This document shows, one piece after another, positions 1 through 64,000 of a stretch of 64,000 nt of DNA (its first letter is position 1; each line of letters starts with the position of its first letter). The position numbers and the translations under genes were made by a program. This DNA comes from Acidovorax sp. 107. Its GTDB lineage: Bacteria; Pseudomonadota; Gammaproteobacteria; Burkholderiales; Burkholderiaceae_C. The DNA is taken from the NCBI RefSeq assembly GCF_003058055.1, contig NZ_QBTZ01000002.1, positions 124,001-188,000 on the forward strand, read 5' to 3'. The notes below the pieces were generated by a model. The model saw only the letters and a program-made list of their open reading frames with translations. It searched no databases and had not been told where the DNA came from.

Positions 1-1
1 G

Positions 2-547
2 CGCGTCAGCGAGAGCGGCGATCTGGCGCTGATGCTGCGCGCCCTCAACGAACTGCCCATGCCCGTGATTGGCCGCATCAACGGCCCCGCCTACGGGGGC
101 GGCGTCGGCATGATCTCGGTGTGCGACATCACGGTCGCGGTCGATACCGGCGTCTATTCGCTGACCGAGGTGCGCCTGGGCCTGCTGCCGGCCAACATCG
201 CGCCCTACGTGGTGGCGCGCATGGGCGAGGCCAACGCCCGGCGCACCTTCCTGACGGCGCGCCGCATGAGCGCGGCAGAGGCGCAGCGTCTGGGCCTGCT
301 CTCTGAAGTGGTGGCGCCCGACCAGCTCGACGCCGCCGTCGAGCGCGAACTGGCCGACCTGTTGCAGTGCGCGCCGGGCGCGGTGGCCGCCACCAAGAAG
401 CTGGTGGCCTATGTGCGGACGCACGACCTGCCCACCAACATGATCTACACCGCCGACAAGCTGGCCGACGCCTGGGAAACCGAGGAGGGGCGCGAAGGCA
501 TCGCCACCTTCTTTGGCAAGCGCCCGCCGGCCTGGCGGCAGACCTGA
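2..547 (+). CDS. Enoyl-CoA hydratase/isomerase, C-terminal part
   Basis: C-terminal 181 residues of a crotonase-fold protein; the frame is open from base 2 and the start lies before the window. The oxyanion-hole segment GPAYGGGVGM is visible, followed by TEVRLGLLPA, whose Glu sits where crotonases place a catalytic acid, and a typical trimerisation tail. It would hydrate an enoyl-CoA in the cytoplasm. A biotin carboxylase follows after 25 bases. That order (hydratase then biotin carboxylase) is seen in liuC-liuD and atuE-atuF, so a carboxyltransferase gene may lie just upstream; this is inference. Family assignment is firm, substrate unknown. Confidence 0.9.
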   Translation, partial: RVSESGDLALMLRALNELPMPVIGRINGPAYGGGVGMISVCDITVAVDTGVYSLTEVRLGLLPANIAPYVVARMGEANARRTFLTARRMSAAEAQRLGLLSEVVAPDQLDAAVERELADLLQCAPGAVAATKKLVAYVRTHDLPTNMIYTADKLADAWETEEGREGIATFFGKRPPAWRQT

Positions 548-572
548 GTGTTGACATGAATGCGTACGACGG

Positions 573-2603
573 ATGTTTAGTACCCTCCTGATTGCCAACC
601 GCGGCGAGATTGCCTGCCGCATCGCCCGCACCGCGCGCCGCATGGGCTTGCGCACGGTGGCGGTGTACTCCGATGCCGACCGCGAGGCCTTGCACGTGGC
701 TCTGTGCGACACGGCCGTGCACATCGGGGCGCCGGAGGCCGCGCGCAGCTACCTCGATGCGGCTGCCATCGTGGCCGCGGCACGTGCCGCCGGCGCGCAG
801 GCCATCCATCCGGGCTACGGCTTTTTGTCCGAGAGCCTGGCCCTGATCGACGCCTGCGAAGCCGCCGGCCTCATTTTTGTCGGCCCCTCGCGCGAGGCGA
901 TCCGGCGCATGGGCTCCAAGATCGAATCCAAGCGCATCGCGGTGCAAGCCGGCGTGCCGGTGGTGCCGGGCTACCATGCCGACGACCAGGACCCCGTGGT
1001 CCTGCAGGCGGCGGCCGATGGCATCGGCTACCCGGTGCTGATCAAGGCCTCGGCCGGTGGCGGCGGCAAGGGCATGCGGGTGGTGCGCGGCGCGGGCGAG
1101 TTCGAGGCCGCGCTGGCCACCGTGCGGCGCGAGGCGCAGGCCTCGTTCGGCGACGACCGCGTGCTGCTGGAGCGCTACCTGGACGAGCCGCGCCACCTCG
1201 AAGTGCAGCTGCTGGGCGACCAGCACGGGCACCTGGTGCACCTGTTTGAACGCGAGTGTTCGATCCAGCGCAATCATCAGAAAGTGATCGAGGAGGCCCC
1301 CGCGCCGCACCTGCCAGCGGCCGTGCGCGAGGCCCTGTTCGCGCACGCGCTGGTGATGGGGCGCGCCATCGGCTACGACAGCGCCGGCACCATCGAGTTC
1401 ATCCATGACAGCCGCAGCGGCGACACCTTCTTTCTGGAAATGAACACCCGGCTGCAGGTCGAGCACCCGGTGACCGAGCTGACGGTCGGCATCGATCTGG
1501 TCGAATGGCAACTGCGCGTGGCCGCCGGCGAGCCGCTCGGCTTCAGCCAGCCGGACCTGTCGCAGCGCGGCTGTGCGATCGAGGCGCGCGTCTGCGCGGA
1601 GAATCCGGCGGCCCGTTTCGCGCCCGAGATCGGCACCCTGATCGGCTACCGCGAGCCGCGCGGCGAGGGTGTGCGGGTGGACAGTGGCGTGCGCGCCGGC
1701 AGCCAGATTTCGCCGTATTACGACTCCATGCTGGCCAAGGTGATTGCCCATGCCGACGACCGGCCGACCGCCGCGCGGCGGCTGGTCACCGCGCTGGACG
1801 ACACGGTGCTGCTCGGCGTGCACAGCAACCTCGGCTTTCTGGCCGATCTGCTGCGCCACGAGCACTTCGCACAAGTGCTCAGCACGCACTACATCGAACG
1901 CGCTTTTCCCGCCGGCTGGCAAGCGCGCGCGGACGATGGACTGGCCATCGCCGCGGCCGCCTTGCACGGCGTGCTGTCCGCGCGGGCCGGGGCCGGGCAG
2001 CAGCCACTCGGGGCCTGGCAGTCGCTCGGGGCCTGGCGCGCGGTCGGCGCTGGGCACGGCATCGGCAGCACGCAGGTGCTGCTCGAAGACGGGCAGCGCC
2101 GCGTGCATGAGGCCAGCGTGTCGCCGCTGGGCACGGGCTGGCGCGTGCGCGTTGGCGATCTGGCGCTGGACCTGGCGGCGACGCTGACCGGCGACACCCT
2201 GGAGTTGCAGCGCGACGGCCTGACGGTTCGCTTCACGGTGGCGCTGGAGCAGCACGCCACGCGGGGCGAACGCCTGTGGCTCGCCGGACCGGGCGGCACC
2301 TGGGCCTGGCGCCGGCTCGACCGCTGGCAGCGCGCGCTCCAGGGCGCGGCGGGCGCGGACGATTCGGGGGGCAAGCGCCTGCTCGCGCCCATGCCCGGGC
2401 TGGTGACGCAGGTGCAGGCCAGCGTGGGCATGACCGTGAACGCGGGCGACTCCCTGGTGCAGATGGAAGCCATGAAGATGGTGCACACGCTCAGCGCGCC
2501 CGCGGCCGGGCGGGTGGCCGAGCTGCGCTGCCGCGCCGGCGATGCGGTGCGCGGCGGCGATGTGCTGGTGGTGATGGAAGCCATGGAAACCAAGGAAGCA
2601 TGA
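573..2603 (+). CDS. Biotin carboxylase with fused biotinyl domain (acyl-CoA carboxylase alpha subunit)
   Basis: 676 residues. An N-terminal biotin carboxylase domain (LLIANRGEIACRI) is followed by an ATP-grasp domain with the glycine-rich loop SAGGGGKGMRV near residue 160 and EMNTRLQVEHPVTE near 290. A C-terminal biotinyl domain carries MEAMKM with the biotin-accepting Lys near residue 635. It carboxylates biotin with ATP and bicarbonate for transfer to an acyl-CoA. No carboxyltransferase is adjacent in view, so the partner must be upstream of the window or elsewhere. The last residues include VMEAME, an echo of the biotinylation motif without its Lys. The stop overlaps the next start by 4 bases, indicating translational coupling. 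Specificity (methylcrotonyl-, geranyl- or propionyl-CoA) cannot be read directly. Confidence 0.93.
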   Translation: MFSTLLIANRGEIACRIARTARRMGLRTVAVYSDADREALHVALCDTAVHIGAPEAARSYLDAAAIVAAARAAGAQAIHPGYGFLSESLALIDACEAAGLIFVGPSREAIRRMGSKIESKRIAVQAGVPVVPGYHADDQDPVVLQAAADGIGYPVLIKASAGGGGKGMRVVRGAGEFEAALATVRREAQASFGDDRVLLERYLDEPRHLEVQLLGDQHGHLVHLFERECSIQRNHQKVIEEAPAPHLPAAVREALFAHALVMGRAIGYDSAGTIEFIHDSRSGDTFFLEMNTRLQVEHPVTELTVGIDLVEWQLRVAAGEPLGFSQPDLSQRGCAIEARVCAENPAARFAPEIGTLIGYREPRGEGVRVDSGVRAGSQISPYYDSMLAKVIAHADDRPTAARRLVTALDDTVLLGVHSNLGFLADLLRHEHFAQVLSTHYIERAFPAGWQARADDGLAIAAAALHGVLSARAGAGQQPLGAWQSLGAWRAVGAGHGIGSTQVLLEDGQRRVHEASVSPLGTGWRVRVGDLALDLAATLTGDTLELQRDGLTVRFTVALEQHATRGERLWLAGPGGTWAWRRLDRWQRALQGAAGADDSGGKRLLAPMPGLVTQVQASVGMTVNAGDSLVQMEAMKMVHTLSAPAAGRVAELRCRAGDAVRGGDVLVVMEAMETKEA

Positions 2604-3748
2604 TGAACGAACCGATTTATTTTGACGAGCAACACCGCCAGTTCCGCGACAACCTGCGCCGCTTTGTCGAGCAGGAAGTGGTGCCGCACGCGGCCCCCTG
2701 GGAAAACGAAGGCATGGTGCCGCGCGCGCTGCTGCGCAAAATGGGAGAGCTGGGTTATCTCGGCGTGCGCTATGGCGAGCAATACGGCGGCTCCCGGCTC
2801 GATACGGTGTACAGCGCCATCCTGGCTGAAGAACTCGGTCGCTCCACGTATGGCGGCTTCGCCGTGACGGTGATGGTGCACACCGACATGGCCTCGCCCC
2901 ACCTGGCCAACTTCGGCACGCCGGACCAACTCGCGCGCTACCTGCCCGCCCTCATCCGCGGCGAGAAGATCTGCGCCGTGGCGGTCACCGAGCCCGACGC
3001 CGGCTCCGACGTGGCCGGCATCCGCACCCGCGCCGTGCGCGACGGCGAGCACTGGGTCATCAACGGCAGCAAGATGTTCATCACCAACGGCGTGCACGGC
3101 GACGTGTACTTCGTGGCCGCCAAGACCGACCCAGCGGCCAAGGGCTCGCGCGGCATTTCGATCTTCATCGTCGAGAAGGGCACGCCGGGCTTTCGGGTCG
3201 GGCGCGCGCTCAACAAGAGCGGCTGGCTGTGCAGCGACACCGCCGAGCTGGTATTCGAGGACTGCCGCATCCCGGCGGCCAACCTGCTGGGCGAGGAGAA
3301 CAAGGGCTTCTACCAGATCATGCGCAACTTCCAGAACGAGCGCATGGTGCTGGGGGCGCAGATGATGGGCGAGGCCGCACGCGCGATCGAGCTGACGCTG
3401 GCCTATGTGCGTGAGCGCAAGGCCTTCGGCGCCACGCTGTGGGACAAGCAGGCGATCCGCCAGCGCCTGGCCATGCGGGCGGCGCAGGTCGAGGCCGCCC
3501 GCCAGCTCGTCTACCACGCCGCCTGGCTCGACGCCCAGGGGCGCGAATGCGTGAAGGAGGTGTCGATGGTCAAAGCGCTGTGTGGCGAGCTGCTCAACGA
3601 CGTGGTCTATGACTGCCAGCAGTTCCACGGCGGCTCCGGCTACATGCGCGAAGTGGCGATCGAACGCATGGTGCGCGACGCCCGCGTGCAGGCCATCGGC
3701 GGCGGCGCCACCGAGGTGATGCTCGAAGAAGTGGCCAAACGGTTATGA
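2600..3748 (+). CDS. Acyl-CoA dehydrogenase
   Basis: 382-residue flavoprotein that introduces an alpha,beta double bond into an acyl-CoA and passes electrons to ETF. Visible signatures are AVTEPDAGSDVAG (flavin/substrate loop), MFITNG, and near the C terminus FHGGSGYMRE and AIGGGATEVM. The usual MCAD-type catalytic Glu position (YEG) is Gly here. The Glu in NERMVLGA matches the isovaleryl-CoA dehydrogenase arrangement, suggesting a branched or substituted acyl substrate. The start at 2600 overlaps the carboxylase stop by 4 bases (ATGA); a second ATG follows immediately at 2603. The hydrolase downstream overlaps by 4 bases. Confidence 0.93.
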   Translation: MMNEPIYFDEQHRQFRDNLRRFVEQEVVPHAAPWENEGMVPRALLRKMGELGYLGVRYGEQYGGSRLDTVYSAILAEELGRSTYGGFAVTVMVHTDMASPHLANFGTPDQLARYLPALIRGEKICAVAVTEPDAGSDVAGIRTRAVRDGEHWVINGSKMFITNGVHGDVYFVAAKTDPAAKGSRGISIFIVEKGTPGFRVGRALNKSGWLCSDTAELVFEDCRIPAANLLGEENKGFYQIMRNFQNERMVLGAQMMGEAARAIELTLAYVRERKAFGATLWDKQAIRQRLAMRAAQVEAARQLVYHAAWLDAQGRECVKEVSMVKALCGELLNDVVYDCQQFHGGSGYMREVAIERMVRDARVQAIGGGATEVMLEEVAKRL

Positions 3749-4812
3749 ACATGGGTACTTCTCCGGCCACTTCGGCCATGGATGGTTTGGCCGGCTTGCC
3801 GCTGAAGGAGGTCCTGCCCGGCATTCTGATGTTCACGCTGCCAGTGGACTACGGCATCGACCACGTCAACGTTTACCTGATTCGCGAAAGCGAGGGTTGG
3901 TGCTTGTTCGACACGGGGGCCGAATGCGAGGCGGCGCGGGCCTTGTGGCTGCGCGCATTGGCCGGTCCGCTGGCGGCTGGATTGACGCGCATCATCGTCT
4001 CGCACCACCACCCCGACCACCTCGGGCTGGCGGTGTGGCTGCACGAGCGCACCGGGGCTCAGGTTCTGATGCGTCAGGAAGAGGTGGCGGTGGCGCGGCA
4101 GACGCACGTGGCCAACGCCGGCGATCGCGCGTACTGTATCGACTTCATGCGCCGCCATGGGATGGCGCCGGAGGACGCCCAGCAGGTGGTGGGCGGGGTG
4201 CTGCAAAGCAACATGGCCTGTGCCGTGCCGACCCGCACCGAGCCGCTCGAAGCCGGCCAGACCTTGCATATCGGCGCTCATGCCTTCGACGTGCTGGTGC
4301 TTGGCGGCCACAGCATCGCGCAAATTTGTTTGTACGAGTCCAGGCTGAAGTTGCTGCTCACGGGCGACCAGTTGCTCGAACGCATCACACCCAACATCGG
4401 TGTCTGGCCCTATGGCGAAACCGATCCGCTGCCACGTTACCTGGAGAGCCTGCGCACCATTGCCGGACTGGATATCGAACTCGTATTGCCGGCCCATCAC
4501 GACGTCTACCATGCTGGGGTCAAGCGCGCGCACGGGCTGGTGGCGCACCACCAGAAGGCGCTGCGCAAGTTCATGGCGCGTCTGGGCGCGGGGGGCATGA
4601 ATGCCACCGAACTCGGCTACGCCGTTTATGGCGCGCAGAGCGACCCGCTGCATGCCTACCTGGCCATGGGCGAAACGCTGGCGCATCTGCTGTGGCTGGA
4701 GCGCTCCGGTTATGCGCGGCGTGACGAAACGCCAGCGGTGACCCGCTGGTATCCGGTGACAGCGGCCGACGGCGAGCCCACCTTAACCTTGTCTGGAGAC
4801 ATGTCGAGATGA
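3745..4812 (+). CDS. Metallo-beta-lactamase-fold hydrolase
   Basis: 355 residues. The metal-binding motif SHHHPDHLG lies near residues 86-94, followed by GGHSIAQI, TGDQLLERI and LPAHHDVYH, giving the His/Asp set for a two-metal site. A C-terminal helical extension resembles the winged-helix tail of the LACTB2-like subgroup. It probably hydrolyses a thioester or ester, since it sits between an acyl-CoA dehydrogenase and two thioesterases with 4-base overlaps on both sides. Fold and metal site are clear; the substrate is not. Confidence 0.88.
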   Translation: MNMGTSPATSAMDGLAGLPLKEVLPGILMFTLPVDYGIDHVNVYLIRESEGWCLFDTGAECEAARALWLRALAGPLAAGLTRIIVSHHHPDHLGLAVWLHERTGAQVLMRQEEVAVARQTHVANAGDRAYCIDFMRRHGMAPEDAQQVVGGVLQSNMACAVPTRTEPLEAGQTLHIGAHAFDVLVLGGHSIAQICLYESRLKLLLTGDQLLERITPNIGVWPYGETDPLPRYLESLRTIAGLDIELVLPAHHDVYHAGVKRAHGLVAHHQKALRKFMARLGAGGMNATELGYAVYGAQSDPLHAYLAMGETLAHLLWLERSGYARRDETPAVTRWYPVTAADGEPTLTLSGDMSR

Positions 4813-5285
4813 CAGAGACGCACACCATCAACGAAGAAGAAATCGCCAAACGATGGCGGGAATTCGCCCATGTGTCGCCGTACAACCGCGAACTGGGCCT
4901 GCTACCGCACGCGGTGCACGCTGACTGGTGCGTGCTCAAGGTCGAGTATCAGGACGCGCTGGTGGGTGATCCGCAGACTGGTGTCTTGCATGGCGGGGTG
5001 ATCACTGCGCTGCTCGACGCCGCGTTCGGCTTCGCGATTTTCGTCAAGCTGCCGGAGATGCGGCCGATGGCCACGCTGGACTTGCGCATCGACTACCTCA
5101 AGCCCGCCACGCCCGGGCGGGCGATTCTGGGGGGGGCCGTTTGCTACAAGCTGACTTCAGAACTGGCATTCGTGCGAGGCGCTGCCTACCTGGACACCCT
5201 GGACGATCCCATAGCCACCGCGGTTGGCATTTACATGTTTACTTCCGGGCGACCAGTGTTGCGCAACGAGGAGGTGCCGCGATGA
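4809..5285 (+). CDS. Hotdog-fold thioesterase (PaaI-like)
   Basis: 158 residues with a single hotdog domain. LHGGVITALLDAAFGFAIF is the central-helix signature of PaaI/acyl-CoA thioesterases, and the strand DLRIDYLKPA follows. It would release free acids from acyl-CoAs, possibly to relieve CoA sequestration. It overlaps the preceding hydrolase and the following thioesterase gene by 4 bases each, so the three are probably co-translated. Confidence 0.88.
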   Translation: MTETHTINEEEIAKRWREFAHVSPYNRELGLLPHAVHADWCVLKVEYQDALVGDPQTGVLHGGVITALLDAAFGFAIFVKLPEMRPMATLDLRIDYLKPATPGRAILGGAVCYKLTSELAFVRGAAYLDTLDDPIATAVGIYMFTSGRPVLRNEEVPR

Positions 5286-5716
5286 ACTGGACCGAACAAA
5301 TCAATCACGCGCGCGCCCAGGGCGACTGGAGCGAAGTGATCCGGTCTGTGCCCTTTGCCCGTTTTCTGGACTTGCGCATGGATGTCAAGGGCGAGGAGTT
5401 CACCTGCGTCTTGCCATTCCAGGAAAAACTGATAGGCAACCCCATCCTGCCTGCTCTGCATGGCGGAGCCACCGGGGGGTTTCTGGAGTGCGCCGGACTG
5501 TTCTACCTGCTGTGGCACATGGACAGCCGGGACTTGCCCAAGACCATCGATTTCAACATCGATTACCTGCGCTCGGGCCGACCGCAGGACACCTATGCCA
5601 ACGTTGTGATGGTCAAACAAGGCCAGCGGGTGGCGAACCTGCGCATCCAGGCATGGCAGTCCAGTCCCGATAAACCCATCGCCCTTGGCCACGGCAATTT
5701 TATGCTGCGAGCCTGA
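5282..5716 (+). CDS. Second hotdog-fold thioesterase
   Basis: 144 residues, starting at the ATG that overlaps the upstream stop. LHGGATGGFLECAGLFYLL replaces the PaaI helix signature of its neighbour, and DFNIDYLRSGRPQDTYANV is the following strand pair. Tandem hotdog genes often form hetero-oligomers or act on different chain types, so it may pair with the product of 4809-5285; that is inference. Confidence 0.85.
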   Translation: MNWTEQINHARAQGDWSEVIRSVPFARFLDLRMDVKGEEFTCVLPFQEKLIGNPILPALHGGATGGFLECAGLFYLLWHMDSRDLPKTIDFNIDYLRSGRPQDTYANVVMVKQGQRVANLRIQAWQSSPDKPIALGHGNFMLRA

Positions 5717-5739
5717 GGGCCCAAAAAGGAATGTTCATC

Positions 5740-6621
5740 ATGTCTCAACCAACCTACCGTTCCGTGTTTCGCCCTGGCCTGTTCGCGGGTCAGACCGTTA
5801 TCGTCACCGGCGGCGGCAGTGGCATCGGCCGCTGCACCGCGCATGAACTGGCCAACCTGGGGGCCTGCGTGGCGCTGGTCGGCCGCCGCGTCGAGAAACT
5901 GGAAGCGGTGCAAGCTGAAATCACGCGGGCCGGCGGCCAAGCCAGCATCCATGCCTGTGACATCCGGGACGAGCCGGGCGTCAAGGCCATGATCGCCGAC
6001 GTGATCGGGCGCCACGGCAAGATCGATGGCCTGGTCAACAACGCCGGCGGCCAGTACCCGCAGCCGGTCAAGGACATCAGCCTGAAGGGCTGGGATGCGG
6101 TGGTGCGTAACAACCTCACCGGCGGCTTTCTGGTGGCGCGCGAAGCCTTCAACCAGTCCATGGCGTCGAACGGCGGCGCCATTGTCAACATCATCGCCGA
6201 CATCTGGGGCGGCATGCCCACCATGGCGCACAGTGGCGCGGCGCGGGCCGGCATGCTGTCCTTCACCGAGACGGCGGCCTGCGAATGGGCCGTTGCCGGC
6301 GTGCGCGTCAACGCGGTGGCGCCGGGCTGGATCGCCAGCAGCGGCTTTGACACCTACAGCCCCGAGATGCAGGCCGAACTGCGCAGCCTGAAAACCAAGG
6401 TGCCGCTGCAACGCTATGGCACCGAAGCCGAGATTTCGGCAGCGGTTGTCTTCTTGCTGTGCGAGGCGGCAGCTTTCATCACCGGCTCCTGCATTCGGGT
6501 CGATGGCGGCGTGCCCAATGCCCGCCCGACCTGGAAACTGCAGGCCCATGATCGCTCCAGGCCCTTCAACGGCTTTGCGCTGTCGCAGGCGCCGAAGTGC
6601 CTGAGCGTGCAGGATGAATGA
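5740..6621 (+). CDS. Short-chain dehydrogenase/reductase (2,4-dienoyl-CoA reductase-like)
   Basis: 293 residues. The Rossmann motif TGGGSGIGR and the NNAG motif are present. At the active site the usual YxxxK is replaced by HSGAARAG, the form seen in the dienoyl-CoA/enoyl-CoA reductase branch, here with Arg in place of Lys. It likely reduces or oxidises a CoA-bound intermediate with NAD(P)(H). I chose ATG 5740 because AAGGA lies 9 bases upstream; the ATG at 5731 abuts that AAGGA. The final 8 bases overlap the next gene. Confidence 0.88.
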   Translation: MSQPTYRSVFRPGLFAGQTVIVTGGGSGIGRCTAHELANLGACVALVGRRVEKLEAVQAEITRAGGQASIHACDIRDEPGVKAMIADVIGRHGKIDGLVNNAGGQYPQPVKDISLKGWDAVVRNNLTGGFLVAREAFNQSMASNGGAIVNIIADIWGGMPTMAHSGAARAGMLSFTETAACEWAVAGVRVNAVAPGWIASSGFDTYSPEMQAELRSLKTKVPLQRYGTEAEISAAVVFLLCEAAAFITGSCIRVDGGVPNARPTWKLQAHDRSRPFNGFALSQAPKCLSVQDE

Positions 6622-7324
6622 CATGGACGCGACGATGCAAACCACGAATTCGAACGATCCGGCGGCTTATCTGGCGCCTGGGCGCTACGTGGACAGCGAT
6701 CACCCGGCGGTGGTCGCGTTCGCCCGCCGGGTGGCCGCACCCGGCCTGACGCCGCGCGAGGCTGCGGTCAAGCTTTACTACGCCGTGCGCGACGAGTTTC
6801 TCTACGACCCCTACCACTTCGACACCACGGTCGAGGGCTTGAAGGGCAGCCACGTGATCAAGGCTGGGCGCGGCTTTTGCGTGCCCAAGGCGGCGCTGCT
6901 GGCGGCGGCGGCCCGCGCCCTGGGCGTGCCGGCACGGCTGGGCTATGCCGACGTGCGCAACCACCTGACCAGCAAGCGGCTGTACGACATGATGGGCACC
7001 GACCTGTTCGTCTTTCACGGCTATACCGATCTGTGGATCGACGGCCAGTGGCTCAAGGCCACGCCGGCCTTCAACCGATCCCTGTGCGAGAAGGCGGGCA
7101 TCCGGCCGCTGGAGTTCGATGGCAGCGCCGATTCGGTTTTCCATGAATTCGATGTCAGTGGCCACCGTCACATGGAGTATGTACATGAGCGTGGTGTCTA
7201 CGCTGATCTGCCGCGCGAGGAACTGCTGGCCTCGTGGCGCGTGCACTACAAAACTTTTGCCGACTGGGGCCAGATAGCAGGCAATGGTGCCAACTTTGAA
7301 AAAGAAGTGGGAGCGGGATCTTGA
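6614..7324 (+). CDS. Transglutaminase-like cysteine protein
   Basis: 236 residues with a transglutaminase-core domain. The candidate nucleophile Cys is in GRGFCVPKAALLA near residue 95, with His in FHGYTDLWIDGQWL. The third triad position, normally Asp in a DPT-type motif, reads KATPAFN, so the Asp is not evident. Proteins of this type are cytoplasmic cysteine hydrolases or acyltransferases of unknown substrate. Its overlap with the SDR gene places it in the catabolic operon. Confidence 0.75.
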   Translation: MNDMDATMQTTNSNDPAAYLAPGRYVDSDHPAVVAFARRVAAPGLTPREAAVKLYYAVRDEFLYDPYHFDTTVEGLKGSHVIKAGRGFCVPKAALLAAAARALGVPARLGYADVRNHLTSKRLYDMMGTDLFVFHGYTDLWIDGQWLKATPAFNRSLCEKAGIRPLEFDGSADSVFHEFDVSGHRHMEYVHERGVYADLPREELLASWRVHYKTFADWGQIAGNGANFEKEVGAGS

Positions 7325-7384
7325 CTGCCGCCAAGTGAGTCGACCAAGTTCTTGTGGAGGTTTGGTAAACATAAGGGGACAACT

Positions 7385-8611
7385 ATGAACCTGAAAATAT
7401 CGAAATTCGCAAACTCGTTGAGCGATCCTCGGTCTTGGCTTCAGCCTCGGCTGCCAGATATGCGGGTAACCCGGCAGGCGGTGCAAGTTCTTGCCGCCCT
7501 TTGCGCGACGTTGCTGGGGATCGGGCTCACTAGAGCAGAGACTGGTGTAACAGCGCAGACCGTCCTGATCGGTCAGAGCGTTTCGCTGACCGGCCCGCTT
7601 GCTGAAATCGGTACCGATTTCAGCGAAGGTTTCAAGGCCTACATCGACGAGGTGAACCGCCGTGGCGGGGTCTTCGGCCGTCGGCTGAAACTCGTGCTAA
7701 TGGACGACGGGTATGTTCCCCAACAATCATTGGCCAATACCGAAAAATTGATTGGTGAGGACAGAGTATTCGCGCTGGCCGGAAACTTGGGAACGGCCAA
7801 CGTCACCGGTGTTTTACCGCTATTGGAGCAACACCGGGTGCCACTATTTTCGGCTTTCACGGGAGCAGATAGCCTGCGCCACACGCCGAACCGGTATGTG
7901 TTCACGGTGATGGCTTCGTATGGTAATGAGACAGAAAAAATGGTTCAACATCTGACGACGGTAGGGATCAAGTCCATCGCCGTCGCATATCAGAACAACG
8001 CTTTCGGACAGGAAGGGCTTGCGGGCGTGCAGGCGGCTATGAAGGATCGCCAAATTGCCCCGATAGCGAGTGCGGCGATTGAAACTGACGCTCGGGACGC
8101 TGCGGTTGCGGCGCAAACGATTGCTCGCGCTCGCCCGCAAGCGGTCATTTTGACGATGGCCGGCAAACCGACCATCGAATTTATTCGCGAGTTCAAGAAG
8201 ACCGGAGTGGCAGCACAACTGCTGCTGCTGTCGGTGGCGGACACCAACCTCCTGGTCAAGCAGTTCGGCAAGGACGCTGCTGGCATTCTCGTCACCCAGA
8301 CGATGCCGGCGCCGTTCTCCGACAAGCTCGGCGTGTCGCGCGAATTCCGCCAGCTGATGAGATCCGTCGGCAAGGACAAGCACGTCGGCTATGCGTCCAT
8401 GACTGGGTTCGTATCGGCCAAGGCCTTTGTTGAAGCGCTCCGGCTCACCGGGCCGGACCTGACCCGTGAGAAGTTCATGACTTCCATCGAGAGCGCAAAA
8501 AACATGGATCTTGGGGGCTATGTCTTGCGCTTTGGCCCGGAAAAGCATCATGGTTCAATCTATGTCGAGATAACCATGATCAAGCCTGGCGGCGCGCTAT
8601 TTGTCTACTGA
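7385..8611 (+). CDS. Periplasmic substrate-binding protein, branched-chain amino-acid transporter type
   Basis: 408 residues of a type-1 periplasmic binding fold (Leu/Ile/Val family): IGQSVSLTGPLAEIGTDF, then a hinge region and YASMTGFVSAKAFVEAL. The N terminus is long; a signal segment VLAALCATLLGIGLTRA ends near residue 51, and an internal ATG at 7460 would give a more normal signal peptide. The annotated start is favoured by AAGGGGA six bases upstream. No permease or ATPase gene is adjacent, so it is an orphan that may capture an aromatic or alicyclic acid. Base composition of its first half is more AT-rich than its neighbours, a possible sign of separate origin. Confidence 0.87.
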   Translation: MNLKISKFANSLSDPRSWLQPRLPDMRVTRQAVQVLAALCATLLGIGLTRAETGVTAQTVLIGQSVSLTGPLAEIGTDFSEGFKAYIDEVNRRGGVFGRRLKLVLMDDGYVPQQSLANTEKLIGEDRVFALAGNLGTANVTGVLPLLEQHRVPLFSAFTGADSLRHTPNRYVFTVMASYGNETEKMVQHLTTVGIKSIAVAYQNNAFGQEGLAGVQAAMKDRQIAPIASAAIETDARDAAVAAQTIARARPQAVILTMAGKPTIEFIREFKKTGVAAQLLLLSVADTNLLVKQFGKDAAGILVTQTMPAPFSDKLGVSREFRQLMRSVGKDKHVGYASMTGFVSAKAFVEALRLTGPDLTREKFMTSIESAKNMDLGGYVLRFGPEKHHGSIYVEITMIKPGGALFVY

Positions 8612-8612
8612 A

Positions 8613-9506
8613 ATGAAGATTCAAGCGCTCCCTATGAGCAATTTCGAGCGGCGAGTGTTTTCTGGCTTCACCGGTGGCCCCCTGGTCGCCGATGTCCATG
8701 GCCCAGTCGGCGCACCGACGGTGTTGCTGTTGCACGGCGGTGGGCAAACACGCCATGCCTGGGGCCGCACCGCGCAGACCCTGGGTGACACAGGTTGGAG
8801 CACCGTCGCCCTGGATCTGCCGGGCCACGGCGACAGTGCCTGGGCCGCTGATGGTGACTACAGAATCGAGGTGTTGGCCGACACCATGCTTGGCGTCTGG
8901 CGCGAACTGGGCATGCCGCTGGCGGTGGTCGGCGCCTCGCTCGGGGGCTTGATCAGCATGGCGGCCGTGGGCCGCGCCGATGCGCCGCCGATCAGCGCGC
9001 TGGTGCTGGTGGACATTGCGCCGCGCATGGAAGAAGCTGGTGTCGAGCGCATTGTGAGTTTCATGCGGGCGCGGCCCGATGGCTTTGCGTCGCTCGAAGA
9101 AGCTGCCCAGCAGATTGCGGCCTACCGCGGCCGGCCGATGGATGGCCCCATCGAGGGACTGAAGAAAAACCTGCGGCTCAATGCGCAAGGCCGCTGGAAT
9201 TGGCATTGGGACCCGCAACTAATGAGCGAGGCCAATCACAACCACCGGCGCGACGCGGCCGGCTACGAGCGCGCCTTGCGCGGCCTGCAGGCGCCCACCT
9301 TGCTGCTGCGCGGCCAGCGCAGCGACGTGATCAGCGAAGAAGATGCGCGCGCCCTGGTGCAAACCATGCCGCGGGCACGTTTCATCGATCTGAAGGGCGC
9401 CGGCCACATGGTTGCCGGTGATGCCAACGACGCTTTCGCCGCCAGCGTGGCGGCGTTTCTGCATGAAGTGATGCCGCCGGCACGGTCCACGGCGGGTGGA
9501 AACTGA
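8613..9506 (+). CDS. Alpha/beta hydrolase
   Basis: About 297 residues of the alpha/beta-hydrolase fold. The oxyanion segment LLHGGGQTRHAWG, nucleophile elbow VGASLGG, acid loop LRGQRSDVISEED and catalytic His in GAGHMVAGD supply a Ser-Asp-His triad. It may cleave an ester, lactone or ring C-C bond in the pathway. The start is uncertain: TTG 8601 would overlap the previous gene, ATG 8613 is adopted, and ATG 8634 is also possible; none has a strong ribosome-binding site. Confidence 0.85.
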   Translation: MKIQALPMSNFERRVFSGFTGGPLVADVHGPVGAPTVLLLHGGGQTRHAWGRTAQTLGDTGWSTVALDLPGHGDSAWAADGDYRIEVLADTMLGVWRELGMPLAVVGASLGGLISMAAVGRADAPPISALVLVDIAPRMEEAGVERIVSFMRARPDGFASLEEAAQQIAAYRGRPMDGPIEGLKKNLRLNAQGRWNWHWDPQLMSEANHNHRRDAAGYERALRGLQAPTLLLRGQRSDVISEEDARALVQTMPRARFIDLKGAGHMVAGDANDAFAASVAAFLHEVMPPARSTAGGN

Positions 9507-9520
9507 ACCAGGAGCACGGA

Positions 9521-11035
9521 ATGAGTTTGCGATCTTTTACGCTGCAAGATCTGATCAACCGCAACGCGCAATTGTACGGCTCGAACACCGCCCTGGTGTT
9601 CGGCGCTCAGCGGGTGACACATGCCCAGTACGCCCGGCGCACGGCGCGCCTGGCGGCCGGTTTGGCCGCCGTTGGCGTAGGGCAGGGCGACCGGCTGGCC
9701 ATACTGGCCCCCAATTGCCTGGAATATGTCGACCTGTTGGGTGCCGCCGCCCGGTTGGGTGCGATCATGGTGCCAATAAACGGCCGACTGTCGGCCGAGG
9801 AAGTGGCCTATGTCATCGAAGATGTGGCGCCGCGGGTGCTGATCGTAGCCGATGAATACCAGACCCTGCTGCCGCAGCGCGGCCTGGACAACACGCTGCG
9901 CTACACGCTGGGCGTCGCGCCAGCACCCTGGCAACCCGTCAGTGCGCTGTATCGGGAGCGTGATGCGCCAGCGGCAGGCCTGCCCAGCGTGACCGACGGC
10001 AGCGGTTTGCTCATCATCCACACCGCCGCCGTGGGCGGTCGGCCGCGCGGCGCGCTGCTCACACACCGCGGCCTGATCACCGCCAGCCTGCAGACGCAAC
10101 TGGCTTGGCACCTGACGGCGGCGGATGTCAATCTGGGGGTCTTGCCACTGTTTCACGTGGCCGCCATCGGCTTCCTGCTGGCCGCGCAGCAGGCGGGCGG
10201 GGCGACGCTGCTGATGGCGCGTTTCGATCCGCCCAGTCTGGTCAGACACATCGACGAGGACGGGGGCAGCCTGATCGGTACCTTTCCACCGATGCTCGGC
10301 GCCCTGCTGGAAGCCGCCGTAGCCCAAGGCTCGGCGCTGTCGAGTCTGCGCGTGGTGTCGGGGATCGATGTGCCCGAGACTATCGCGCGCCTGCGCGCCA
10401 CCTGCCCCCAAGTGACTTTCTGGAGTGCCTACGGCCAGACCGAGACATCGGGCTCGATCAGCCTGGCGCCATTTGACGAGCGCCCCGGCAGCGCCGGACG
10501 GCCCACCGCGCTGAACACGGTCGCGGTGGTGGACGAGCTGGACCGCCCCTTGCCCACCGACGCCACCGGCGAGATCGTGGTGCGGGGTCCGATGGTGTTC
10601 CAGGGCTACTGGCGCTGCGAAGCAGACAACGCCTTCACGCTGCGCAACGGCTGGCACCACACCGGTGACTTGGGGCGCATCGATGCCGAGGGCTACCTCT
10701 GGTACGGCGGGCGCTCGCCGGCCAAGGAGTTGATCAAGCCGGGGGGCGAGAACGTCTATCCGGCTGAAGTCGAGCGAGCCATTCTGGAGCACCCGGCGCT
10801 GGCGCAAGCGGTGGTCATCGGCGTGCCGGACGTTCAGTGGGGCGAGGCGGTCAAGGCCGTCTGCGTGCTGAAGACGGGGCACACATTGAGTGCCGACGAC
10901 CTGATCGAGTTCGTGGGCGCTCGCATCGCACGCTACAAGAAACCCAAGCATGTGGTGTTTGTGCAGGCGTTGCCCCATGCCGCTGCCGGTGGGGTGGACC
11001 GGGCGGCCGTCAAGGCCGGGCACGGCCACGTTTGA
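9521..11035 (+). CDS. Acyl-CoA synthetase (AMP-forming ligase family)
   Basis: 504 residues of the ANL superfamily. The C-terminal half is canonical: [30 protein letters not shown], and the hinge region followed by KPGGENVYPAEVE. The normal Ser/Thr-rich P-loop is replaced by HTAAVGGRPRG, a substitution also found in some functional but atypical family members. It would activate a carboxylic acid with ATP and CoA. AGGAG lies just before the ATG and the gene follows the hydrolase by 14 bases. Confidence 0.85.
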   Translation: MSLRSFTLQDLINRNAQLYGSNTALVFGAQRVTHAQYARRTARLAAGLAAVGVGQGDRLAILAPNCLEYVDLLGAAARLGAIMVPINGRLSAEEVAYVIEDVAPRVLIVADEYQTLLPQRGLDNTLRYTLGVAPAPWQPVSALYRERDAPAAGLPSVTDGSGLLIIHTAAVGGRPRGALLTHRGLITASLQTQLAWHLTAADVNLGVLPLFHVAAIGFLLAAQQAGGATLLMARFDPPSLVRHIDEDGGSLIGTFPPMLGALLEAAVAQGSALSSLRVVSGIDVPETIARLRATCPQVTFWSAYGQTETSGSISLAPFDERPGSAGRPTALNTVAVVDELDRPLPTDATGEIVVRGPMVFQGYWRCEADNAFTLRNGWHHTGDLGRIDAEGYLWYGGRSPAKELIKPGGENVYPAEVERAILEHPALAQAVVIGVPDVQWGEAVKAVCVLKTGHTLSADDLIEFVGARIARYKKPKHVVFVQALPHAAAGGVDRAAVKAGHGHV

Positions 11036-11090
11036 CGCGGCGCGCAGCAAGCGATTTTCAACCAGAACCAGCCCTGAAGGAGACGACAGC

Positions 11091-11576
11091 ATGACCCAGG
11101 CCTCCACCGGCGACCCGGTGCAGCGTTTCAAGACGCACCGGCGCACCATCACCGAAACCGACATTGTCAACTTCGTCAACGTGGCCGGACTGCACGAGCC
11201 CTTCTTCATTGACATGGATTACATCCGGCAAAACATGACGGGTGCGCACCGCAGCCGCTTCGCACCCGGGCCCATGATCATCTCGCTGGGCATGGGGCTG
11301 TTGGCGACCTACGTGGCCGGCGTCATCGAGCGCGCGCTGGCAGGTCATGTGGTCGGGGCCTTTGGCGGCATGACCGGTCTGCAGGCACGCCTGCGCGGCG
11401 CGCTGTTTCCGGGCGACACGATTCACGTCGAAGGGGAGGCGCGGCTGCGCCCGCCAACCGCGCGTGGCTACACACTGATGGATATCCAGCACCTGGTGAT
11501 CAACCAGCGCGGTGAAACCATCGCCGATTTCACTGAGACCCTGACCTTCCTGCCCAGTGAGGCCGGCACGACGTGA
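11091..11576 (+). CDS. MaoC-like hotdog protein, probably non-canonical hydratase
   Basis: 161 residues with a MaoC-type hotdog fold; FAPGPMIISLGMGL and the FPGDTIHVEGE strand are typical of the family. The hydratase signature (GDxNPxH) is degenerate here (AGLHEPFF), so the usual Asp/His catalytic pair is absent and hydratase activity is doubtful. AAGGAG is well placed before the ATG. It lies between a ligase and a thiolase-like gene, suggesting a binding or assembly role for a CoA intermediate. Confidence 0.8.
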   Translation: MTQASTGDPVQRFKTHRRTITETDIVNFVNVAGLHEPFFIDMDYIRQNMTGAHRSRFAPGPMIISLGMGLLATYVAGVIERALAGHVVGAFGGMTGLQARLRGALFPGDTIHVEGEARLRPPTARGYTLMDIQHLVINQRGETIADFTETLTFLPSEAGTT

Positions 11577-11667
11577 TCTGTGCCGGGCCAGAGGGGCTCA
11601 CAACAGTGGCTTATGGCTATGCGAGCCGCACAGGCCCATGTCGTTCAACACCAGAAGAATGCTTAAC

Positions 11668-12837
11668 ATGACAAAACGAGAAGCTGTGATCGTCGGCGTG
11701 GCCGACCTGCCACTGAAGGACGGCAAGGTCCTTGCGCCCATGTCGGTCCTGCAGGCCCAGGCGCTGGTCGCCCGCGACGCGCTCAAGGATGCGGGCATTC
11801 CGATGAGCGAAGTGGATGGCCTGCTGACCGCCGGCCTGTGGGGCGTGCCCGGTCCGGGCCAGTTGCCGACCGTGACGCTGTCGGAGTACCTGGGGATTAC
11901 CCCGCGCTTCGTGGACGGCACCAACATCGGCGGCTCGGCCTTCGAGGCGCACGTGGCGCATGCCGCCACCGCCATCGAGGCTGGCCGCTGCGAGGTGGCA
12001 CTGATCACCTACGGCAGCCTGCAAAAGAGCGAGATGAGCCGCAACCTGGCCGGACGCCCCGCCGTGCTGACCATGCAGTACGAAACCCCTTGGGGCATGC
12101 CCACGCCGGTGGGCGGCTATGCGATGGCGGCCAAGCGCCACATGCACGAATATGGCACCACCTCCGAGCAACTGGCCGAGATTGCGGTGGCCACGCGCAA
12201 GTGGGCGGCGCTCAACCCGGCGGCCACCATGCGCGAGCCGCTGTCGATCGAGGATGTGCTCCAGAGCACGATGATCTCCGACCCGCTGCACCTGCTCGAT
12301 ATTTGTCTGGTGACCGACGGCGGCGGCGCCGTGGTCATGACCACCGCCGAGCACGCCAAGGCGCTCGGGCGCAAGCCGGTGTATGTGCGCGGTTATGGCG
12401 AATCGCACACCCACTGGACGATTGCCGCCATGCCCGATCTGGCACGCCTGACAGCGGCCGAGGTCGCGGGCCGCGATGCCTTTGCCATGGCGGGCATCGG
12501 GCACGATGCGATCGACGTGGTCGAGGTCTACGACTCGTTCACCATCACCGTGCTGATGACGCTCGAAGCGCTGGGTTTTTGCAGGCGCGGCGAGGGCGGT
12601 GCTTTTGTTTCCAAGCAGCGCACCTCGCCGGGCGGTGCATTCCCGCTCAACACCAACGGTGGCGGTCTGTCCTATGCGCACCCCGGCATGTATGGCATCT
12701 TTCTGCTGATTGAGGCGGTGCGCCAGTTGCGCGGCGAATGCGGCCCGCGCCAGATCGCGAATGCCGTGACCGCGCTGGTCCACGGCACCGGCGGCACGCT
12801 CTCCAGCGGGGCCACTTGCATTCTCTCCAACCGGTGA
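11668..12837 (+). CDS. Thiolase-like lipid-transfer protein (SCP-x/Ltp2 type)
   Basis: 389 residues with a thiolase fold. At the position of the nucleophilic Cys the sequence is NIGGSAFEAH, so the Cys is missing. The C-terminal half has VEVYDSFTITVLMTLEALGF and NTNGGGLSYAHPGMYG, typical of Ltp-type proteins. Family members without the Cys pair with a DUF35 OB-fold protein and act as retro-aldolases or acyltransferases; the DUF35 gene follows after 5 bases. I place the start at ATG 11668; in-frame codons upstream look like spurious extension. Confidence 0.85.
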   Translation: MTKREAVIVGVADLPLKDGKVLAPMSVLQAQALVARDALKDAGIPMSEVDGLLTAGLWGVPGPGQLPTVTLSEYLGITPRFVDGTNIGGSAFEAHVAHAATAIEAGRCEVALITYGSLQKSEMSRNLAGRPAVLTMQYETPWGMPTPVGGYAMAAKRHMHEYGTTSEQLAEIAVATRKWAALNPAATMREPLSIEDVLQSTMISDPLHLLDICLVTDGGGAVVMTTAEHAKALGRKPVYVRGYGESHTHWTIAAMPDLARLTAAEVAGRDAFAMAGIGHDAIDVVEVYDSFTITVLMTLEALGFCRRGEGGAFVSKQRTSPGGAFPLNTNGGGLSYAHPGMYGIFLLIEAVRQLRGECGPRQIANAVTALVHGTGGTLSSGATCILSNR

Positions 12838-12842
12838 ACACC

Positions 12843-13244
12843 ATGTACGACAAACCCCTGCCCGTCATCGATGGCGAGAGCCGCCCCTATTGGGCCGCCC
12901 TCAAACAACACCGCCTGACGATCAAGCGCTGCACAGACTGCGGCAAGCACCATTTCTACCCGCGCGCCCTGTGCCCGCACTGCCATTCCGACGCCGTCGA
13001 ATGGGTCGATGCGCGCGGCACTGGCACCATCTATAGCTACACCATCGCGCGCCGGCCGGCCGGTCCGGCCTTCAAGGCCGACACCCCCTACGTGGTGGCG
13101 GTTATAGACCTCGACGAAGGAGCGCGCATGATGACCAATATCGTCACCGACGATGTGGATGCGGTGCGCATCGGACAGCGCGTGACGGTGCAGTACGACG
13201 ACGTGACCGAGGAGGTCACGCTGCCGAAGTTCCGGATCTTGTAA
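12843..13244 (+). CDS. DUF35 OB-fold protein with zinc ribbon (ChsH2-like)
   Basis: 133 residues. A Cys4 rubredoxin-like zinc ribbon (CTDCGKHHFYPRALCPHC) near residues 31-48 is followed by an OB-fold (GTGTIYSYTIARRP...IGQRVTVQYDD). Such proteins form obligate complexes with Ltp-type thiolase homologues and help bind the acyl-CoA chain. Spacing of 5 bases from the Ltp-like gene supports a two-subunit enzyme. Confidence 0.87.
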   Translation: MYDKPLPVIDGESRPYWAALKQHRLTIKRCTDCGKHHFYPRALCPHCHSDAVEWVDARGTGTIYSYTIARRPAGPAFKADTPYVVAVIDLDEGARMMTNIVTDDVDAVRIGQRVTVQYDDVTEEVTLPKFRIL

Positions 13245-13260
13245 CAACGAGGTTTCACGC

Positions 13261-14198
13261 ATGGACTTCATCATCGATCCCGACACCGTGGCCATTGCCG
13301 AGACGGTGCTGCGCTTCGTCGAGCGTGAAGTGCTGCCGCTGCAGCAGCGCCACCATGACCAGCTGGGCAGCGAACGCACCTTGTTCGATGCCAGCGACCG
13401 CTATGTGCCCGAGGTGCTGGCGCTGCGCCAACAGGCGCGCAAGCGCTCGGCCGAGTTGGGTTTTTACACTCTGTTTGGCGACGAAAATCTGGGCGGCGGC
13501 GGTCAGGGCGCGCAGGTCATGGCCCATGTGCAAGAGACCCTCAATCACAGCATTGGCCCGGCGCAAGCGCTGGTCCATACGGTGGTGCTGCCGTCCCCCT
13601 TTACCAACGGCCTGTCGCCAGTACTGCGGCACCTGGACCCCGAGGTGTTTGCCGGTTACCGATGACGGAATCGCCAGCGGCAACAAGACCCTTTGTTTCG
13701 GCCTGAGGGAGCCCGATGCCGGCTCGGATGCGTTCGCGATGAAGACCCGCGCGGTGCGCGACGGCGACGAGTGGGTGCTCACCGGCACCAAGCAGTGGAT
13801 CACGAACTCCCCCTACGCCGACTACGCCATGGTGTTCGCGCTGACCGACGCCGAAGCTGCGGCCCGCCACAAGGGCGGCGTCACCGATTTTTTCGTTGGC
13901 ACGCGCGCGCGGATTTTCCGTGCCGCGTGTCATCAACACCAAGGGCCACCTGGGCGGTGACACCGGAGTCATCGTGCTCGACGGCGTGCGGGTGCGCGAC
14001 GACCACCGGCTCGGTGAAGTCGGGCTCGGTCTGGCGGTGGCGATGGACGGCGTCAACGCCGGGCGCATGGGCATGGCGGCTTCTTGTTTGGGCCTGGCGC
14101 GTTGGGCGCTGGACCAGGCAGTGGAATATGCCAAGGTGCGGAAAACCTTTGGCCTGCCTATTGCCGAGCACCAGGCGATCAAGCTCATGCTGGCCGAT
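13261..14198 (+). pseudogene. Acyl-CoA dehydrogenase, frameshifted and truncated
   Basis: ACAD homology runs through three frames: MDFIIDPDTVAIAE onward in the first, LCFGLREPDAGSDAFAMKTRA in the second, and RVINTKGHLGGDTG to AIKLMLAD in the third. The first shift is near 13660 (GYR followed at once by TGA). The second lies in a CGCGCGCG run near 13905, a likely slippage site. Homology stops at 14198, losing the last 80 or so residues. The product cannot be a functional dehydrogenase. Either local decay or sequencing error in the repeats could explain the shifts, but the lost C terminus favours decay. Confidence 0.85.
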
Positions 14199-14356
14199 AG
14201 GGGTGATCTCACTTTCGGTGCAAAACATCCGATTAGGAGCCAAGGGTAATCCCTAGGATTTTGTCAGCTGAGCCCATGTCTTCACCCCTCTTGCTGTGTT
14301 TCAAGGAAAGCCCATGCAGATGAGCTACAGGTTACGAACCACAGCGTGTGCCTAGC
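14199..14356. other. Non-coding junction between broken ACAD and IS481-family element
   Basis: ACAD homology ends at 14198 and the left inverted repeat of the IS starts near 14357. The 158 bases between encode nothing I can support and do not match the IS. They may be the relic of an earlier insertion or deletion that removed the ACAD C terminus. Confidence 0.5.
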
Positions 14357-15375
14357 TGTTGTGTCTCAATAGGTTGTTCACCCGAATGGTTCTGGGAGAC
14401 TGGAGGTACCACGCTTCAGGATCACAGAGGAATCCCACCGGATGAACAGCCATAAGAATGCCAGACTCACCTTCGAAGGGCGTAAATTGTTCGTAGAGCG
14501 CATCGCCGTCATGGGGCTGATGCCTGCGGCCTCGGCCGCAGGCATCAGCGAGCGCACCGCCCGTAAATGGCTCAAGCGCTTTGCCGAACAAGGCCTGGCC
14601 GGCTTGTATGACCGCAGCTCGCGCCCGCAGACTACACGCACGACATGCGACGCGGCGCTGTGCCGGCGCATTGAACAGCTGCGTCGCAGCCGTATGCCCA
14701 TGCGCAGCATTGCCCGGATCGTCGGGCGCAGCGTGTCAACCATCAGTCGTCTGCTCGCTCGCCTGGGCCTGTCCAGCCTCAAAGCCCTGGAGCCTGCGAA
14801 TCTCGCGGTGCGCTATGAGCGTCAAAGGCCCGGCGAGCTGCTGCACATGGACACCAAGAAGCTCGGACGCATCGTCGTCACGGGCCACCGCGCCACTGGC
14901 GATCCACGCGACCACACCCGAGGTGCAGGCTGGGAGTTCGCACATGTGGCCATCGACGACCACTCCCGCGTAGGCTTCGTACAAATGCACGCTGATGAGC
15001 GCAAGGGCTCGGCCGTGGAATTCCTCAAGGCTAGTGTTGCCCACTACGCGGCCTTGGGCGTGAAGATCGAGCGGTTGATCACCGATAACGGCGCGGCCTA
15101 CCGCTCACGTCTGTTTGCACAGACCTGCCAGGCCATGGGTATCAAGCACAGCTTCACTAAGCCCTATCGGCCGCAGACCAATGGCAAGGCCGAGCGCTTT
15201 ATCCAGACTTGCCTGCGTGAGTGGGCCTATGGCCGCGTGTGGTCAAACAGCGCCGAGCGAACGGCCGGGCTGCCCGCATTCCTGAGCTACTACAACGCCC
15301 GAAGGCCTCACTCAGCCCTCGGGCACAAACCTCCCGCATCCAGACTCGGCGGGAATAACCTATTGCAACTCAACA
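14357..15375 (+). mobile_element. IS481-family insertion sequence
   Basis: About 1.02 kb bounded by imperfect inverted repeats. The left end reads TGTTGTGTCTCAATAGG and the right end, reverse-complemented, TGTTGAGTTGCAATAGG; similarity continues a few bases inward and CCTA flanks both outside. It encodes one transposase. The transposase stop lies just past the right repeat as I place it, so the true right boundary may be a few bases further out. No clear target-site duplication was found. Confidence 0.8.
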
Positions 15376-15380
15376 TGTAG
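14442..15380 (+). CDS. IS481-family transposase
   Basis: 312 residues. An N-terminal helix-turn-helix (AASAAGISERTARKWLKRF) is followed by a second HTH and a DDE integrase core. The acids are seen in LLHMDTKKLG, ITDNGAAYRS and NGKAERFIQT, and YNARRPHSALG closes the domain. The frame is intact, so it could still be active. It catalyses cut or copy of the flanking element. Confidence 0.92.
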   Translation: MNSHKNARLTFEGRKLFVERIAVMGLMPAASAAGISERTARKWLKRFAEQGLAGLYDRSSRPQTTRTTCDAALCRRIEQLRRSRMPMRSIARIVGRSVSTISRLLARLGLSSLKALEPANLAVRYERQRPGELLHMDTKKLGRIVVTGHRATGDPRDHTRGAGWEFAHVAIDDHSRVGFVQMHADERKGSAVEFLKASVAHYAALGVKIERLITDNGAAYRSRLFAQTCQAMGIKHSFTKPYRPQTNGKAERFIQTCLREWAYGRVWSNSAERTAGLPAFLSYYNARRPHSALGHKPPASRLGGNNLLQLNM

Positions 15381-15494
15381 GGCTCTAAATGGCTTGAAGT
15401 CATGTTCACTGAAACAGAAACTCTTATCGCTATGCGGTTTGGAAACACGCTGCTCTTGCTGTGCATACCCCTCGGCGCTCTGTGCGCGCAAGGA

Positions 15495-16445
15495 CTACAC
15501 GCGGTTGCGTCCTTGGCCGATCAGGCGGTTGAGATGGCGGCCAGCCGTGTAGAACGCGTTGTCGGTGAATTCAAGCAAGGTTGCGCGCAGAAAACCGCAG
15601 ACCTCAAGCACTTGTGTTTTCTCGGACAGCGCTTTCGTTGCTGAAGGAGCACGATGCACGACGGCGCGCGCATATGCTCGAATCCGTGCTCCGCCGATTG
15701 CAGAGATGTCCCACAGATGGACCCCCAGCTCTTTCAGGAAGGCAATCTTTTTGCTGGCCTCTCGAAGGGAATGAAGCCCATGCTTTCCCGGTGGCTCCTT
15801 GAGCCATTCCAAATTCGTGCCACCTGTTCTCCCTTTTCGCCCGGAATAAACGGCCTTCAGAGCCTTTTGAGCAAGCGCCTCAGTGACATTGAGGCGCACG
15901 ACCTCGATCGCGGCGACAGTCTCGGCTTCAAATGCGCGGCTGGCGATGCTTCGTAGGACCCGCTCATGGGGGATAAGCAACTGGTTATCGAGCAGCCAAA
16001 GCTCCCCACGCTTAACCAAGTCCTCGGTCGAAACAGCGGTGCTCGCCAGAGCCTTCAACGCAAGACCGAGGTCGTCGAGCTTCTCTGGAGTTGCAGGCGC
16101 CAGGTTGGCGAGGTTCTCGAGAACCCACTGCCTGTGGGCAGTTAGCGTTGTAGGTCTCTTGTACAGAGACTTGAGTGATGCAATGGACGTCTGCCGCAGC
16201 TGCAGTTCCGCGCAGAGGTACTTCAAAAGAAGCGCTGGGATGAGCGTCAGGTTTTCGAGATGCCGTCCAGAGGCTCGCAGAAAAACGAGAAGGATCGCCG
16301 GCCCAAGTGCATTGTCTCGGTACCGCGATCTCAGAGCATCGACATCTTCTTTGGACAGCCGAAAGCACAGACCAATATCTATATCGGTGAGGGTCTTGGG
16401 GAACGAGGTCGTGCCTATATTGAAGCGCTGATGAAATCCTGACAT
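15495..16445 (-). pseudogene. Tn3-family transposase, N-terminal fragment
   Basis: 316 codons resembling the N-terminal half of a Tn3-type TnpA (DUF4158 region: LSKEDVDALRSRYRDNALGPAILLVFLRASGR, described here in parts). The family runs to nearly 1000 residues, so about two thirds, including the whole DDE catalytic domain, is missing after 15495. I saw no 38-bp Tn3 terminal repeat on either side. It is a relic of a larger transposon left in the decay zone. Confidence 0.75.
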
Positions 16446-16718
16446 TTCTCCTGCCTCCCTGGATGGGGCACTCTGGCAGCAGGATGAAGGCCAGTCAAGG
16501 TGTCGCAGAGTTCAGGGTTTACCCGTAATGGGAAGCGTAAAAACCTGCGCGTGAATGGAGGTCACCTCGTGATGCGCATCCCCGACGGAACGGGCGAGAT
16601 TCAGCGCCGTACCATCGCGCGCCAACTGCTGACCGGACAGGTGGACCTGTAGGTTGTGCCCAGCCTGGGCCCGGCGCGTGCCGATCCTCTGCAATGCGCA
16701 ACAAGGAGATCGATTGAC
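16446..16718. other. Gap with a short orphan coding tail
   Basis: Between the Tn3 fragment and the broken hydrolase, a plus-strand frame ending at 16652 reads RIPDGTGEIQRRTIARQLL before TAG. It has coding character but no start, and may be the C terminus of a gene cut by the transposon. AAGGAG at about 16702 precedes the hydrolase start. Nothing else is apparent. Confidence 0.35.
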
Positions 16719-17539
16719 ATGATGAAAGGGCACGAACTGTTTGCGGGCGGCCACCGGCTCGCCGCCGGCACCTGGGGCGACGTGGGCGCCGGGCGACCGG
16801 CCATTGTCATGATGCACGGCGGGTTGGACTGCATCACCACCTGGAAGGATCTGCCGCAAGCGCTGGCCGAGGTCAGCGGCTGGCCCGTGTTGGCCTACGA
16901 CAGCCATGGCTATGGATGCTCCGAGCGTCTGGTCGGCGGGCGTGAACCAAGCTATCGGAGCGAGGAGGCCGGACCGGTGCTCGGTGAGGTGCTGCGGCAC
17001 TTCGACATCCGCCCGGCTCTGATGTTCGGCCACAGCGATGGCGGTGCGATGTCGCTCCTGGCTGCGGCGGTGCATCCTGAGCGGGTGTGCGGCGTGCTCG
17101 CCTGTTCGCCTGTTCGCCGACGATCACCATCGATCAGTTCATGGTCGATGCCATGACGGGTGCGCGCCGCGCGTTTGAACACGAGGGGCTGCGCGACAAG
17201 CTGATGCGCCACCATGGCGACAACACCGACGCGATGTTCTGGGGCTGGTACGAGCCCTGGGCCAGCCCGCGGGCCCTGCAATGGGACATGAATGCCGAGC
17301 TTGCCGCGGTGCGCTGCCCGGTTTCCGTGCTGTTCGGTAATGACGATGAATATGGCTGACGGCCCAGCGCAATTTCCCTGTTTCGCCACGGCCTGATGCC
17401 GCTTGAAGTGATGGCACTGCCTGGAGTCGGCCACCATCCGCAGCAGCGCGCGCGCGGCGAGACGATCGGCATGTTGCAGCGGCTGCTCGGGCGCATCGGA
17501 CACAGCGTCTCGGCCGGAAGCGAGGACACCGGCCGATGA
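16719..17539 (+). pseudogene. Alpha/beta hydrolase broken by an 8-bp duplication and a stop codon
   Basis: Hydrolase motifs are intact but split between frames: MHGGLDCITTW and the nucleophile elbow FGHSDGG in the first, acid loop LFGNDDEYG and catalytic-His GVGHHPQQ in the second. The shift is explained by a tandem TGTTCGCC at 17103-17110 and 17111-17118; removing one copy restores ACSPTITID. In the second frame a TGA at 17357-17359 interrupts between DEYG and RPSA, compatible with a Trp codon mutated to stop. Two independent lesions argue for a true pseudogene. Confidence 0.85.
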
Positions 17540-17593
17540 CGGACGCCGAAGAGTTTGCCTACGCGATGGTGCTCCAGCTTCAATATGCCGCCG

Positions 17594-19006
17594 TCAGTGC
17601 AGGCCGCGGCATGCCTGGCGGGCCAGCATGCTTGCCAGCGGAGAGAGGTCGGTCAGGTGGTCCAGGCGAGCCACCAGATCGATCAGCTCGTCGCCCTCGG
17701 CCGGGGTGAGCGCGGGCTTGACCAGGCGGCGGAACTTTTCCTCCAGCCGCTGCTGCTGCTCCAGCAGGTCGCTGGCGGGGCGTCCGCTGTCGTGGCGCTG
17801 GCGCAGCACGGCGCCGTCCTGGGTCTCGATCACCACTTCGCTGAGGGTGAGCCCCGGGCACTGGGGCGCGAGCAAGACCTGCACGCGCCCACGCAGCGCC
17901 ACGACCTCGGGCGCACGCACGGCTTCGTCACTGAACCCGTCCAGTCCCGCTGTGTCAATCCCCGCCAGCGCCATCGCCACTGTGTGGCGCAGACTGAACT
18001 TGGCCTCCAGCCCGGTGCGCGGTTCGGCAAGGTTGCACACGCCCTCGCTGGCCGCGCCGGCCCGTACCGTCACGTGGATCACGTCCTCGGGTTGCAGTGC
18101 ATGTTGGAGACGCAGCTGGCGCGCGGCCTCGATGGCGGCATGGGTGCCGTAACAGGCGGCGTGAAATTTGAACAGATTGTGGCGCAGGTGCCAGCCGCCG
18201 TCCGGCGCGGCCAGGACCGCTTCCAGCGATGCGGTGCCACCGTGTGTGGCGATGAAGCCTTGCGTACATTCGATCGCATCGGCACGGCTGGTGAAGCCAC
18301 GCGCGGCCAATTGGGCCGCCTGCAGGCCGTCGGCACTGGCGCGCCCCGCGTGCAAGGGCTTGCACATGGTGCCGAACATCGATTTCAGTCCGGCCGCCGT
18401 GGTGCTGGCGATGCCCAGCGCGGTCGCGGTGTCGTCGGCGTCGAGCTGCAGCAGGCGCGCGCAGGCAGCGGCCGCGCCCAGCGTGCCGAGCGTGGCCGTG
18501 GTGTGAAAACCGTTGGAGTACTGTGCGTCGCCGGTAGCCAGCCCCAGCTGGCACATGGTTTCATAGCCGGCGGCGAAGGCGGTCATGAAGTCGCCTCCGC
18601 TGGCGCCATGCGACTCGGCCAGGGCCAGCAAGGCCGGGATCAGGACCACCGAGGGGTGGCCGGTGCAGGCCATGTTGAGGTCGTCGTAATCGAGCGCGTG
18701 CGAGGCCGCGCCATTGATCAACGCCGCCTGTCGGCTGGAGGTCGTCATGGCGTGCCCGACGACGGTGGCCTGGGCGTGGCCTCCCTGCTCACGGGCTTCT
18801 TCGGCCAGCATGTGCACCAGCGGCTCGCACGCGCCCGCCAGCGTCACCCCCATCCAGTCGAGCAGGCATTGCCGGACCCGCAGGCGCACATCCTCCGGCA
18901 GGTCGTTGTAGCACAGGGCAGCACTGCGTGCGGCCAGTTCCCGTGTGATGTCAGTGGTTGGGCGCGAGGCCGACGATGCGGATATAGAGGCCGTGGTCAC
19001 GCTCAC
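17594..19006 (-). CDS. MmgE/PrpD family protein
   Basis: 470 residues. The PrpD-type all-helical N-terminal domain (LLDWMGVTLAGA, ASHALDYDDLN) and the C-terminal alpha/beta domain (EAKFSLRHTVAMALAG) are both present. Known members dehydrate 2-methylcitrate or decarboxylate cis-aconitate; many homologues have unknown substrates. I chose GTG 19006 because it sits directly after the upstream hydratase stop with GGAAGGGG before it; the longer frame overlaps that gene by about 80 bases. It is the last gene of an IclR-hydratase-PrpD operon. Confidence 0.87.
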   Translation of the reverse strand: MSVTTASISASSASRPTTDITRELAARSAALCYNDLPEDVRLRVRQCLLDWMGVTLAGACEPLVHMLAEEAREQGGHAQATVVGHAMTTSSRQAALINGAASHALDYDDLNMACTGHPSVVLIPALLALAESHGASGGDFMTAFAAGYETMCQLGLATGDAQYSNGFHTTATLGTLGAAAACARLLQLDADDTATALGIASTTAAGLKSMFGTMCKPLHAGRASADGLQAAQLAARGFTSRADAIECTQGFIATHGGTASLEAVLAAPDGGWHLRHNLFKFHAACYGTHAAIEAARQLRLQHALQPEDVIHVTVRAGAASEGVCNLAEPRTGLEAKFSLRHTVAMALAGIDTAGLDGFSDEAVRAPEVVALRGRVQVLLAPQCPGLTLSEVVIETQDGAVLRQRHDSGRPASDLLEQQQRLEEKFRRLVKPALTPAEGDELIDLVARLDHLTDLSPLASMLARQACRGLH

Positions 19007-19007
19007 T

Positions 19008-19769
19008 TCAGCGCCCCTTCCAGACCGGTTTGCGCTTTTCCCGGAAAGATTGGGGGCCTTCCAGCGCATCTTCACTGAGGTAGACGGCATCGAACGCGCG
19101 GTTCGAGGCGCGCAGCGCGGCGGTACGGCCCATCTCGGTGGACAGACGCACCATTTCCTTGGCCGCGCGCACCGTCAGCGGCGCATTGGCCATGAGACGG
19201 GTCGCCAGTTCTTTGGCGCCTTGCAGCGCCTGCCCCTTGGGCATCAGGCGGTTGATGTAGCCGAGTTCGTAGGCGCGCTGCGCTGTCAGCGGTTCGCCTG
19301 TCATCGCAACTTCCATCAGGATGCGCTGCGGCAGCATGTGGATGACGGGCGCCGCCCACGGCATGCCGCGTCCGACCTTGGCCTCGGTAATAGCGAATTT
19401 GGCGGTTTCGTCCGCCACGCACAGGTCGCACATCTGCGACAGCAGCCAGCCGCCCGCATAGGCATAGCCCTGCACGGCGGCGATGACGGGCTTGGTGACC
19501 TCGATGTTGTCGCCGAGCACGGCGATGAAGCCCGCCGGCGGGATGCGCAGCTGGGTGTCGGCGGCTTCCACAAGGTCCATGCCGGCGCAGAAATTGTCAC
19601 CCGCACCAGTGAGAATCGCTACCTGTGCCTCGGCGTCGGCTTCGAAGCGACGCCAGACCTCGAAGAAGCCATCGCGCACGGCGCGGCTCAGCGCATTGCG
19701 GCGTTCGGGGCGGTTGATGGTGATGATGGCGATGCCGTCGCTCACCTCATAGAGAAGTTCATTGGTCAT
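19008..19769 (-). CDS. Enoyl-CoA hydratase/isomerase
   Basis: 253 residues of the crotonase superfamily: ITINRPERRNALS, oxyanion-hole region GAGDNFCAGMDL, and YAYAGGWLLSQMCDL. The region after it (EAKVGRGMPWAAPVIHML) lacks the standard pair of catalytic Glu residues in their usual setting, so it may be a hydrolase or isomerase rather than a true hydratase. The start overlaps the IclR stop by 4 bases. Confidence 0.87.
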   Translation of the reverse strand: MTNELLYEVSDGIAIITINRPERRNALSRAVRDGFFEVWRRFEADAEAQVAILTGAGDNFCAGMDLVEAADTQLRIPPAGFIAVLGDNIEVTKPVIAAVQGYAYAGGWLLSQMCDLCVADETAKFAITEAKVGRGMPWAAPVIHMLPQRILMEVAMTGEPLTAQRAYELGYINRLMPKGQALQGAKELATRLMANAPLTVRAAKEMVRLSTEMGRTAALRASNRAFDAVYLSEDALEGPQSFREKRKPVWKGR

Positions 19770-20659
19770 GGGCTCAATCTCCTGGTCAAGTTGTGGTTCC
19801 GCTCTCTTGGGGCGCGTGCCGTCAATTCACGCGGGTCCGGTTCCGGACGGTAGCCGAGCGCGCGCGAAATGTTTGCAGCGAGTTCCATCACCAGGCGCTG
19901 CAGGTCAGCCGCCGCGGCGCGACCGCGCTCAATAGGCGCGGCGATGATCAGCGCCGCATTCACGCGGCCGCCGGGCTCGAAGATCGGGGCCGAAAAACCG
20001 GCCACATCCGGTGTGACTTCCCCGAACGTGAAGGCCACGCCGGTTTTTCGAACCTGCTCGATGATGCGCGCCAGTTGCTTTCGGTCGGTGACGGAGCGTG
20101 GGGTCAGTGCATGCAGGTCGGCGCTTTGCAGATATTCGTCGCGCCACGCCTCGTCCTGGAACGCCAGCAGCACGCGCCCGGCGGAGGAGGCAAACAGCGG
20201 TCGTGTCGTTCCTTCCGGCACGGCGTATCGGATCGCTCTTGTGCTCTCGACGATGGGGCCGTAAATGAGTTGACCCTCCGCGCGGTTGATCTTGGCGATC
20301 AATGTGGTCTCGCCGGACCGCGCCACCGCTTCGCGCAGGAACGGCATGGCCACGATGTCAAGCGAGCTGGCCGAAACCAGCGCGGCCCCCAGAGAGAACG
20401 ATGCAGGGCCCAGCCGATACACCGCGCCGCTGCGTTGCAGGTAGCCATGCGCCGTGAGGCCCCGCAACAGCGAGAGCACGCTGGTTTTCGGTGCGTGCAT
20501 CGACTCGCACAGCTCGGCCAGGGCCATGCCCGGGGGCTGCCCGGCCAGCAGCTGCAGCAGTCGCAACACGCGTGCCAGCGACATCGGCGCACCGTCTGCC
20601 CGGTGTGTAGCACCTACTCGTTCGTACCGGGCTGTTGCTGGATGGTTCATGGGACTCAT
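19766..20659 (-). CDS. IclR-family transcriptional regulator
   Basis: 297 residues. An N-terminal winged HTH (GMALAELCESMHAPKTSVLSLLRGLTAHG, given here as its span of about residues 43-72) precedes an IclR effector domain with ESTRAIRYAVPEGTTRPLFAS and FGEVTPDVAGFSAPIF. It is the first gene of its own operon and is divergent from a CoA-transferase gene, so it likely controls both using a CoA-pathway metabolite as effector. GGAA seven bases before the ATG supports the start. Confidence 0.9.
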   Translation of the reverse strand: MSPMNHPATARYERVGATHRADGAPMSLARVLRLLQLLAGQPPGMALAELCESMHAPKTSVLSLLRGLTAHGYLQRSGAVYRLGPASFSLGAALVSASSLDIVAMPFLREAVARSGETTLIAKINRAEGQLIYGPIVESTRAIRYAVPEGTTRPLFASSAGRVLLAFQDEAWRDEYLQSADLHALTPRSVTDRKQLARIIEQVRKTGVAFTFGEVTPDVAGFSAPIFEPGGRVNAALIIAAPIERGRAAAADLQRLVMELAANISRALGYRPEPDPRELTARAPRERNHNLTRRLSP

Positions 20660-20664
20660 GCTTT

Positions 20665-20710
20665 TGTTCCGATATCAGACTGGTTGTTCTAGTATCAAAT
20701 TAGCACTAAT
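20665..20710. promoter_or_regulatory. Candidate IclR operator between divergent genes
   Basis: Two direct copies of TGTTCYRRTATCAR lie exactly 20 bases apart (20665-20678 and 20685-20698), followed by the near-palindrome ATTAGCACTAAT at 20699-20710. The stretch is AT-rich, immediately upstream of the iclR-type gene and about 80 bases before the divergent CoA-transferase. Spacing of about two helical turns is suited to a dimer-of-dimers regulator. Binding itself is inference. Confidence 0.45.
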
Positions 20711-20789
20711 ATGCAAAAGCTTCAATCAGGTTTTCCTCAATACAAGACGATGAGGTGGCCTGACGTCAAAAAAATCAGAGGGGACACAG

Positions 20790-22040
20790 ATGACAAACCC
20801 ACCCAACCAGACTGCACCCGCCGGGGGGCCGCTCGCGGGCGTGCGGGTGATTGACCTCAGCACAGTGCTGATGGGGCCGTATGCGACCCAGATTTTTGGT
20901 GACCATGGCGCCGACGTGATCAAGATCGAATCCCCCGAGGGCGATTCGACGCGCTGGATCGGCCCCGGGCGCCATCCCGGCATGGGCCCGCTGTTCCTGC
21001 ACCTGAACCGCAACAAGCGCAGCGTGGTGCTCGACCTCAAAACCGCGCAGGGCGCGGCCGCCATGCGGCGCCTGATCGAAGGCGCCGATGTCTTCGTGCA
21101 CAACCTGCGACCGGCCTCCATCACCCGGCTCGGGCTGGACTATGAGAGTGTGTCGGCGATCAATCCGCGCATCATCTGGTGCGGCGTGTATGGCTACGGC
21201 GAGGACGGCCCCTACGCCGGCCGCCCGGCCTATGACGACCTGATCCAGGGCGCGGTCGGCATTGCCGACTTGCAGCAACGCAGCGGGGCAAGCGAGCCGC
21301 GTTACGTGCCGCTGACGATTGCCGACCGCATGGTCGGCCTGCATGCGGCGCACAGCGTGGCCATGGCGCTGTATGGGCGCGAGCGCACCGGGCGCGGCTG
21401 CCGCATCGACGTGCCGATGTTCGAGACCATGGCCAGCGTGGTGCTGTCGGATCACCTGTATGGCCGCACCTTCGAGCCGCCCAGCGGTGACGCCGGTTAC
21501 GTGCGGCTGCTCTCGCCCGGGCGCCGGCCCTATGAAACCAGCGACGGCCACATCTGTGCGCTGGTCTACAACGACGGACACTGGCAGCGTTTTCTGCGCG
21601 CCATCGAGCGCGACGATTTGCGCACCGATCCGCGCTTCGCCGACTTGAGCAGCCGCACCCGGCACATCGACGAGGTGTACGGCTTTCTGGGCCAGACGCT
21701 GCGCGGGCAGAGCAGCGATCACTGGCTGGCGCTGTTCGAGCAGATCGACGTGCCGGCGGTGCCCCTGAACAGCATCGAGTCCCTGCTGGACGACCCGCAC
21801 CTGGCGGCGGTGGGCTTCTTCCGCCAGGTCGAGCACCCGTGCGAAGGGGAGATCCGCACCTTTGGTACGTCGGCGCGCTGGGTGGGTTACGACGTCAGCC
21901 AGTTGGCGCCCGCGCCGCGACTGGGGGAGCACACCGAATCGGTTCTGCGCGAATGCGGCTTTGATGCAAGCGCGCTGGTGTCCTTGCTGGTCAGTGGCGC
22001 AGCAGTGTCGGAAGCCGCCGGTGTCCAAGTGTCAGCATGA
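20790..22040 (+). CDS. CaiB/BaiF (family III) CoA-transferase
   Basis: 416 residues. The N-terminal VRVIDLSTVLMGPYATQIFGDHGADVIKIE is the family hallmark (shown as its start; span about residues 13-42). The catalytic Asp is expected in the segment around QGAVGIADLQQRSG and the small domain follows at about 220-330. It transfers CoA between acids, for example from succinyl-CoA to a substrate acid. Divergent to the IclR gene, it is probably the regulated target. Confidence 0.9.
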   Translation: MTNPPNQTAPAGGPLAGVRVIDLSTVLMGPYATQIFGDHGADVIKIESPEGDSTRWIGPGRHPGMGPLFLHLNRNKRSVVLDLKTAQGAAAMRRLIEGADVFVHNLRPASITRLGLDYESVSAINPRIIWCGVYGYGEDGPYAGRPAYDDLIQGAVGIADLQQRSGASEPRYVPLTIADRMVGLHAAHSVAMALYGRERTGRGCRIDVPMFETMASVVLSDHLYGRTFEPPSGDAGYVRLLSPGRRPYETSDGHICALVYNDGHWQRFLRAIERDDLRTDPRFADLSSRTRHIDEVYGFLGQTLRGQSSDHWLALFEQIDVPAVPLNSIESLLDDPHLAAVGFFRQVEHPCEGEIRTFGTSARWVGYDVSQLAPAPRLGEHTESVLRECGFDASALVSLLVSGAAVSEAAGVQVSA

Positions 22041-22107
22041 GAAACGCTTGGCCACTCTGCTGCCCGAAGGCGCTCGCGCCGCAGCCTGCCAGGGCGAAGC
22101 TACTACA

Positions 22108-22560
22108 ATGAAAGCCCCGGCATTGACTGCAATCAGACTGACCGGCGTGCTGGGCGCGGAACTCTCCGGGCTCGACCTGTCCCAGCCGCAAGGGCAGGAT
22201 GACTGCGCAGCGTCTGGCTCGCGCATGGCGTCGTTTTTTTGCGCGACCAGCACCTCCACGAACGAACACTTTCTGGTTTGCGCCAAGGCCGTTAGCACCC
22301 GGCGGAATACCCGTTCATGAACGGCATTGAGATCGCTAGGCCGAAGCCGGTCGTGGCGCTGCTGCAGTTTTTATAATATTTACGCACCGGAAAGAAGGCA
22401 GAGTTGACCTGCCAGCTTCCGCTGGCAGGTGGGTTCTCTGGTGTTCCGGGATAACCGCTGCACACGTCACACTCTGTCAACGATTACCACGGCCTCCGCC
22501 GGGTCATCATGCACCGCACGCATCACGCTTGCAAGTGACAGGCCTCCTCAGTTGGTAGGG
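22108..22560 (+). pseudogene. TauD/TfdA-type dioxygenase remnants
   Basis: Two pieces of one dioxygenase survive. The N-terminal piece begins at ATG 22108 (IRLTGVLGAELSGLDLSQP) and continues, across frame changes, with AHGVVFLRDQHLH and YPFMNGIEIARPKPVV up to about 22374. The C-terminal piece at about 22430-22560 reads VFRDNRCT and, in other frames, NDYH and a GDRP-like end. The middle, with most of the iron-binding site, is deleted. Fe(II)/2-oxoglutarate function is lost. Confidence 0.7.
22407..22430. repeat. Perfect 10-bp hairpin inside the dioxygenase remnant
   Basis: ACCTGCCAGC and GCTGGCAGGT are perfect complements around a TTCC loop. It sits in the gap between the two dioxygenase pieces. 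With no T-run after it, a classical terminator is doubtful; it may be the scar or trigger of the deletion. Confidence 0.6.
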
Positions 22561-22585
22561 ACGCCTCTGTACAGGGCTCACAGAA

Positions 22586-23281
22586 TCAAGTCCGGTTTTG
22601 GCTTTGCCGGGGTACGTGTATGCACAGGGCCACCACTGCGTCGGTCAGGTCATCAATCGAGATGCCCATTTTGGGGTTGAACCACTGCGCTGACCCGTTC
22701 AGCATGCCAAAGATCAAATTCCGCGCAAGCGGCACCTCGACTTGCAAGTAGCCGGTCGACGAGAGTGCTTGAAGCACGGGCATCCATGTCGCTTCGTAGT
22801 CACCTTGCAGCTTAGCGATGACGTTGCGCTGCCTGGTGTTGAGAGAGCGGGACTCGTAGAGCACCGCATGCATGAAGTCGCTACTTTGCCCAAGTAGCGT
22901 ATCGAAATGCGATCGGATCAATTGCCGCAGCGTGGTTGCAGCGTCATGGGTGGCAAGTAACACGATTGTCTGACGCGCCAGCGCGCGACGCAGGCCTTCC
23001 TGCACCACTTCGTACAACAGCTCATCCTTGCTTGCGAAGTGACAAAACAATGAACCGGAATGCATGCCGACGGCGCTGGCGATGTCGCGCGTGCTCGTAC
23101 CGTTGAAGCCGTGGCGTCGAAACAGTTTGGCCGCGGCTTTGACGATATCTTGGCGGCGGTTGCCTTCATTCCGCTCTTGCAGCGTCTTGGGTGGGCGGCC
23201 TCGTGGCCGCTTGGCAGCTACGACAGTGGGGAGCGGGCGAGTGGAACACATCATCGGTGAACGAGTAGCGATGCCTGCCAC
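22586..23281 (-). CDS. TetR-family transcriptional regulator
   Basis: Up to 231 residues. The DNA-binding domain is clear (AAKLFRRHGFNGTSTRDIA, then GMHSGSLFCHFASKDELL) and preceded by a basic tail with GRPPK. The C-terminal ligand domain resembles that of the second TetR gene at 40146, suggesting related ligands such as acyl-CoAs. Internal ATGs at 23254 and 23251 are alternative starts. It is downstream of the long minus-strand operon and may regulate it. Confidence 0.88.
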   Translation of the reverse strand: MAGIATRSPMMCSTRPLPTVVAAKRPRGRPPKTLQERNEGNRRQDIVKAAAKLFRRHGFNGTSTRDIASAVGMHSGSLFCHFASKDELLYEVVQEGLRRALARQTIVLLATHDAATTLRQLIRSHFDTLLGQSSDFMHAVLYESRSLNTRQRNVIAKLQGDYEATWMPVLQALSSTGYLQVEVPLARNLIFGMLNGSAQWFNPKMGISIDDLTDAVVALCIHVPRQSQNRT

Positions 23282-23389
23282 CAGTGGCGGTTCGCAAGCT
23301 CGGGCCGCCCCGAAAACGGCGGTCGGAGGTCCTGATCGTATTCTGACCCTCGGTTCTGGTGGCCGGTGCTGGGGATGACAGCCATCGGC

Positions 23390-24586
23390 TCAGTACGACT
23401 TCGGCAAACCCAGCACGTGCTCGCCGATGTAGTTGAGCAGCATCTCATTGTTGATAGGCGCGATTTCCAGCAAGCGGATCATGGGCCACAGCGTGATGAT
23501 GTCGTAGTCGCGATCGAACCCGTAGCCGCCGTGGGTTTGCAGCGCGGCCTCGACGGCCGCCACCGCCGCCTGCGAGCCCAGCAACTTGGCCATGTTGGCG
23601 TGCGCACCGGCGTCTTCGCCGGCGTCGAAGCGCTCGGCCGCGGAGTAGGTCATCAGGCGCGCGGCTTCGATCTGGGCCTTGGCCTGTGCCATGCGGTGTT
23701 GCAGCGCTTGGTAGGAGCCGATCGGCTTGCCGAAGGGTTTGCGATCGTTGGCGTAAGCCACGGCCTTGGTCAGCGCATAGTCGCCCAGGCCCAACGCCGC
23801 GCCGGCGGCCAGCAGGCGCTCGGAATTCAGGCCGTCGAACATCAGCTTGGCGCCCTTTCCGGCTTCGCCGATCAGCGCGTCGGCGGGCAGCTTGACGTTG
23901 TCAAAGAACACCATATACTGGCGCTCGGCGGTTTCGACCTGGATGTTGAGTTGCGTCAGCTGGATGCCGGGCGTTTTCATGTCGAGCACGAACAGCGAGA
24001 TGCCGTCGGTGCGGTGCTTGACCTCGCCGGCCTTGGTGGTGCGCGCGATGACCAGCATGTAGTCGGCATCGCGCGCGCCGGAGATGAAGACCTTCTGGCC
24101 GTTGAGCGTCCAGCCGCCGTCGGCGTTGGGCGTGGCCAGCGTGGTCATGGCGAAGCTGTTGGTGCCGGCGTTGGGTTCGGTGATGGCAAAGCACAGCTTC
24201 TTCTCGCCGGTGCAGGTGGGGGTGACGTATTTGCGGATCTGCTCGGGCGTGCCGTGGCGCATGATCGGCACCCGGCCCAGGCCGGTGACGACCAAGAACA
24301 GTGTGGGCACGCCGGCCAGCGCCAGCGCCTCGTTGAGCGCGGTGATCTCCAGCACGCCGCCGCCGGATCCGCCGTACTCTTCGGGGACGGACAGGCCGAG
24401 CAGGCCGAACTCGCCGAGTTTTTGCCACAGCTCGTCAGGGAAGCGGTCTTCCTGGATGCACTGGAGAATGTAGCTGCGCGGGTACAGGGTGGTGACGCCG
24501 CGGGCGGCTTCCTGCACGTCTCGGATACGCTCGCGCAGCGCTGCGGAAGCAGTGTTGCCAATGGCGGTGGTTGCCGGGGTGTTCAT
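23390..24586 (-). CDS. Acyl-CoA dehydrogenase
   Basis: 398 residues. FAITEPNAGTNSFAM, KVFISGARDADYMLVIART and GLNSERLLAAGAAL (candidate catalytic Glu) are present, with LQTHGGYGFDRDYD near the C terminus. It belongs to the same subtype as the ACAD at 50695, ending in GEHVLGLPKSY. GGAGA nine bases before ATG 24586 decides the start over the upstream ATG at 24601. Last metabolic gene of the long operon; electrons presumably go to the ETF at 40827-42514. Confidence 0.92.
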   Translation of the reverse strand: MNTPATTAIGNTASAALRERIRDVQEAARGVTTLYPRSYILQCIQEDRFPDELWQKLGEFGLLGLSVPEEYGGSGGGVLEITALNEALALAGVPTLFLVVTGLGRVPIMRHGTPEQIRKYVTPTCTGEKKLCFAITEPNAGTNSFAMTTLATPNADGGWTLNGQKVFISGARDADYMLVIARTTKAGEVKHRTDGISLFVLDMKTPGIQLTQLNIQVETAERQYMVFFDNVKLPADALIGEAGKGAKLMFDGLNSERLLAAGAALGLGDYALTKAVAYANDRKPFGKPIGSYQALQHRMAQAKAQIEAARLMTYSAAERFDAGEDAGAHANMAKLLGSQAAVAAVEAALQTHGGYGFDRDYDIITLWPMIRLLEIAPINNEMLLNYIGEHVLGLPKSY

Positions 24587-24630
24587 GGTGTGTGTCTCCA
24601 TCTTAGATTGGGGGCTGGGGGCAAAAGTTG

Positions 24631-26412
24631 TCAAAGTGACATGTCGGCCGGAATCGGAACTGGAAAATCGAGCAGCATCTGCGCGAAGGCTTTGCCCTGC
24701 GAGTCCATGCGGACTGAGGCGATGCCGCCGCCGCCCAGGGCTTCGTGCAGCAGAAAATTCAGCGCGTGCGTGCCGGGCAAATCGAATCGTCGCACGCTGC
24801 CCTTGACCAGGTGGGCGAACCAGGCCGCCACCGCCTGCTCGGTCAGGGCGGCTCGGATGAAGGGCAAGTAGCCGGACTTGCGCGCCAGGATGCCGATGTT
24901 GGCGGCGTCGCCCTTGTCGCCGCTGCGCCCCCACGCCAGTTGCACCAGCGGCACCGTGCGTGTGCCGCGCGCAAAGGCATCGGCGGCAGGCAGCGGGCCT
25001 CCGACCTGGGGCAGGGTCGCCGGGTCAAACACCTGGCCGTGCCATGATGGTGCTTCCACGGTCTGGTCGCCCATGTCGATGCTGGCGGCCACCTGTGCCT
25101 TGGGCACCAGGCAGGAGAATAGTCGAACCACTGGCTGCACCTTGGGTCGGCCGCCGGTGAAGCCAGTGATGGCCGGGGCCGACATCAGGGCCAGCGGCGC
25201 CACTTCGCGTGAAAACAGTTCGAGCGCGTCCTTGACCGGATGGCGCACGCCGACCTTGAGCATCACTTCGCGCGCATCGGGCCGCGCATGGGGGCCATAG
25301 GTGTCTTCGGCGCCAATGGCTTCGATGCTGGTTTCGGTGAAGTCGGGCCAGCCGCGCTCGCGGTAGTGGCGTCGCATGCGCGCCAGCATGGCGGCACCCA
25401 CGCGCTGGGCCTTGGCGCCGGCATCGATGCCGCCAATCATGAACAGGCTCATGGCCCGAAAGCCGTCGGCGTACGTGACACTGACCTTGGCCTGGTCGGT
25501 CGGCGGGAGGCCGCGCGCGCCCTTGACCTCGACGCGGTCGGGGCCGATCTGCGTCAGCGTCACGCCGGTGAAGTCGCAAACGACGTCGGGCAGGATGTAG
25601 GCGCGCGGGTCACCGATTTCGTACAGCATCTGTTCACCCACCGTGGAGGGGCAGACCAGCCCGCCAGTGCCTTCGGGCTTGGTGATGTCGAAGCTGCCGT
25701 CAGCGCGGCATTCGGCGATGGGGAAACCCATGTCGTCCCAGCCCGGCACGGTGTCCCAGTCGGTGTAGTTGCCGCCGGTGGCCTGCGTGCCGCACTCGAT
25801 CAGGTGACCGGCCAAGCTGCCCTGCGCGAGCAGATCGTGGTCGGCGGCGGTCCAGCCAAAGGCATGGATCAGCGGCGCCAGCGTGACCGCGCTGTCGACG
25901 CAGCGGCCGGTGACCACGATGTCGGCGCCGGCCGCCAGCGCGGCTGCAATCGGGAAGGCGCCCAGATAGGCGTTGGCGCTCATGACCTTTTGCGGAAACG
26001 GGCTGCCTGCAAACATCTCCTGGGTGCCGGCTGCGCGCAGCGCTTCCACCTGCGGCATCAGGTCGTCGCCCAGCACGGCGGCAATTTTCAAATCCACGCC
26101 TTCGGCCTGTGCCGCCGCCGCCAGCGCGGCGCGGCAGGCGGACGGGTTGACGCCGCCCGCGTTGGCAATGACCTTGATGCCGCGCGACTTCAGTTCCTTC
26201 ATCAGGGGCCGGAGGGTGGCCACGAAATCCGGTGCATAGCCCAGTGCCGGGTCTTTGGCCTTGGCGCGGCTGAGCAGCGACATGGTGATTTCGGCCAGGT
26301 AGTCGAACACCAGGACGTCGATGTTGCCGCGCTGCACCAGTTGGGCGGCGGCGAATTCGCTGTCGCCCCAGAAGCCCGAGGCGCTGCCGATGCGGAGGGT
26401 TGTTTGCTTCAT
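24631..26412 (-). CDS. AtuA-like (DUF1446) protein
   Basis: 593 residues. The DUF1446 domain fills about residues 5-455 (RIGSASGFWGDSEFAAAQL, NAGGVNPSACR, VVTGRCVDSAVTLAPLI). A C-terminal AtuA-like ferredoxin-fold domain follows (LAWGRSGDKGDAANIGIL). AtuA is needed for acyclic terpene (citronellol/geraniol) use in Pseudomonas, but its reaction is unknown. Here it sits in one operon with a biotin-dependent carboxylase, as in atu clusters, which makes a branched isoprenoid-type acid a reasonable guess for the substrate. Confidence 0.88.
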   Translation of the reverse strand: MKQTTLRIGSASGFWGDSEFAAAQLVQRGNIDVLVFDYLAEITMSLLSRAKAKDPALGYAPDFVATLRPLMKELKSRGIKVIANAGGVNPSACRAALAAAAQAEGVDLKIAAVLGDDLMPQVEALRAAGTQEMFAGSPFPQKVMSANAYLGAFPIAAALAAGADIVVTGRCVDSAVTLAPLIHAFGWTAADHDLLAQGSLAGHLIECGTQATGGNYTDWDTVPGWDDMGFPIAECRADGSFDITKPEGTGGLVCPSTVGEQMLYEIGDPRAYILPDVVCDFTGVTLTQIGPDRVEVKGARGLPPTDQAKVSVTYADGFRAMSLFMIGGIDAGAKAQRVGAAMLARMRRHYRERGWPDFTETSIEAIGAEDTYGPHARPDAREVMLKVGVRHPVKDALELFSREVAPLALMSAPAITGFTGGRPKVQPVVRLFSCLVPKAQVAASIDMGDQTVEAPSWHGQVFDPATLPQVGGPLPAADAFARGTRTVPLVQLAWGRSGDKGDAANIGILARKSGYLPFIRAALTEQAVAAWFAHLVKGSVRRFDLPGTHALNFLLHEALGGGGIASVRMDSQGKAFAQMLLDFPVPIPADMSL

Positions 26413-26436
26413 GAATAACTCCTATTGTTGATGGGG

Positions 26437-26922
26437 TCAGCGCAGGGGAGTGGGCATACTGCGGGGCCAGAACACGCGCCAGATGCCCTTGGCGGTGGCG
26501 CAGACGGTGCCATTGGCGTCCAGGAACTCCCCTTCGGCAAATGCCATCGTGCGGCTGATGCGCACCACACGGCCGCGCGCCTCGAAGCTGTCGCCCAGGG
26601 CGGCATTGAGGAAGGTGATGTCGAGGTTGATCGTGAACTGGCGCAGCTCGAAGGGGTCGATGTCGGCCGCCTCGGGCATGGCCAGCAGCGAGGAGATGAT
26701 GGCCCAGCCCAGCGCGCCGTCAAACATATAGGAGATGACGCCGCCGTTGAGCACGGTGTCCGAACCGCCGCCGCCGCGTTGCGTGGGCAGGGCCTGGGGC
26801 AGCCGCACGATCGCTCGGCCCACGGCGGTTTCTTCAACCTCCAGCCCTTGCGCTTTCAGAAACAGGTTGTCGTTCCAGCTTTGCTTGTAGGCGGCGATGC
26901 GGTCCAGTTGGGGGGCATTCAT
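26437..26922 (-). CDS. Hotdog-fold thioesterase (PaaI-like)
   Basis: 161 residues. The signature LNGGVISYMFDGALGWAI is the hotdog central helix, followed by the strand FTINLDITFLNAALGDSFEA. A glycine stretch RGGGGSD precedes the helix. It would hydrolyse an acyl-CoA or restrain CoA trapping in this operon. AGGA lies upstream of ATG 26922. Confidence 0.87.
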   Translation of the reverse strand: MNAPQLDRIAAYKQSWNDNLFLKAQGLEVEETAVGRAIVRLPQALPTQRGGGGSDTVLNGGVISYMFDGALGWAIISSLLAMPEAADIDPFELRQFTINLDITFLNAALGDSFEARGRVVRISRTMAFAEGEFLDANGTVCATAKGIWRVFWPRSMPTPLR

Positions 26923-26945
26923 GTGTGGGTTCCTGTAAGGGGGTT

Positions 26946-28337
26946 TCAGGCGCTGGCCGAATGGTTGCGCAGCAAGGCGTCCAGCGTGTTTTCCAGATGC
27001 GCCAGCGAGTTGCATTCGCGCGCGATGTGGCAATAAGGCGCATAGCGCTTCATCTCCGAGTCGCCCAGGCCCCAGAACGAGACGGGCTCGGGGTTGAGCC
27101 AGATGACCCGGCGCGCGCGCTGGTAGAGCCGTTGCATGACGTGCGCCTGGGCCTGGCCGCGGTTGTTGCGCGCGTCGCCGAGCATTAACACGGTGGTGCG
27201 GCGGTCGATGTCATCGAGCAGCTGCGCTTCGATGTCGAGCAGGGTCTGCCCGTAGTCGGTGCCGCTGCCGCCTACCGCCTGCATCACTTTGTCCACCGCC
27301 TGTTCGACCGGCAGCGACTCGAAGGTGTCGCTTACCTCGACTAGGTGGTTGGTGAAGGCAAAGCTGCGCAGGTCGCTCACCTGCTCGCCCAGGCTGTGCA
27401 GGAACAGCAGCAGAAAGTGCGCGTACTGGCGCACCGAGCCGCTGACGTCGCAGATGGCCACCACTCGCGGCCGGTCCACCACCCTGGAGCGCCAGAAGGT
27501 CTCGAACATCACGCCGTCGTAGGCCGCGTTATTGCGCAGGGTCTTGCGGAAGTCGAGCTGGCCGCGCACGCGCTTTTTCTTGCGCCGCGAGTGGCGCTCG
27601 GCCAGCCGCTTGGAGATTTTGCTGACGATGACGTGCATGCGCGCGAAATCGCGTTTTTCGATGTTCGAAAGCTTTTGCGATTGCAGGAAGTCGTCGTGCA
27701 ATTGGCGCGTGGGCGCCGTGCCGAAGAGCGCGAGCTTGCGTTCGACAAAATTGCGCACCTCCTCGAACAATTTCTTGCGCGCCAGTTCGAGTTCGCGCGC
27801 GCGCGCGGGTGCCAGCGTCTGGCGTTTGGCGTCGGAAATTTCGCGGTCCAGCAATTCCAGGCCCATGGCTTGCTGGATTTTCTGGGTGTAGTGGCCTTTT
27901 TGGGTGAAGAACCAGATGTCGGTCAGGCCGACCTCGCGCGCAGCTTCCTGCATGCGCTTGGCCAGTGCCGCCGAGTCACCCGCCAGCAGCAACTGCGACA
28001 GGGCTTGGCCGCCTCTGCCCTGGCAGCCGCCAGGCCCGCCGGAACCGGTGGCCGCCGTGTCTTGGGGGCTCTGGGCGCTTTGTGCGGGCGGGTCTTGCGC
28101 CGGTGCGCTCAGGTTTTCAAAGGCGCTGAAACGGAAGAATCGGTCAAAGGCGTCGTCGAACAGGGCGCGGTCCGGGGTGGTCTTCGCCAGTGTCGCGCCC
28201 AGCGCGCTTTTGAGCAGGGCGCGGTCGCTCCAGCCGACCAGCGCCACGGCGCGCGCCGCATCGATCTGGGCGTTCAGGCTGACCTCGAAGTCGCTGCCGC
28301 GCAGCGCCTTGAAAAAGTCTTCAAGCGTGGCTTGCAC
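26946..28337 (-). CDS. CoxE-type VWA-domain protein
   Basis: 463 residues. The middle has a basic, coiled region (RLAERHSRRKKKRVRGQLDF). The C-terminal von Willebrand A domain has the MIDAS motif CDVSGSVRQYAH and the downstream GGSGTDYGQTL Thr. A low-complexity Pro/Gln/Gly linker lies near residues 100-130. CoxE-type proteins work with MoxR ATPases to mature or insert metals into enzymes. GTG 28337 is chosen because GGAG precedes it and it overlaps the MoxR gene end by 17 bases. Confidence 0.87.
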   Translation of the reverse strand: MQATLEDFFKALRGSDFEVSLNAQIDAARAVALVGWSDRALLKSALGATLAKTTPDRALFDDAFDRFFRFSAFENLSAPAQDPPAQSAQSPQDTAATGSGGPGGCQGRGGQALSQLLLAGDSAALAKRMQEAAREVGLTDIWFFTQKGHYTQKIQQAMGLELLDREISDAKRQTLAPARARELELARKKLFEEVRNFVERKLALFGTAPTRQLHDDFLQSQKLSNIEKRDFARMHVIVSKISKRLAERHSRRKKKRVRGQLDFRKTLRNNAAYDGVMFETFWRSRVVDRPRVVAICDVSGSVRQYAHFLLLFLHSLGEQVSDLRSFAFTNHLVEVSDTFESLPVEQAVDKVMQAVGGSGTDYGQTLLDIEAQLLDDIDRRTTVLMLGDARNNRGQAQAHVMQRLYQRARRVIWLNPEPVSFWGLGDSEMKRYAPYCHIARECNSLAHLENTLDALLRNHSASA

Positions 28338-29289
28338 GGGGCATCTCCGCGTCCTTGCGCGCTTGCTGCAGCAGGGTGGGCAATTGCTCGCTGGCCGAGG
28401 CAATGTCCTGCTCGAACTTGAGGAAGACGTTGAGTGTGCTCTTCACCATGTCCAAGCTCAGGTGCTCGGCGTGCAGCAGCAGCAGTGTTCTGGCCCAGTC
28501 GATGGTCTCGCTGACCGAGGGCTGTTTTTTCAGGTCCATCTGGCGCACCGCCTGGATGAAGGCGACCAGTTCGCGGTTCAGTGTGTCCGACAGGCCCGGC
28601 ACGCGACGCTCCAGAATGCGCCGCTCCAGCTTCGCCTCGGGGAATGGAATGTGCAAATGCAGGCAGCGGCGCTTGAGCGCGTCGCTCATCTCGCGCGTGT
28701 TGTTGCTGGTGAGAAAGACGAGGGGCTTGACCTTGGCCGTGATGGTGCCGAGTTCGGGCACCGAGATCTGGAAGTCCGACAGCACTTCGAGCAGGAACGC
28801 CTCGAACTCGGGGTCGGACTTGTCGACCTCGTCGATCAGCAGCACGCAACCGCGCTCCTGGTGCAAGGCCTGGTACAGGGGTCGCGGCTCCAGAAAATGC
28901 TCGGAGAAGAACAGGTCGTCGTGCGCATGCAACCTGTCCATGGAGGCGGCAAGGCCGACGGCGCCCTGCATCATCTCGCCCAGTTTGTCCTTGAGCAGTT
29001 GGGTGTACAGCAACTGCTTGCCGTATTTCCACTCGTACAGGGCCTTGGATTCGTCCAGCCCTTCGTAGCACTGCATGCGGATCAGGGGCACGTCGAGGAT
29101 CTCGGCCATGCCCTTGGCCAGTTCGGTCTTGCCGACGCCGGCCGGGCCTTCGACCAGGAGCGGCTTTTCCAGGTTGAAGCCCAGATAGACGGCGGTGGCG
29201 ATGTCGCGGCTGGCGATGTAGTCCACCCCGGCCAGGCGTTGCGCCAGGCCGTCGATGGAATCAAAGTGGGGTTGGTGCAGTGTTTTCAT
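28321..29289 (-). CDS. MoxR-family AAA+ ATPase
   Basis: 322 residues. Walker A EGPAGVGKTELA near residue 47, Walker B VLLIDEVDKSD, and the sensor segment FLTSNNTREMSDALKRR are all present. MoxR proteins act as chaperone-like motors with VWA partners; the partner gene overlaps its 3-prime end. Its 5-prime end overlaps the upstream ACAD gene by 29 bases, so it is embedded in the beta-oxidation operon rather than beside a recognisable metalloenzyme. Confidence 0.92.
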   Translation of the reverse strand: MKTLHQPHFDSIDGLAQRLAGVDYIASRDIATAVYLGFNLEKPLLVEGPAGVGKTELAKGMAEILDVPLIRMQCYEGLDESKALYEWKYGKQLLYTQLLKDKLGEMMQGAVGLAASMDRLHAHDDLFFSEHFLEPRPLYQALHQERGCVLLIDEVDKSDPEFEAFLLEVLSDFQISVPELGTITAKVKPLVFLTSNNTREMSDALKRRCLHLHIPFPEAKLERRILERRVPGLSDTLNRELVAFIQAVRQMDLKKQPSVSETIDWARTLLLLHAEHLSLDMVKSTLNVFLKFEQDIASASEQLPTLLQQARKDAEMPRASHA

Positions 29290-30421
29290 GGGTTTCCTTG
29301 GGGCGCAGCATTCTTTCGCCGGCTTGAAGTTGTCGGGTGTCCGCGATGCCGCGGGCAATGCCCTGCACCAGGCGCAGGTCGCGCGACAGGGTGAGCAGTG
29401 CCGGTTCATGGTCGTCCAGAGCCGCTGCAAAGGACTCACAGGCGCCTTGCCAGCGATCAAACAGTCTGCGCGCGCCCAGGTTGAAAGCCGCCAGCGCCTC
29501 GTTCGGCCCGTGCTGGTCCAGATGCCGGGCGGCGTGCCGGGCCACCGGCGAAAGGGCGTCGAGTTCGAGTTGCAAGCCACCCAGATCCCGGGTCAAGGCA
29601 GGGGGGCGGGCGGCGCTGCGAAACCAGCGCGCCAGCGCATCCAGTTCGGCTTGCATGGCGCCAAGCATGGCCCCCAGCAGCAGCGCATCTTCGATCGCGC
29701 GCAGCGGTCGCGCGATGGTGTCGAAAGCCTGTCCCGGATCGCCCAGGCGTTGGTTTTCCGGCACCCGGCAGCCGACAAGGCGCAGGCCGCAATGGCCGAG
29801 CGGCGCCAGTCCGCGCACTTTGTCGTCCAGTTCGCGGGTCAGGCCCAGTGTGTCGGCCTCAACGACGAACGCATCGAAGCGCTTGCGCCCCTCGTGCTCG
29901 CCGCTGACGGCCAGCACGATGATGGCGTCCGCCGACGGGCCGTTGCTGACGTAGGCCTTGTGGCCGTCAAGAAGCCAGTTGTCGCCGTCCTGCACCGCCC
30001 GGCAACCCAGGTGTTTGGGGTGCGCACCTGCGCCGGGCTCGGAGATCGCGAGTGCCAGCAGCGCGTCGCCCCGCGCCATGGATGCCAAAAGGGCACGATG
30101 CCGGTCGCTACGCAGATTCGGCGCCAGCACGAAGCGCCCCAGCATCTGCTGCATCATCCACGCCATGCCGAGGCCCTGGCTGGCTGATTCCCGGGCGACG
30201 ATGCCGGACAGCGAGCTGACCCGCACGGCGTCCGCGATGGGCGGCCCGCCATCGCGGTCGAAGCCCACACCGAGCAAGCCGTTGCTACCGAGATGGCGCC
30301 ACCAGGCACGGGGGAAGCCGTGCGCGCCGTCAGGCGCTGGCGCGTTCGCCAAGGCCAGGCGCATGGCTTCGGGCAGTGCCGAGACCGGCACCGTTTTTGC
30401 AGGGGATGGAGAGCGGTTCAT
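29261..30421 (-). CDS. Divergent acyl-CoA dehydrogenase
   Basis: 386 residues with ACAD layout: LAISEPGAGAHPKHLGCRAV, DGHKAYVSNGPSADAIIV. The expected C-terminal motifs (HGG and GGxxE) are missing; the tail ends GIADTRQLQAGERMLRP. A candidate base is the Glu in LRAIEDALLLGA. It may be a non-catalytic subunit pairing with the next ACAD, as in heteromeric ACADs of steroid catabolism. Two ACAD genes separated by 13 bases support a heteromer. Confidence 0.82.
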   Translation of the reverse strand: MNRSPSPAKTVPVSALPEAMRLALANAPAPDGAHGFPRAWWRHLGSNGLLGVGFDRDGGPPIADAVRVSSLSGIVARESASQGLGMAWMMQQMLGRFVLAPNLRSDRHRALLASMARGDALLALAISEPGAGAHPKHLGCRAVQDGDNWLLDGHKAYVSNGPSADAIIVLAVSGEHEGRKRFDAFVVEADTLGLTRELDDKVRGLAPLGHCGLRLVGCRVPENQRLGDPGQAFDTIARPLRAIEDALLLGAMLGAMQAELDALARWFRSAARPPALTRDLGGLQLELDALSPVARHAARHLDQHGPNEALAAFNLGARRLFDRWQGACESFAAALDDHEPALLTLSRDLRLVQGIARGIADTRQLQAGERMLRPKETHENTAPTPL

Positions 30422-30434
30422 AGGCCCATGCGGA

Positions 30435-31598
30435 TCAGGCGTAAAACCCCAGCTGGCGTGCCGCCAGGTCGCGCATCACCTCTTCGGCGCCGCCACCGAT
30501 GGCGTTGACCTTGACTTCGCGGTAAATGCGCTCCACCTTGACACCGCGCATGAAGCCGGCGCCGCCGTGCAGTTGCACCGCCTCGCTGGCGCAATAGGCC
30601 ATGGTTTGGGTGGCCTGGTTTTTCAGCAGGCAAATTTCGCCTACCGGTGTGTCGCCCTGTTCGACGCGCCAGGCCAGTAATTCCAGCATGGCCTGCGTCG
30701 CATCGACGCGCATGGCCATATCGGTGAGTTTGTGGCGGGTGACCTGCTGGTCGATCAGCTTGCCACCGAACATCTCGCGCTCACGCGACCAGGCCAGCGC
30801 TTCGTCCAGACAGACTTGGGCAAAACCGTTGGCACCGGCGGCGAGGAAGATGCGCTCGCGGTTGAAGTTTTTCATGATGGCTTTGAAGCCCTGGTTCTCC
30901 TGCCCGACCAGGTTTTCCACCGGCACACGGCAGTTGTCGAAATACAGGGCAGCGGTGTCGGAGCACCACCAGCCCATTTTTCTCAAAGGCGTTTGCGTGA
31001 AGCCGGGCGTGCCTTTCTCGATCAGCAGCAGCGACACGCCGCCTGGCCCCGGCCCGCCAGTGCGCACCGCCACGGTGTAGAAGTCGGCGCGCATGCCGGA
31101 GGTGATGAACATCTTCGAGCCGTTGACGACGTAGTGGTCGCCATCCCGGCGCGCCGTGGTCTTGAGGTTGGCCACGTCCGAACCGCCGGAGGGTTCGGTG
31201 ATGCCGAGCGCGCTGATCTTCTCGCCCCGCAGTACCGGCGGCAATACGCGTTGCTGGAGCCCTTCGCTACCCACGTTGACGATGGGGGGACAGCCGATGG
31301 TGTGCGACAGCAGACTCGCCAGGACACCGCCAGCGCCGCAGCGCGCAAGCTCCTGCGCGGCGATGATGGTCATGAACAGGTCGCCGTCGTTGCCGCCATG
31401 GCGCTCGGGAAAACCCAGTCCCAACAGGCCGATTTCGGCCGCCTTGCGGTACAGCTCGACAGGAAAGGACTCGGCTTCGTCCCATGCGTCCACATGCGGG
31501 CTAATTTCCCGGGCGACGAAGCGGCGCATCGCGTCGCGGAACGCCAGGTGCTCGGGCTTATAGAAGGGGCTCTTGGCAGGCGGGGTTTCGGTCGTCAT
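30435..31598 (-). CDS. Acyl-CoA dehydrogenase
   Basis: 387 residues. LGITEPSGGSDVANLKT, KMFITSGMRADFYTVAVRT, NRERIFLAAGA (candidate catalytic Glu) and LHGGAGFMRG with AIGGGAEEVM are visible. Close in motif pattern to the ACAD at 2600. The ATG at 31598 has GGAG upstream. Flanked by the carboxylase alpha subunit and the divergent ACAD, it would supply the enoyl-CoA that is carboxylated. Confidence 0.93.
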   Translation of the reverse strand: MTTETPPAKSPFYKPEHLAFRDAMRRFVAREISPHVDAWDEAESFPVELYRKAAEIGLLGLGFPERHGGNDGDLFMTIIAAQELARCGAGGVLASLLSHTIGCPPIVNVGSEGLQQRVLPPVLRGEKISALGITEPSGGSDVANLKTTARRDGDHYVVNGSKMFITSGMRADFYTVAVRTGGPGPGGVSLLLIEKGTPGFTQTPLRKMGWWCSDTAALYFDNCRVPVENLVGQENQGFKAIMKNFNRERIFLAAGANGFAQVCLDEALAWSREREMFGGKLIDQQVTRHKLTDMAMRVDATQAMLELLAWRVEQGDTPVGEICLLKNQATQTMAYCASEAVQLHGGAGFMRGVKVERIYREVKVNAIGGGAEEVMRDLAARQLGFYA

Positions 31599-31648
31599 GG
31601 ATGGGACTCCTCGTGGGCGTGGCGTGTGTCGTGCGTGCAGGGCGAGCA

Positions 31649-33607
31649 TCAATCAGGCAGATCGACCAGTGACACCAGCAAGGCGCGCGTGGCAACCTGG
31701 TCGCCAGCGCGCACCGCCACCTGGTCCACCACGCCATCGCGACGGGCCAGCAGTTGGTGTTCCATCTTCATGGCTTCGAGCACCACCAGGCGTTGCCCCT
31801 TCGTGACCGTGTCGCCACTTTGGACGTCAACGGCCAGCACCCGTCCATTCATGGGGGCGAGCACCCGTGATTCCGCGCTTGCCGCTGCCGCTGACGGTGG
31901 GGCATAGGTCAGGTCTTCAAAGCTGGCGCTCAGGTCGCCCAGTTCCAGGTGCAACACGTCGCCGGAAAACACCGCCGCCGCGTTTTTCTGCACGCCATCG
32001 GCGATCAGGCGCAGGCACTCGCCTTCGCGCTCGCAGAGGGTGATGTGGTGCAGCGCCGCGCCCACTTCCAGCGTGTAGCTGTGGGTTCCCGTGACCGTGA
32101 TGTGCACGTCATGGCGGTGTTCTCCCTCGCCGATCAGCATCGGCCAGCGTGCTGGTCCGCTGGAGCGCCAGGGCGCGGCCGCGACCGGTTTGGCGTTGGC
32201 TTCGAACCACAGCGTGCTGGCCAGCGCCAGCGCCAGCGAGTCGGGCCGGGGCCGCACCAGCGCCGCGCTGTCGAAGTGCTGGGCGATGAAGGCCGTGGTC
32301 GTTTCGCCAGCAGCGAAGGCCGGGTGGCCGGCCACGGCCTCGAGGAAGGCGCGGTTGTGGGGCAGGCCGAGCAGGCGGGTGCGTTGCAGCGCACCGATCA
32401 GGCGCCGTCGGGCCTCGTCGCGGGTCGCGCCGTGCGCAATGATCTTGGCGATCATGGGGTCGTAGTGCGGGCTGACGGTCTGACCCGATGCCAGTCCATG
32501 ATCAACGCGCACGCCCTCGCCCGTGGGTGGGTTCCAGAGCGCCACATCGCCACTTTGCGGCAGGAAGCCTGCGTACGGGTCTTCGGCATACAGGCGCACT
32601 TCAATGGCGTGCCCGTTCAATGGCACCTGCTCCTGCGTCAGCGGCAAGGGCTCGCCACGGGCCACGGCGATCTGCCATGCCACCAGGTCAAGGCCGGTGA
32701 TGCACTCGGTCACCGGGTGTTCGACCTGCAGCCTTGTGTTCATCTCCAGAAAGTAGAAATGTCCTTCGCGATCCAGCAGAAACTCGACCGTGCCGGCGCC
32801 GACGTAGTTCACGGTGCGCGCCGCCGCCACCGCCGCCGCGCCCATCCGCGCGCGCAGCTCGGGCGTGACTGCGGGGGAGGGGGCTTCCTCGAACACCTTC
32901 TGGTGCCGACGCTGGATCGAGCAATCGCGCTCGCCGAGATGAATGATGTGGCCATGCCGGTCGCCGAAGACCTGGATTTCGACGTGGCGCGGTTCCAGCA
33001 CCGCGCGTTCGAGGATCAGTTCTTCGCTGCCGAAGGCATTGCCCGCTTCCGAACGGGCGCTCACCAGTGCGACCGGCAGGTCCTGCGGGTGTTCGACCAG
33101 CCGCATGCCGCGTCCGCCACCGCCCGCCGCCGCCTTGACCATGATCGGGAAACCGATCTCGCGTGCCTGTGCGAGCAATGTGGCATCGGACTGGTCCGCG
33201 CCCTGGTAGCCCGGCACACAGGGCACGCCCGCCGCCAGCATCAGACGCTTGGCGCCGGCCTTGTTGCCCATCTTCAGGATGGCCTGCGGGTCCGGGCCGA
33301 TGAACACCAGCCCGGCGTCCAGGCAAGCCTGAGCAAAGCCGTCGTTCTCCGACAGGAATCCGTAGCCTGGATGCACCGCATCAGCGCCCGTGCTGCGCGC
33401 CGCCGCCAGCAGCGCCGCGATGTTGAGGTAGCTCTCGCGCACCGGCGCCGGGCCGATGCACACCGCCTCGTCGGCCAGGTTGACATGCAGGGCCTGGGCA
33501 TCGGCTTCGCTGTAGACAGCCACCGTGCGGTAGCCCAGTGCCTTGGCTGTGCGAATGACCCGGCAGGCGATTTCTCCGCGGTTGGCGATCAGGATTTTTT
33601 TAAACAT
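31649..33607 (-). CDS. Biotin carboxylase with fused biotinyl domain (acyl-CoA carboxylase alpha subunit)
   Basis: 652 residues. Biotin carboxylase domains (ILIANRGEIACRVIRTA, KAAAGGGGRGMRLV, EMNTRLQVEHPVTE) are followed by a linker and a biotinyl domain with LEAMKMEHQ, biotin Lys near residue 615. Paired with the carboxyltransferase gene just upstream in the operon, it forms a complete MCC/GCC/PCC-type carboxylase. The gene between them is absent but a start-region fossil is present at 33693-33731. Confidence 0.94.
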   Translation of the reverse strand: MFKKILIANRGEIACRVIRTAKALGYRTVAVYSEADAQALHVNLADEAVCIGPAPVRESYLNIAALLAAARSTGADAVHPGYGFLSENDGFAQACLDAGLVFIGPDPQAILKMGNKAGAKRLMLAAGVPCVPGYQGADQSDATLLAQAREIGFPIMVKAAAGGGGRGMRLVEHPQDLPVALVSARSEAGNAFGSEELILERAVLEPRHVEIQVFGDRHGHIIHLGERDCSIQRRHQKVFEEAPSPAVTPELRARMGAAAVAAARTVNYVGAGTVEFLLDREGHFYFLEMNTRLQVEHPVTECITGLDLVAWQIAVARGEPLPLTQEQVPLNGHAIEVRLYAEDPYAGFLPQSGDVALWNPPTGEGVRVDHGLASGQTVSPHYDPMIAKIIAHGATRDEARRRLIGALQRTRLLGLPHNRAFLEAVAGHPAFAAGETTTAFIAQHFDSAALVRPRPDSLALALASTLWFEANAKPVAAAPWRSSGPARWPMLIGEGEHRHDVHITVTGTHSYTLEVGAALHHITLCEREGECLRLIADGVQKNAAAVFSGDVLHLELGDLSASFEDLTYAPPSAAAASAESRVLAPMNGRVLAVDVQSGDTVTKGQRLVVLEAMKMEHQLLARRDGVVDQVAVRAGDQVATRALLVSLVDLPD

Positions 33608-33692
33608 GCTCAGCTCCCGCGGAAAAATCCCCTGCGCACGCTGCGCGTGCCATGCGATGTGGCTTCGCCGCTGCGCCGACTGGTGTCGGCTG

Positions 33693-33731
33693 GTCTCCGC
33701 GGTTGGCGATAAGGATTTTGGTGAAGTTCAT
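33693..33731 (-). pseudogene. Fossil 5-prime end of a biotin carboxylase gene
   Basis: ATG at 33731 begins MNFTKILIANRGD, the invariant N terminus of biotin carboxylases, and then runs into unrelated codons. A 26-base block at 33695-33720 matches 33573-33598, inside the intact carboxylase, at 25 of 26 positions. It is either the start of a second, deleted carboxylase gene or a local duplication of the intact gene's 5-prime end. Confidence 0.75.
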
Positions 33732-33739
33732 CGGGGTTC

Positions 33740-35359
33740 TCACATCCGCGCCACGCCAAAGGTGTTCGGGTTCAGAGGCCGCATCCCGGCTTCGCGACAC
33801 ACCGCCAGGGTGGTGGCAAGCGCGCGGCGGGTGTCGCGCGGATCGATGATGCCGTCGTCCCACAGGCGCGCGGTGGCAAACAGCGAATGCGATTCGATGT
33901 CGAAGCGTTCCAGGATTTCCTTATTCATGGCCTCCATTGCGGCAGCCGGTGGCTCCTGGCCGGACCGGGCGAATTTTTCCTCGGTGACGATGCGCATCAC
34001 GGTGGCGGCCTGCTCGCCGCCCATCACCGCCACCCGCGCGTTGGGCCAGGCAAACATGAAGCGCGGATCGTAGGCGCGGCCGCACATGCCGTAGTTGCCG
34101 GCGCCGAAGGAGGCGCCGGTCATGATGGTGATCTGCGGTACGGTGGCATTGGTCACGGCCTGGATCATCTTGGCGCCGTGCTTGATCATGCCGGCCTGCT
34201 CGACGTCCTTGCCGACCATGAAGCCGGTGGTGTTCTGCAGGTAGACGATCGGGGTGCCGGACTGGCAGCACAGTTGGATGAACTGGGTCGCCTTGGTGGC
34301 GCCTTGCGGATCGATGGGTCCGTTGTTGCCGATGAAGCCGCACGGGTGTCCCTCGATGGCGCCATGGCCGCACACGGTGCTGGAGCCGTACAGCGGCTTG
34401 AATTCAAGGAAGTCGGAGTCGTCGATCAGCCGTGCCAGCAGCTCGCGCATGTCATAGGGCTGGCGGAAGTCGGTGGGCACGACGCCGGCCAGTTGCTCGA
34501 CCGGATAACGCGGCTCTTTCCAGATCTTCGCCGCCCGCATCGGCAAGCACTCGTTCCAGGGCAGACGCGCCAGGATGTCGCGTGCGATGCGGATGCCGTC
34601 TGCATCGTCCTCGGCCAGATACTCGGCCACGCCCGACGTGGAGCAATGCATCTCGGCGCCGCCCAGTTCCTCATCGGTGGCGATTTCGCCGGTGGCGGCC
34701 TTGAGCAGGGGCGGGCCGGCCAGGAAGGCCTTGGCGCGGCCGCGCACCATGATCACATAGTCGGACATGCCAGGCAGGTAGGCGCCGCCGGCGGTCGAGT
34801 GGCCGTGCATCACGCAGACCTGCGGAATGCCCCGAGCCGACATCCGTGCCTGGTTGGCGAATCCGCGGCCGCCGTCGATGAACACCTCGCCCACGTGCAT
34901 CAGGTTGGCGCCGCCCGATTCGACCAGTCGCACCACCGGCAGTTTGTTCTCCAGCGCGATGGCTTCGGCGCGCAGGCTCTTGCGCAGGCCCATCGGCGTG
35001 ATGGTGCCGCCCTTGATGGCGCTGTCCGACGCGATCACCACGCAGCGTATGCCCGACACCACCCCGATGCCGCAGATGATCCCGCCACCCAGCACGTTCT
35101 TCTCGCCGTCGTCATCGTGCATCCTGAAGCCGGCCAGGGTCGAGAACTCCAGCCACGGCGAGCCGCGGTCGAGCAGCAGCGCAATGCGCTCGCGCGGCAG
35201 CAGCTGTTTGCGGGCGCGGAACTTGGCCTCCTGGCTGTTGGACAGGTTGCGCACGCGGTCTTCCAGCGTGCGAAAAGTGTCGATCAGGGCGAGCATCTGC
35301 GCGCGCACGCGCTGGAAGCTCTCGGATTGCGGGTCGATCTGGCTCTGGATGACGGGCAT
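33740..35359 (-). CDS. Acyl-CoA carboxylase carboxyltransferase (beta) subunit
   Basis: 539 residues of the MCC/GCC/PCC beta family. N-terminal half: RLVESGGANLMHV and GHSTAGGAYLPGMSDYVIMV (acyl-CoA pocket). C-terminal half: PIVYLQNTTGFMVG and TGASFGAGNYGMCGRAYDP (biotin pocket). It moves CO2 from biotin to an acyl-CoA. Ala/Gly-rich pockets of this kind are shared by methylcrotonyl- and geranyl-CoA carboxylases. The AtuA-like gene in the operon tips the guess toward an isoprenoid-type substrate, not proven. Confidence 0.93.
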   Translation of the reverse strand: MPVIQSQIDPQSESFQRVRAQMLALIDTFRTLEDRVRNLSNSQEAKFRARKQLLPRERIALLLDRGSPWLEFSTLAGFRMHDDDGEKNVLGGGIICGIGVVSGIRCVVIASDSAIKGGTITPMGLRKSLRAEAIALENKLPVVRLVESGGANLMHVGEVFIDGGRGFANQARMSARGIPQVCVMHGHSTAGGAYLPGMSDYVIMVRGRAKAFLAGPPLLKAATGEIATDEELGGAEMHCSTSGVAEYLAEDDADGIRIARDILARLPWNECLPMRAAKIWKEPRYPVEQLAGVVPTDFRQPYDMRELLARLIDDSDFLEFKPLYGSSTVCGHGAIEGHPCGFIGNNGPIDPQGATKATQFIQLCCQSGTPIVYLQNTTGFMVGKDVEQAGMIKHGAKMIQAVTNATVPQITIMTGASFGAGNYGMCGRAYDPRFMFAWPNARVAVMGGEQAATVMRIVTEEKFARSGQEPPAAAMEAMNKEILERFDIESHSLFATARLWDDGIIDPRDTRRALATTLAVCREAGMRPLNPNTFGVARM

Positions 35360-35408
35360 GGGCGGTTCTCGCTGAAGGGTAGCAGTGAACGGGCGTGGGG
35401 GGGGGCGC

Positions 35409-37541
35409 TTACAGGTCGTAAAAACGCTCGCTGCCATCGGCCATGCGGCGCAGCAGTGGCGGCGGTGCAAAGCGCGCGCCGTGACGCTCGGCCAGGGTCT
35501 CGCAGGCCTTGACAAAGGCGGCCACCCCCAGGCTGTGGATCTGCCCGATCGGCCCCCCCAGATAGGCCGGAAAGCCCCAACCCAGGATCGCGCCGACATC
35601 GGCATCGATAGGCGCCAGCAGCACCTTCTCTTCGAGGCAGCGCGCGGTTTCGACCGACTGGATGAACATCAGGCGCTGCTTGACCTCTTCGACCGTGGGT
35701 TGCGTGGCCGCCAGCGGGAACTCCCGCGCCAGACCCGCCCAGAGCTGCTTGGGGCCATCTTGTGGGTAGTCGTAGAAGCCCTGGCCGGCTTTTTTGCCGA
35801 GCCGGCCGAGTTGGTCCACCATGCGATCGCAGACATCGTCGATGGCGCTGCGCTGGTAGGCCGCGCCGAGGTCGGCGGCGGTTTGTTTGCGAATGCGCGC
35901 CATCAGTTCGAGAGAGACTTCGTCGGCCAGCGCCAACGGCCCCACGGGCATGCCCGTCATGCGTCCTGCGTTTTCGATCAGGGCCGGTTTCACGCCTTCT
36001 GCCAGCAGCGCCAAGCCCTCGCCGACGTAGGTGGAGAACACGCGGCTGGTGTAGAAGCCGCGGCTGTCGTTGACGACGATGGGTGTCTTGCGGATCGCCT
36101 TGACGAAATCCATGGCGCGGGCCAGGCATTCGTCGCTGGTGGCCTGGCCACGGATGATCTCCACCAGCGGCATCTTGTCCACCGGCGAGAAGAAGTGCAG
36201 GCCGATGAAGTTGGCCGGACGCGCGGAGGCTTCAGCCAGTCCGCTGATCGGCAAGGTGCTGGTGTTGGAGGCAAAGATCGCGCTGTGGGCGATCACCGCT
36301 TCGGCCTTGCGCGTCACGTCGGCCTTGACGGCGCGGTCTTCAAACACCGCTTCGACCACGATGTCGCAGCCTGCCAGGTCGGCAAATTCGGTGGTCGGTT
36401 TGATCCGGGCGAGCTTGGCATCGCGCTCGGCTTCGGTCATGCGCTTGCTGGCCACGCGTTTGTTCCAGAGCCCTTCGCTGTAGCTCTTGCCCCGGGCTGC
36501 GCTGTGGGTGCTGCTGTCGAGCAGTACCACGTCCATGCCTACTTCCGCGGCACAGAACGCAATGCCCGCGCCCATCATGCCGGCACCCAGAATGCCGACC
36601 TTGCGGTAGCTGGCCTGGGGCACGGTCTTGGGCCGCGAGGCCAGCTTGCTGGCGGCGGTGATGCCAAAGAACAGCGAGCGGATCATGTTCTTGGCTTCCT
36701 TGCCGGTCGTCAGTTTGACGAACTCGCGCATCTCGACCTGGCAGCCGGTGTCGATGTCGACCTGGCAGCCGTTGTAGACGCAGTTCAAAATGGCCTCGGG
36801 TGCGGGATAGTTGCCAAAGGTTTTGGCGCGCAGCATGGCGTTGCCGGCCGTAAAGGTGTCGTAGCCCATGGGGCTTTGCACGGCGCTGCCCGGCAGCTTG
36901 AAACCCTTGCGGTCCCAGGGCTGAACGGCGGCAGCGGCGCCGTCGGTCAGCAGCCACTGCCTGGCGCGGGCCAGCAGTTGGTCGGCCGGCAGGACTTCAT
37001 CGACCAAACCCGCTTCCAGGGCTTTTTCCGGGGCAAGTTTTTTGCCCTCGAGCAGGAAAGGCAGCGCGTTGCGCACGCCGATCATGCGCGGCAGGCGCTG
37101 GGTGCCGCCGCCGCCGGGCAGCAGGCCGAGCGATACCTCGGGCAGGCCGATGAGGGCCTTGGGGTTGTCGGCGGCGATGCGGCGGTGGCAGGCCAGCGCG
37201 ACCTCATAGCCGCCGCCCAGGGCGGTGCCGTTGAGGGCCGCGACGAAGGGTTTGCCACTTTTCTCGATGCCGCGCATCAGGGCGTGCAACTGGGCGACGA
37301 AGTCCATCATGCCGGCCACGTCGGTGATGGCGAGCATCATGTTGAGGTCGGCGCCGGCGATGAATTCGGGCTTGGAAGATGTGACGATCACGCCCTTGAC
37401 GGCGGCGTCCGCGACGGCCCTGCGCACGGCGTCGGTGAAGGCGGGAATGGATTGCCCGTTGAGGACGTTCATGGGCACGTCCTGCATGGCCCAGGTGAGG
37501 GTGGCGATGCCGTCGGCATCGACCTTGAAGTCAATAGTCAT
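35409..37541 (-). CDS. Bifunctional enoyl-CoA hydratase/3-hydroxyacyl-CoA dehydrogenase (FadB/FadJ-like)
   Basis: 710 residues. The N-terminal crotonase domain has EFIAGADLNMM, NGTALGGGYEVALAC and LPEVSLGLLPGGGGTQRLP with the catalytic Glu pair. The NAD-binding domain starts at about residue 313 with VGILGAGMMGAGIAF. HFFSPVDKMPLVEII carries the dehydrogenase His. It performs two consecutive beta-oxidation steps and sits next to the thiolase that finishes the cycle. Confidence 0.95.
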   Translation of the reverse strand: MTIDFKVDADGIATLTWAMQDVPMNVLNGQSIPAFTDAVRRAVADAAVKGVIVTSSKPEFIAGADLNMMLAITDVAGMMDFVAQLHALMRGIEKSGKPFVAALNGTALGGGYEVALACHRRIAADNPKALIGLPEVSLGLLPGGGGTQRLPRMIGVRNALPFLLEGKKLAPEKALEAGLVDEVLPADQLLARARQWLLTDGAAAAVQPWDRKGFKLPGSAVQSPMGYDTFTAGNAMLRAKTFGNYPAPEAILNCVYNGCQVDIDTGCQVEMREFVKLTTGKEAKNMIRSLFFGITAASKLASRPKTVPQASYRKVGILGAGMMGAGIAFCAAEVGMDVVLLDSSTHSAARGKSYSEGLWNKRVASKRMTEAERDAKLARIKPTTEFADLAGCDIVVEAVFEDRAVKADVTRKAEAVIAHSAIFASNTSTLPISGLAEASARPANFIGLHFFSPVDKMPLVEIIRGQATSDECLARAMDFVKAIRKTPIVVNDSRGFYTSRVFSTYVGEGLALLAEGVKPALIENAGRMTGMPVGPLALADEVSLELMARIRKQTAADLGAAYQRSAIDDVCDRMVDQLGRLGKKAGQGFYDYPQDGPKQLWAGLAREFPLAATQPTVEEVKQRLMFIQSVETARCLEEKVLLAPIDADVGAILGWGFPAYLGGPIGQIHSLGVAAFVKACETLAERHGARFAPPPLLRRMADGSERFYDL

Positions 37542-37585
37542 GGTGGGGTCCAGGTCTGTGATGGGGTGCGCGTCGTGCCGGGGCT

Positions 37586-38794
37586 TCAGACGCGCTCGAT
37601 GATGGTGGCGGTGCCCATGCCGGCGCCCACGCACAGCGTGATCAGGCCGGTGGACAGGTTGCGCCGTTCGAGTTCGTCGAGCACGGTGCCCAGGATCATG
37701 GCGCCGGTCGCGCCCAGGGGATGCCCCATCGCGATGGCCCCGCCGTTGACGTTCATCTTGTCGTGCGGGACCTTCATCACCTCCATGAAACGCAGCACCA
37801 CCGAGGCAAAGGCTTCGTTCAACTCGTAAAGGTCAATGTCGGCCGCTTTCATGCCGGCTAGCTTGAGCGCCTTTTCCGCCGAGTAGGAGGGGCCGGTCAG
37901 CATGATGGTTGGCTCGCTGCCGATGGAGGCGAACGAGCGGATGCGGGCACGGGCCTTCAGGCCCAGCCGTTTGCCGGCCTCGGCGTTGCCGATCAGCACC
38001 GCGGACGCGCCATCGACGATGCCCGACGAGTTGCCGGCGTGGTGCACGTGCACCATGCGCTCCAGCTCCGGATAGCGCTGGATGGCGACCGCGTCGAAGC
38101 CGTATTTTTCGCCCTGCGCCTTGAACGCGGGCTCCAGCTTGGCGAGCGACTCCAGGGTGGTTTCTGCGCGCATGTGTTCGTCGCGCTCCAGCACGGTGCA
38201 ACTGTTCACGTCCCTGACGGGAACGATCGACCTGGCGAAGCGGCCCTCGGCCCAGGCGAGCGCGGCGCGGCGCTGGCTTTCGACCGCGTAGCTGTCGACG
38301 TCGCTGCGGCTGTGGCCGTAAAGGGTGGCAATCAGGTCGGCAGAAATGCCCTGCGGCACGAAATAGGTCGGAATCGCCACCGCCGGGTCAATCGCCCAGG
38401 CGCCGCCGCTGGTGCCCATGGGCACACGACTCATGCTCTCGACCCCGCCGCCGATGACCAGTGGTGACTGCCCCGACATCACTTTGGCGGCGGCCATGTT
38501 GCAGGCTTCCAGGCCCGAGGCGCAAAAGCGATTGACCTGCACGCCGGCAGCGCTTTCGTGGTACCCGGCGGCGATGGCCGCCACGCGCGCGATGTTGGCA
38601 CCTTGCTCACCGGCGGGTTCGACGCAGCCGAGGATGACGTCGTCCACGAAGGCGGTGTCCAGGCTGTTGCGGTCGCGCAGCGCCTGCAGCACGATGATGG
38701 CCAAGCCGATGGGCGTGGTGCCATGCAACGCGCCTGAGCTGCGGCCCTTGCCGCGTGGCGTGCGCACCGCGTCGTAAATGAATGCGTCGGTCAT
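37586..38794 (-). CDS. Thiolase (acetyl-CoA acyltransferase)
   Basis: 402 residues. Nucleophilic Cys in [12 protein letters not shown] near residue 91, [12 protein letters not shown], His in [15 protein letters not shown], and the second Cys in [16 protein letters not shown] are all present. It cleaves 3-ketoacyl-CoA with CoA, releasing acetyl- or propionyl-CoA. Start MTDAF is preceded by AAGGAA. Operon order thiolase then FadB-like is typical of beta-oxidation units. Confidence 0.95.
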
Positions 38795-38863
38795 GGTGGT
38801 GTTCCTTCTTTTGGAGTCTGTGGAGGTGGTAGGCAAGAGGCAGAATGCGACGCGAGTCGGGTA

Positions 38864-40000
38864 CTACAACGTACGACCGATGATTTCCTTCATGATTTCG
38901 TTGGTGCCACCGTAAATGCGAGCGACGCGCGCATCCGCATAGGCGCGGGCAATCGGGTACTCCCACATGTAGCCGAAGCCCCCGAACATCTGCAGGCATT
39001 GATCGATCACCTTGCAGTGCAGGTCGGTGGTCCAGTACTTGGCCATCGCGGCGGTGGCGGCATCGAGCTTTTCCTCCATCAGCAGGCCGAGCAGGCGGTC
39101 GACGAAAACCTGTGCGATCTGCACCTCGGTCTTCATTTCGGCGAGCTTGAATCGGTTGTGCTGGAAATCGATCACGCGCTGGCCAAAAGCCTTGCGATCC
39201 TTGGTGTAGGCCAGCGTCCATTCGAGCGCGGCCTCGGCGCCGGCCACCGCGCCGATGGCAATCTGCATGCGTTCCCAGGCCAGTTCCTGCATCAGCAGGA
39301 AAAAGCCCTTGCCCTCGCCGCCCAGGATGTTGCTGACCGGCACGCGCACGCCGTCGAAGAAGAGTTCCGAGGTGTCCTGCGCCTTCATGCCGATTTTTTC
39401 GAGGTTGCGCCCGCGCGTGAAGCCGGGGCGATGGGTCTCGACCAGCACCAGCGAGGTTCCCTTGGCGCCTTGCGTCGGGTCGGTCTTGGCGACCACGATC
39501 ACCAGGTCGGCGTTCTGGCCGTTGGTGATGAACGTCTTCTGACCATTGATCACCAGTTCGTTGCCGTCGCGCACGGCGCTGGTGCGCACGCTTTGCAGGT
39601 CGCTGCCCGCGCCTGGCTCGGTCATGGCGATGGCGCCAATTACCTCGCCAGTGGCCATCTTCGGCAGCCAGTGGCACTTTTGCTCCTCGGTGCCGTAGGC
39701 CAGGATGTAGGGCGCCACGATGTCGGAGTGCAGGCCAAAGCCGATCCCGCTCGTGCCGGCCCGCGAGACTTCCTCGATCAGCACGGCACTATGCAGACGC
39801 GTGCCGCCGCCGCCGCCGAAGGCTTCAGGAATGGCCGGACACAGCAGGCCCGCATCACCGGCCTTGCGCCAGACCGCGCGCGGCACGATGCCATCGGCTT
39901 CCCAGCCGGCGTGATGGGGGATGACTTCTTCTTCCAGAAAGCGGCGGGCCTGGTCACGGAAGAGTTCGTGTTCTTCACCGAAGAGGGTGCGGCTGAGCAT
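38864..40000 (-). CDS. Acyl-CoA dehydrogenase
   Basis: 378 residues. AMTEPGAGSDLQSVRTSAV, TFITNGQNADLVIVVAKT, AWERMQIAIGA with candidate catalytic Glu, and IYGGTNEIMKEIIGRTL are present, the pattern of long-chain/citronellyl-type ACADs. It is the first gene of the long minus-strand operon and is divergent from a TetR gene, so it is probably directly regulated. ATG 40000 fits the family N terminus; the frame is open further upstream but without support. Confidence 0.93.
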   Translation of the reverse strand: MLSRTLFGEEHELFRDQARRFLEEEVIPHHAGWEADGIVPRAVWRKAGDAGLLCPAIPEAFGGGGGTRLHSAVLIEEVSRAGTSGIGFGLHSDIVAPYILAYGTEEQKCHWLPKMATGEVIGAIAMTEPGAGSDLQSVRTSAVRDGNELVINGQKTFITNGQNADLVIVVAKTDPTQGAKGTSLVLVETHRPGFTRGRNLEKIGMKAQDTSELFFDGVRVPVSNILGGEGKGFFLLMQELAWERMQIAIGAVAGAEAALEWTLAYTKDRKAFGQRVIDFQHNRFKLAEMKTEVQIAQVFVDRLLGLLMEEKLDAATAAMAKYWTTDLHCKVIDQCLQMFGGFGYMWEYPIARAYADARVARIYGGTNEIMKEIIGRTL

Positions 40001-40115
40001 GGGTCTGTCCTTGAAATCCGATTGAGCTGGCATGGCCGACGCTTGGCGAAGCGTGAACCGTCCATGCGCATAGGCGCTGCAAGCACCCCGCACGCGATGG
40101 ACAAAATCATCGACC

Positions 40116-40128
40116 AAACGCTTGTTAG
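40116..40128. promoter_or_regulatory. Candidate TetR operator between divergent ACAD and TetR genes
   Basis: AAACGCTTGTTAG lies 17 bases before the TetR start. The near-identical GAACGGTTGTTAG (11 of 13) lies upstream of the minus-strand operon at 54807-54819. The AT-rich GATATAGTATAC that follows, with TATAGT, could be a promoter -10. Shared motif at two catabolic promoters suggests joint control, but binding is inferred. Confidence 0.4.
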
Positions 40129-40145
40129 ATGATATAGTATACGGC

Positions 40146-40748
40146 ATGACCAAGGAACGAAACAACCCACTTTCGCGCAGGGATGCGATCCTGGCGACGG
40201 CGGCGAGCCGGTTCCGGCGCGAGGGTTTCGAGCGCACCTCGGTTCGCGAGATTGCCCAGGCTCTGGGCATGACTTCCGGCTCGCTCTTCTACTACTTCGC
40301 CACCAAGGAGGAACTGCTGGTGGCGATCATGGAGGAGGGCGTTCGCGACATCATTCAGTCGGTGCGCGACGGGCTGGCTGGCGAGACCCTGCTGCCCGAG
40401 CGGCTGCTGTCGATGGTGCGCAGTCACCTGAGGGCATTGCTGGGTTCGCGGCTCGACGCGATGACCGTGCTGCTCTACGAGTGGCGCAGTCTTTCGCCGG
40501 ACGCGCAGACCCGCGTGATGGCATCGCGCGACGCCTACGATGCCTTGTGGATGGAGCCGATCAGCGAGGCGGCGGCGCTGGGCATGGTCGATGCCGATGC
40601 CGTGCTGGTGCGCCAGACGGTGCTCGGCGCCCTCAACTGGACGGCGCAATGGTACCGGCCAGGCGGGCGCCTGGACATCGACGCGCTGGCGCAGCGCATG
40701 TACACGATGCTCTTCCCGCGAGTGGTTGCGTCGGGGCGCGAGCCGTGA
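40146..40748 (+). CDS. TetR-family transcriptional regulator
   Basis: 200 residues. HTH domain AASRFRREGFERTSVREIA followed by LGMTSGSLFYYFATKEELL, the signature of TetR proteins that sense acyl-CoAs in fatty-acid and terpene pathways. The C-terminal ligand domain ends LNWTAQWYRPGGRLDID. It is divergent from the 17-kb minus operon and upstream of the ETF genes, so it probably represses both. ATG 40146 is preferred; an in-frame upstream start would include the putative operator. Confidence 0.9.
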   Translation: MTKERNNPLSRRDAILATAASRFRREGFERTSVREIAQALGMTSGSLFYYFATKEELLVAIMEEGVRDIIQSVRDGLAGETLLPERLLSMVRSHLRALLGSRLDAMTVLLYEWRSLSPDAQTRVMASRDAYDALWMEPISEAAALGMVDADAVLVRQTVLGALNWTAQWYRPGGRLDIDALAQRMYTMLFPRVVASGREP

Positions 40749-40826
40749 TGGGCCGGGCCGGATGGGGGCTCCGTGCCTGCCTTTCTTGTCTTGAATCGTT
40801 TGTTTTTTCAACCATGTGGAGATGAA

Positions 40827-41576
40827 GTGAAGATATTGGTCGCCGTCAAGCGGGTGCTGGACTACAACGTCAAGGCCCGCATCAAGTCCGATGGTTCGGG
40901 GGTCGATCTCGCGAACCAGAAATTGTCCATGAACCCGTTCGACGAGATCGCCTGCGAAGAGGCGGTGCGCCTCCGGGAGGCTGGCGTTGCGTCGGAAGTG
41001 ATCGTCGTCTCCTGCGGCCCGGCCGCCTGCCAGGAGACGCTGCGCAGCGCGATGGCCATCGGCGCCGATCGCGCCGTGCTTGTTGAAACCGATGCCGGGC
41101 TCGAACCGCTGGCGGTGGCCAAACTGATGCGGCACGTGGCCATCAAAGAGGGCGTGCAGTTCGCCATCTTTGGCAAGCAGGCGATCGATGACGACGCTGG
41201 CCAGGCCGGCCAGATGTTCGGCGCGCTGATGGGCTGGGCCCAGGCCAGCTTTGCCTCCAGGGTGCAGATCAGCGGCGAGACCGCCACTGTCACGCGCGAG
41301 ATCGACGGCGGCCTGGAAACCCTGGCCATGAAGCTGCCGGCCGTGATCACGACCGACCTGCGCCTGAACGAGCCGCGCTTCATCACGCTGCCCAACATCA
41401 TGAAGGCCAAGAAAAAACCGATGGAGGTCATCCGGGCGGCCGACCTCGGCATCGACATCGCGCCGCGCACCGTGACCCTGCACGTCGGCGAGCCGGCGTC
41501 GCGCAAGGCCGGCATCAAGGTGGCCGACACGGCCGAACTCGTGAAACGACTCAAAGAAGAAGCGAAGGTGATCTGA
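40827..41576 (+). CDS. etfB: Electron transfer flavoprotein beta subunit
   Basis: 249 residues. The family signature [20 protein letters not shown] with the following KKKP is present near residue 180, as is the AMP-binding N-terminal fold ([13 protein letters not shown]). With the alpha subunit it accepts electrons from ACADs and passes them to ETF-quinone oxidoreductase. GTG 40827 with GGAG upstream is the start. A dedicated pathway ETF is likely because six intact ACAD genes lie in this window. Confidence 0.95.
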
Positions 41577-42514
41577 TGACAACCCTGATCATTGCGGAGC
41601 ACGACAACGCCGTGCTCAAGGCGGCAACGCTGAACACGATCGCCGCCGCCACCCGCATTGGCGGCGACGTTCATGTGCTGGTGGCGGGTGGCAATTGCGC
41701 TGCCGTTGCCCAGGACGCGGCGGCGGTCGCGGGCGTAGCCAAGGTGCTGCACGCCGACGCGGCCCACTACGAAGCCCATCTGGCCGAGAACCTGGCCGCA
41801 CTGGTGCAGTCACGCGTGCGCGCCGATGCGGGCTACACCCATGTACTGGCGCCGGCGACGGCCTTTGGCAAGAATGTGCTGCCGCGCGTGGCGGCCCTGC
41901 TGGACGCCTCCCAGGTGTCGGACGTGATCGCCATCGAATCGCCCGACACCTTCCAACGGCCGTTCTATGCCGGCAACGCGCTGGCCCGCGTGCAATCGAA
42001 GGATGCCATCAAGGTGCTGAGCATTCGTACCACCGCCTTTGACCCGGCCGGTGCGGGCGGCGCGGCGGCGGTCGAAACGCTGACGGCGGCTTGCGATCTC
42101 GGGTTGACCACCCTGGTCGGACGTGAGGTCGTGAAGCTGGAGCGTCCGGAACTCACCGCCGCGTCGGTCATCGTGTCGGGCGGACGCGGACTGGGCGCGG
42201 CCGACAAGTTTCACGCCGTGCTGGAGCCGCTGGCCGACAAGCTTGGTGCGGCGATCGGCGCGTCGCGCGCGGCGGTCGATGCCGGCTACGCGCCCAATGA
42301 CTACCAGGTCGGTCAGACCGGCAAGATCGTCGCTCCGCAGTTGTACGTGGCCGTCGGCATCTCGGGCGCCATCCAGCACCTGGCCGGCATGAAGGACAGC
42401 AAGGTGATCGTGGCGATCAACAAGGACGCCGAAGCGCCGATCTTCCAGGTGGCCGACTATGGCCTGGTGGCCGATCTGTTCACCGCCGTGCCAGACCTGA
42501 TTGCTGCGCTCTGA
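41576..42514 (+). CDS. etfA: Electron transfer flavoprotein alpha subunit
   Basis: 312 residues. The C-terminal FAD domain shows [19 protein letters not shown] followed by AIQHLAGM and [20 protein letters not shown], diagnostic of ETF alpha. Start overlaps the beta-subunit stop, giving stoichiometric coupling. It forms the heterodimer that shuttles ACAD electrons. Confidence 0.95.
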
Positions 42515-42578
42515 CGGCGTCGGCCGCGGAGCGACAATCAACCGGACGCGCCTCGGCGCGACACAAGGAGACATTACC

Positions 42579-44177
42579 ATGACAGCCTCTGTTTCCGTCA
42601 CCCAGGGCGTGCCGCCACCGGGTGCGATCGCGCGTGTCGCCATCGGGGATTTCCTGCGCCGCTCGGCGGCGCGCGACCCGGCCAAGGTGGCCTTCGTGCT
42701 CGGCGCCGAGCGGCTGACCTACGGCGACTTCGACGCGCGCGTCAGCCGCTGCGCTAACGCGTTGCTCGCGGCAGGTCTGGTGCCCGGCGACCGCGTGGTC
42801 ACGCTGTGCAACAACTCGCTCGAGTTCCTGGTCGCGATGTTCGGCATCCACCGGGCCGGCTTGGTGTGGGTGCCGATCAATACCGGGCTGGGCATCGACG
42901 ACGTGCGCTACATCATCGACCATTCCGAGGCGCGCTTCGTGCTGGTCGATGCGACGTTGTTGGCGCGACCCGACACCGCCGCCGCGCTGTTGCATGCCCC
43001 CGGTCGCGGCTGGGTGCTCGAAGGCGAGGGCCGCGACACGTTTGACAGCTTCGGCGCGATGCAGGCGCGCCAGCCCGCCACCGAGCCGGAGGTCGAGATC
43101 CACGATCGCGACGTGGCTCAGATCATGTACACCAGCGGCACCACCGGCCGCCCCAAGGGCGTGATGCAGAGCCACCTGTCGGTGGTGATGGCGGCGATGA
43201 ACAACGCCATCGAGTTCGGGCTCTCGCGCAACGACGTCGCCAACGCGACGCTACCGCTGTTCCACTGCGCACAGCATACACTGATGTTCGGCCTGCTGGT
43301 GGCCGGCAGCACGCTGGTCGTGATGCGCGGCTTCGACCCGGTGGTGGTGCTTGATGCCATCGAGCGCGAGCGTATGAGCTTTATGGTCGGGCTGCCGTTG
43401 ATGCACCAGGCGTTGCTCGACCACCCGACACGCCCGAGACGCGATCTGTCCAGCCTGCGCCTGTGTTTGTATGCGATGGCGCCGATGCCCGAGACCCTAC
43501 TGCGCCGCCTGATCGCCGAGTTCTGCCCGAACTACATGCTGGGCACGGGCCAGACCGAGATGTACCCTCTCACCGTCGCCTTCCGGCCGGAGCAGCAGTT
43601 GCAGCGTTTCGGCTCGTACTGGGGCGTCAGCACGCTGGTCAACGACACGGCCGTGATGGACGACGCGGGGCGCCTGCTGGGCCCGGGCGAGGTCGGCGAG
43701 ATCGTGCACCGCGGACCGAACGTGATGGAGGGCTACTACAAGAACCCGCAGGCCACCGCCGAGTCGCGCGCCTTCGGATGGCACCACACCGGCGACCTCG
43801 GCGTGTGGGTCGACGGTCAGCTGATGTTCCGCGACCGCAAGAAGGACATGATCAAGACCGGCGGCGAGAACGTGCCGTCGATCAAGGTGGAAGCGGTGCT
43901 GCTGCGCCATCCGGCGGTGGCCAATGCCGCCGCGGTGGGCTTGCCGCACCCGCGCTGGATCGAGGCCGTGACCGCCTTCGTCGTTCTCAAGCCAGGCGCC
44001 CAGGCCGACGAGGCGAGTCTGATTCAGCACTGCAAGGAGCACCTCGGCGGCTTCGAGGTACCGAAGGGCATCGCCGTCGTTGAGGCGCTGCCGATGACGA
44101 GCACCGGCAAGATCCAGAAGCACCCGCTGCGCGAGCTGTACCGGAACCTTTACGATGGCGAACAAGCCGCCACTTGA
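42579..44177 (+). CDS. Acyl-CoA synthetase (AMP-forming ligase family)
   Basis: 532 residues with a full set of ANL motifs: P-loop [56 protein letters not shown], and catalytic Lys in [13 protein letters not shown]. It activates a carboxylic acid to its CoA thioester. AAGGAG lies just upstream. Following the ETF genes, it likely feeds the long ACAD operon. Confidence 0.93.
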
Positions 44178-44274
44178 GACGGAGTCTCCGGTGCGGTCCT
44201 GACGCTGCCCGGCCGGGCGCATGCAGGCGCGTTACTCTAAAACTCTTCGTTAGACAACCAGGAAGGAGTGAACC

Positions 44275-44517
44275 ATGGCGACCCCAGTTAGAGCGAGTGA
44301 CATACCGTTTTCTGTCATGGTTGAGGCAGGGAAGGACTATTGGTGGTGTTCATGTGGGCAGAGCAAGAACCAGCCGTTTTGCGACGGAACGCACAAGGCA
44401 GCCGGTCAATTTGTGCCAGTGAAGTATGCGGCTGCGGAGAGTGCGATAGTTTACTTTTGCGGCTGCAAGCAGAGCGGCAGAGCACCGCTGTGCGACGGCT
44501 CGCACAAGAAGGTCTGA
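44275..44517 (+). CDS. Double CDGSH iron-sulfur domain protein
   Basis: 80 residues containing two CDGSH 2Fe-2S motifs: CSCGQSKNQPFCDGTH and CGCKQSGRAPLCDGSH, each with the 3-Cys-1-His ligand set. Such tandem CDGSH proteins are small cytoplasmic redox or cluster-transfer proteins. AGGAG precedes ATG 44275. Its role beside an acyl-CoA ligase is unknown. Confidence 0.93.
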   Translation: MATPVRASDIPFSVMVEAGKDYWWCSCGQSKNQPFCDGTHKAAGQFVPVKYAAAESAIVYFCGCKQSGRAPLCDGSHKKV

Positions 44518-44752
44518 AGTGGGCTCTAGCCCTTGATTTCCTGCTGCGCACCCCCAGGGCACTGATCGACAAACGGAGCGTCATCGGGCAGGACGAGTCG
44601 ACCTGAGGTCGTGAGTTGCGTCCATCGCGTAGCGGGAAGGTTGGTAATGACGCCTACTGCATGCTTGGGAAAATTGAGCGGCCAAATGCCGTCGCTCGCG
44701 AGCGCGAACGGTCCACTCGGTTCAAACCAAGCCTGCCACGTCTGAACGCCAT
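44518..44752. other. Gap without supported gene
   Basis: 235 bases between the CDGSH gene and an ACAD fragment. No frame of credible coding character, no hairpin with T-run, and no repeat was seen. Together with the fragment and the broken bioB it forms a decayed stretch. Confidence 0.4.
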
Positions 44753-44893
44753 TCTGAACTGCGCGCCGCGCTGAGTTACCTCTTCAAGCGCTTTCCCGAC
44801 GAGTACTTCCGGCACATCGACGACGCCCGCAGTTACCTTGTGGAGTTCGTCGACGCACTCACCGAGGTTGGCTGGCTAGCGGTGGTCAGCTGA
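44753..44893 (+). pseudogene. N-terminal fragment of an acyl-CoA dehydrogenase
   Basis: 46 codons reading SELRAALSYLFKRFPDEYF then RHIDDARSYLVEFVDALTEVGWLAVV before TGA. They align with residues 10-55 of the intact ACAD at 50695-51858 (LFKRFPDEYFRKIDDARAYP). No start codon or downstream domain remains. It is a relic, on the opposite strand, of a duplicated copy of that gene. Confidence 0.75.
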
Positions 44894-44909
44894 AAGAGTC
44901 AACGGGGTT

Positions 44910-45924
44910 TTAGATCTTTACGGCCGGCTGCGGAATCTGGCTCACACCCAGGCGCGTGAGCAGCTGCACGTGGGACTCAGTGTCGCGGTTGCCGGTGGCC
45001 AGCAGCTTGTTGCCGAAGAAGATGGAGTTGGCGCCGGCGAGGAAGCACAATGCCTGGATAGCCTCGCCCATCTGCTGGCGTCCGGCCGACAGGCGCACGC
45101 GCGCCTTGGGCATGGTGATGCGGGCCACGGCAATGGTGCGCACGAACTCGAAGGGATCGAGCGGCGCCTGTTCGGCCAGCGGCGTGCCTTCGACGCGCAT
45201 CAGGTTGTTGATCGGCAACGATTCGCGGTGGGGTCCAGATTGGCCAGTTCGGCGATCAGGCCGGCGCGCTGGCGGTGGCTTTCACCCATGCCGCCGATGC
45301 CACCCGAGCAGACCTTGACGCCGGCACCTCGCATGTGCGCCAGCGTGTCCAGCCGGTCCTGGTAGTCGCGCGTGCTGACGATGTCGCCGTAGAAATCAGG
45401 CGCGGTGTCCAGGTTGTGGTTGTAGTAGTCCAGGCCGGCGTCGGCCAGTAGCTGTACGTGTTCTTCCTTGAGCATGCCCAGCCTGGCACAGGTCTCCAGG
45501 CCCAGGCCCTTGACGCCGTGTACCAGCGCGGCGACTTTCTCCACGTCGCGTTCCCTGGGTTCGAGCAAGGCCGCGCCCATGCAGAAGCTCGTGGCCCCAG
45601 CCTCCTTGGCGCGGCGGGCGGCGAACAGCACCTCTTCCAGCTCCATCAGCTTGGAGGCCTTGACGCCGGTGTGGTATTGGCCGACTGCGGGCAGTAGCCG
45701 CAGTCCTCCGGGCAGCCGCCGGTCTTGACCGACAGCAGGGTGGCGAACTCGACCTGCGTCGGGTCGAAGTGCTCGTGGCGCACGGTCTGCGCGCGGAATA
45801 GCAGCTCGGGGAAGGGCAGCTGGAACAGCGCCTCGATGGCGTCCACGCTCCAGCGCTCGGCTTTCGCGGCGGCGGCCGCTTTCGGGCGGTGCAGGGTGAT
45901 GGTTTGTTCTGTGACGGTACTCAT
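44910..45924 (-). pseudogene. bioB: Biotin synthase, two frameshifts
   Basis: BioB homology is complete but split in three frames. The first piece (45924 down to about 45670) has the radical-SAM cluster motif [13 protein letters not shown]. The second (to about 45220) has [26 protein letters not shown] and [10 protein letters not shown]. The third has [24 protein letters not shown] and the C terminus. Both junctions are explained by loss of one base, one of them in a C-run. Intact BioB inserts sulfur into dethiobiotin. As read here the product would be a 92-residue stub; a sequencing error must be excluded. Confidence 0.85.
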
Positions 45925-45950
45925 GGCGATCTCTCTATCTCGGGCGTGAT

Positions 45951-46346
45951 TCAGGCGCTGTCGCCGCCGTGGTGATCAGCGTGCGTCGGCACATGGGATG
46001 CTTCCTGCACCAGGATGTGGCTGCGCTGTTCCTTGATGCGGTTCTGCTCGTCCACGAAGACCAGCTTGGGCTCGAAGCCCTTACACCTTTCTTCGGGCAC
46101 CTGGGCGAAAGCGGCAATGATGAGCAGGTCGCCCACGGCAGCGCGGCGCGCGGCCGAGCCGTTGACGGAAATGATACCCGAGCCGCGCTCGCCGTTGTTG
46201 ATGTTCCAGATGTGAACCTGTTCGTTCTCCATCATGTTGGCGGCTTCAAGCAGGTTCTCGTCAATGGCGCAGGAGCCTTCGTAGTGCAGCTCGCAGTCGG
46301 TGACGGTGGTGCGGTGGATCTTGGATTTGAGCAGGGTGCGGTACAT
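45951..46346 (-). CDS. panD: Aspartate 1-decarboxylase with internal in-frame deletion
   Basis: 131 residues. The N-terminal part is a clear Pan[12 protein letters not shown], then the self-processing site HYEGSCAID (Gly-Ser cleavage yields the pyruvoyl group). After IWNINNGER the sequence goes directly to [20 protein letters not shown]. Compared with E. coli PanD about ten residues are missing, including the positions of Arg54 and Tyr58, which contact substrate and donate the proton. The enzyme would normally make beta-alanine for pantothenate and CoA. The frame is intact but activity is doubtful. Confidence 0.85.
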
Positions 46347-46366
46347 GGCTTCACCTTCAAGGAGGT

Positions 46367-46479
46367 TCAGCGGGCAAGCAGCCCCCGGGTATCAAACAGG
46401 CGTTGGTGGCTGGCCCAGTCCAGGTTATCGGTAATGCGCAGCTTGTCACCAGGACATCGAATTGGCCAGCCGAAGCGCT
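46367..46479. other. Short gap with an orphan minus-strand tail
   Basis: Between panD and the citryl-CoA-lyase-like gene, a minus-strand frame reads [19 protein letters not shown] before a stop at 46367. It has no start of its own and I do not recognise it; it may be the end of a lost gene. Confidence 0.3.
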
Positions 46480-47268
46480 TCAGGCGCCTTGTGGCCTGAT
46501 GTGCTGGGTGGCCTCGTCTTCGACACGTTGCCAGATCTCGACCGCGATCGGGTTGTCGCTCTCTTCGAGGATATGGCCCACCAGCCCGATGGCGCGCGCG
46601 AAGACGCCGATGCCGCGCACGATTTTCCATGGCAGCCCGAGTTCGCAGCTGATGGCGCCGATGGCGCCGGTCGCATTGACGGGCAGCGACTTGCCAGCGA
46701 CGCGTTCGGCCTCGGCGCAGATCAGTTGTTCGAGCCGGATGTAGTCCCCAGAAAAGTCGTTGTCCTCGGCGATCTGGAACAGGCGCGGGGCACGCGGATC
46801 GACCGGCTTGTGCAAGGGATGGCCGAGCCCGGGAATGATCTGGCCGCGTGCACGAAAGGCGGCCACGGTGTCGCGGGCGATGCGCTCCAGATCGGCGCCC
46901 TGGGTGCCCGGCGGAAGTGCCTCGTACAGCATCTTGGCGGTGCCTTCGGTGCTGCCGACGAACACACTGCCCAGGCCGCACAAGCCGGCCGCCACCGCCG
47001 CCTGCAGCGATTCGGGCGCACCGGCGTAGGTCAGGCGCGCGGCCAGCGCGCTCGGCGTGATGCCGTGCTCGACCAACGTCACCGCAATGGCGTTGAACAC
47101 GTTCGATTCCTGCGGCGTCGGCATGCGCCCGAGGATCTGCAGGAAGGCCATGTCACCCAGGTTGAGATGGCCGAGGATCTCGTCGGGCAGGCTCTTGCCG
47201 TGCACTATGATGCGGTCGGGGGTGCTCCAGGCGATGTCGGAGCGGATGGGCTTGTTTTTGCGGGCCAT
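46480..47268 (-). CDS. Citrate-synthase-like protein, probable citryl-CoA lyase type
   Basis: 262 residues, much shorter than citrate synthase (about 430) and matching the short citryl-CoA-lyase-like group. GLGHPLHKPVDPRAPRLF carries the His of the active site, and RGIGVFARAIGLVGHILEE the C-terminal Arg region. It would form or cleave a citryl-type CoA ester. ATG 47268 has GGAG at six bases. Neighbouring CitE-like and PrpD-like genes suggest processing of a tricarboxylic or branched dicarboxylic acid. Confidence 0.85.
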   Translation of the reverse strand: MARKNKPIRSDIAWSTPDRIIVHGKSLPDEILGHLNLGDMAFLQILGRMPTPQESNVFNAIAVTLVEHGITPSALAARLTYAGAPESLQAAVAAGLCGLGSVFVGSTEGTAKMLYEALPPGTQGADLERIARDTVAAFRARGQIIPGLGHPLHKPVDPRAPRLFQIAEDNDFSGDYIRLEQLICAEAERVAGKSLPVNATGAIGAISCELGLPWKIVRGIGVFARAIGLVGHILEESDNPIAVEIWQRVEDEATQHIRPQGA

Positions 47269-47295
47269 GAGGGACTCCAGTCGGGTCAATGAAAA

Positions 47296-48123
47296 TCAGG
47301 CTTCCAAGCCGGCGCTGCGTATCACGGCGCGCGCGCGCTGGACCACCGGCAGGTCCACCATCTGGCCGTCCACGGCCACGGCACCGCCGTTGGCCGATTC
47401 AAATGCTTCGCAGACGCGGCGCGCCCAGTCAAGCCGCTCGGGGGTGGGCGTGAACACCGTCTGAACGGCAACCACCTGCTTCGGGTGGATGCACAGCTTG
47501 GCGCCAAAGCCGAGTCGAAGCGCGCGTTCGGTGTCGGCCTGCAAGCGGTGCAGGTCGTCGATCGCGGTGCTGACGCCATCGACCGGCGCAGCCAGCCCGG
47601 CCAGCCGCGAAGCCAGCACCATTTGGGAGCGGAAGGCCAGCAGCTCGGTCTCCGCGCCATCGGGCGCGCAGTCGATGCCCAGATCGAGCGCCAGGTCGAC
47701 GCTTCCAAAGGCCAGGCGAATCACGCCCGGCACGCGCGCAATGCTGTGGATATCTTGCAGACCGCGCGCCGACTCGATGATCGGCAACACGTCCTTGTAG
47801 GTGGCCTCGACCACGGTGCAGACGGCGTCGATGCCCTCGGCCTTGGGCAGCATCACCGCCGCCACGCCAGGATGACGACACAGTTCGAGGTCGTCCTCAA
47901 ACCACGGCGTGCCAGCGGCATTGATGCGAACCGCCAGCGGCGCAGCCTCCTCCAGTAGCGCCGCCAGCGCCTCGCGCGCGAGCGCTTTCGCCTCGGGGGC
48001 CACAGCGTCTTCCAGATCGACGATGACCACGTCCGCTCCGCTGGCGCGGGCCTTGGCATAGCGCTCGGGTCGATCGGCGGGCACGAAAAGGTAGGCGCGC
48101 GGGGCGGTGGGGTTGGCTGTCAT
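47296..48123 (-). CDS. CitE-like (HpcH/HpaI) CoA-ester lyase
   Basis: 275 residues of a TIM-barrel CitE-like lyase: YLFVPADRPERYAKA, VDLEDAVAP (metal-binding Glu/Asp), MLPKAEGIDAV, IIESARGL and GAKLCIHPKQV. Members cleave citramalyl-, malyl- or 3-hydroxyacyl-CoA to acetyl-CoA and a keto acid. The start overlaps the PrpD-like gene by 4 bases. Confidence 0.9.
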   Translation of the reverse strand: MTANPTAPRAYLFVPADRPERYAKARASGADVVIVDLEDAVAPEAKALAREALAALLEEAAPLAVRINAAGTPWFEDDLELCRHPGVAAVMLPKAEGIDAVCTVVEATYKDVLPIIESARGLQDIHSIARVPGVIRLAFGSVDLALDLGIDCAPDGAETELLAFRSQMVLASRLAGLAAPVDGVSTAIDDLHRLQADTERALRLGFGAKLCIHPKQVVAVQTVFTPTPERLDWARRVCEAFESANGGAVAVDGQMVDLPVVQRARAVIRSAGLEA

Positions 48124-49490
48124 GCGCGCGCCTCCAGCCAGCGGCCCATGCGCGGCGCCTCGGCCACGGTCCAAACGCGCGCGATCAGCGCCTCCATTTC
48201 TTGCGGCGTGGCGCCCTTGCCGTAGGCCGCCAGGCGCTGTGCCTTGTCTTCCAGCTCGCCGCGTGTCAGGGTGTTGCCGGGATCGCCCTTGGGCTCGTCG
48301 ACGCGCGCGCTCAGCGTGCGGCCATCGCGCGTCGTCACGGTCACCTTGCCCATCCAGCGCTGCGGATAGGCCCGGTCCACCTCGGCGTCAAGCTGCATCG
48401 TGACCCTATCGCGCAAGGCCGCCACGCGCGGCGCGAGGTAATGCTGCTCGAATTCGTTCAGCCCGGCGTAGCCGTACTCGGCCGCCAGCGCAAGCACCGT
48501 GCCCATCGAGAACTTGGCCTGGTGCACGGTGGCGGGCACGGTGACGCGGCCCAGCACGTCGATGGCTCCCTGATGCACATGGGTGGTCACCGCGGCGATA
48601 GCGTCGGCCTTGAGCCCATGCGTGCGCATCAACGCGAGCAGCGCGTCGGCGCTGGGGTGGGTATGACGGCACGAGGCGTGGTACTTGAACGAGGTTTCCG
48701 CCGTGGCCCAGCGCTGCCCCAGCCGGTCGGTGAGGCGCGCCGGGTCGGCATCGCTGGACATGCCCGCGGCCATGCCCTGCGGCCCTTCCAGAATCTGGCG
48801 CGCGCCGGTCAAACCACCTTGTGCCAGGCAGGCGCAGGCCAAACCGCTGGACGCCGCATGCGCGGTGTGCAGCGGCTTGGAGTCGGCAGCGTCGCGCAGG
48901 AACTCCCACAGGCCGGCAGCTTGTGTGCCGGCGCTGCCGAAGGCATGCAGCATGGTCGGCGCGTCCAGCCTGAGCAGCCGCCCGGCGGCCGCGGCGGCGG
49001 CCAGGGTGCCCGCAGTGGCGGTGGTGTGAAAGATGCGGTAGTGCGAGCGACCAAGGAACTCGCCCACGCGAATGCCGACCTCATAGCCCGCCACCACGGC
49101 GACCAGGAACTCACGGCCACTCGCGCCGATGTTTTGCGCCATGGCCAGCGCCGCCGGGAACACGACGGCCGCGGGATGGAACACCGAGCCGTTGTGCACG
49201 TCATCCTGTTCAGCGAAGTGCGAGGCGGCCGCGTTGACCATCGCGGCGAAATGGGGCGAGGTGGCGCGGCGCGAGATCAACACCTCGGCGCGGCCCGAGT
49301 CCGGTCCCATGGTGCGGGCGTAAGCCTCGATGGCCTCGACCGGCCGCGCGCCCTTGCCGGCCAGCGCCGAGGCGTACCAGTCGAGGAACAGGTCTTCGGC
49401 GCGGCGCAGCACCGGCGCCGGAATCGCGTCAAATGGCAGACCGGCGGCAAAGGCGGCCAGCGTCGCGCTCGGGGTTTTATCTTGGGTCAT
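48120..49490 (-). CDS. MmgE/PrpD family protein
   Basis: 456 residues. LFLDWYASALAGKG, NAAASHFAEQDDVHNGSVFHP and HTTATAGTLAAAAAAGRLL are family features, with AKFSMGTVLALA in the C-terminal domain. It may dehydrate or isomerise a citrate-like acid. It is the second PrpD-like gene in the window; the first is at 17594-19006. The overlapping CitE-like gene makes a joint pathway likely. Confidence 0.88.
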   Translation of the reverse strand: MTQDKTPSATLAAFAAGLPFDAIPAPVLRRAEDLFLDWYASALAGKGARPVEAIEAYARTMGPDSGRAEVLISRRATSPHFAAMVNAAASHFAEQDDVHNGSVFHPAAVVFPAALAMAQNIGASGREFLVAVVAGYEVGIRVGEFLGRSHYRIFHTTATAGTLAAAAAAGRLLRLDAPTMLHAFGSAGTQAAGLWEFLRDAADSKPLHTAHAASSGLACACLAQGGLTGARQILEGPQGMAAGMSSDADPARLTDRLGQRWATAETSFKYHASCRHTHPSADALLALMRTHGLKADAIAAVTTHVHQGAIDVLGRVTVPATVHQAKFSMGTVLALAAEYGYAGLNEFEQHYLAPRVAALRDRVTMQLDAEVDRAYPQRWMGKVTVTTRDGRTLSARVDEPKGDPGNTLTRGELEDKAQRLAAYGKGATPQEMEALIARVWTVAEAPRMGRWLEARA

Positions 49491-49507
49491 GATTCGTTCA
49501 CACCTTC

Positions 49508-50689
49508 TCAGATGGCCTTGTCCGCTCGCAGCCGGGCGATGTCAGGCGCGCCGTAGCCGAGTTCGGCGAGGATGGCTTCGGTGTGCCCTCCCAGGGCGGG
49601 CACCGGCCCCATGGGGGGCGGCTCGCTGTGGCTGAGATGGTGTGGCGGGTACAGCGCCGGCAACGGGCCGCCGGGCGAGTCAATCCCGGTCCAGCGCCCG
49701 CGCGCCGCCAATTGCGGGTGCTTCCACAGGTCAGCCAGTTCATTGAGCTGGCCATTGGCGATGTGGGCCGCATCGAGCCGTTCGACCAATTGCGCCGCCG
49801 TCAAGGTGGCACACACGCCTTCGATGATGCCGCGCAATGCCTCGCGCTGGGCCAGTCGATTGGCGTTGCCCAGGTACCGGGTGGCCAGATCGGGCAGTTG
49901 CAGCACCTGGTTGCAGAAAGTGGCCCACTCGCGGTCGTGCTGCACCGCCAGCACTACCTGCTTGCCGTCACCGCAGGTAAAGGGGCCGTAGGGGTAAATG
50001 GCGGCGTGCGAGGCACCAGCGCGCGGCGGCGGCGGCTGGCCGTCCAGCGTGTAGTAGAGCGGGAAGCCCATCCATTCGGACATGGCTTCGAGCATCGAGA
50101 TTTCGAGCCGCTGGCCACGACCGGTGCGACCGCGCTCCAGCAGGGCGGCCAGAATACTGCTGTAGGCGTACATGCCGGCGGCGATGTCGGCAATCGACAG
50201 GCCGGCCTTGGACGGCTGCTCCGGCGTGCCCGTCACCGACACAAAACCGGCTTCGCTCTGGATCAGCAGGTCGTATGCTTTTTTCTCGGTGTAAGGCCCG
50301 CCGTCGCCGTAGCCCGAAATGTCGCACACCACGATGCGCGGATGGACCAGCGCCAGGCTGGCGTGATCCAGTCCCATGCGCGCGGCGGCGCCGGGCGCCA
50401 GGTTCTGCACCAGCACGTCGGCCCGCTCGACCAGCTTTTGCAACACGGCACGGGCGCCGGGATGCTTGAGGTCGAGCGTCAGGCTTTCCTTGGAGCGGTT
50501 GCACCAGACGAAGTGCGAGGCCAGGCCGTGGGCCCGGGTGTCGTAAGCGCGGGCGAAGTCGCCTTCACCCGGGCGCTCGACCTTGATGACCCGCGCGCCG
50601 AGGTCCGCGAGCTGACGGGTGCAGAACGGCGCGGCAATCGCGTGCTCCAGTGTGACGATCAACATTCCTTCCAATGGGCGCATGGTCAT
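49508..50689 (-). CDS. CaiB/BaiF (family III) CoA-transferase
   Basis: 393 residues. LEHAIAAPFCTRQLADLGAR and VIKVERPGEGDFAR form the N-terminal hallmark; ISGYGDGGPYTEKKAYDLL with catalytic-Asp region YDLLIQSEAG follows. It transfers CoA to a carboxylic acid, probably the first step of this operon's pathway. A start at ATG 50683 is also possible. Confidence 0.9.
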   Translation of the reverse strand: MTMRPLEGMLIVTLEHAIAAPFCTRQLADLGARVIKVERPGEGDFARAYDTRAHGLASHFVWCNRSKESLTLDLKHPGARAVLQKLVERADVLVQNLAPGAAARMGLDHASLALVHPRIVVCDISGYGDGGPYTEKKAYDLLIQSEAGFVSVTGTPEQPSKAGLSIADIAAGMYAYSSILAALLERGRTGRGQRLEISMLEAMSEWMGFPLYYTLDGQPPPPRAGASHAAIYPYGPFTCGDGKQVVLAVQHDREWATFCNQVLQLPDLATRYLGNANRLAQREALRGIIEGVCATLTAAQLVERLDAAHIANGQLNELADLWKHPQLAARGRWTGIDSPGGPLPALYPPHHLSHSEPPPMGPVPALGGHTEAILAELGYGAPDIARLRADKAI

Positions 50690-50694
50690 TGCTT

Positions 50695-51858
50695 TCAGAA
50701 TGAACGTGGCAGCCCAAGCACGTGCTCGGCTACGTAGCTCAGGATCAGGTTGGTGGAGATCGGTGCCACCTGGTAAAGCCGGGTTTCGCGGAACTTGCGC
50801 TCCACGTCAAATTCGCAGGCAAAGCCAAAACCGCCATGCGTCTGAATAGCGGTGTTGGCCGCCTCCCAGGAGGCTTTGGCTGCCAGGTACTTGGCCATAT
50901 TGGCCTCCGCCCCGCAGGGTTGGTGGGCGTCGAACAGTTCGCAGGCACGCCAGCGCATCAGGTCGGCGGCTTCGGTCTCGATGTGGGCTTCGGCCAGCGG
51001 AAACTGCACGCCCTGGTTCTGCCCGATCTGGCGGTCAAACACGCGGCGCTCGCGGGCGTAGCGGGCGCTGCGCTCGACGAACCAGCGGGCGTCGCCGATG
51101 CACTCGGCGGCAATCAGGGTGCGCTCGGCGTTGAGGCCATCCAGGATGTACTTGAAACCTTTGCCCTCCTCACCGATCAGGTTCTCGGCCGGGATTTCGA
51201 GGTTGTCGAAAAACAGCTCATTGGTCTCGTGGTTGACCATGTTGCGGATCGGGTTCACCGTCATGCCCTGGCCAATGGCCTGGTGCAGGTCAACGATGAA
51301 GATCGACATGCCTTCGGATTTGCGCTTGACCTCGGCCAGCGGGGTGGTGCGCGCCAGCAAAATCATCAGGTCGGAGTGCTGGATGCGCGAGATCCAGACT
51401 TTCTGGCCATTGACCACATAGCGGTCGCCCCGCTTGACGGCGGTGGTCTTGATCTTGGTGGTGTCGGTGCCCGTGGTCGGCTCGGTCACGCCCATGGACT
51501 GCAGACGTAGATCGCCGCTGGCGATGCTGGGCAAGTAGAGGCGCTTTTGTGCTTCCGAGCCGTGGCGCAGCAAGGTGCCCATGTTATACATCTGGCCGTG
51601 GCAGGCGCCGGCGTTGCCGCCGCAGCGGTTGACTTCTTCCATCACCACCGAGGCTTCGGCCAGACCCAAACCGGCACCGCCGTATTCCTGCGGAATCATC
51701 ACAGCCAGCCAGCCGGCCCGGGTCAGCGCGTCGACACACGCCTCGGGGTAAGCACGGGCGTCATCGATCTTGCGGAAATACTCATCGGGGAAGCGTTTGA
51801 AGAGATCGCGCAGTGCCTGGCGCAACTCGGGATGGCGTTCTTGGTTCGTCATGTTCAA
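50695..51858 (-). CDS. Acyl-CoA dehydrogenase
   Basis: 387 residues. GVTEPTTGTDTTKIKTTAV, KVWISRIQHSDLMILLART, LNAERTLIAAE (candidate catalytic Glu), IQTHGGFGFACEFDVER and GEHVLGLPRSF are present. It shares its C-terminal ending with the ACAD at 23390. It sits between two CoA-transferase genes and a BadI-like crotonase, consistent with an alicyclic or branched dicarboxyl-CoA substrate. Confidence 0.93.
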   Translation of the reverse strand: MNMTNQERHPELRQALRDLFKRFPDEYFRKIDDARAYPEACVDALTRAGWLAVMIPQEYGGAGLGLAEASVVMEEVNRCGGNAGACHGQMYNMGTLLRHGSEAQKRLYLPSIASGDLRLQSMGVTEPTTGTDTTKIKTTAVKRGDRYVVNGQKVWISRIQHSDLMILLARTTPLAEVKRKSEGMSIFIVDLHQAIGQGMTVNPIRNMVNHETNELFFDNLEIPAENLIGEEGKGFKYILDGLNAERTLIAAECIGDARWFVERSARYARERRVFDRQIGQNQGVQFPLAEAHIETEAADLMRWRACELFDAHQPCGAEANMAKYLAAKASWEAANTAIQTHGGFGFACEFDVERKFRETRLYQVAPISTNLILSYVAEHVLGLPRSF

Positions 51859-51905
51859 TCTCTAGAGATCCAGCCGAGCAGCGCCGGCTGGAGTGCGCAT
51901 ATCCT

Positions 51906-52688
51906 TCAACGGAATTTGCTGAAATCGGGCTTGCGTTTTTCAAGAAAGGCGCTGGCCCCTTCCTGTTGCTCGCCGGTGTTGAAATAGTTGGGCGCCACTT
52001 CCTGGATCAGGTCGTTCATGTCCCGGCCCATGATCGGCGCCATGTGGTGGTAGAACGAGCGCTTGACAATCTTCAGGCAGGTCGGCGACAGCGACAGCAG
52101 TTCGTCGCAATACTTCTGCACCTCCGCGTCGAGCTGAGTCATCGGCACCACCGCGTTGGCCAGACCCCAGTCCAAGGCTTGCTGCGCGTTGTAGCGGCGG
52201 CACAGCATCCACAGCTCGCGCGCCCGCTTGTGGCCCAGTACGTTGGCCGCGTGCGCGACGATGTACCCGCCTGCCGGCGAGCCGACGCGGGGCCCGTTCT
52301 GACCGAAGATCGCGTGCTCAGCGGCAATCGTGAAGTCACAAAAATAGGCGATGTGGTGGCCGGCGCCAATGGCATAGCCGTTGACCCGCGCGATCACCGG
52401 CTTGGGGCATTCGGCGATCTGGCGGTTGAAATTGAACTCCAGGTCCTGCAGGCCGCTCTTGCCGCCTTCGCCCTTTTCCCAGTTGACATCGCCGCCGACG
52501 CAAAAGGCGCGCTCGCCGGTGCCGGTCAGCACGATCACGCCGACCTTCGGATCGTTGCCGGCCTGGGCCAGCCGCCGCTCCATGTCCTTGATCGTGTCAC
52601 CGGTGAAGGCATTGAGCGTCTTCGGTCGGTTGATGGTGATGGTGGCGACGAAATCCTTGACTTCGTAAATGACTTCCTGGCCCGACAT
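51906..52688 (-). CDS. BadI/MenB-like crotonase
   Basis: 260 residues. YEVKDFVATITINRPKTLNAF, GTGERAFCVGGDVNWE, ARVNGYAIGAGHHIAYFCDF, IFGQNGPRVGSPAGGY and RARELWMLCRRYNAQQA follow BadI (2-ketocyclohexanecarboxyl-CoA hydrolase) and naphthoyl synthase closely, including the GGDVN and GPRVGS segments. BadI opens the alicyclic ring with water. AGGAG before ATG 52688 sets the start. Ring cleavage is a reasonable inference, not demonstrated. Confidence 0.82.
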   Translation of the reverse strand: MSGQEVIYEVKDFVATITINRPKTLNAFTGDTIKDMERRLAQAGNDPKVGVIVLTGTGERAFCVGGDVNWEKGEGGKSGLQDLEFNFNRQIAECPKPVIARVNGYAIGAGHHIAYFCDFTIAAEHAIFGQNGPRVGSPAGGYIVAHAANVLGHKRARELWMLCRRYNAQQALDWGLANAVVPMTQLDAEVQKYCDELLSLSPTCLKIVKRSFYHHMAPIMGRDMNDLIQEVAPNYFNTGEQQEGASAFLEKRKPDFSKFR

Positions 52689-52738
52689 GTCTGGCGCTCC
52701 TGTAAAAGTTTGGGGATCCACTGATGACGATGGTTCAA

Positions 52739-53923
52739 TTAGGGTGCCACCACGCCGTTCTTCACGAGTTGATCCACCTCGGCCGGGCCGTAACCCAGCT
52801 CCCCGAGAATGTGACGGCTGTGCTCGCCCAGCTTGGGCGGTGGCGGCATGGCGTCGGGTCGGCGCATGCCCGCAGCGAGCTGCGCTGGAAAGGGGATCAG
52901 CGGCAGGCCCGGCAGCTCCGGATGTTCGACAAAGCGGGCGGCCAGCACCGGGTCGGCCATGGCCTGAGACACCGTGTTCACCGGGCCGCAGGGAATATCG
53001 GCGTCCTCGAAATCTGCCACCCAGGTGGCTGCCGGACGGGTGTTGAAAATCGACTCCAGTTCAGCCAGCAGCGCCGGCCGGTTGGCAATGCGCGCGGCGT
53101 TGCGCTGGTAACGCGGATCGGTGAGCCACTCGGGCCGCTCGATGACACCACAAAACCGCTTGAACGCCGCTTCATTGACCACCGACATGCTGAACCAGGC
53201 ACCGTCGGAGCCGCGAAAGTGCCGGCTCGGCACGGCAATCGGCAGGTTCACCGAGCGAATCGGCTCGCGCTTTTCAAGCGCATATTCCCCCACCTTGCTC
53301 GCCATGAAATTGAACATGGTGTCCACCAGCGACAGCTCCACGCGCTGCCCCAGGCCGGTCTGCTGCCGGTGCATCACCGCGGCCAGCACGCCCAAAGCGC
53401 CGCACATGCCGGACGCCACATCAATGACCGGCAAGCCAATGCGAACCGGTGGGTCCCCGGCCTCGCCACTGGCATAAAAGGCCCCCGTCATGCCCTGCAC
53501 CACGCTGTCGACCGAGGGCCTGAGCCGGTAGTAGCTCTGCTCACCGAAGGCGCTGACCATGTAATACACCAGCGTCGGGTTGATGCGCCGCACCGCGTCG
53601 TAGTTCAGCGCATGGGCCTCGGCAAAGTCGGGGCGAAAATTGTGCACCAGCACCTGGGCTTTTGAAATCAGCCGCTCCAGCACCGCGCGCCCGGCCGGCG
53701 TGCGTATGTCCAGCGCAATCGACTCCTTGCCCCGGTTGCAGGCCATGAAGGCGGCACTGGAGTCGCCATAAAACGGCGGGCCAAAATGCCGCCCTTCCTC
53801 ACCCATCATGGCTTCGACCTTGATGACGCGCGCGCCCAGGTCGGCCAGCACCATGGCCGCGTAGGGTCCGGCAATCAGGCGGGACAGATCGATGACGGTG
53901 ATGCCACTCAGAACGCCTTGCAC
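52739..53923 (-). CDS. CaiB/BaiF (family III) CoA-transferase
   Basis: 394 residues, starting at GTG 53923 since no ATG fits. VIDLSRLIAGPYAAMVLADL then GARVIKVEAM is the N-terminal hallmark; VSAFGEQSYYRLRPSVDSV has the catalytic-Asp region. It could activate a different acid from the first CoA-transferase of this operon, or recycle CoA. The crotonase gene upstream ends 14 bases before. Confidence 0.88.
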   Translation of the reverse strand: MQGVLSGITVIDLSRLIAGPYAAMVLADLGARVIKVEAMMGEEGRHFGPPFYGDSSAAFMACNRGKESIALDIRTPAGRAVLERLISKAQVLVHNFRPDFAEAHALNYDAVRRINPTLVYYMVSAFGEQSYYRLRPSVDSVVQGMTGAFYASGEAGDPPVRIGLPVIDVASGMCGALGVLAAVMHRQQTGLGQRVELSLVDTMFNFMASKVGEYALEKREPIRSVNLPIAVPSRHFRGSDGAWFSMSVVNEAAFKRFCGVIERPEWLTDPRYQRNAARIANRPALLAELESIFNTRPAATWVADFEDADIPCGPVNTVSQAMADPVLAARFVEHPELPGLPLIPFPAQLAAGMRRPDAMPPPPKLGEHSRHILGELGYGPAEVDQLVKNGVVAP

Positions 53924-53936
53924 GGCGCAGCCTTTT

Positions 53937-54725
53937 TTACTTGCTGGCGCGCGAGCGGGCGCGGAAGGCTGCGATGCCGGCGCGATGCTCGGGCGTGTCT
54001 TCGAGCACCGCCATGTGCGAGGACACCATGTCCAGGTGCGTGGCGAGCGCCATGGTCTGGCTTTGGTAAACCGCGCGGCGAAAGAAGCGCACCGCCTGCT
54101 GCGGCTTGGAGGCAATGGTGCGCGCCATCTCGTAAGTGGCCGCCATCAGTTCGGCGTCGGGCACCACGCGGTTGACCATGCCGATGCGCTCGGCTTCTTG
54201 CGCCTCCACCACGCGCCCCGTCCAGAACAGCTCCAGCGCGCGCGCCGTGCCGATCAATCGTGGCAGGAACCAGGCCCCGGCATCGCCGGCCATCAGCCCG
54301 ATGTTGATGTAGCTCTCGGCCAGCGTGGCCGAACTCGCCATCAGGCGGATGTCGCACATCAGCGCCATGTCGCAGCCCGCACCGCGCGCCGCGCCGTTGA
54401 CGGCGGCAATGACCGGTTTTTCCATCCGCTCCAGGGTGAGCGCGATGCGGTGCACGTGCCGGTACAGAAAGTCCTTGCGGCCCATGCTGTCCATTTCGCT
54501 GAACCGGGCCATTTCCTCGAAATCACCGCCGGCACAAAACGCGCGCCCGGCACCGGTGACGACGACGACCTTGACGCGGTCATCGGCCTCGGCCTGCTCG
54601 AGCGCCGCGCGCCAGGCATCCACCATCTCGAGATCGAAGGCGTTGAGCTGCTCCGGCCGGTTCAGCGTCAGGGTGCAGATGCCGTCGGCATCCACTGCAA
54701 ACAGAATTGGGGCAACGACGGACAT
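53937..54725 (-). CDS. Enoyl-CoA hydratase/isomerase
   Basis: 262 residues of the crotonase family: LTLNRPEQLNAFDLEMV, GAGRAFCAGGDFEEMARF, VNGAARGAGCDMALMCDIR. The segment ESYINIGLMAGDAGAWFLPRL replaces the usual catalytic Glu context, with the second Glu position uncertain, so isomerase or hydrolase activity is possible. First gene of the minus-strand operon running to 46480. Confidence 0.88.
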   Translation of the reverse strand: MSVVAPILFAVDADGICTLTLNRPEQLNAFDLEMVDAWRAALEQAEADDRVKVVVVTGAGRAFCAGGDFEEMARFSEMDSMGRKDFLYRHVHRIALTLERMEKPVIAAVNGAARGAGCDMALMCDIRLMASSATLAESYINIGLMAGDAGAWFLPRLIGTARALELFWTGRVVEAQEAERIGMVNRVVPDAELMAATYEMARTIASKPQQAVRFFRRAVYQSQTMALATHLDMVSSHMAVLEDTPEHRAGIAAFRARSRASK

Positions 54726-54790
54726 GAGAGTCTTCCTTCAAGTGAAGTGGACGGCAAACAGGGGCGTAGAGGCAGCCCGGATTTGTGCTT

Positions 54791-55285
54791 TTAATGTATT
54801 TTAACAGAACGGTTGTTAGTTAGAGCCGATCTGCGAATCCACCTCCGGACGGGATTCATCGATCCGCTCGGTCTATGCATTCTGCGCCAGGGCGTTCGCG
54901 CAATAAGCCACCCGACTGGCAGCGTCCAACTTCGGTCAGAATCTCCATCTTCGACCAGCATCGGCGCGCAACGCAGCGTGGCTGTTGATTTCCACGCAGA
55001 AGGGGGGTTGCTCGAAACCGATCGCTTGGCAACTTCTGTAGTCATGAACCTCAACCGCTCCTGCAAATCCTCAACGATCTTGGCCAGAGCTCTGTTCAAG
55101 CCCTTTGCCTCCCCCAGCTAAGCCATGGCCTAGGCCAGCGAAGCGTCGGCACTCCCCAGCCGCGTCCGGTACTGCGTCAACTCCACCTCCATCCCTAATT
55201 TCGTCGCCGCGAACTGCTCACGCGCAGTCTTTTCCGACATCCGCCCCCCAGCCATTCGCTCTGCCGCGACGACCTCAAGTTTCAT
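54791..55285 (-). pseudogene. Unrecognised gene with two amber codons
   Basis: From ATG 55285 one frame runs 165 codons and includes a helical, charged stretch (MSEKTAREQFAATKLGMEVE, then LNRALAKIVEDLQERLRF). It is interrupted by two TAG codons near 55125-55135, each at a position where CAG (Gln) would fit. I do not recognise the family; a coiled-coil or DNA-binding accessory protein is possible. The C-terminal part has weak coding character. Confidence 0.4.
54802..54819. promoter_or_regulatory. Candidate operator upstream of minus-strand catabolic operon
   Basis: TAACAGAACGGTTGTTA at 54802-54818 is an inverted repeat TAACA-N7-TGTTA in an AT-rich stretch 77 bases before the hydratase start. 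It contains GAACGGTTGTTAG, 11 of 13 identical to the motif before the TetR gene at 40116-40128. A TetR-type operator is the simplest reading; unproven. Confidence 0.45.
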
Positions 55286-55288
55286 AGT

Positions 55289-55468
55289 TGTCACATCTCG
55301 GACGATCATATGGCCGCTTGTGAAACAGATCCGGGTGCTCTTGGTACCACTCCGACATGGCCTTCATTGGCGGCTATGCGGCCATTGAACCGCTCCACCA
55401 TGCCGTCGATTCTTGGGGTCTGGGTCCTGGGCTTGGTCAGCCGGTGCTCTATGCCCAGCTCCTGGCAC
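55289..55468 (-). mobile_element. Degenerate IS481-family fragment
   Basis: The outer end TGTCACATCTCGGACGA and the following 70 bases match the left end of the intact element at 59451-60529 with about ten changes. The encoded piece CQELGIEHRLTKPRTQTPR and GMVERFNGRI matches its transposase, with a large internal deletion. It is cut at 55468 by the next IS. A dead cousin of the intact copy. Confidence 0.8.
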
Positions 55469-55524
55469 TGAATCGCCCCGGGTTGAACTGACCCCCAGAA
55501 GTTGGACAAACTTCAAGGGGTTAC

Positions 55525-56004
55525 ATGAAGAAGTACAAAACGGAGTTCAAGCTGGAAGTGGTCCAAAGCTTCTTGGCTGGCGAAGGCGGCGCGAAGCTTT
55601 TGGCTCGGCGGTGGTCGGTTCCCGAGGAGAAGGTACGCACTTGGGTGAGCCACTACCGCCTGCACGGCATAGACGGATTGCGCCCCAAGGGCAGCACGTA
55701 CAGTGCGCAGTTCAAACTGCAGGTACTGTCCCATCGGGATCGCGAACAGCTCTCCAGCCGCCAGGTCGCGGCGATCTATGACATCCGCAATCCAAACCAA
55801 GTCGTGGTCTGGCGGCGCACTCTCGATCAAGGCCGCCTGCAGGCGCGCGAGCGCGGGAATGAAGAACAACCCAAGATGAAGCCAAAACGACGCTCTGCCG
55901 CACCGTCGAGCACGGTCGTTGCTGATGCGGAGAAAACCCTGCGAGAAGAGAACGAACGACTACGCGCGGAGGTCGCGTGTACCAAAAAAAATTGCAGGCC
56001 TTGA
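55525..56004 (+). CDS. IS3-family OrfA (two HTH domains), 3-prime frameshift
   Basis: 159 residues: two helix-turn-helix units (KLEVVQSFLAGEGGAKLLA; FKLQVLSHRDREQLSSRQVA) and a leucine-zipper-like coil LREENERLRAEV. After AEVA the family continues YQKKLQALIRSKRS, which here is found in another frame; a 2-base insertion in GCGTGTACC near 55978 explains the shift. The normal A-run slippage site (CCAAAAAAAATT) follows, so the usual -1 fusion to OrfB would fail. Confidence 0.8.
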   Translation: MKKYKTEFKLEVVQSFLAGEGGAKLLARRWSVPEEKVRTWVSHYRLHGIDGLRPKGSTYSAQFKLQVLSHRDREQLSSRQVAAIYDIRNPNQVVVWRRTLDQGRLQARERGNEEQPKMKPKRRSAAPSSTVVADAEKTLREENERLRAEVACTKKNCRP

Positions 56005-56884
56005 TTCGGTCGAAGAGATCAGCTGCGCCGACAAAGCGCATCTGATTGCCGGGTTGAGGCATCACCATAAATTGGCATACCTGTTGCAGGTCGCAGGCCT
56101 GCCACGCAGCACGTTCTACTACCAATGCCAGGCGAGCCAGCGCGCCGACCAGCAAAGCGCCTTGGAGGCCAGGATCCGCACTGTCTATGACGAGCACAAA
56201 GGACGCTACGGCTACAGACGGATCACGGCCGCGTTGTGCAATGGGGTGGCGGAACCGGTCAACCACAAGTGCGTGCAGCGTCTGATGCAAAAGATGGGGC
56301 TACGTGCGTTGATCCGGGCGAAGAAGCGCTCCTGGCATGTCCCGGGCACGAGCGATGCGCACGTACCCAACGTTCTGCAGCGCGACTTCTGCGCGACCGC
56401 CCCAAACCAGAAATGGGCGACCGATGTCACCGAGTTCAATGTAAGCGGCCAAATGCTCTACCTGTCGGCCTGCATGGACCTGTACAACGGCGAGATCGTC
56501 GCGTACCGCATGGCAAGGCGGCCGGTCTTCGAGATGGTTTCCAGCATGCTTGAGGCCGCGCTCTCGCGGACCAACTGCGTCGCAGGCCTGATCGTGCATT
56601 CCGACCAAGGTTGGCACTACAAGATGCAGCCCTACCGAGCGATGCTCGTGCGACGCGGAGTCGAGCAAAGCATGAGTCGCAAGGGCAACTGCTTCGACAA
56701 CGCGGCGATTGAAAGCTTCTTCGGCACCCTGAAAGCCGAGTACTTCCGTCTCGAAAGGCCCGATAGCATTGATGCGCTCGAAGCAGGCGTGCATGATTAC
56801 GTCCACTACTACAACCACGAGCGCATCAACCTCCGGCTGCAGGGGCTCAGTCCGGTGGAATACCGATTGAGAAGCACCGCCTAA
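55919..56884 (+). CDS. IS3-family OrfB transposase (DDE domain)
   Basis: Up to 321 residues; the family-like part begins near 56037 (LIAGLRHHHKLAYLLQVAG). The DDE core is intact: Asp in WATDVTEFNV, Asp in IVHSDQGWHY and Glu in NAAIESFFGTL, with YNHERINLRLQGLSPVEYR at the end. In this family it is made as an OrfAB fusion by -1 frameshifting, so the ATG start at 55919 is nominal. Confidence 0.85.
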   Translation: MLMRRKPCEKRTNDYARRSRVPKKIAGLDSVEEISCADKAHLIAGLRHHHKLAYLLQVAGLPRSTFYYQCQASQRADQQSALEARIRTVYDEHKGRYGYRRITAALCNGVAEPVNHKCVQRLMQKMGLRALIRAKKRSWHVPGTSDAHVPNVLQRDFCATAPNQKWATDVTEFNVSGQMLYLSACMDLYNGEIVAYRMARRPVFEMVSSMLEAALSRTNCVAGLIVHSDQGWHYKMQPYRAMLVRRGVEQSMSRKGNCFDNAAIESFFGTLKAEYFRLERPDSIDALEAGVHDYVHYYNHERINLRLQGLSPVEYRLRSTA

Positions 56885-56961
56885 TCGGCGGAATGGTGAC
56901 CGTCCAACTTCTGGGGGTCAGTTCAGTTTGAGGAGGCTCAACACTCTGAGAGGATTGAGCC

Positions 56962-57415
56962 ATGAAGAAGACGAACAAGTTCTCGCCCGTGGTGCGTGAG
57001 CGCGCGGTGAGGATGGTGCAGGAGCAGCGCGGGGAGTACCCGTTGCCCGTCGGCGTATCGACGTCATGCCGCGCTGCTACGCCAGCCCCACAAGCGCTGC
57101 GCCCGTGCCAAGCGCGACGAGTTGCTGATGCCGCAGATTCAACGCGTCTGGCAGACCAACATGCAGGTCTACGGCGCCGACAAGGTGTGGCGGCAACTGG
57201 CGCGCGAAGGCGTGACCGTAGCTCGCTGTACTGTCGAGCGACTGATGCGCAGCATGGGACTGCGCGGAGTGATGCGTGGCAAAGTCGTACGCACCACCAT
57301 CGGTGACGCCAAGGCTGCGTGCCCGCTGAACCGGGGAAACCGGCAGTTCCGGGCACAGAGGCCCAACCAGTTGTGGGTCAGCGACTTCACGTATGTCTCG
57401 ACCTGGCAGGGCTAG
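56962..57415 (+). pseudogene. IS3-family remnant (orfA start joined to part of orfB)
   Basis: ATG 56962 begins [20 protein letters not shown], a typical IS3 OrfA, but after about 26 residues the sequence jumps to orfB ([38 protein letters not shown]) in another frame. A TAG ends it at 57413-57415. The orfA C-terminus, the orfB N-terminus and most of the catalytic domain are missing. Confidence 0.75.
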
Positions 57416-57770
57416 CTGACCGTGCACCCCAGCGGCTACTACGCCTGGAAGTGCGATCCGGTGAGTTCTCGTGGCAAGGACGATTAACGCTTGTTGGGCT
57501 TGCTCAAGCACGCGTGGCTGGAGAGTGGTGGCGTCTATGGCTATCGCAAGCTCACGATGGACATGCTCGACCTGGGAGAGCGCTGCGGCAAGCACCGCGT
57601 GGCCCGATTGCTCAAGCTTGAAGGCCTGCGTTCACAGACTGGCTATCGACGCCGACCTGGCCCGCGTGGCGCCAAGCCAGCGGTGGTGGCACCAAACCAT
57701 CTGCAGCGCCAGTTCAATGTCAGCGAGCCCAATCAGTCATGGGTGACCGACATCACCTTGTATCTTGGGG

Positions 57771-57959
57771 GTGTGGCGAATAGCGTTCGCCGCACGAGGC
57801 GGGGACAGCACGGACATTACGTGAGGCCTCAAGCCTGGGATGTAGATGTCGCGCCCCGCCTCACCTTCGCGCCAATCCGAGATCGGACGGTAGCAAAGGC
57901 CTCGCCGTGTGCGATGAGCCTGCATTGACAAGGTAGATCGGCCCGAAGGGCATGGCGCG
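57771..57959 (+). ncRNA. Candidate bridge RNA of the IS110 element
   Basis: Structure in order: 5-prime hairpin 57771-57795 (GTGTGGCGAA paired with TTCGCCGCAC, one G-U); target loop closed by GAGGCGGGG/CCCCGCCTC (57796-57804, 57854-57862); donor loop closed by CGCGCCA/TGGCGCG (57868-57874, 57953-57959). Guides: 57811-57820 CGGACATTAC matches left target CCGACATCAC at 8 of 10; 57838-57845 GGATGTAG is the exact complement of CTACATCC (core plus right target); 57886-57892 GACGGTA equals the element's right end 58971-58977; 57928-57932 ACAAG complements CTTGT at 57757-57761. This is the organisation known for IS621. Expression is inferred. Confidence 0.8.
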
Positions 57960-57979
57960 CTACAACCCGGAGGCCCGAC

Positions 57980-58963
57980 ATGCTTTACTTTGGAATTGAT
58001 GTATCCCGCGACAAGTTGGACTGCGCCGTGGTCGATGAGCAAGGCCAGCGCGTCAAGCGCGCGCGTACCTTCACAAACGACACCCAGGGCGTCATTGAGC
58101 TCATAGGCTGGGCACGCGCGGTTGCTGTCGATCAGCCACGCCGCTTCGTCATGGAGGCGACCGCGGCATACCACGAGCTCGCAGCGACCCGACTCCATTG
58201 CGCCGGCCTAGTCGTCTCGGTCGTGAATCCGGCGCAGGTTCGCGCGCTGGCCAGAGGATTGGGAACACTCAGCAAAACCGATCTTATCGATGCACTGCTA
58301 CTGGCACAGTACGCGCGACTCGCTGAGCCCAGACAGTGGCGCCCGACGAAGCCTCAGTTGCAGGAATTCAGCGCGATGCTGTTGCGACTTGATTGCCTCG
58401 AAGCTGACCTTCGGCGCGAGCAGAATCGGCGGGAGCAAGCGGCAGTCCGGGGCTCGGCAGATTGTGTAATGGCTTCCATCGATGCCTGCATCGAGTTCCT
58501 GCGCGGTCAGTGCAAGGCGATGCGCAAGACGATCGACTCACACATCGTCGCCAACGAAGGGCTGAGCCAGAGCATCACGCGACTGCGCACGATTCCCGCC
58601 GTTGGTGAGAAGACCGCAAAGCGCATGGCTGCCATCCTTGGCGCCAACGACTTCGTCAGCGCCAAGGAAGCGGCGGCGTTCCTTGGCCTCGTACCGATCA
58701 AGTGCGAATCAGGCAGCAGTGTCAGAGGTCGCTCCCGCCTGTCTAAAGCAGGCAACCCAAAGGTGCGCGCGTCTCTCTACATGGCGGCGGTCGTCGCGAA
58801 GAAGATTAATCCGGACATCAAAGACTTGTACGACAGACTCTGCGCGCAGGGGAAGACCAAGATGTCGGCGCTCGGAGCGTGCATGCGCAAGCTCGTGCAT
58901 CTTTGCTATGGTGTCCTCAAATCCGATCACGACTATGTGCCGCCGGAGGCCAGATCATCTTGA
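57980..58963 (+). CDS. IS110-family transposase (bridge-RNA-guided recombinase type)
   Basis: 327 residues. N-terminal RuvC-like DEDD domain: Asp in FGIDVSRDKLD, Glu in FVMEATAAYHE, Asp in SKTDLIDALLLAQYAR. C-terminal transposase_20 domain: IPAVGEKTAKRMAAILG, FLGLVPIKCESGSSVRGRSR and GNPKVRASLYMAAV, including the candidate catalytic Ser. Family members such as that of IS621 use a bridge RNA from the left end to pair target and donor DNA. Frame intact, so the element may be active. Confidence 0.93.
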   Translation: MLYFGIDVSRDKLDCAVVDEQGQRVKRARTFTNDTQGVIELIGWARAVAVDQPRRFVMEATAAYHELAATRLHCAGLVVSVVNPAQVRALARGLGTLSKTDLIDALLLAQYARLAEPRQWRPTKPQLQEFSAMLLRLDCLEADLRREQNRREQAAVRGSADCVMASIDACIEFLRGQCKAMRKTIDSHIVANEGLSQSITRLRTIPAVGEKTAKRMAAILGANDFVSAKEAAAFLGLVPIKCESGSSVRGRSRLSKAGNPKVRASLYMAAVVAKKINPDIKDLYDRLCAQGKTKMSALGACMRKLVHLCYGVLKSDHDYVPPEARSS

Positions 58964-59446
58964 CATTCAAGACGGTATCTACATCCGCACCCATGAAGGC
59001 TGGTTGTACCTGAGCGCCGTCATCGACCTGTTCTCCAGGCAGGTGATCGGCTGGTCCATGGGGCACCGCATCGACACTGAGATAGTGCTCAACGCGCTGC
59101 TGATGGCATTGTGGCGCCGACAACCCAAAGCTGCTGTCACCGTCCACTCTGATCAGGGCAGTCAGTTCACTGGGCATGCATGGCAAGACTTCCTGCGCGC
59201 TCACAACCTGGTTTGCAGCATGAGCCGTCGGGGCAATTGCCATGACAACGCCGTGGCCGAAAGCTTCTTTCAACTTTTGAAACGAGAGCGAATCCGTCGC
59301 CAAATCTACCCAACCCGCGATCAAGCCAGAGCCGATGTCTTCAACTACATCGAGATGTTTTACAACCCTAAGCGACGCCACGGCACTGCCGGAGATACTT
59401 CACCGGTAGAGTTCGAAAAACGCCATTTCCAACGGCTCAAAAGTGT

Positions 59447-60418
59447 CTAGGTGTCGCATCCCGGACGACCATATGGCCGCTTGTGAAACAGATCCGGGTG
59501 CTGCTGGTACCAGTTCTTTATCGCCTGCATAGGCGTCTTGCTGCCCAGCGCTGACTGGTGCAACTGGTGGTTGTACAAGGCCACGTAGCGCAGCAAAGTC
59601 TGCTCCATATCCTCTCGGCCGTTGAAGCGGTGGGTCTTCAGAACATCGGTGATGCGCCCGCTGAAGCGCTCCACCATGCCGTTGGTTCTTGGCGTCCGGG
59701 GTTGGGTCAGCCGATGCTCGATGCCCAGTTCCTGGCACAGCTGATCAAATTCATGGTTGCCAGTGGGCTGACGCTCACGGCTGGCAAACAGGCGGTCCGT
59801 GAACTCCTTGCCGTTGTCCTTCAGCAGCTTGCTGATCTTGATCGGGCAGGCCTTGTGCAGTGCCCTTAGGAAGGCCTGTGCGCTGGCCGCTATCTTGTTG
59901 GCCTTGAGTTGTACGAACACCCATCGCGTGGCCCGGTCGATGGCCACGAACAGGTAGCGCCGGCTGCTTTCGTCCTGCATCTGGGGCAGGTACTTCACAT
60001 CCACGTGCACATAGCCTGGCTCATAGCTCTTGAAAGCCTTGTGGGCCGCCACGGGCTCGCGGGGCTTGAGCTCGTTGAGATTGCCCGTCCCATGGCGGCG
60101 CAGGCATCGGTCCAGGCCAGAGCGAGAGACATCTGGGCTCAGGAACTCCCGCGTGACGGCCAGCAGGTCATCCAGGGGCAGCAGCAAGGTACGCCGCAGG
60201 TGGAGCACCACGATCTCTTGTGCAGGTGTCAGAACGGTCTGCAGGCGGTGGGCCGTGTGCGAGCGATCCCCAAAGACCTCGCGCTTCTTCCACTTGTAGA
60301 CCGTCTGCTCGGTGATGCCGAAACGCTGGGCCAGCACACTGGCGGTCTCGTCGCTGGCGGCTATCTCGGCACGCACGGCAGGCGTGGTGCGGGCGTTCTT
60401 GTGCAGGGCTATCAGCAT
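59447..60418 (-). CDS. IS481-family transposase
   Basis: 323 residues from ATG 60418. HTH region ASVLAQRFGITEQTVYKWKK, then the DDE core: VHVDVKYLPQM, LLKDNGKEFTDRLF, GMVERFSGRITDVLK, closing with YNHQLHQSALGSKTP. The frame is intact; its stop codon lies within the target duplication. Upstream in-frame codons to 60529 cross the element end and are not used. Confidence 0.92.
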   Translation of the reverse strand: MLIALHKNARTTPAVRAEIAASDETASVLAQRFGITEQTVYKWKKREVFGDRSHTAHRLQTVLTPAQEIVVLHLRRTLLLPLDDLLAVTREFLSPDVSRSGLDRCLRRHGTGNLNELKPREPVAAHKAFKSYEPGYVHVDVKYLPQMQDESSRRYLFVAIDRATRWVFVQLKANKIAASAQAFLRALHKACPIKISKLLKDNGKEFTDRLFASRERQPTGNHEFDQLCQELGIEHRLTQPRTPRTNGMVERFSGRITDVLKTHRFNGREDMEQTLLRYVALYNHQLHQSALGSKTPMQAIKNWYQQHPDLFHKRPYGRPGCDT

Positions 60419-60529
60419 GGCTTTACTCCCAGACTCGGTTGCAACGACTCTATCAACTCTTGCAAGACGGCTCGCGCCATGAAGAGCGGATAGCGTTTGG
60501 AGTCTATGCAATCGTCCGGGATACGACAT
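59451..60529 (-). mobile_element. IS481-family insertion sequence with CTAG target duplication
   Basis: 1079 bases. Terminal repeats TGTCGCATCCCGGACGA (left) and TGTCGTATCCCGGACGA (right, reverse-complemented) differ at one position. The element is flanked by CTAG at 59447-59450 and 60530-60533, the target preferred by IS481 elements. It landed at the very 3-prime end of the IS3-family orfB remnant. A degenerate relative lies at 55289-55468. Confidence 0.92.
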
Positions 60530-60555
60530 CTAGGGAATACGGGGCGATTTAAGCC

Positions 60556-60792
60556 CAAATTTCCGGACAAAGTTTGTCTACAACTTTGCTAAAAAATAGG
60601 AACAACAAAAAAATGAACGTGATGCCCCCTCTATTTTCATGCATTATTTGCTAGACGTTAACGGAGTTTAAGGCAGATCAGATGTTAAATGCAAAACAAT
60701 TTCAAACCGTCGAAAAATTACCGAACTTAACGAAACGATCAAAGCTATACAAAGTAACGTAACTATCCAATCTTGCGAAATTTGCGGCAGCG
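60556..60792. other. AT-rich gap
   Basis: About 240 bases of conspicuously AT-rich sequence, unlike everything around it, next to the IS nest. A 26-codon frame from ATG 60682 (MLNAKQFQTVEKLPN) is the only open stretch and is too short to defend. It may be foreign DNA or a relic of a leader/attachment region. Confidence 0.4.
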
Positions 60793-61236
60793 ATGTACAT
60801 TCCTCTCTGGAAGCCACGGTCAGGACGAGCCATGTCCGCCACGCGACCACAGGAGAACGAGATGCTTGCTTGGATAGATGGCCCATGTGGGCCGAGCGCA
60901 CCCGCCGCGTTCGATCACTACGCGATCATTCGCCGTAGTGGCGACCTTGTGCCCTTTGAACCGCAGTTGATTGCTCAGGCCATGATGAAAGCGTTCCTGG
61001 CCGTGCATCAGACGATACGGCGGTCTTGCACATGGCACCCGTTTTCCTACCCGATGAGCACCCTGTCGAGTCGCGTCTCGCAGTGGTATAGCCACGAACG
61101 CCTGGAGGTCCGCTTCCCGAAGATGGGCGGTGGCGCGCGCCTGAGGTCACGGCGCCGCAACAACACAGACCTTCGCGACGGATCTACTTCTGGCTTCTTC
61201 TCGGCGGCAAAGCCCAACCTGCGCAACGCGCCATAA
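60793..61236 (+). pseudogene. ATP-cone fragment resembling the ribonucleotide reductase alpha N terminus
   Basis: 147 codons. YAIIRRSGDLVPFEPQLIAQ followed by AMMKAFLAVHQT is the ATP-cone at the N terminus of class I NrdA-type proteins. After that the sequence (WHPFSYPMSTLSSRVSQWYS, FPKMGGGARLRSRRR) no longer matches a reductase and no catalytic domain follows. Probably a truncated nrdA-like gene fused to unrelated DNA; a small stand-alone ATP-cone protein is less likely. Confidence 0.5.
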
Positions 61237-61259
61237 GCGCACCACGGTTTGAAATCCCC

Positions 61260-61730
61260 ATGAACACCCTGTCCATTTCCTCACCGTTTGCCCACCGCAA
61301 TGCCCCAGACCTCTCGCAGGCGTCTCCTGATCCCTACGCGACAGCGGCCCAGTCTGCCGCTGTCTTGCGCTCGGGTGCGCAGTACCGCCGCGAGCGCATG
61401 GAAGCCGACGACATGATCACGACCGACGACGCTGCACTGCTGGCAGGCGCCAGCCGGGTGACCATCAACGCCTGGATCAAGTCGCGCCGCTGCATCGGGG
61501 TTTCCCACCTGCGCCGGGGGTTCAAGTTGCCGCGCTGGCAGTTCGAACCCAACCTGTGGCCCATCCTGCAGCCCTTGGCATCGGCCCTTGGCGCGTCCGA
61601 TGGCTGGCAGGTGCTCACCTTCCTGGAGACGCCGGCATCGGCCCTCGACGGCCAGACACCGCGCGCCGCACTTGAGCAGGGCGTCCCAGCGAAACACATC
61701 CTGGCATTGGCAACGGCTGAGGCTCACTGA
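61260..61730 (+). CDS. Xre/ParS-type antitoxin of a RES toxin system
   Basis: 156 residues. A helix-turn-helix region (MITTDDAALLAGASRVTINAW then IKSRR, span about residues 51-76) precedes a C-terminal toxin-binding domain rich in Leu/Trp (WQFEPNLWPILQPLASALG). Residues 1-45 look disordered; an internal ATG at 61398 may be used. The toxin gene follows after 13 bases, the standard antitoxin-first order, and antitoxins of this type repress their own operon. Confidence 0.8.
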   Translation: MNTLSISSPFAHRNAPDLSQASPDPYATAAQSAAVLRSGAQYRRERMEADDMITTDDAALLAGASRVTINAWIKSRRCIGVSHLRRGFKLPRWQFEPNLWPILQPLASALGASDGWQVLTFLETPASALDGQTPRAALEQGVPAKHILALATAEAH

Positions 61731-61743
61731 ATGACCTCGCCTC

Positions 61744-62322
61744 ATGAACCTGACAGACCTCAATCCGCCATTCATTGAACTTCCTGACCGCCAAATCTGG
61801 CACCGCATCCAGCGCACCAGCTGGCGCAAAGACAGCGTGCGAACGCGCGGGTTCATCCTCCCGCCCTTCGGCATTCCCACTGGCCGTTTCGATCTGTCCG
61901 ACGAGCCCACTGCCTACCTCGCCGATAGCGAGCAGACCTCGTGCTACGAGGCGCTTTTTCGGCGGGACACGCGCAGCTACACCCTGGATCAACTCCGGCA
62001 ACGCTCACTGGTAGCCTTTCGCACGGCAGCAGGGATGCGCCTTGTCGATCTGCGCGGGCTGGAGGAGAACTACCCTGTGCTGCAATCCCTGCGTTACGAG
62101 GCCACACAAGCCTTTGCCGCCGACGCCCGGAAGGCCGGTGCTCATGGGGTCATGTACGCATCCGCGCAGCACCCCTACCATTCCTGCATCTGCCTGTTCG
62201 AACGCGGCGTGGCCAGCATGACCAAGGTATCAAGCACACCGCTCGTGCAACCCGGCAGTGATCGCCTCCACCTCAGTGTTCTGCGCGCAGCTCTGGGCTC
62301 TCAAGTAGCCATCGTCTCGTGA
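61744..62322 (+). CDS. RES-domain toxin
   Basis: 192 residues. WHRIQRTSWR, FGIPTGRFDLS, AYLADSEQTSCYEALFRRD and DARKAGAHGVMYASAQHP are the RES-domain blocks with conserved Arg, Tyr and Glu. RES toxins deplete NAD+ and arrest growth until neutralised by the Xre/ParS partner. The frame is complete, so the pair may be functional and could stabilise this IS-rich segment. Confidence 0.85.
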   Translation: MNLTDLNPPFIELPDRQIWHRIQRTSWRKDSVRTRGFILPPFGIPTGRFDLSDEPTAYLADSEQTSCYEALFRRDTRSYTLDQLRQRSLVAFRTAAGMRLVDLRGLEENYPVLQSLRYEATQAFAADARKAGAHGVMYASAQHPYHSCICLFERGVASMTKVSSTPLVQPGSDRLHLSVLRAALGSQVAIVS

Positions 62323-62338
62323 ATCAGGAGTGCAACCC

Positions 62339-62869
62339 ATGCCCATGACCCCGCGTCCATCAGTAGTGCGAACCGATGCCGATGGCCTTGCCGCCTTCCA
62401 GGGTGACGCGCTGCTGGTGCTGGAGATCTCCAAGCGCGAGATTGAAACCGGAAACATCGCGAGCGCGCTGGAGCGCCTGCACGCAATCGCCGAGTCCTGA
62501 GAGACGGCCCTTCGCTACCAAGAGTGCCTGGTGATTCAGGTGCTGGGTTACGACTCTGACCACCGTGAACTGGCGGAAATCCCCGAGGTGCGCGCCTTCT
62601 TTGCCGGACTCGCTCGAGAGTGGCCCCACTGGATGTGGTTCCTGCACAGGCATGTAGGGGCGATCCATTTGCTGTTGGCACTGCTGTGCAAGGTCAAGAT
62701 CCATCGCCGGGGGAGCAGTACAGGGACCGAGTTTCTTGACCGCCATGAGCTTGCTGCCCAGATGGCTGACCTGTTCCAGCGCGGCAACGCCATGTTCGAG
62801 GCGTTCGGAATCAGCGAAAGCGAGGCCGAAGCTTCATGCGAGCGCGCGTGCGCTGAGCTGGTTCCATAG
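62339..62869 (+). pseudogene. Hypothetical gene interrupted by an in-frame TGA
   Basis: A single frame of 176 codons from ATG 62339 to 62869 is broken only by TGA at 62498-62500 (HAIAES stop ETALRYQ), where Trp would fit. The downstream part has normal coding character (LREWPHWMWF-like WPHWMWFLHRHVGAIHLLL, DLFQRGNAMFEAFGISESEA). I do not recognise the family. The location directly after the toxin gene suggests an accessory-region gene of unknown role. Confidence 0.6.
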
Positions 62870-62983
62870 CCACCGTCATCCGGGGCCGTGGACGAGCCGA
62901 TGGGATGCTGGATCACCCCCTCAGGGTGCATGGGCCACGACAAGAAACACCTAACGGATGGGAAATCTGGGCGGAAAGGAGAT

Positions 62984-63009
62984 TCCTGTCGCCCGAACCC
63001 ACGACAGGA
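62984..63009. terminator. Candidate hairpin between convergent genes
   Basis: TCCTGTCG and CGACAGGA pair perfectly around a 10-base loop. It lies between the plus-strand hypothetical gene and the convergent lipoprotein gene. No T-run follows on either strand, so terminator function is tentative. Confidence 0.4.
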
Positions 63010-63026
63010 TCACCCGAGCGAAAAGG

Positions 63027-63998
63027 TCAGTCCTGGTAGACGGACACACGCCGCAGCGTCTTTCCCAAAACGACCACCTCCACACTGCCGACCGTGTAGC
63101 CACCGAGCTGCCATCGGCGGCTTCCATCTGACGCCCGCTGCTGCTCCCCAAAGGCACCTGCCATCCGCTGCTCGAACGCAGACATGTCCTCGGCCGTGAC
63201 GCTGCAGGTGACACCCACCATGCCCCGGCGCGGCTGGAAGTCGAATTGCACGGGCCGATCCACTGAGCAGGGAATGAAGCCGTCGCTCAAGCGGATCGGC
63301 GGCTGCATGCCGGCCTGGTAGCCCATGCCACACCCGATACCGCCTCCAAACGAATAGGCACTGCAGTTGCGGACATCGAAGCCATAGAGATCGCCAGCAT
63401 CTCTGGGCGACATCCCCAGCGGAGCTGCGACCGACACGCCACCCTCATCACCAGGCTTGGCGATGTAGACCATCTGGGCCGAACCGCAGCCAGGGTACAG
63501 CCGCACCTTGTAGCTGGTACCGTCCTTGAGCTGGCTGGACACGTCGAAGAACCCCTCCTTCGAAAACGAGGTCTTTACGTTCCACGGACCCTCATGTTCC
63601 AGCACCTTGCTGATGGCCTCGATCAGGCTGGACTCACGGCAGGAGCCGCTTTGGGTCGCGGCGAACCAGGTTGCCTTGGCCTGCGCCGATTTCGTCACGT
63701 CATCGGCGCAGCGCAGCCAAGACTTGTCCGAGTTGGCGGCGGCATAGGGCCCCCAGCACCACCCACGGGATTCAGCCATCTCCTCCGCAAGGTTCGCGCG
63801 GCTGCACGGAGATCCTGGCTTGTCCGAATCCTGTGTCGCCGCGCGGCACTCTACCCGCTGGTGCAGGGCCTCGGCCTGCAGCTTTTCATCGCTCATGGCG
63901 CCGTAGGCTTTGCGCACGTCTTCGACGGTCGTTTCACCGCAACCGGTCAGCGCCAAAGTTGCGGCCGACACCAAAGGCAAGAGGACAAGAAGCTTCAT
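63027..63998 (-). CDS. Predicted lipoprotein of unknown function
   Basis: 323 residues. A signal peptide (LLVLLPLVSAATLALTGC) ends in the lipobox LTGC, so the Cys at residue 20 would be lipidated and the protein anchored in the membrane facing the periplasm. The mature part is Cys-rich (RGWCWGPYA, LRCADD, GSCRES, RNCSAYSFGGGIGCGMG), consistent with disulfides. No known domain was recognised. It is convergent with the toxin-antitoxin block. Confidence 0.75.
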   Translation of the reverse strand: MKLLVLLPLVSAATLALTGCGETTVEDVRKAYGAMSDEKLQAEALHQRVECRAATQDSDKPGSPCSRANLAEEMAESRGWCWGPYAAANSDKSWLRCADDVTKSAQAKATWFAATQSGSCRESSLIEAISKVLEHEGPWNVKTSFSKEGFFDVSSQLKDGTSYKVRLYPGCGSAQMVYIAKPGDEGGVSVAAPLGMSPRDAGDLYGFDVRNCSAYSFGGGIGCGMGYQAGMQPPIRLSDGFIPCSVDRPVQFDFQPRRGMVGVTCSVTAEDMSAFEQRMAGAFGEQQRASDGSRRWQLGGYTVGSVEVVVLGKTLRRVSVYQD

Positions 63999-64000
63999 TG

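Follow-up and report, generated by a model that had tools for sequence, protein, structure and literature searches.

IS621, an IS110-group insertion sequence of Escherichia coli, combines a DEDD and serine recombinase with an RNA encoded upstream of the recombinase gene. As set out in PMC11208160 and PMC11208158, this RNA consists of a 5' stem-loop, a target-binding loop and a donor-binding loop, carries its guides in a fixed order with the right donor guide spacing nine bases over seven, and serves an element with a CT core, handshake positions and a promoter at the junction of its ends. The element that we describe from Acidovorax sp. 107 resembles IS621 in each of these respects. It differs in having a distinct protein and in its right target guide, which pairs over 8 nt, against 4 nt in IS621 (PMC11208158).

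A second comparison is with ISEc21 and its relative ISMch6, IS110-family elements which, according to PMC11187229, take conserved catalytic codons in IS3-family transposases as their target and form a promoter where their ends join; both traits recur here, the promoter as a prediction. The same paper describes natural redirection of ISMch6 through changed guide bases, and has ISEc21 aimed at the second D of the DDE triad (PMC11187229). With its site at the second Asp codon of IS3 transposases, ISEc21 is a close published precedent. Unlike in ISEc21 and ISMch6, redirection in the lineage studied here would span two transposase families, IS3 and IS6, and family knowledge places its site at the first D rather than the second. 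This target, a codon motif of DDE transposases, also separates the element from IS621, whose target we take to be REP.

The seekRNA elements of the IS1111 group (ISEc11, ISKpn4 and ISPa11) likewise use an RNA-guided DEDD transposase, their RNA lying downstream of the gene (PMC11187229), whereas here it lies upstream. ISCro4 (PDB 9t56) has a homologous recombinase, and its likeness to our element is at the protein level. At the level of sequence, what the element offers is its anatomy, its boundaries, an empty site, guide matches and, in relatives, covariation of guides with target flanks. We are highly confident that it belongs to the IS110 group and encodes a bridge RNA of the IS621 type; it would follow the RNA-guided cycle proposed below.

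The element, its insertion site and its recombinase

Coordinates refer to the window, by which we mean the whole stretch of 64,000 nucleotides that was analysed. The element and its surroundings comprise:

55525-56884: IS3-type genes
57122-57415: older broken IS3-like piece
57491..57758, + strand: left part of a split IS3-family orfB, C-terminal ...SWVTDIT (HTH_21, translation)
57750..57758, + strand: left target ACATCAC and core CT, inside the D-I-T-Y codons of the split IS3 orfB
57759..58980, + strand: whole IS110-group element, left end (LE) to right end (RE) plus one CT core copy; both junctions read directly, empty site in Comamonas (L043)
57759..57763, + strand: left end, or right donor, TGTAT; paired 7/7 by the right donor guide, core included
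57980..58963, + strand: IS110-family DEDD transposase/recombinase, 327 aa, with D7, E59, D101, D104 and S244 (PF01548, PF02371, NF033542)
58972..58978, + strand: right end, or left donor, ACGGTAT
58979..58986, + strand: core CT and right target ACATCC, inside the T-Y-I-R codons of the split orfB
58981..59450, + strand: right part of the split IS3-family orfB, IRTHEGWLYL... (PF00665 from profile position 19, PF13333)
59447-60529: IS481-family transposase, on the strand opposite to the element

The element measures 1222 bp from core to core, with a second CT copy at 57757-57758. Its left flank reads ...W-V-T-D-I-T, and past the CT core on the right follow the I-R-T codons of an IS3-family orfB, the Tyr codon being split; because the core-to-core insert is 1,222 bp long, the two halves of orfB stand in different frames. 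The right part shares 76-80% DNA identity with the two best annotated IS3 transposases. A preliminary description of this DNA had held that the element interrupts orfB and that its target can be reconstructed; an uninterrupted IS3 gene of Comamonas sp. C11 (L043) reads GACCGACATCACCT-ACATCCGCAC, identical to that reconstruction. In Diaphorobacter sp. HDW4B, an uninterrupted IS3 gene has the same site with core AT and one further change (the empty sites are L043 and L042). Comparison of the junctions with the Comamonas site places the insertion at the core dinucleotide and shows that no target sequence outside it was duplicated. In the Comamonas protein fragment the Pfam rve domain starts at residue 88, and T-D-I-T-Y-I occupies residues 96-101; the Asp of D-I-T-Y-I we take, from knowledge of the family, to be the first catalytic D of the DDE triad. 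In the 5.1-Mb genome of the strain, the intact target pattern GACATYACNTAYATC has no exact uninterrupted match and no further copy of the element was found.

The region from 55525 to 60529 is a pile-up of insertion sequences around the element. Farther along, a RES-domain gene (61744-62322; PF08808, 8.8e-20) directly follows a small ORF (61260-61730) for which no Pfam or NCBIfam match was found, and the two (61260-62322) resemble, in their arrangement, a toxin-antitoxin pair of the RES-Xre type.

The transposase ORF is open over 327 aa and matches PF01548 (DEDD RuvC-like N-terminal domain, 1.8e-23), PF02371 (C-terminal Transposase_20, 2.1e-21) and the NCBI model NF033542, 'IS110 family RNA-guided transposase' (195.9 bits against a cut-off of 140). 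It aligns with the recombinases of IS621 (PDB 8wt6; phmmer 189 bits, E=1e-54) and ISCro4 (E=4.7e-50). Residues D7, E59, D101, D104 and S244 correspond to the catalytic D, E, D, D and S of IS621, as numbered in PMC11208158, and are invariant across an alignment of 26 sequences that includes the window's own (A2). Upstream of the gene lies a long non-coding left end (57759-57979) encoding the predicted RNA. By the sequence features tested, the element belongs with the bridge-RNA elements of the IS110 group. Membership of the IS1111 group was rejected, the RNA being upstream and only 15 bp (58964-58978) separating the stop codon from the core.

The predicted bridge RNA and predicted junction promoter

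The RNA and promoter features are as follows:

57761..57766, + strand: predicted -10 TATCTT, 17 bp from the RE -35 once the ends are joined
57771..57795, + strand: bridge RNA 5' stem-loop; two-sided changes at 8 of 10 pairs in alignment A5
57796..57862, + strand: target-binding stem-loop with a perfect 9-bp closing stem (57796-57804/57854-57862); two-sided changes at 12/12 helix pairs, 13 sequences
57814..57822, + strand: left target guide (LTG) ACATTACGT, matching left target and core
57838..57845, + strand: right target guide (RTG) GGATGTAG, complement of CTACATCC, 8/8
57846..57847, + strand: target-loop handshake guide AT, complementing donor positions 6-7 (AT), by the rule in PMC11208158
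57868..57959, + strand: donor-binding stem-loop with a perfect 7-bp outer stem (57868-57874/57953-57959)
57887..57894, + strand: left donor guide (LDG) ACGGTAGC, 7/8 with the RE sequence ACGGTATC
57924..57932, + strand: right donor guide (RDG) ATTGACAAG, nine RNA bases on the seven donor bases CTTGTAT, 7/7 in IS621 spacing
57933..57934, + strand: donor-loop handshake guide GT, complementing target positions 6-7 (AC)
58960..58965, + strand: right-end TTGACA, predicted to act as a -35 in the circle alone

Folding of the sequence upstream of the gene gives -100.5 kcal/mol (z -2.74), a value equalled by 1 of 200 shuffles; an Rfam scan of 54000-64000 returned no relevant family. An RNAalifold pairing between sequence upstream of the 5' hairpin and the donor loop (columns 9-13/144-148) was kept out of the model as a matter of judgement.

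Guide geometry was taken from IS621, with the core at positions 8-9, left guides starting at position 1 and the RDG laid nine on seven (PMC11208158 and PMC11208160), and guides were scored against the target ACATCAC-CT-ACATCC and the donor ACGGTAT-CT-TGTAT. The LTG is identical to its target at 7/9 positions, with one G-U wobble (U in the guide for C in the target at position 5) and one mismatch (G in the guide for C in the core); the RTG scores 8/8 and the LDG 7/8, its base at position 7 being G and that of the donor T. The RDG reaches 7/7 with two bases flipped out, the arrangement known from IS621. With the handshake dinucleotides left out, the ordered four-guide score is 29.5/32, which none of 20,000 dinucleotide shuffles reached (mean 22.4, sd 1.0, maximum 27.0). 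Taken singly, the guides differ: 1261 and 1271 of the 20,000 shuffles did as well as the LTG and LDG, respectively (about 6% each, moderately unlikely alone), and the RTG and RDG are stronger (54 and 121).

These results support the sequence-level interpretation of the preliminary description. The 5' hairpin and the two loops closed by perfect 9-bp and 7-bp stems, upstream of an intact IS110-family transposase, are present as it had them, as are a left target guide with one wobble, a right target guide exactly complementary to CT plus the right target, and a stretch of the second loop that matches the right end. Its ACAAG, proposed as the complement of core plus left end, proves to be part of the complete RDG, which continues discontiguously to seven pairs, and the shuffles agree with its view that four guides in IS621 order are hard to obtain by chance. 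Both handshake dinucleotides (57846-57847 and 57933-57934), which it did not mention, also match.

When RE is joined to LE, the window and a relative from a Polaromonas metagenome-assembled genome (L002) read TTGACA-N17-TATCTT, a predicted sigma-70-type promoter. Among 19 elements with a right end, a -35 at 17-bp spacing is perfect (6/6) in five (the window, L002, L008, L022 and L023) and matches at 5/6 in eight; the remaining six, mostly with a poorly defined left end, have only 3 or 4 of the 6 bases. Seven bases past the -10, transcription would start near 57773, close to the 57771 given in the preliminary description.

One could envision that this is a decaying member of the group, whose bridge RNA was once used and whose present copy, with imperfect guides, no longer moves. 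The copy is indeed single, with no second insertion in the genome, its LTG and LDG both carry mismatches, and several broken insertion sequences lie nearby. Against this, the transposase is open and retains its catalytic residues, the joined-end promoter has a 6/6 -35, and the G of the LDG opposite donor T at position 7 is common in the group, since it is also seen in six relatives (L002, L006, L007, L022, L023 and L027). We consider an immobile copy unlikely, while granting it real weight.

Covariation of guides and flanks among relatives

Relatives were IS110 loci from searches of genomes, plasmids and viral sequences. Transposase relatives were present in 1,156 plasmid records, three of which were taken from among the matches listed (H6, H12 and H23), and in 17 phage records. 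Among the transposase relatives were P0001-P0032, 65-94% identical, and full-length ones such as P0085 from Microvirga (50% identical). On viral contigs, a protein scan with a single query found no relative and one with alignment A2 found four; DNA-pattern matches on viral contigs (three stretches for the donor-guide motif, five for the RE junction) were set aside, as they came without transposase or RNA similarity. Across 369 genomes of the class, the donor-guide pattern matched in the strain's own genome only.

A covariance model was built from four sequences: the window, L002, L010 (a plasmid of Rhizobium sp. X9) and L011 (a plasmid of Microvirga lotononidis). Tried on 31 further loci it matched 22, two of which (L025 and L026) had been found with the model itself, so that the fair count is 20 full-length matches among the 29 other IS110 loci to which transposase or DNA similarity had led; a model from IS110 relatives was the check that the preliminary description had proposed. 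The matches adjoin the start of a transposase match, which in L026 covers only 36 residues. Nine of the 29 loci were missed: L003, L009, L030 and L041 are partial, L012 and L013 are broken pieces, and L004, L037 and L038 carry long transposase matches. In alignment A5 (13 of the 26 RNA hits), 32/37 pairs vary in both partners, with pairing in 90.7% of cells, values that 0/500 shuffles reached in either case, the alignment being fitted to the model structure and leaning in favour of pairing to that extent; the CCGA/TCGG helix of the donor loop pairs in only 69.6% of cells. This stem covariation indicates an RNA fold. Two Enterobacter and Klebsiella plasmid elements (L016 and L017) have a longer target-binding loop, which the model could not align and which is possibly an elaborated bridge RNA.

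The 26 RNA hits, from 29 sources that did not include L003, L004, L009, L012, L013 and L030 (earlier without a match), were then compared with their own flanks. The LTG matches its own left flank and core at a mean of 7.67/9, against 5.00 in mismatched pairings (15 of the 26 hits), and the RTG its own right flank at 6.63/8 against 4.70 (19 of the 26); 0/100,000 permutations reached the sum for either guide. Left out of the LTG test were L016 and L017, whose target loop the model misaligned (over the first 40 loop bases they give 5/9 and 8/9), and L028, L031-L036, L039 and L040, whose left end was undefined by rule or, for L028, excluded by hand although fitting; a manual two-base shift was applied to L025 and L026. 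The comparison for the RTG omitted L010 and L011 (right end lost) and L016, L017, L026, L039 and L040 (RE motif not found). Without the model-building sequences and near-duplicates, the LTG scores 7.70 against 5.00 (10 elements; 1/100,000) and the RTG without core 4.55/6 against 3.54 (11 elements; 2/100,000). In the strictest held-out set, with L025 and L026 also removed and no hand-shifted ends, the values are 7.38 against 5.07 for the LTG (8 elements; 16/100,000) and 4.60 against 3.51 for the RTG without core (10 elements; 8/100,000).

Individual elements fit less well, namely L014 and L029 at the left flank (4/9 and 5/9) and L007 and L022 at the right flank (4/8 and 5/8). The LTG of L002 gives 7/9 unshifted and 8/9 when shifted by one, to allow for an extra T at its left junction. 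This extra T (L002:137-145) and the one T fewer than the expected core at a right junction in L003 (3003-3013) are possibly small slips after insertion. Two copies in one genome (L022 and L023, G778) have the same target-loop guides and lie at two sites whose left flanks match the LTG at 9/9 and 7/9; the copy with the 7/9 flank is a natural case of insertion into a poorer match.

On the donor side, the RDG pairs 7/7 in 15/17 elements and 6/7 in the other two, a CT donor core being assumed, and a U-A pair is exchanged for C-G in L025 and L026. The first handshake base of the target loop complements donor position 7 in 19/19 elements and the second complements position 6 in 18/19. Both L014 and L029 have the right end ACGGTAG in place of ACGGTAT, and in both the first handshake base behind the RTG reads C rather than A, an A-T to C-G exchange that reads as a compensatory change at the published handshake guide position. 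The donor-loop handshake is only weakly element-specific (18.5/34; equalled by 2,410 of 100,000 permutations). There is little variation among the donor ends, in part since ACGGTA[TG]CT was required in the search for RE, and this makes the donor covariation test nearly uninformative. The expectation in the preliminary description that the loops covary with target and donor is borne out for the target, in the full and held-out sets alike; for the donor, the few changes seen fit the guides.

The near-constancy of the LDG and RDG, which resemble the ends, bears on another reading, in which the non-coding end is conserved for a different reason, as promoter, leader or DNA-level binding site of the recombinase, and guide matches are by-products of end repeats. 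The donor matches alone could be such repeats. However, the target guides match host flanks that differ among elements, the stems covary as in an RNA, and the published biochemistry of IS621 and ISEc21, in PMC11208160 and PMC11187229, speaks for a guide RNA; we regard this reading as very improbable. That the apparent guides were merely picked out of GC-rich sequence has a negligible probability: the LTG or LDG alone may be equalled in about 6% of shuffles, but the ordered set was equalled in none of the 20,000, and the cross-element permutations, which are separate from the ordered score, argue against it as well.

Proposed cycle and choice of target

A bridge-RNA element of the IS621 type would be expected to operate as follows. 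By analogy with the biochemistry of IS621 and ISEc21, the element would be excised as a circle, in which the joined ends would create the sigma-70-type promoter. The RNA (about 57773-57960) would be transcribed and, again as in those systems, bound by the DEDD/serine recombinase. Its target loop would pair, on both strands, with a 15-bp site where an IS3-family transposase gene encodes its first catalytic Asp (D-I-T-Y-I); its donor loop would pair with the element's own ends. Strand exchange, for which IS621 and ISEc21 again provide the analogy, would take place beside an NT core, the N being the last letter of the Thr codon.

The window's element and L002 occupy the same codons of two distinct IS3-family genes, and between them the RTG changes from G to A where the target changes from TAC to TAT. 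In L003, which keeps only the 3' part of an element, the right flank is again an IS3-like orfB (the IS3 label rests on the translated motif in L002 and L003, and in L002 also on DNA matches to annotated IS3 genes). The two plasmid relatives L010 and L011, with RNA regions 74.5% and 71.5% identical to the window's, have left flanks encoding W-H-V-D-E-T and W-R-V-D-E-T, which match the NCBI IS6-family transposase model (2.5e-22 and 2.3e-11). Sequence past the truncated L011 element matches the same model (7.3e-19, profile 106-201), and the L011 flank is frameshifted just before the insertion site. Both elements are truncated after about 23-44 transposase residues, their right flanks and ends lost; uninterrupted annotated IS6 genes (L044 and L045) read GACGAGAC-AT-ACAT.

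The LTG of L010, ACGAAACTT, matches its own flank at 9/9 and the window's at 5/9; that of L011, ACGAGACGT, gives 8/9 and 5/9; that of L002 gives 8/9 on its own flank and 5/9 and 6/9 on those of L010 and L011. The contrast is weak for the window's LTG, with 7/9 on its own flank against 6/9 on either IS6 flank. The window, L010 and L011 share the RTG stretch GATGTAG. From these four elements, which carry the argument, it would seem that two RNA relatives occupy the corresponding codons in IS6-family genes, the left guide being changed and the right one kept.

Left-junction cores are CT, TT and GT, with an irregular ATT in L002, and the core base that varies falls in third position of the Thr codon. 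For IS621, PMC11208158 reports that the cores GT, AT and TT are functional too, with an almost invariant T. It is tempting to speculate that this IS110 lineage specialises on the first catalytic Asp codon of DDE transposases through the motif D-x-T-Y-I: the right guide would stay fixed on the Y-I codons, the left guide would be swapped between families (D-I-T in IS3, D-E-T in IS6), and a first core position open to any base would absorb the last base of the Thr codon. We give this proposal about an even chance of being right. In the open-licence literature we found no report of a first-D target site or of an IS3-to-IS6 switch, and both are apparently new to it; the element itself is a new example of a known bridge-RNA mechanism, the retargeting possibly a new case.

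The locus is a clean instance from nature that allows the bridge-RNA model to be checked for its guide, donor, target, core and handshake features within a single element, for which an independent empty site exists. Its lineage amounts to natural retargeting data, with IS3-aimed and IS6-aimed RNAs differing mainly in one guide; if the proposal above is true, nature would provide an instance of retargeting, from one kind of host element to another, by the swap of a single guide module. Finally, the targeting of transposase genes, which are broken at a catalytic codon, suggests that moves of such IS110 elements may do little harm to the host.
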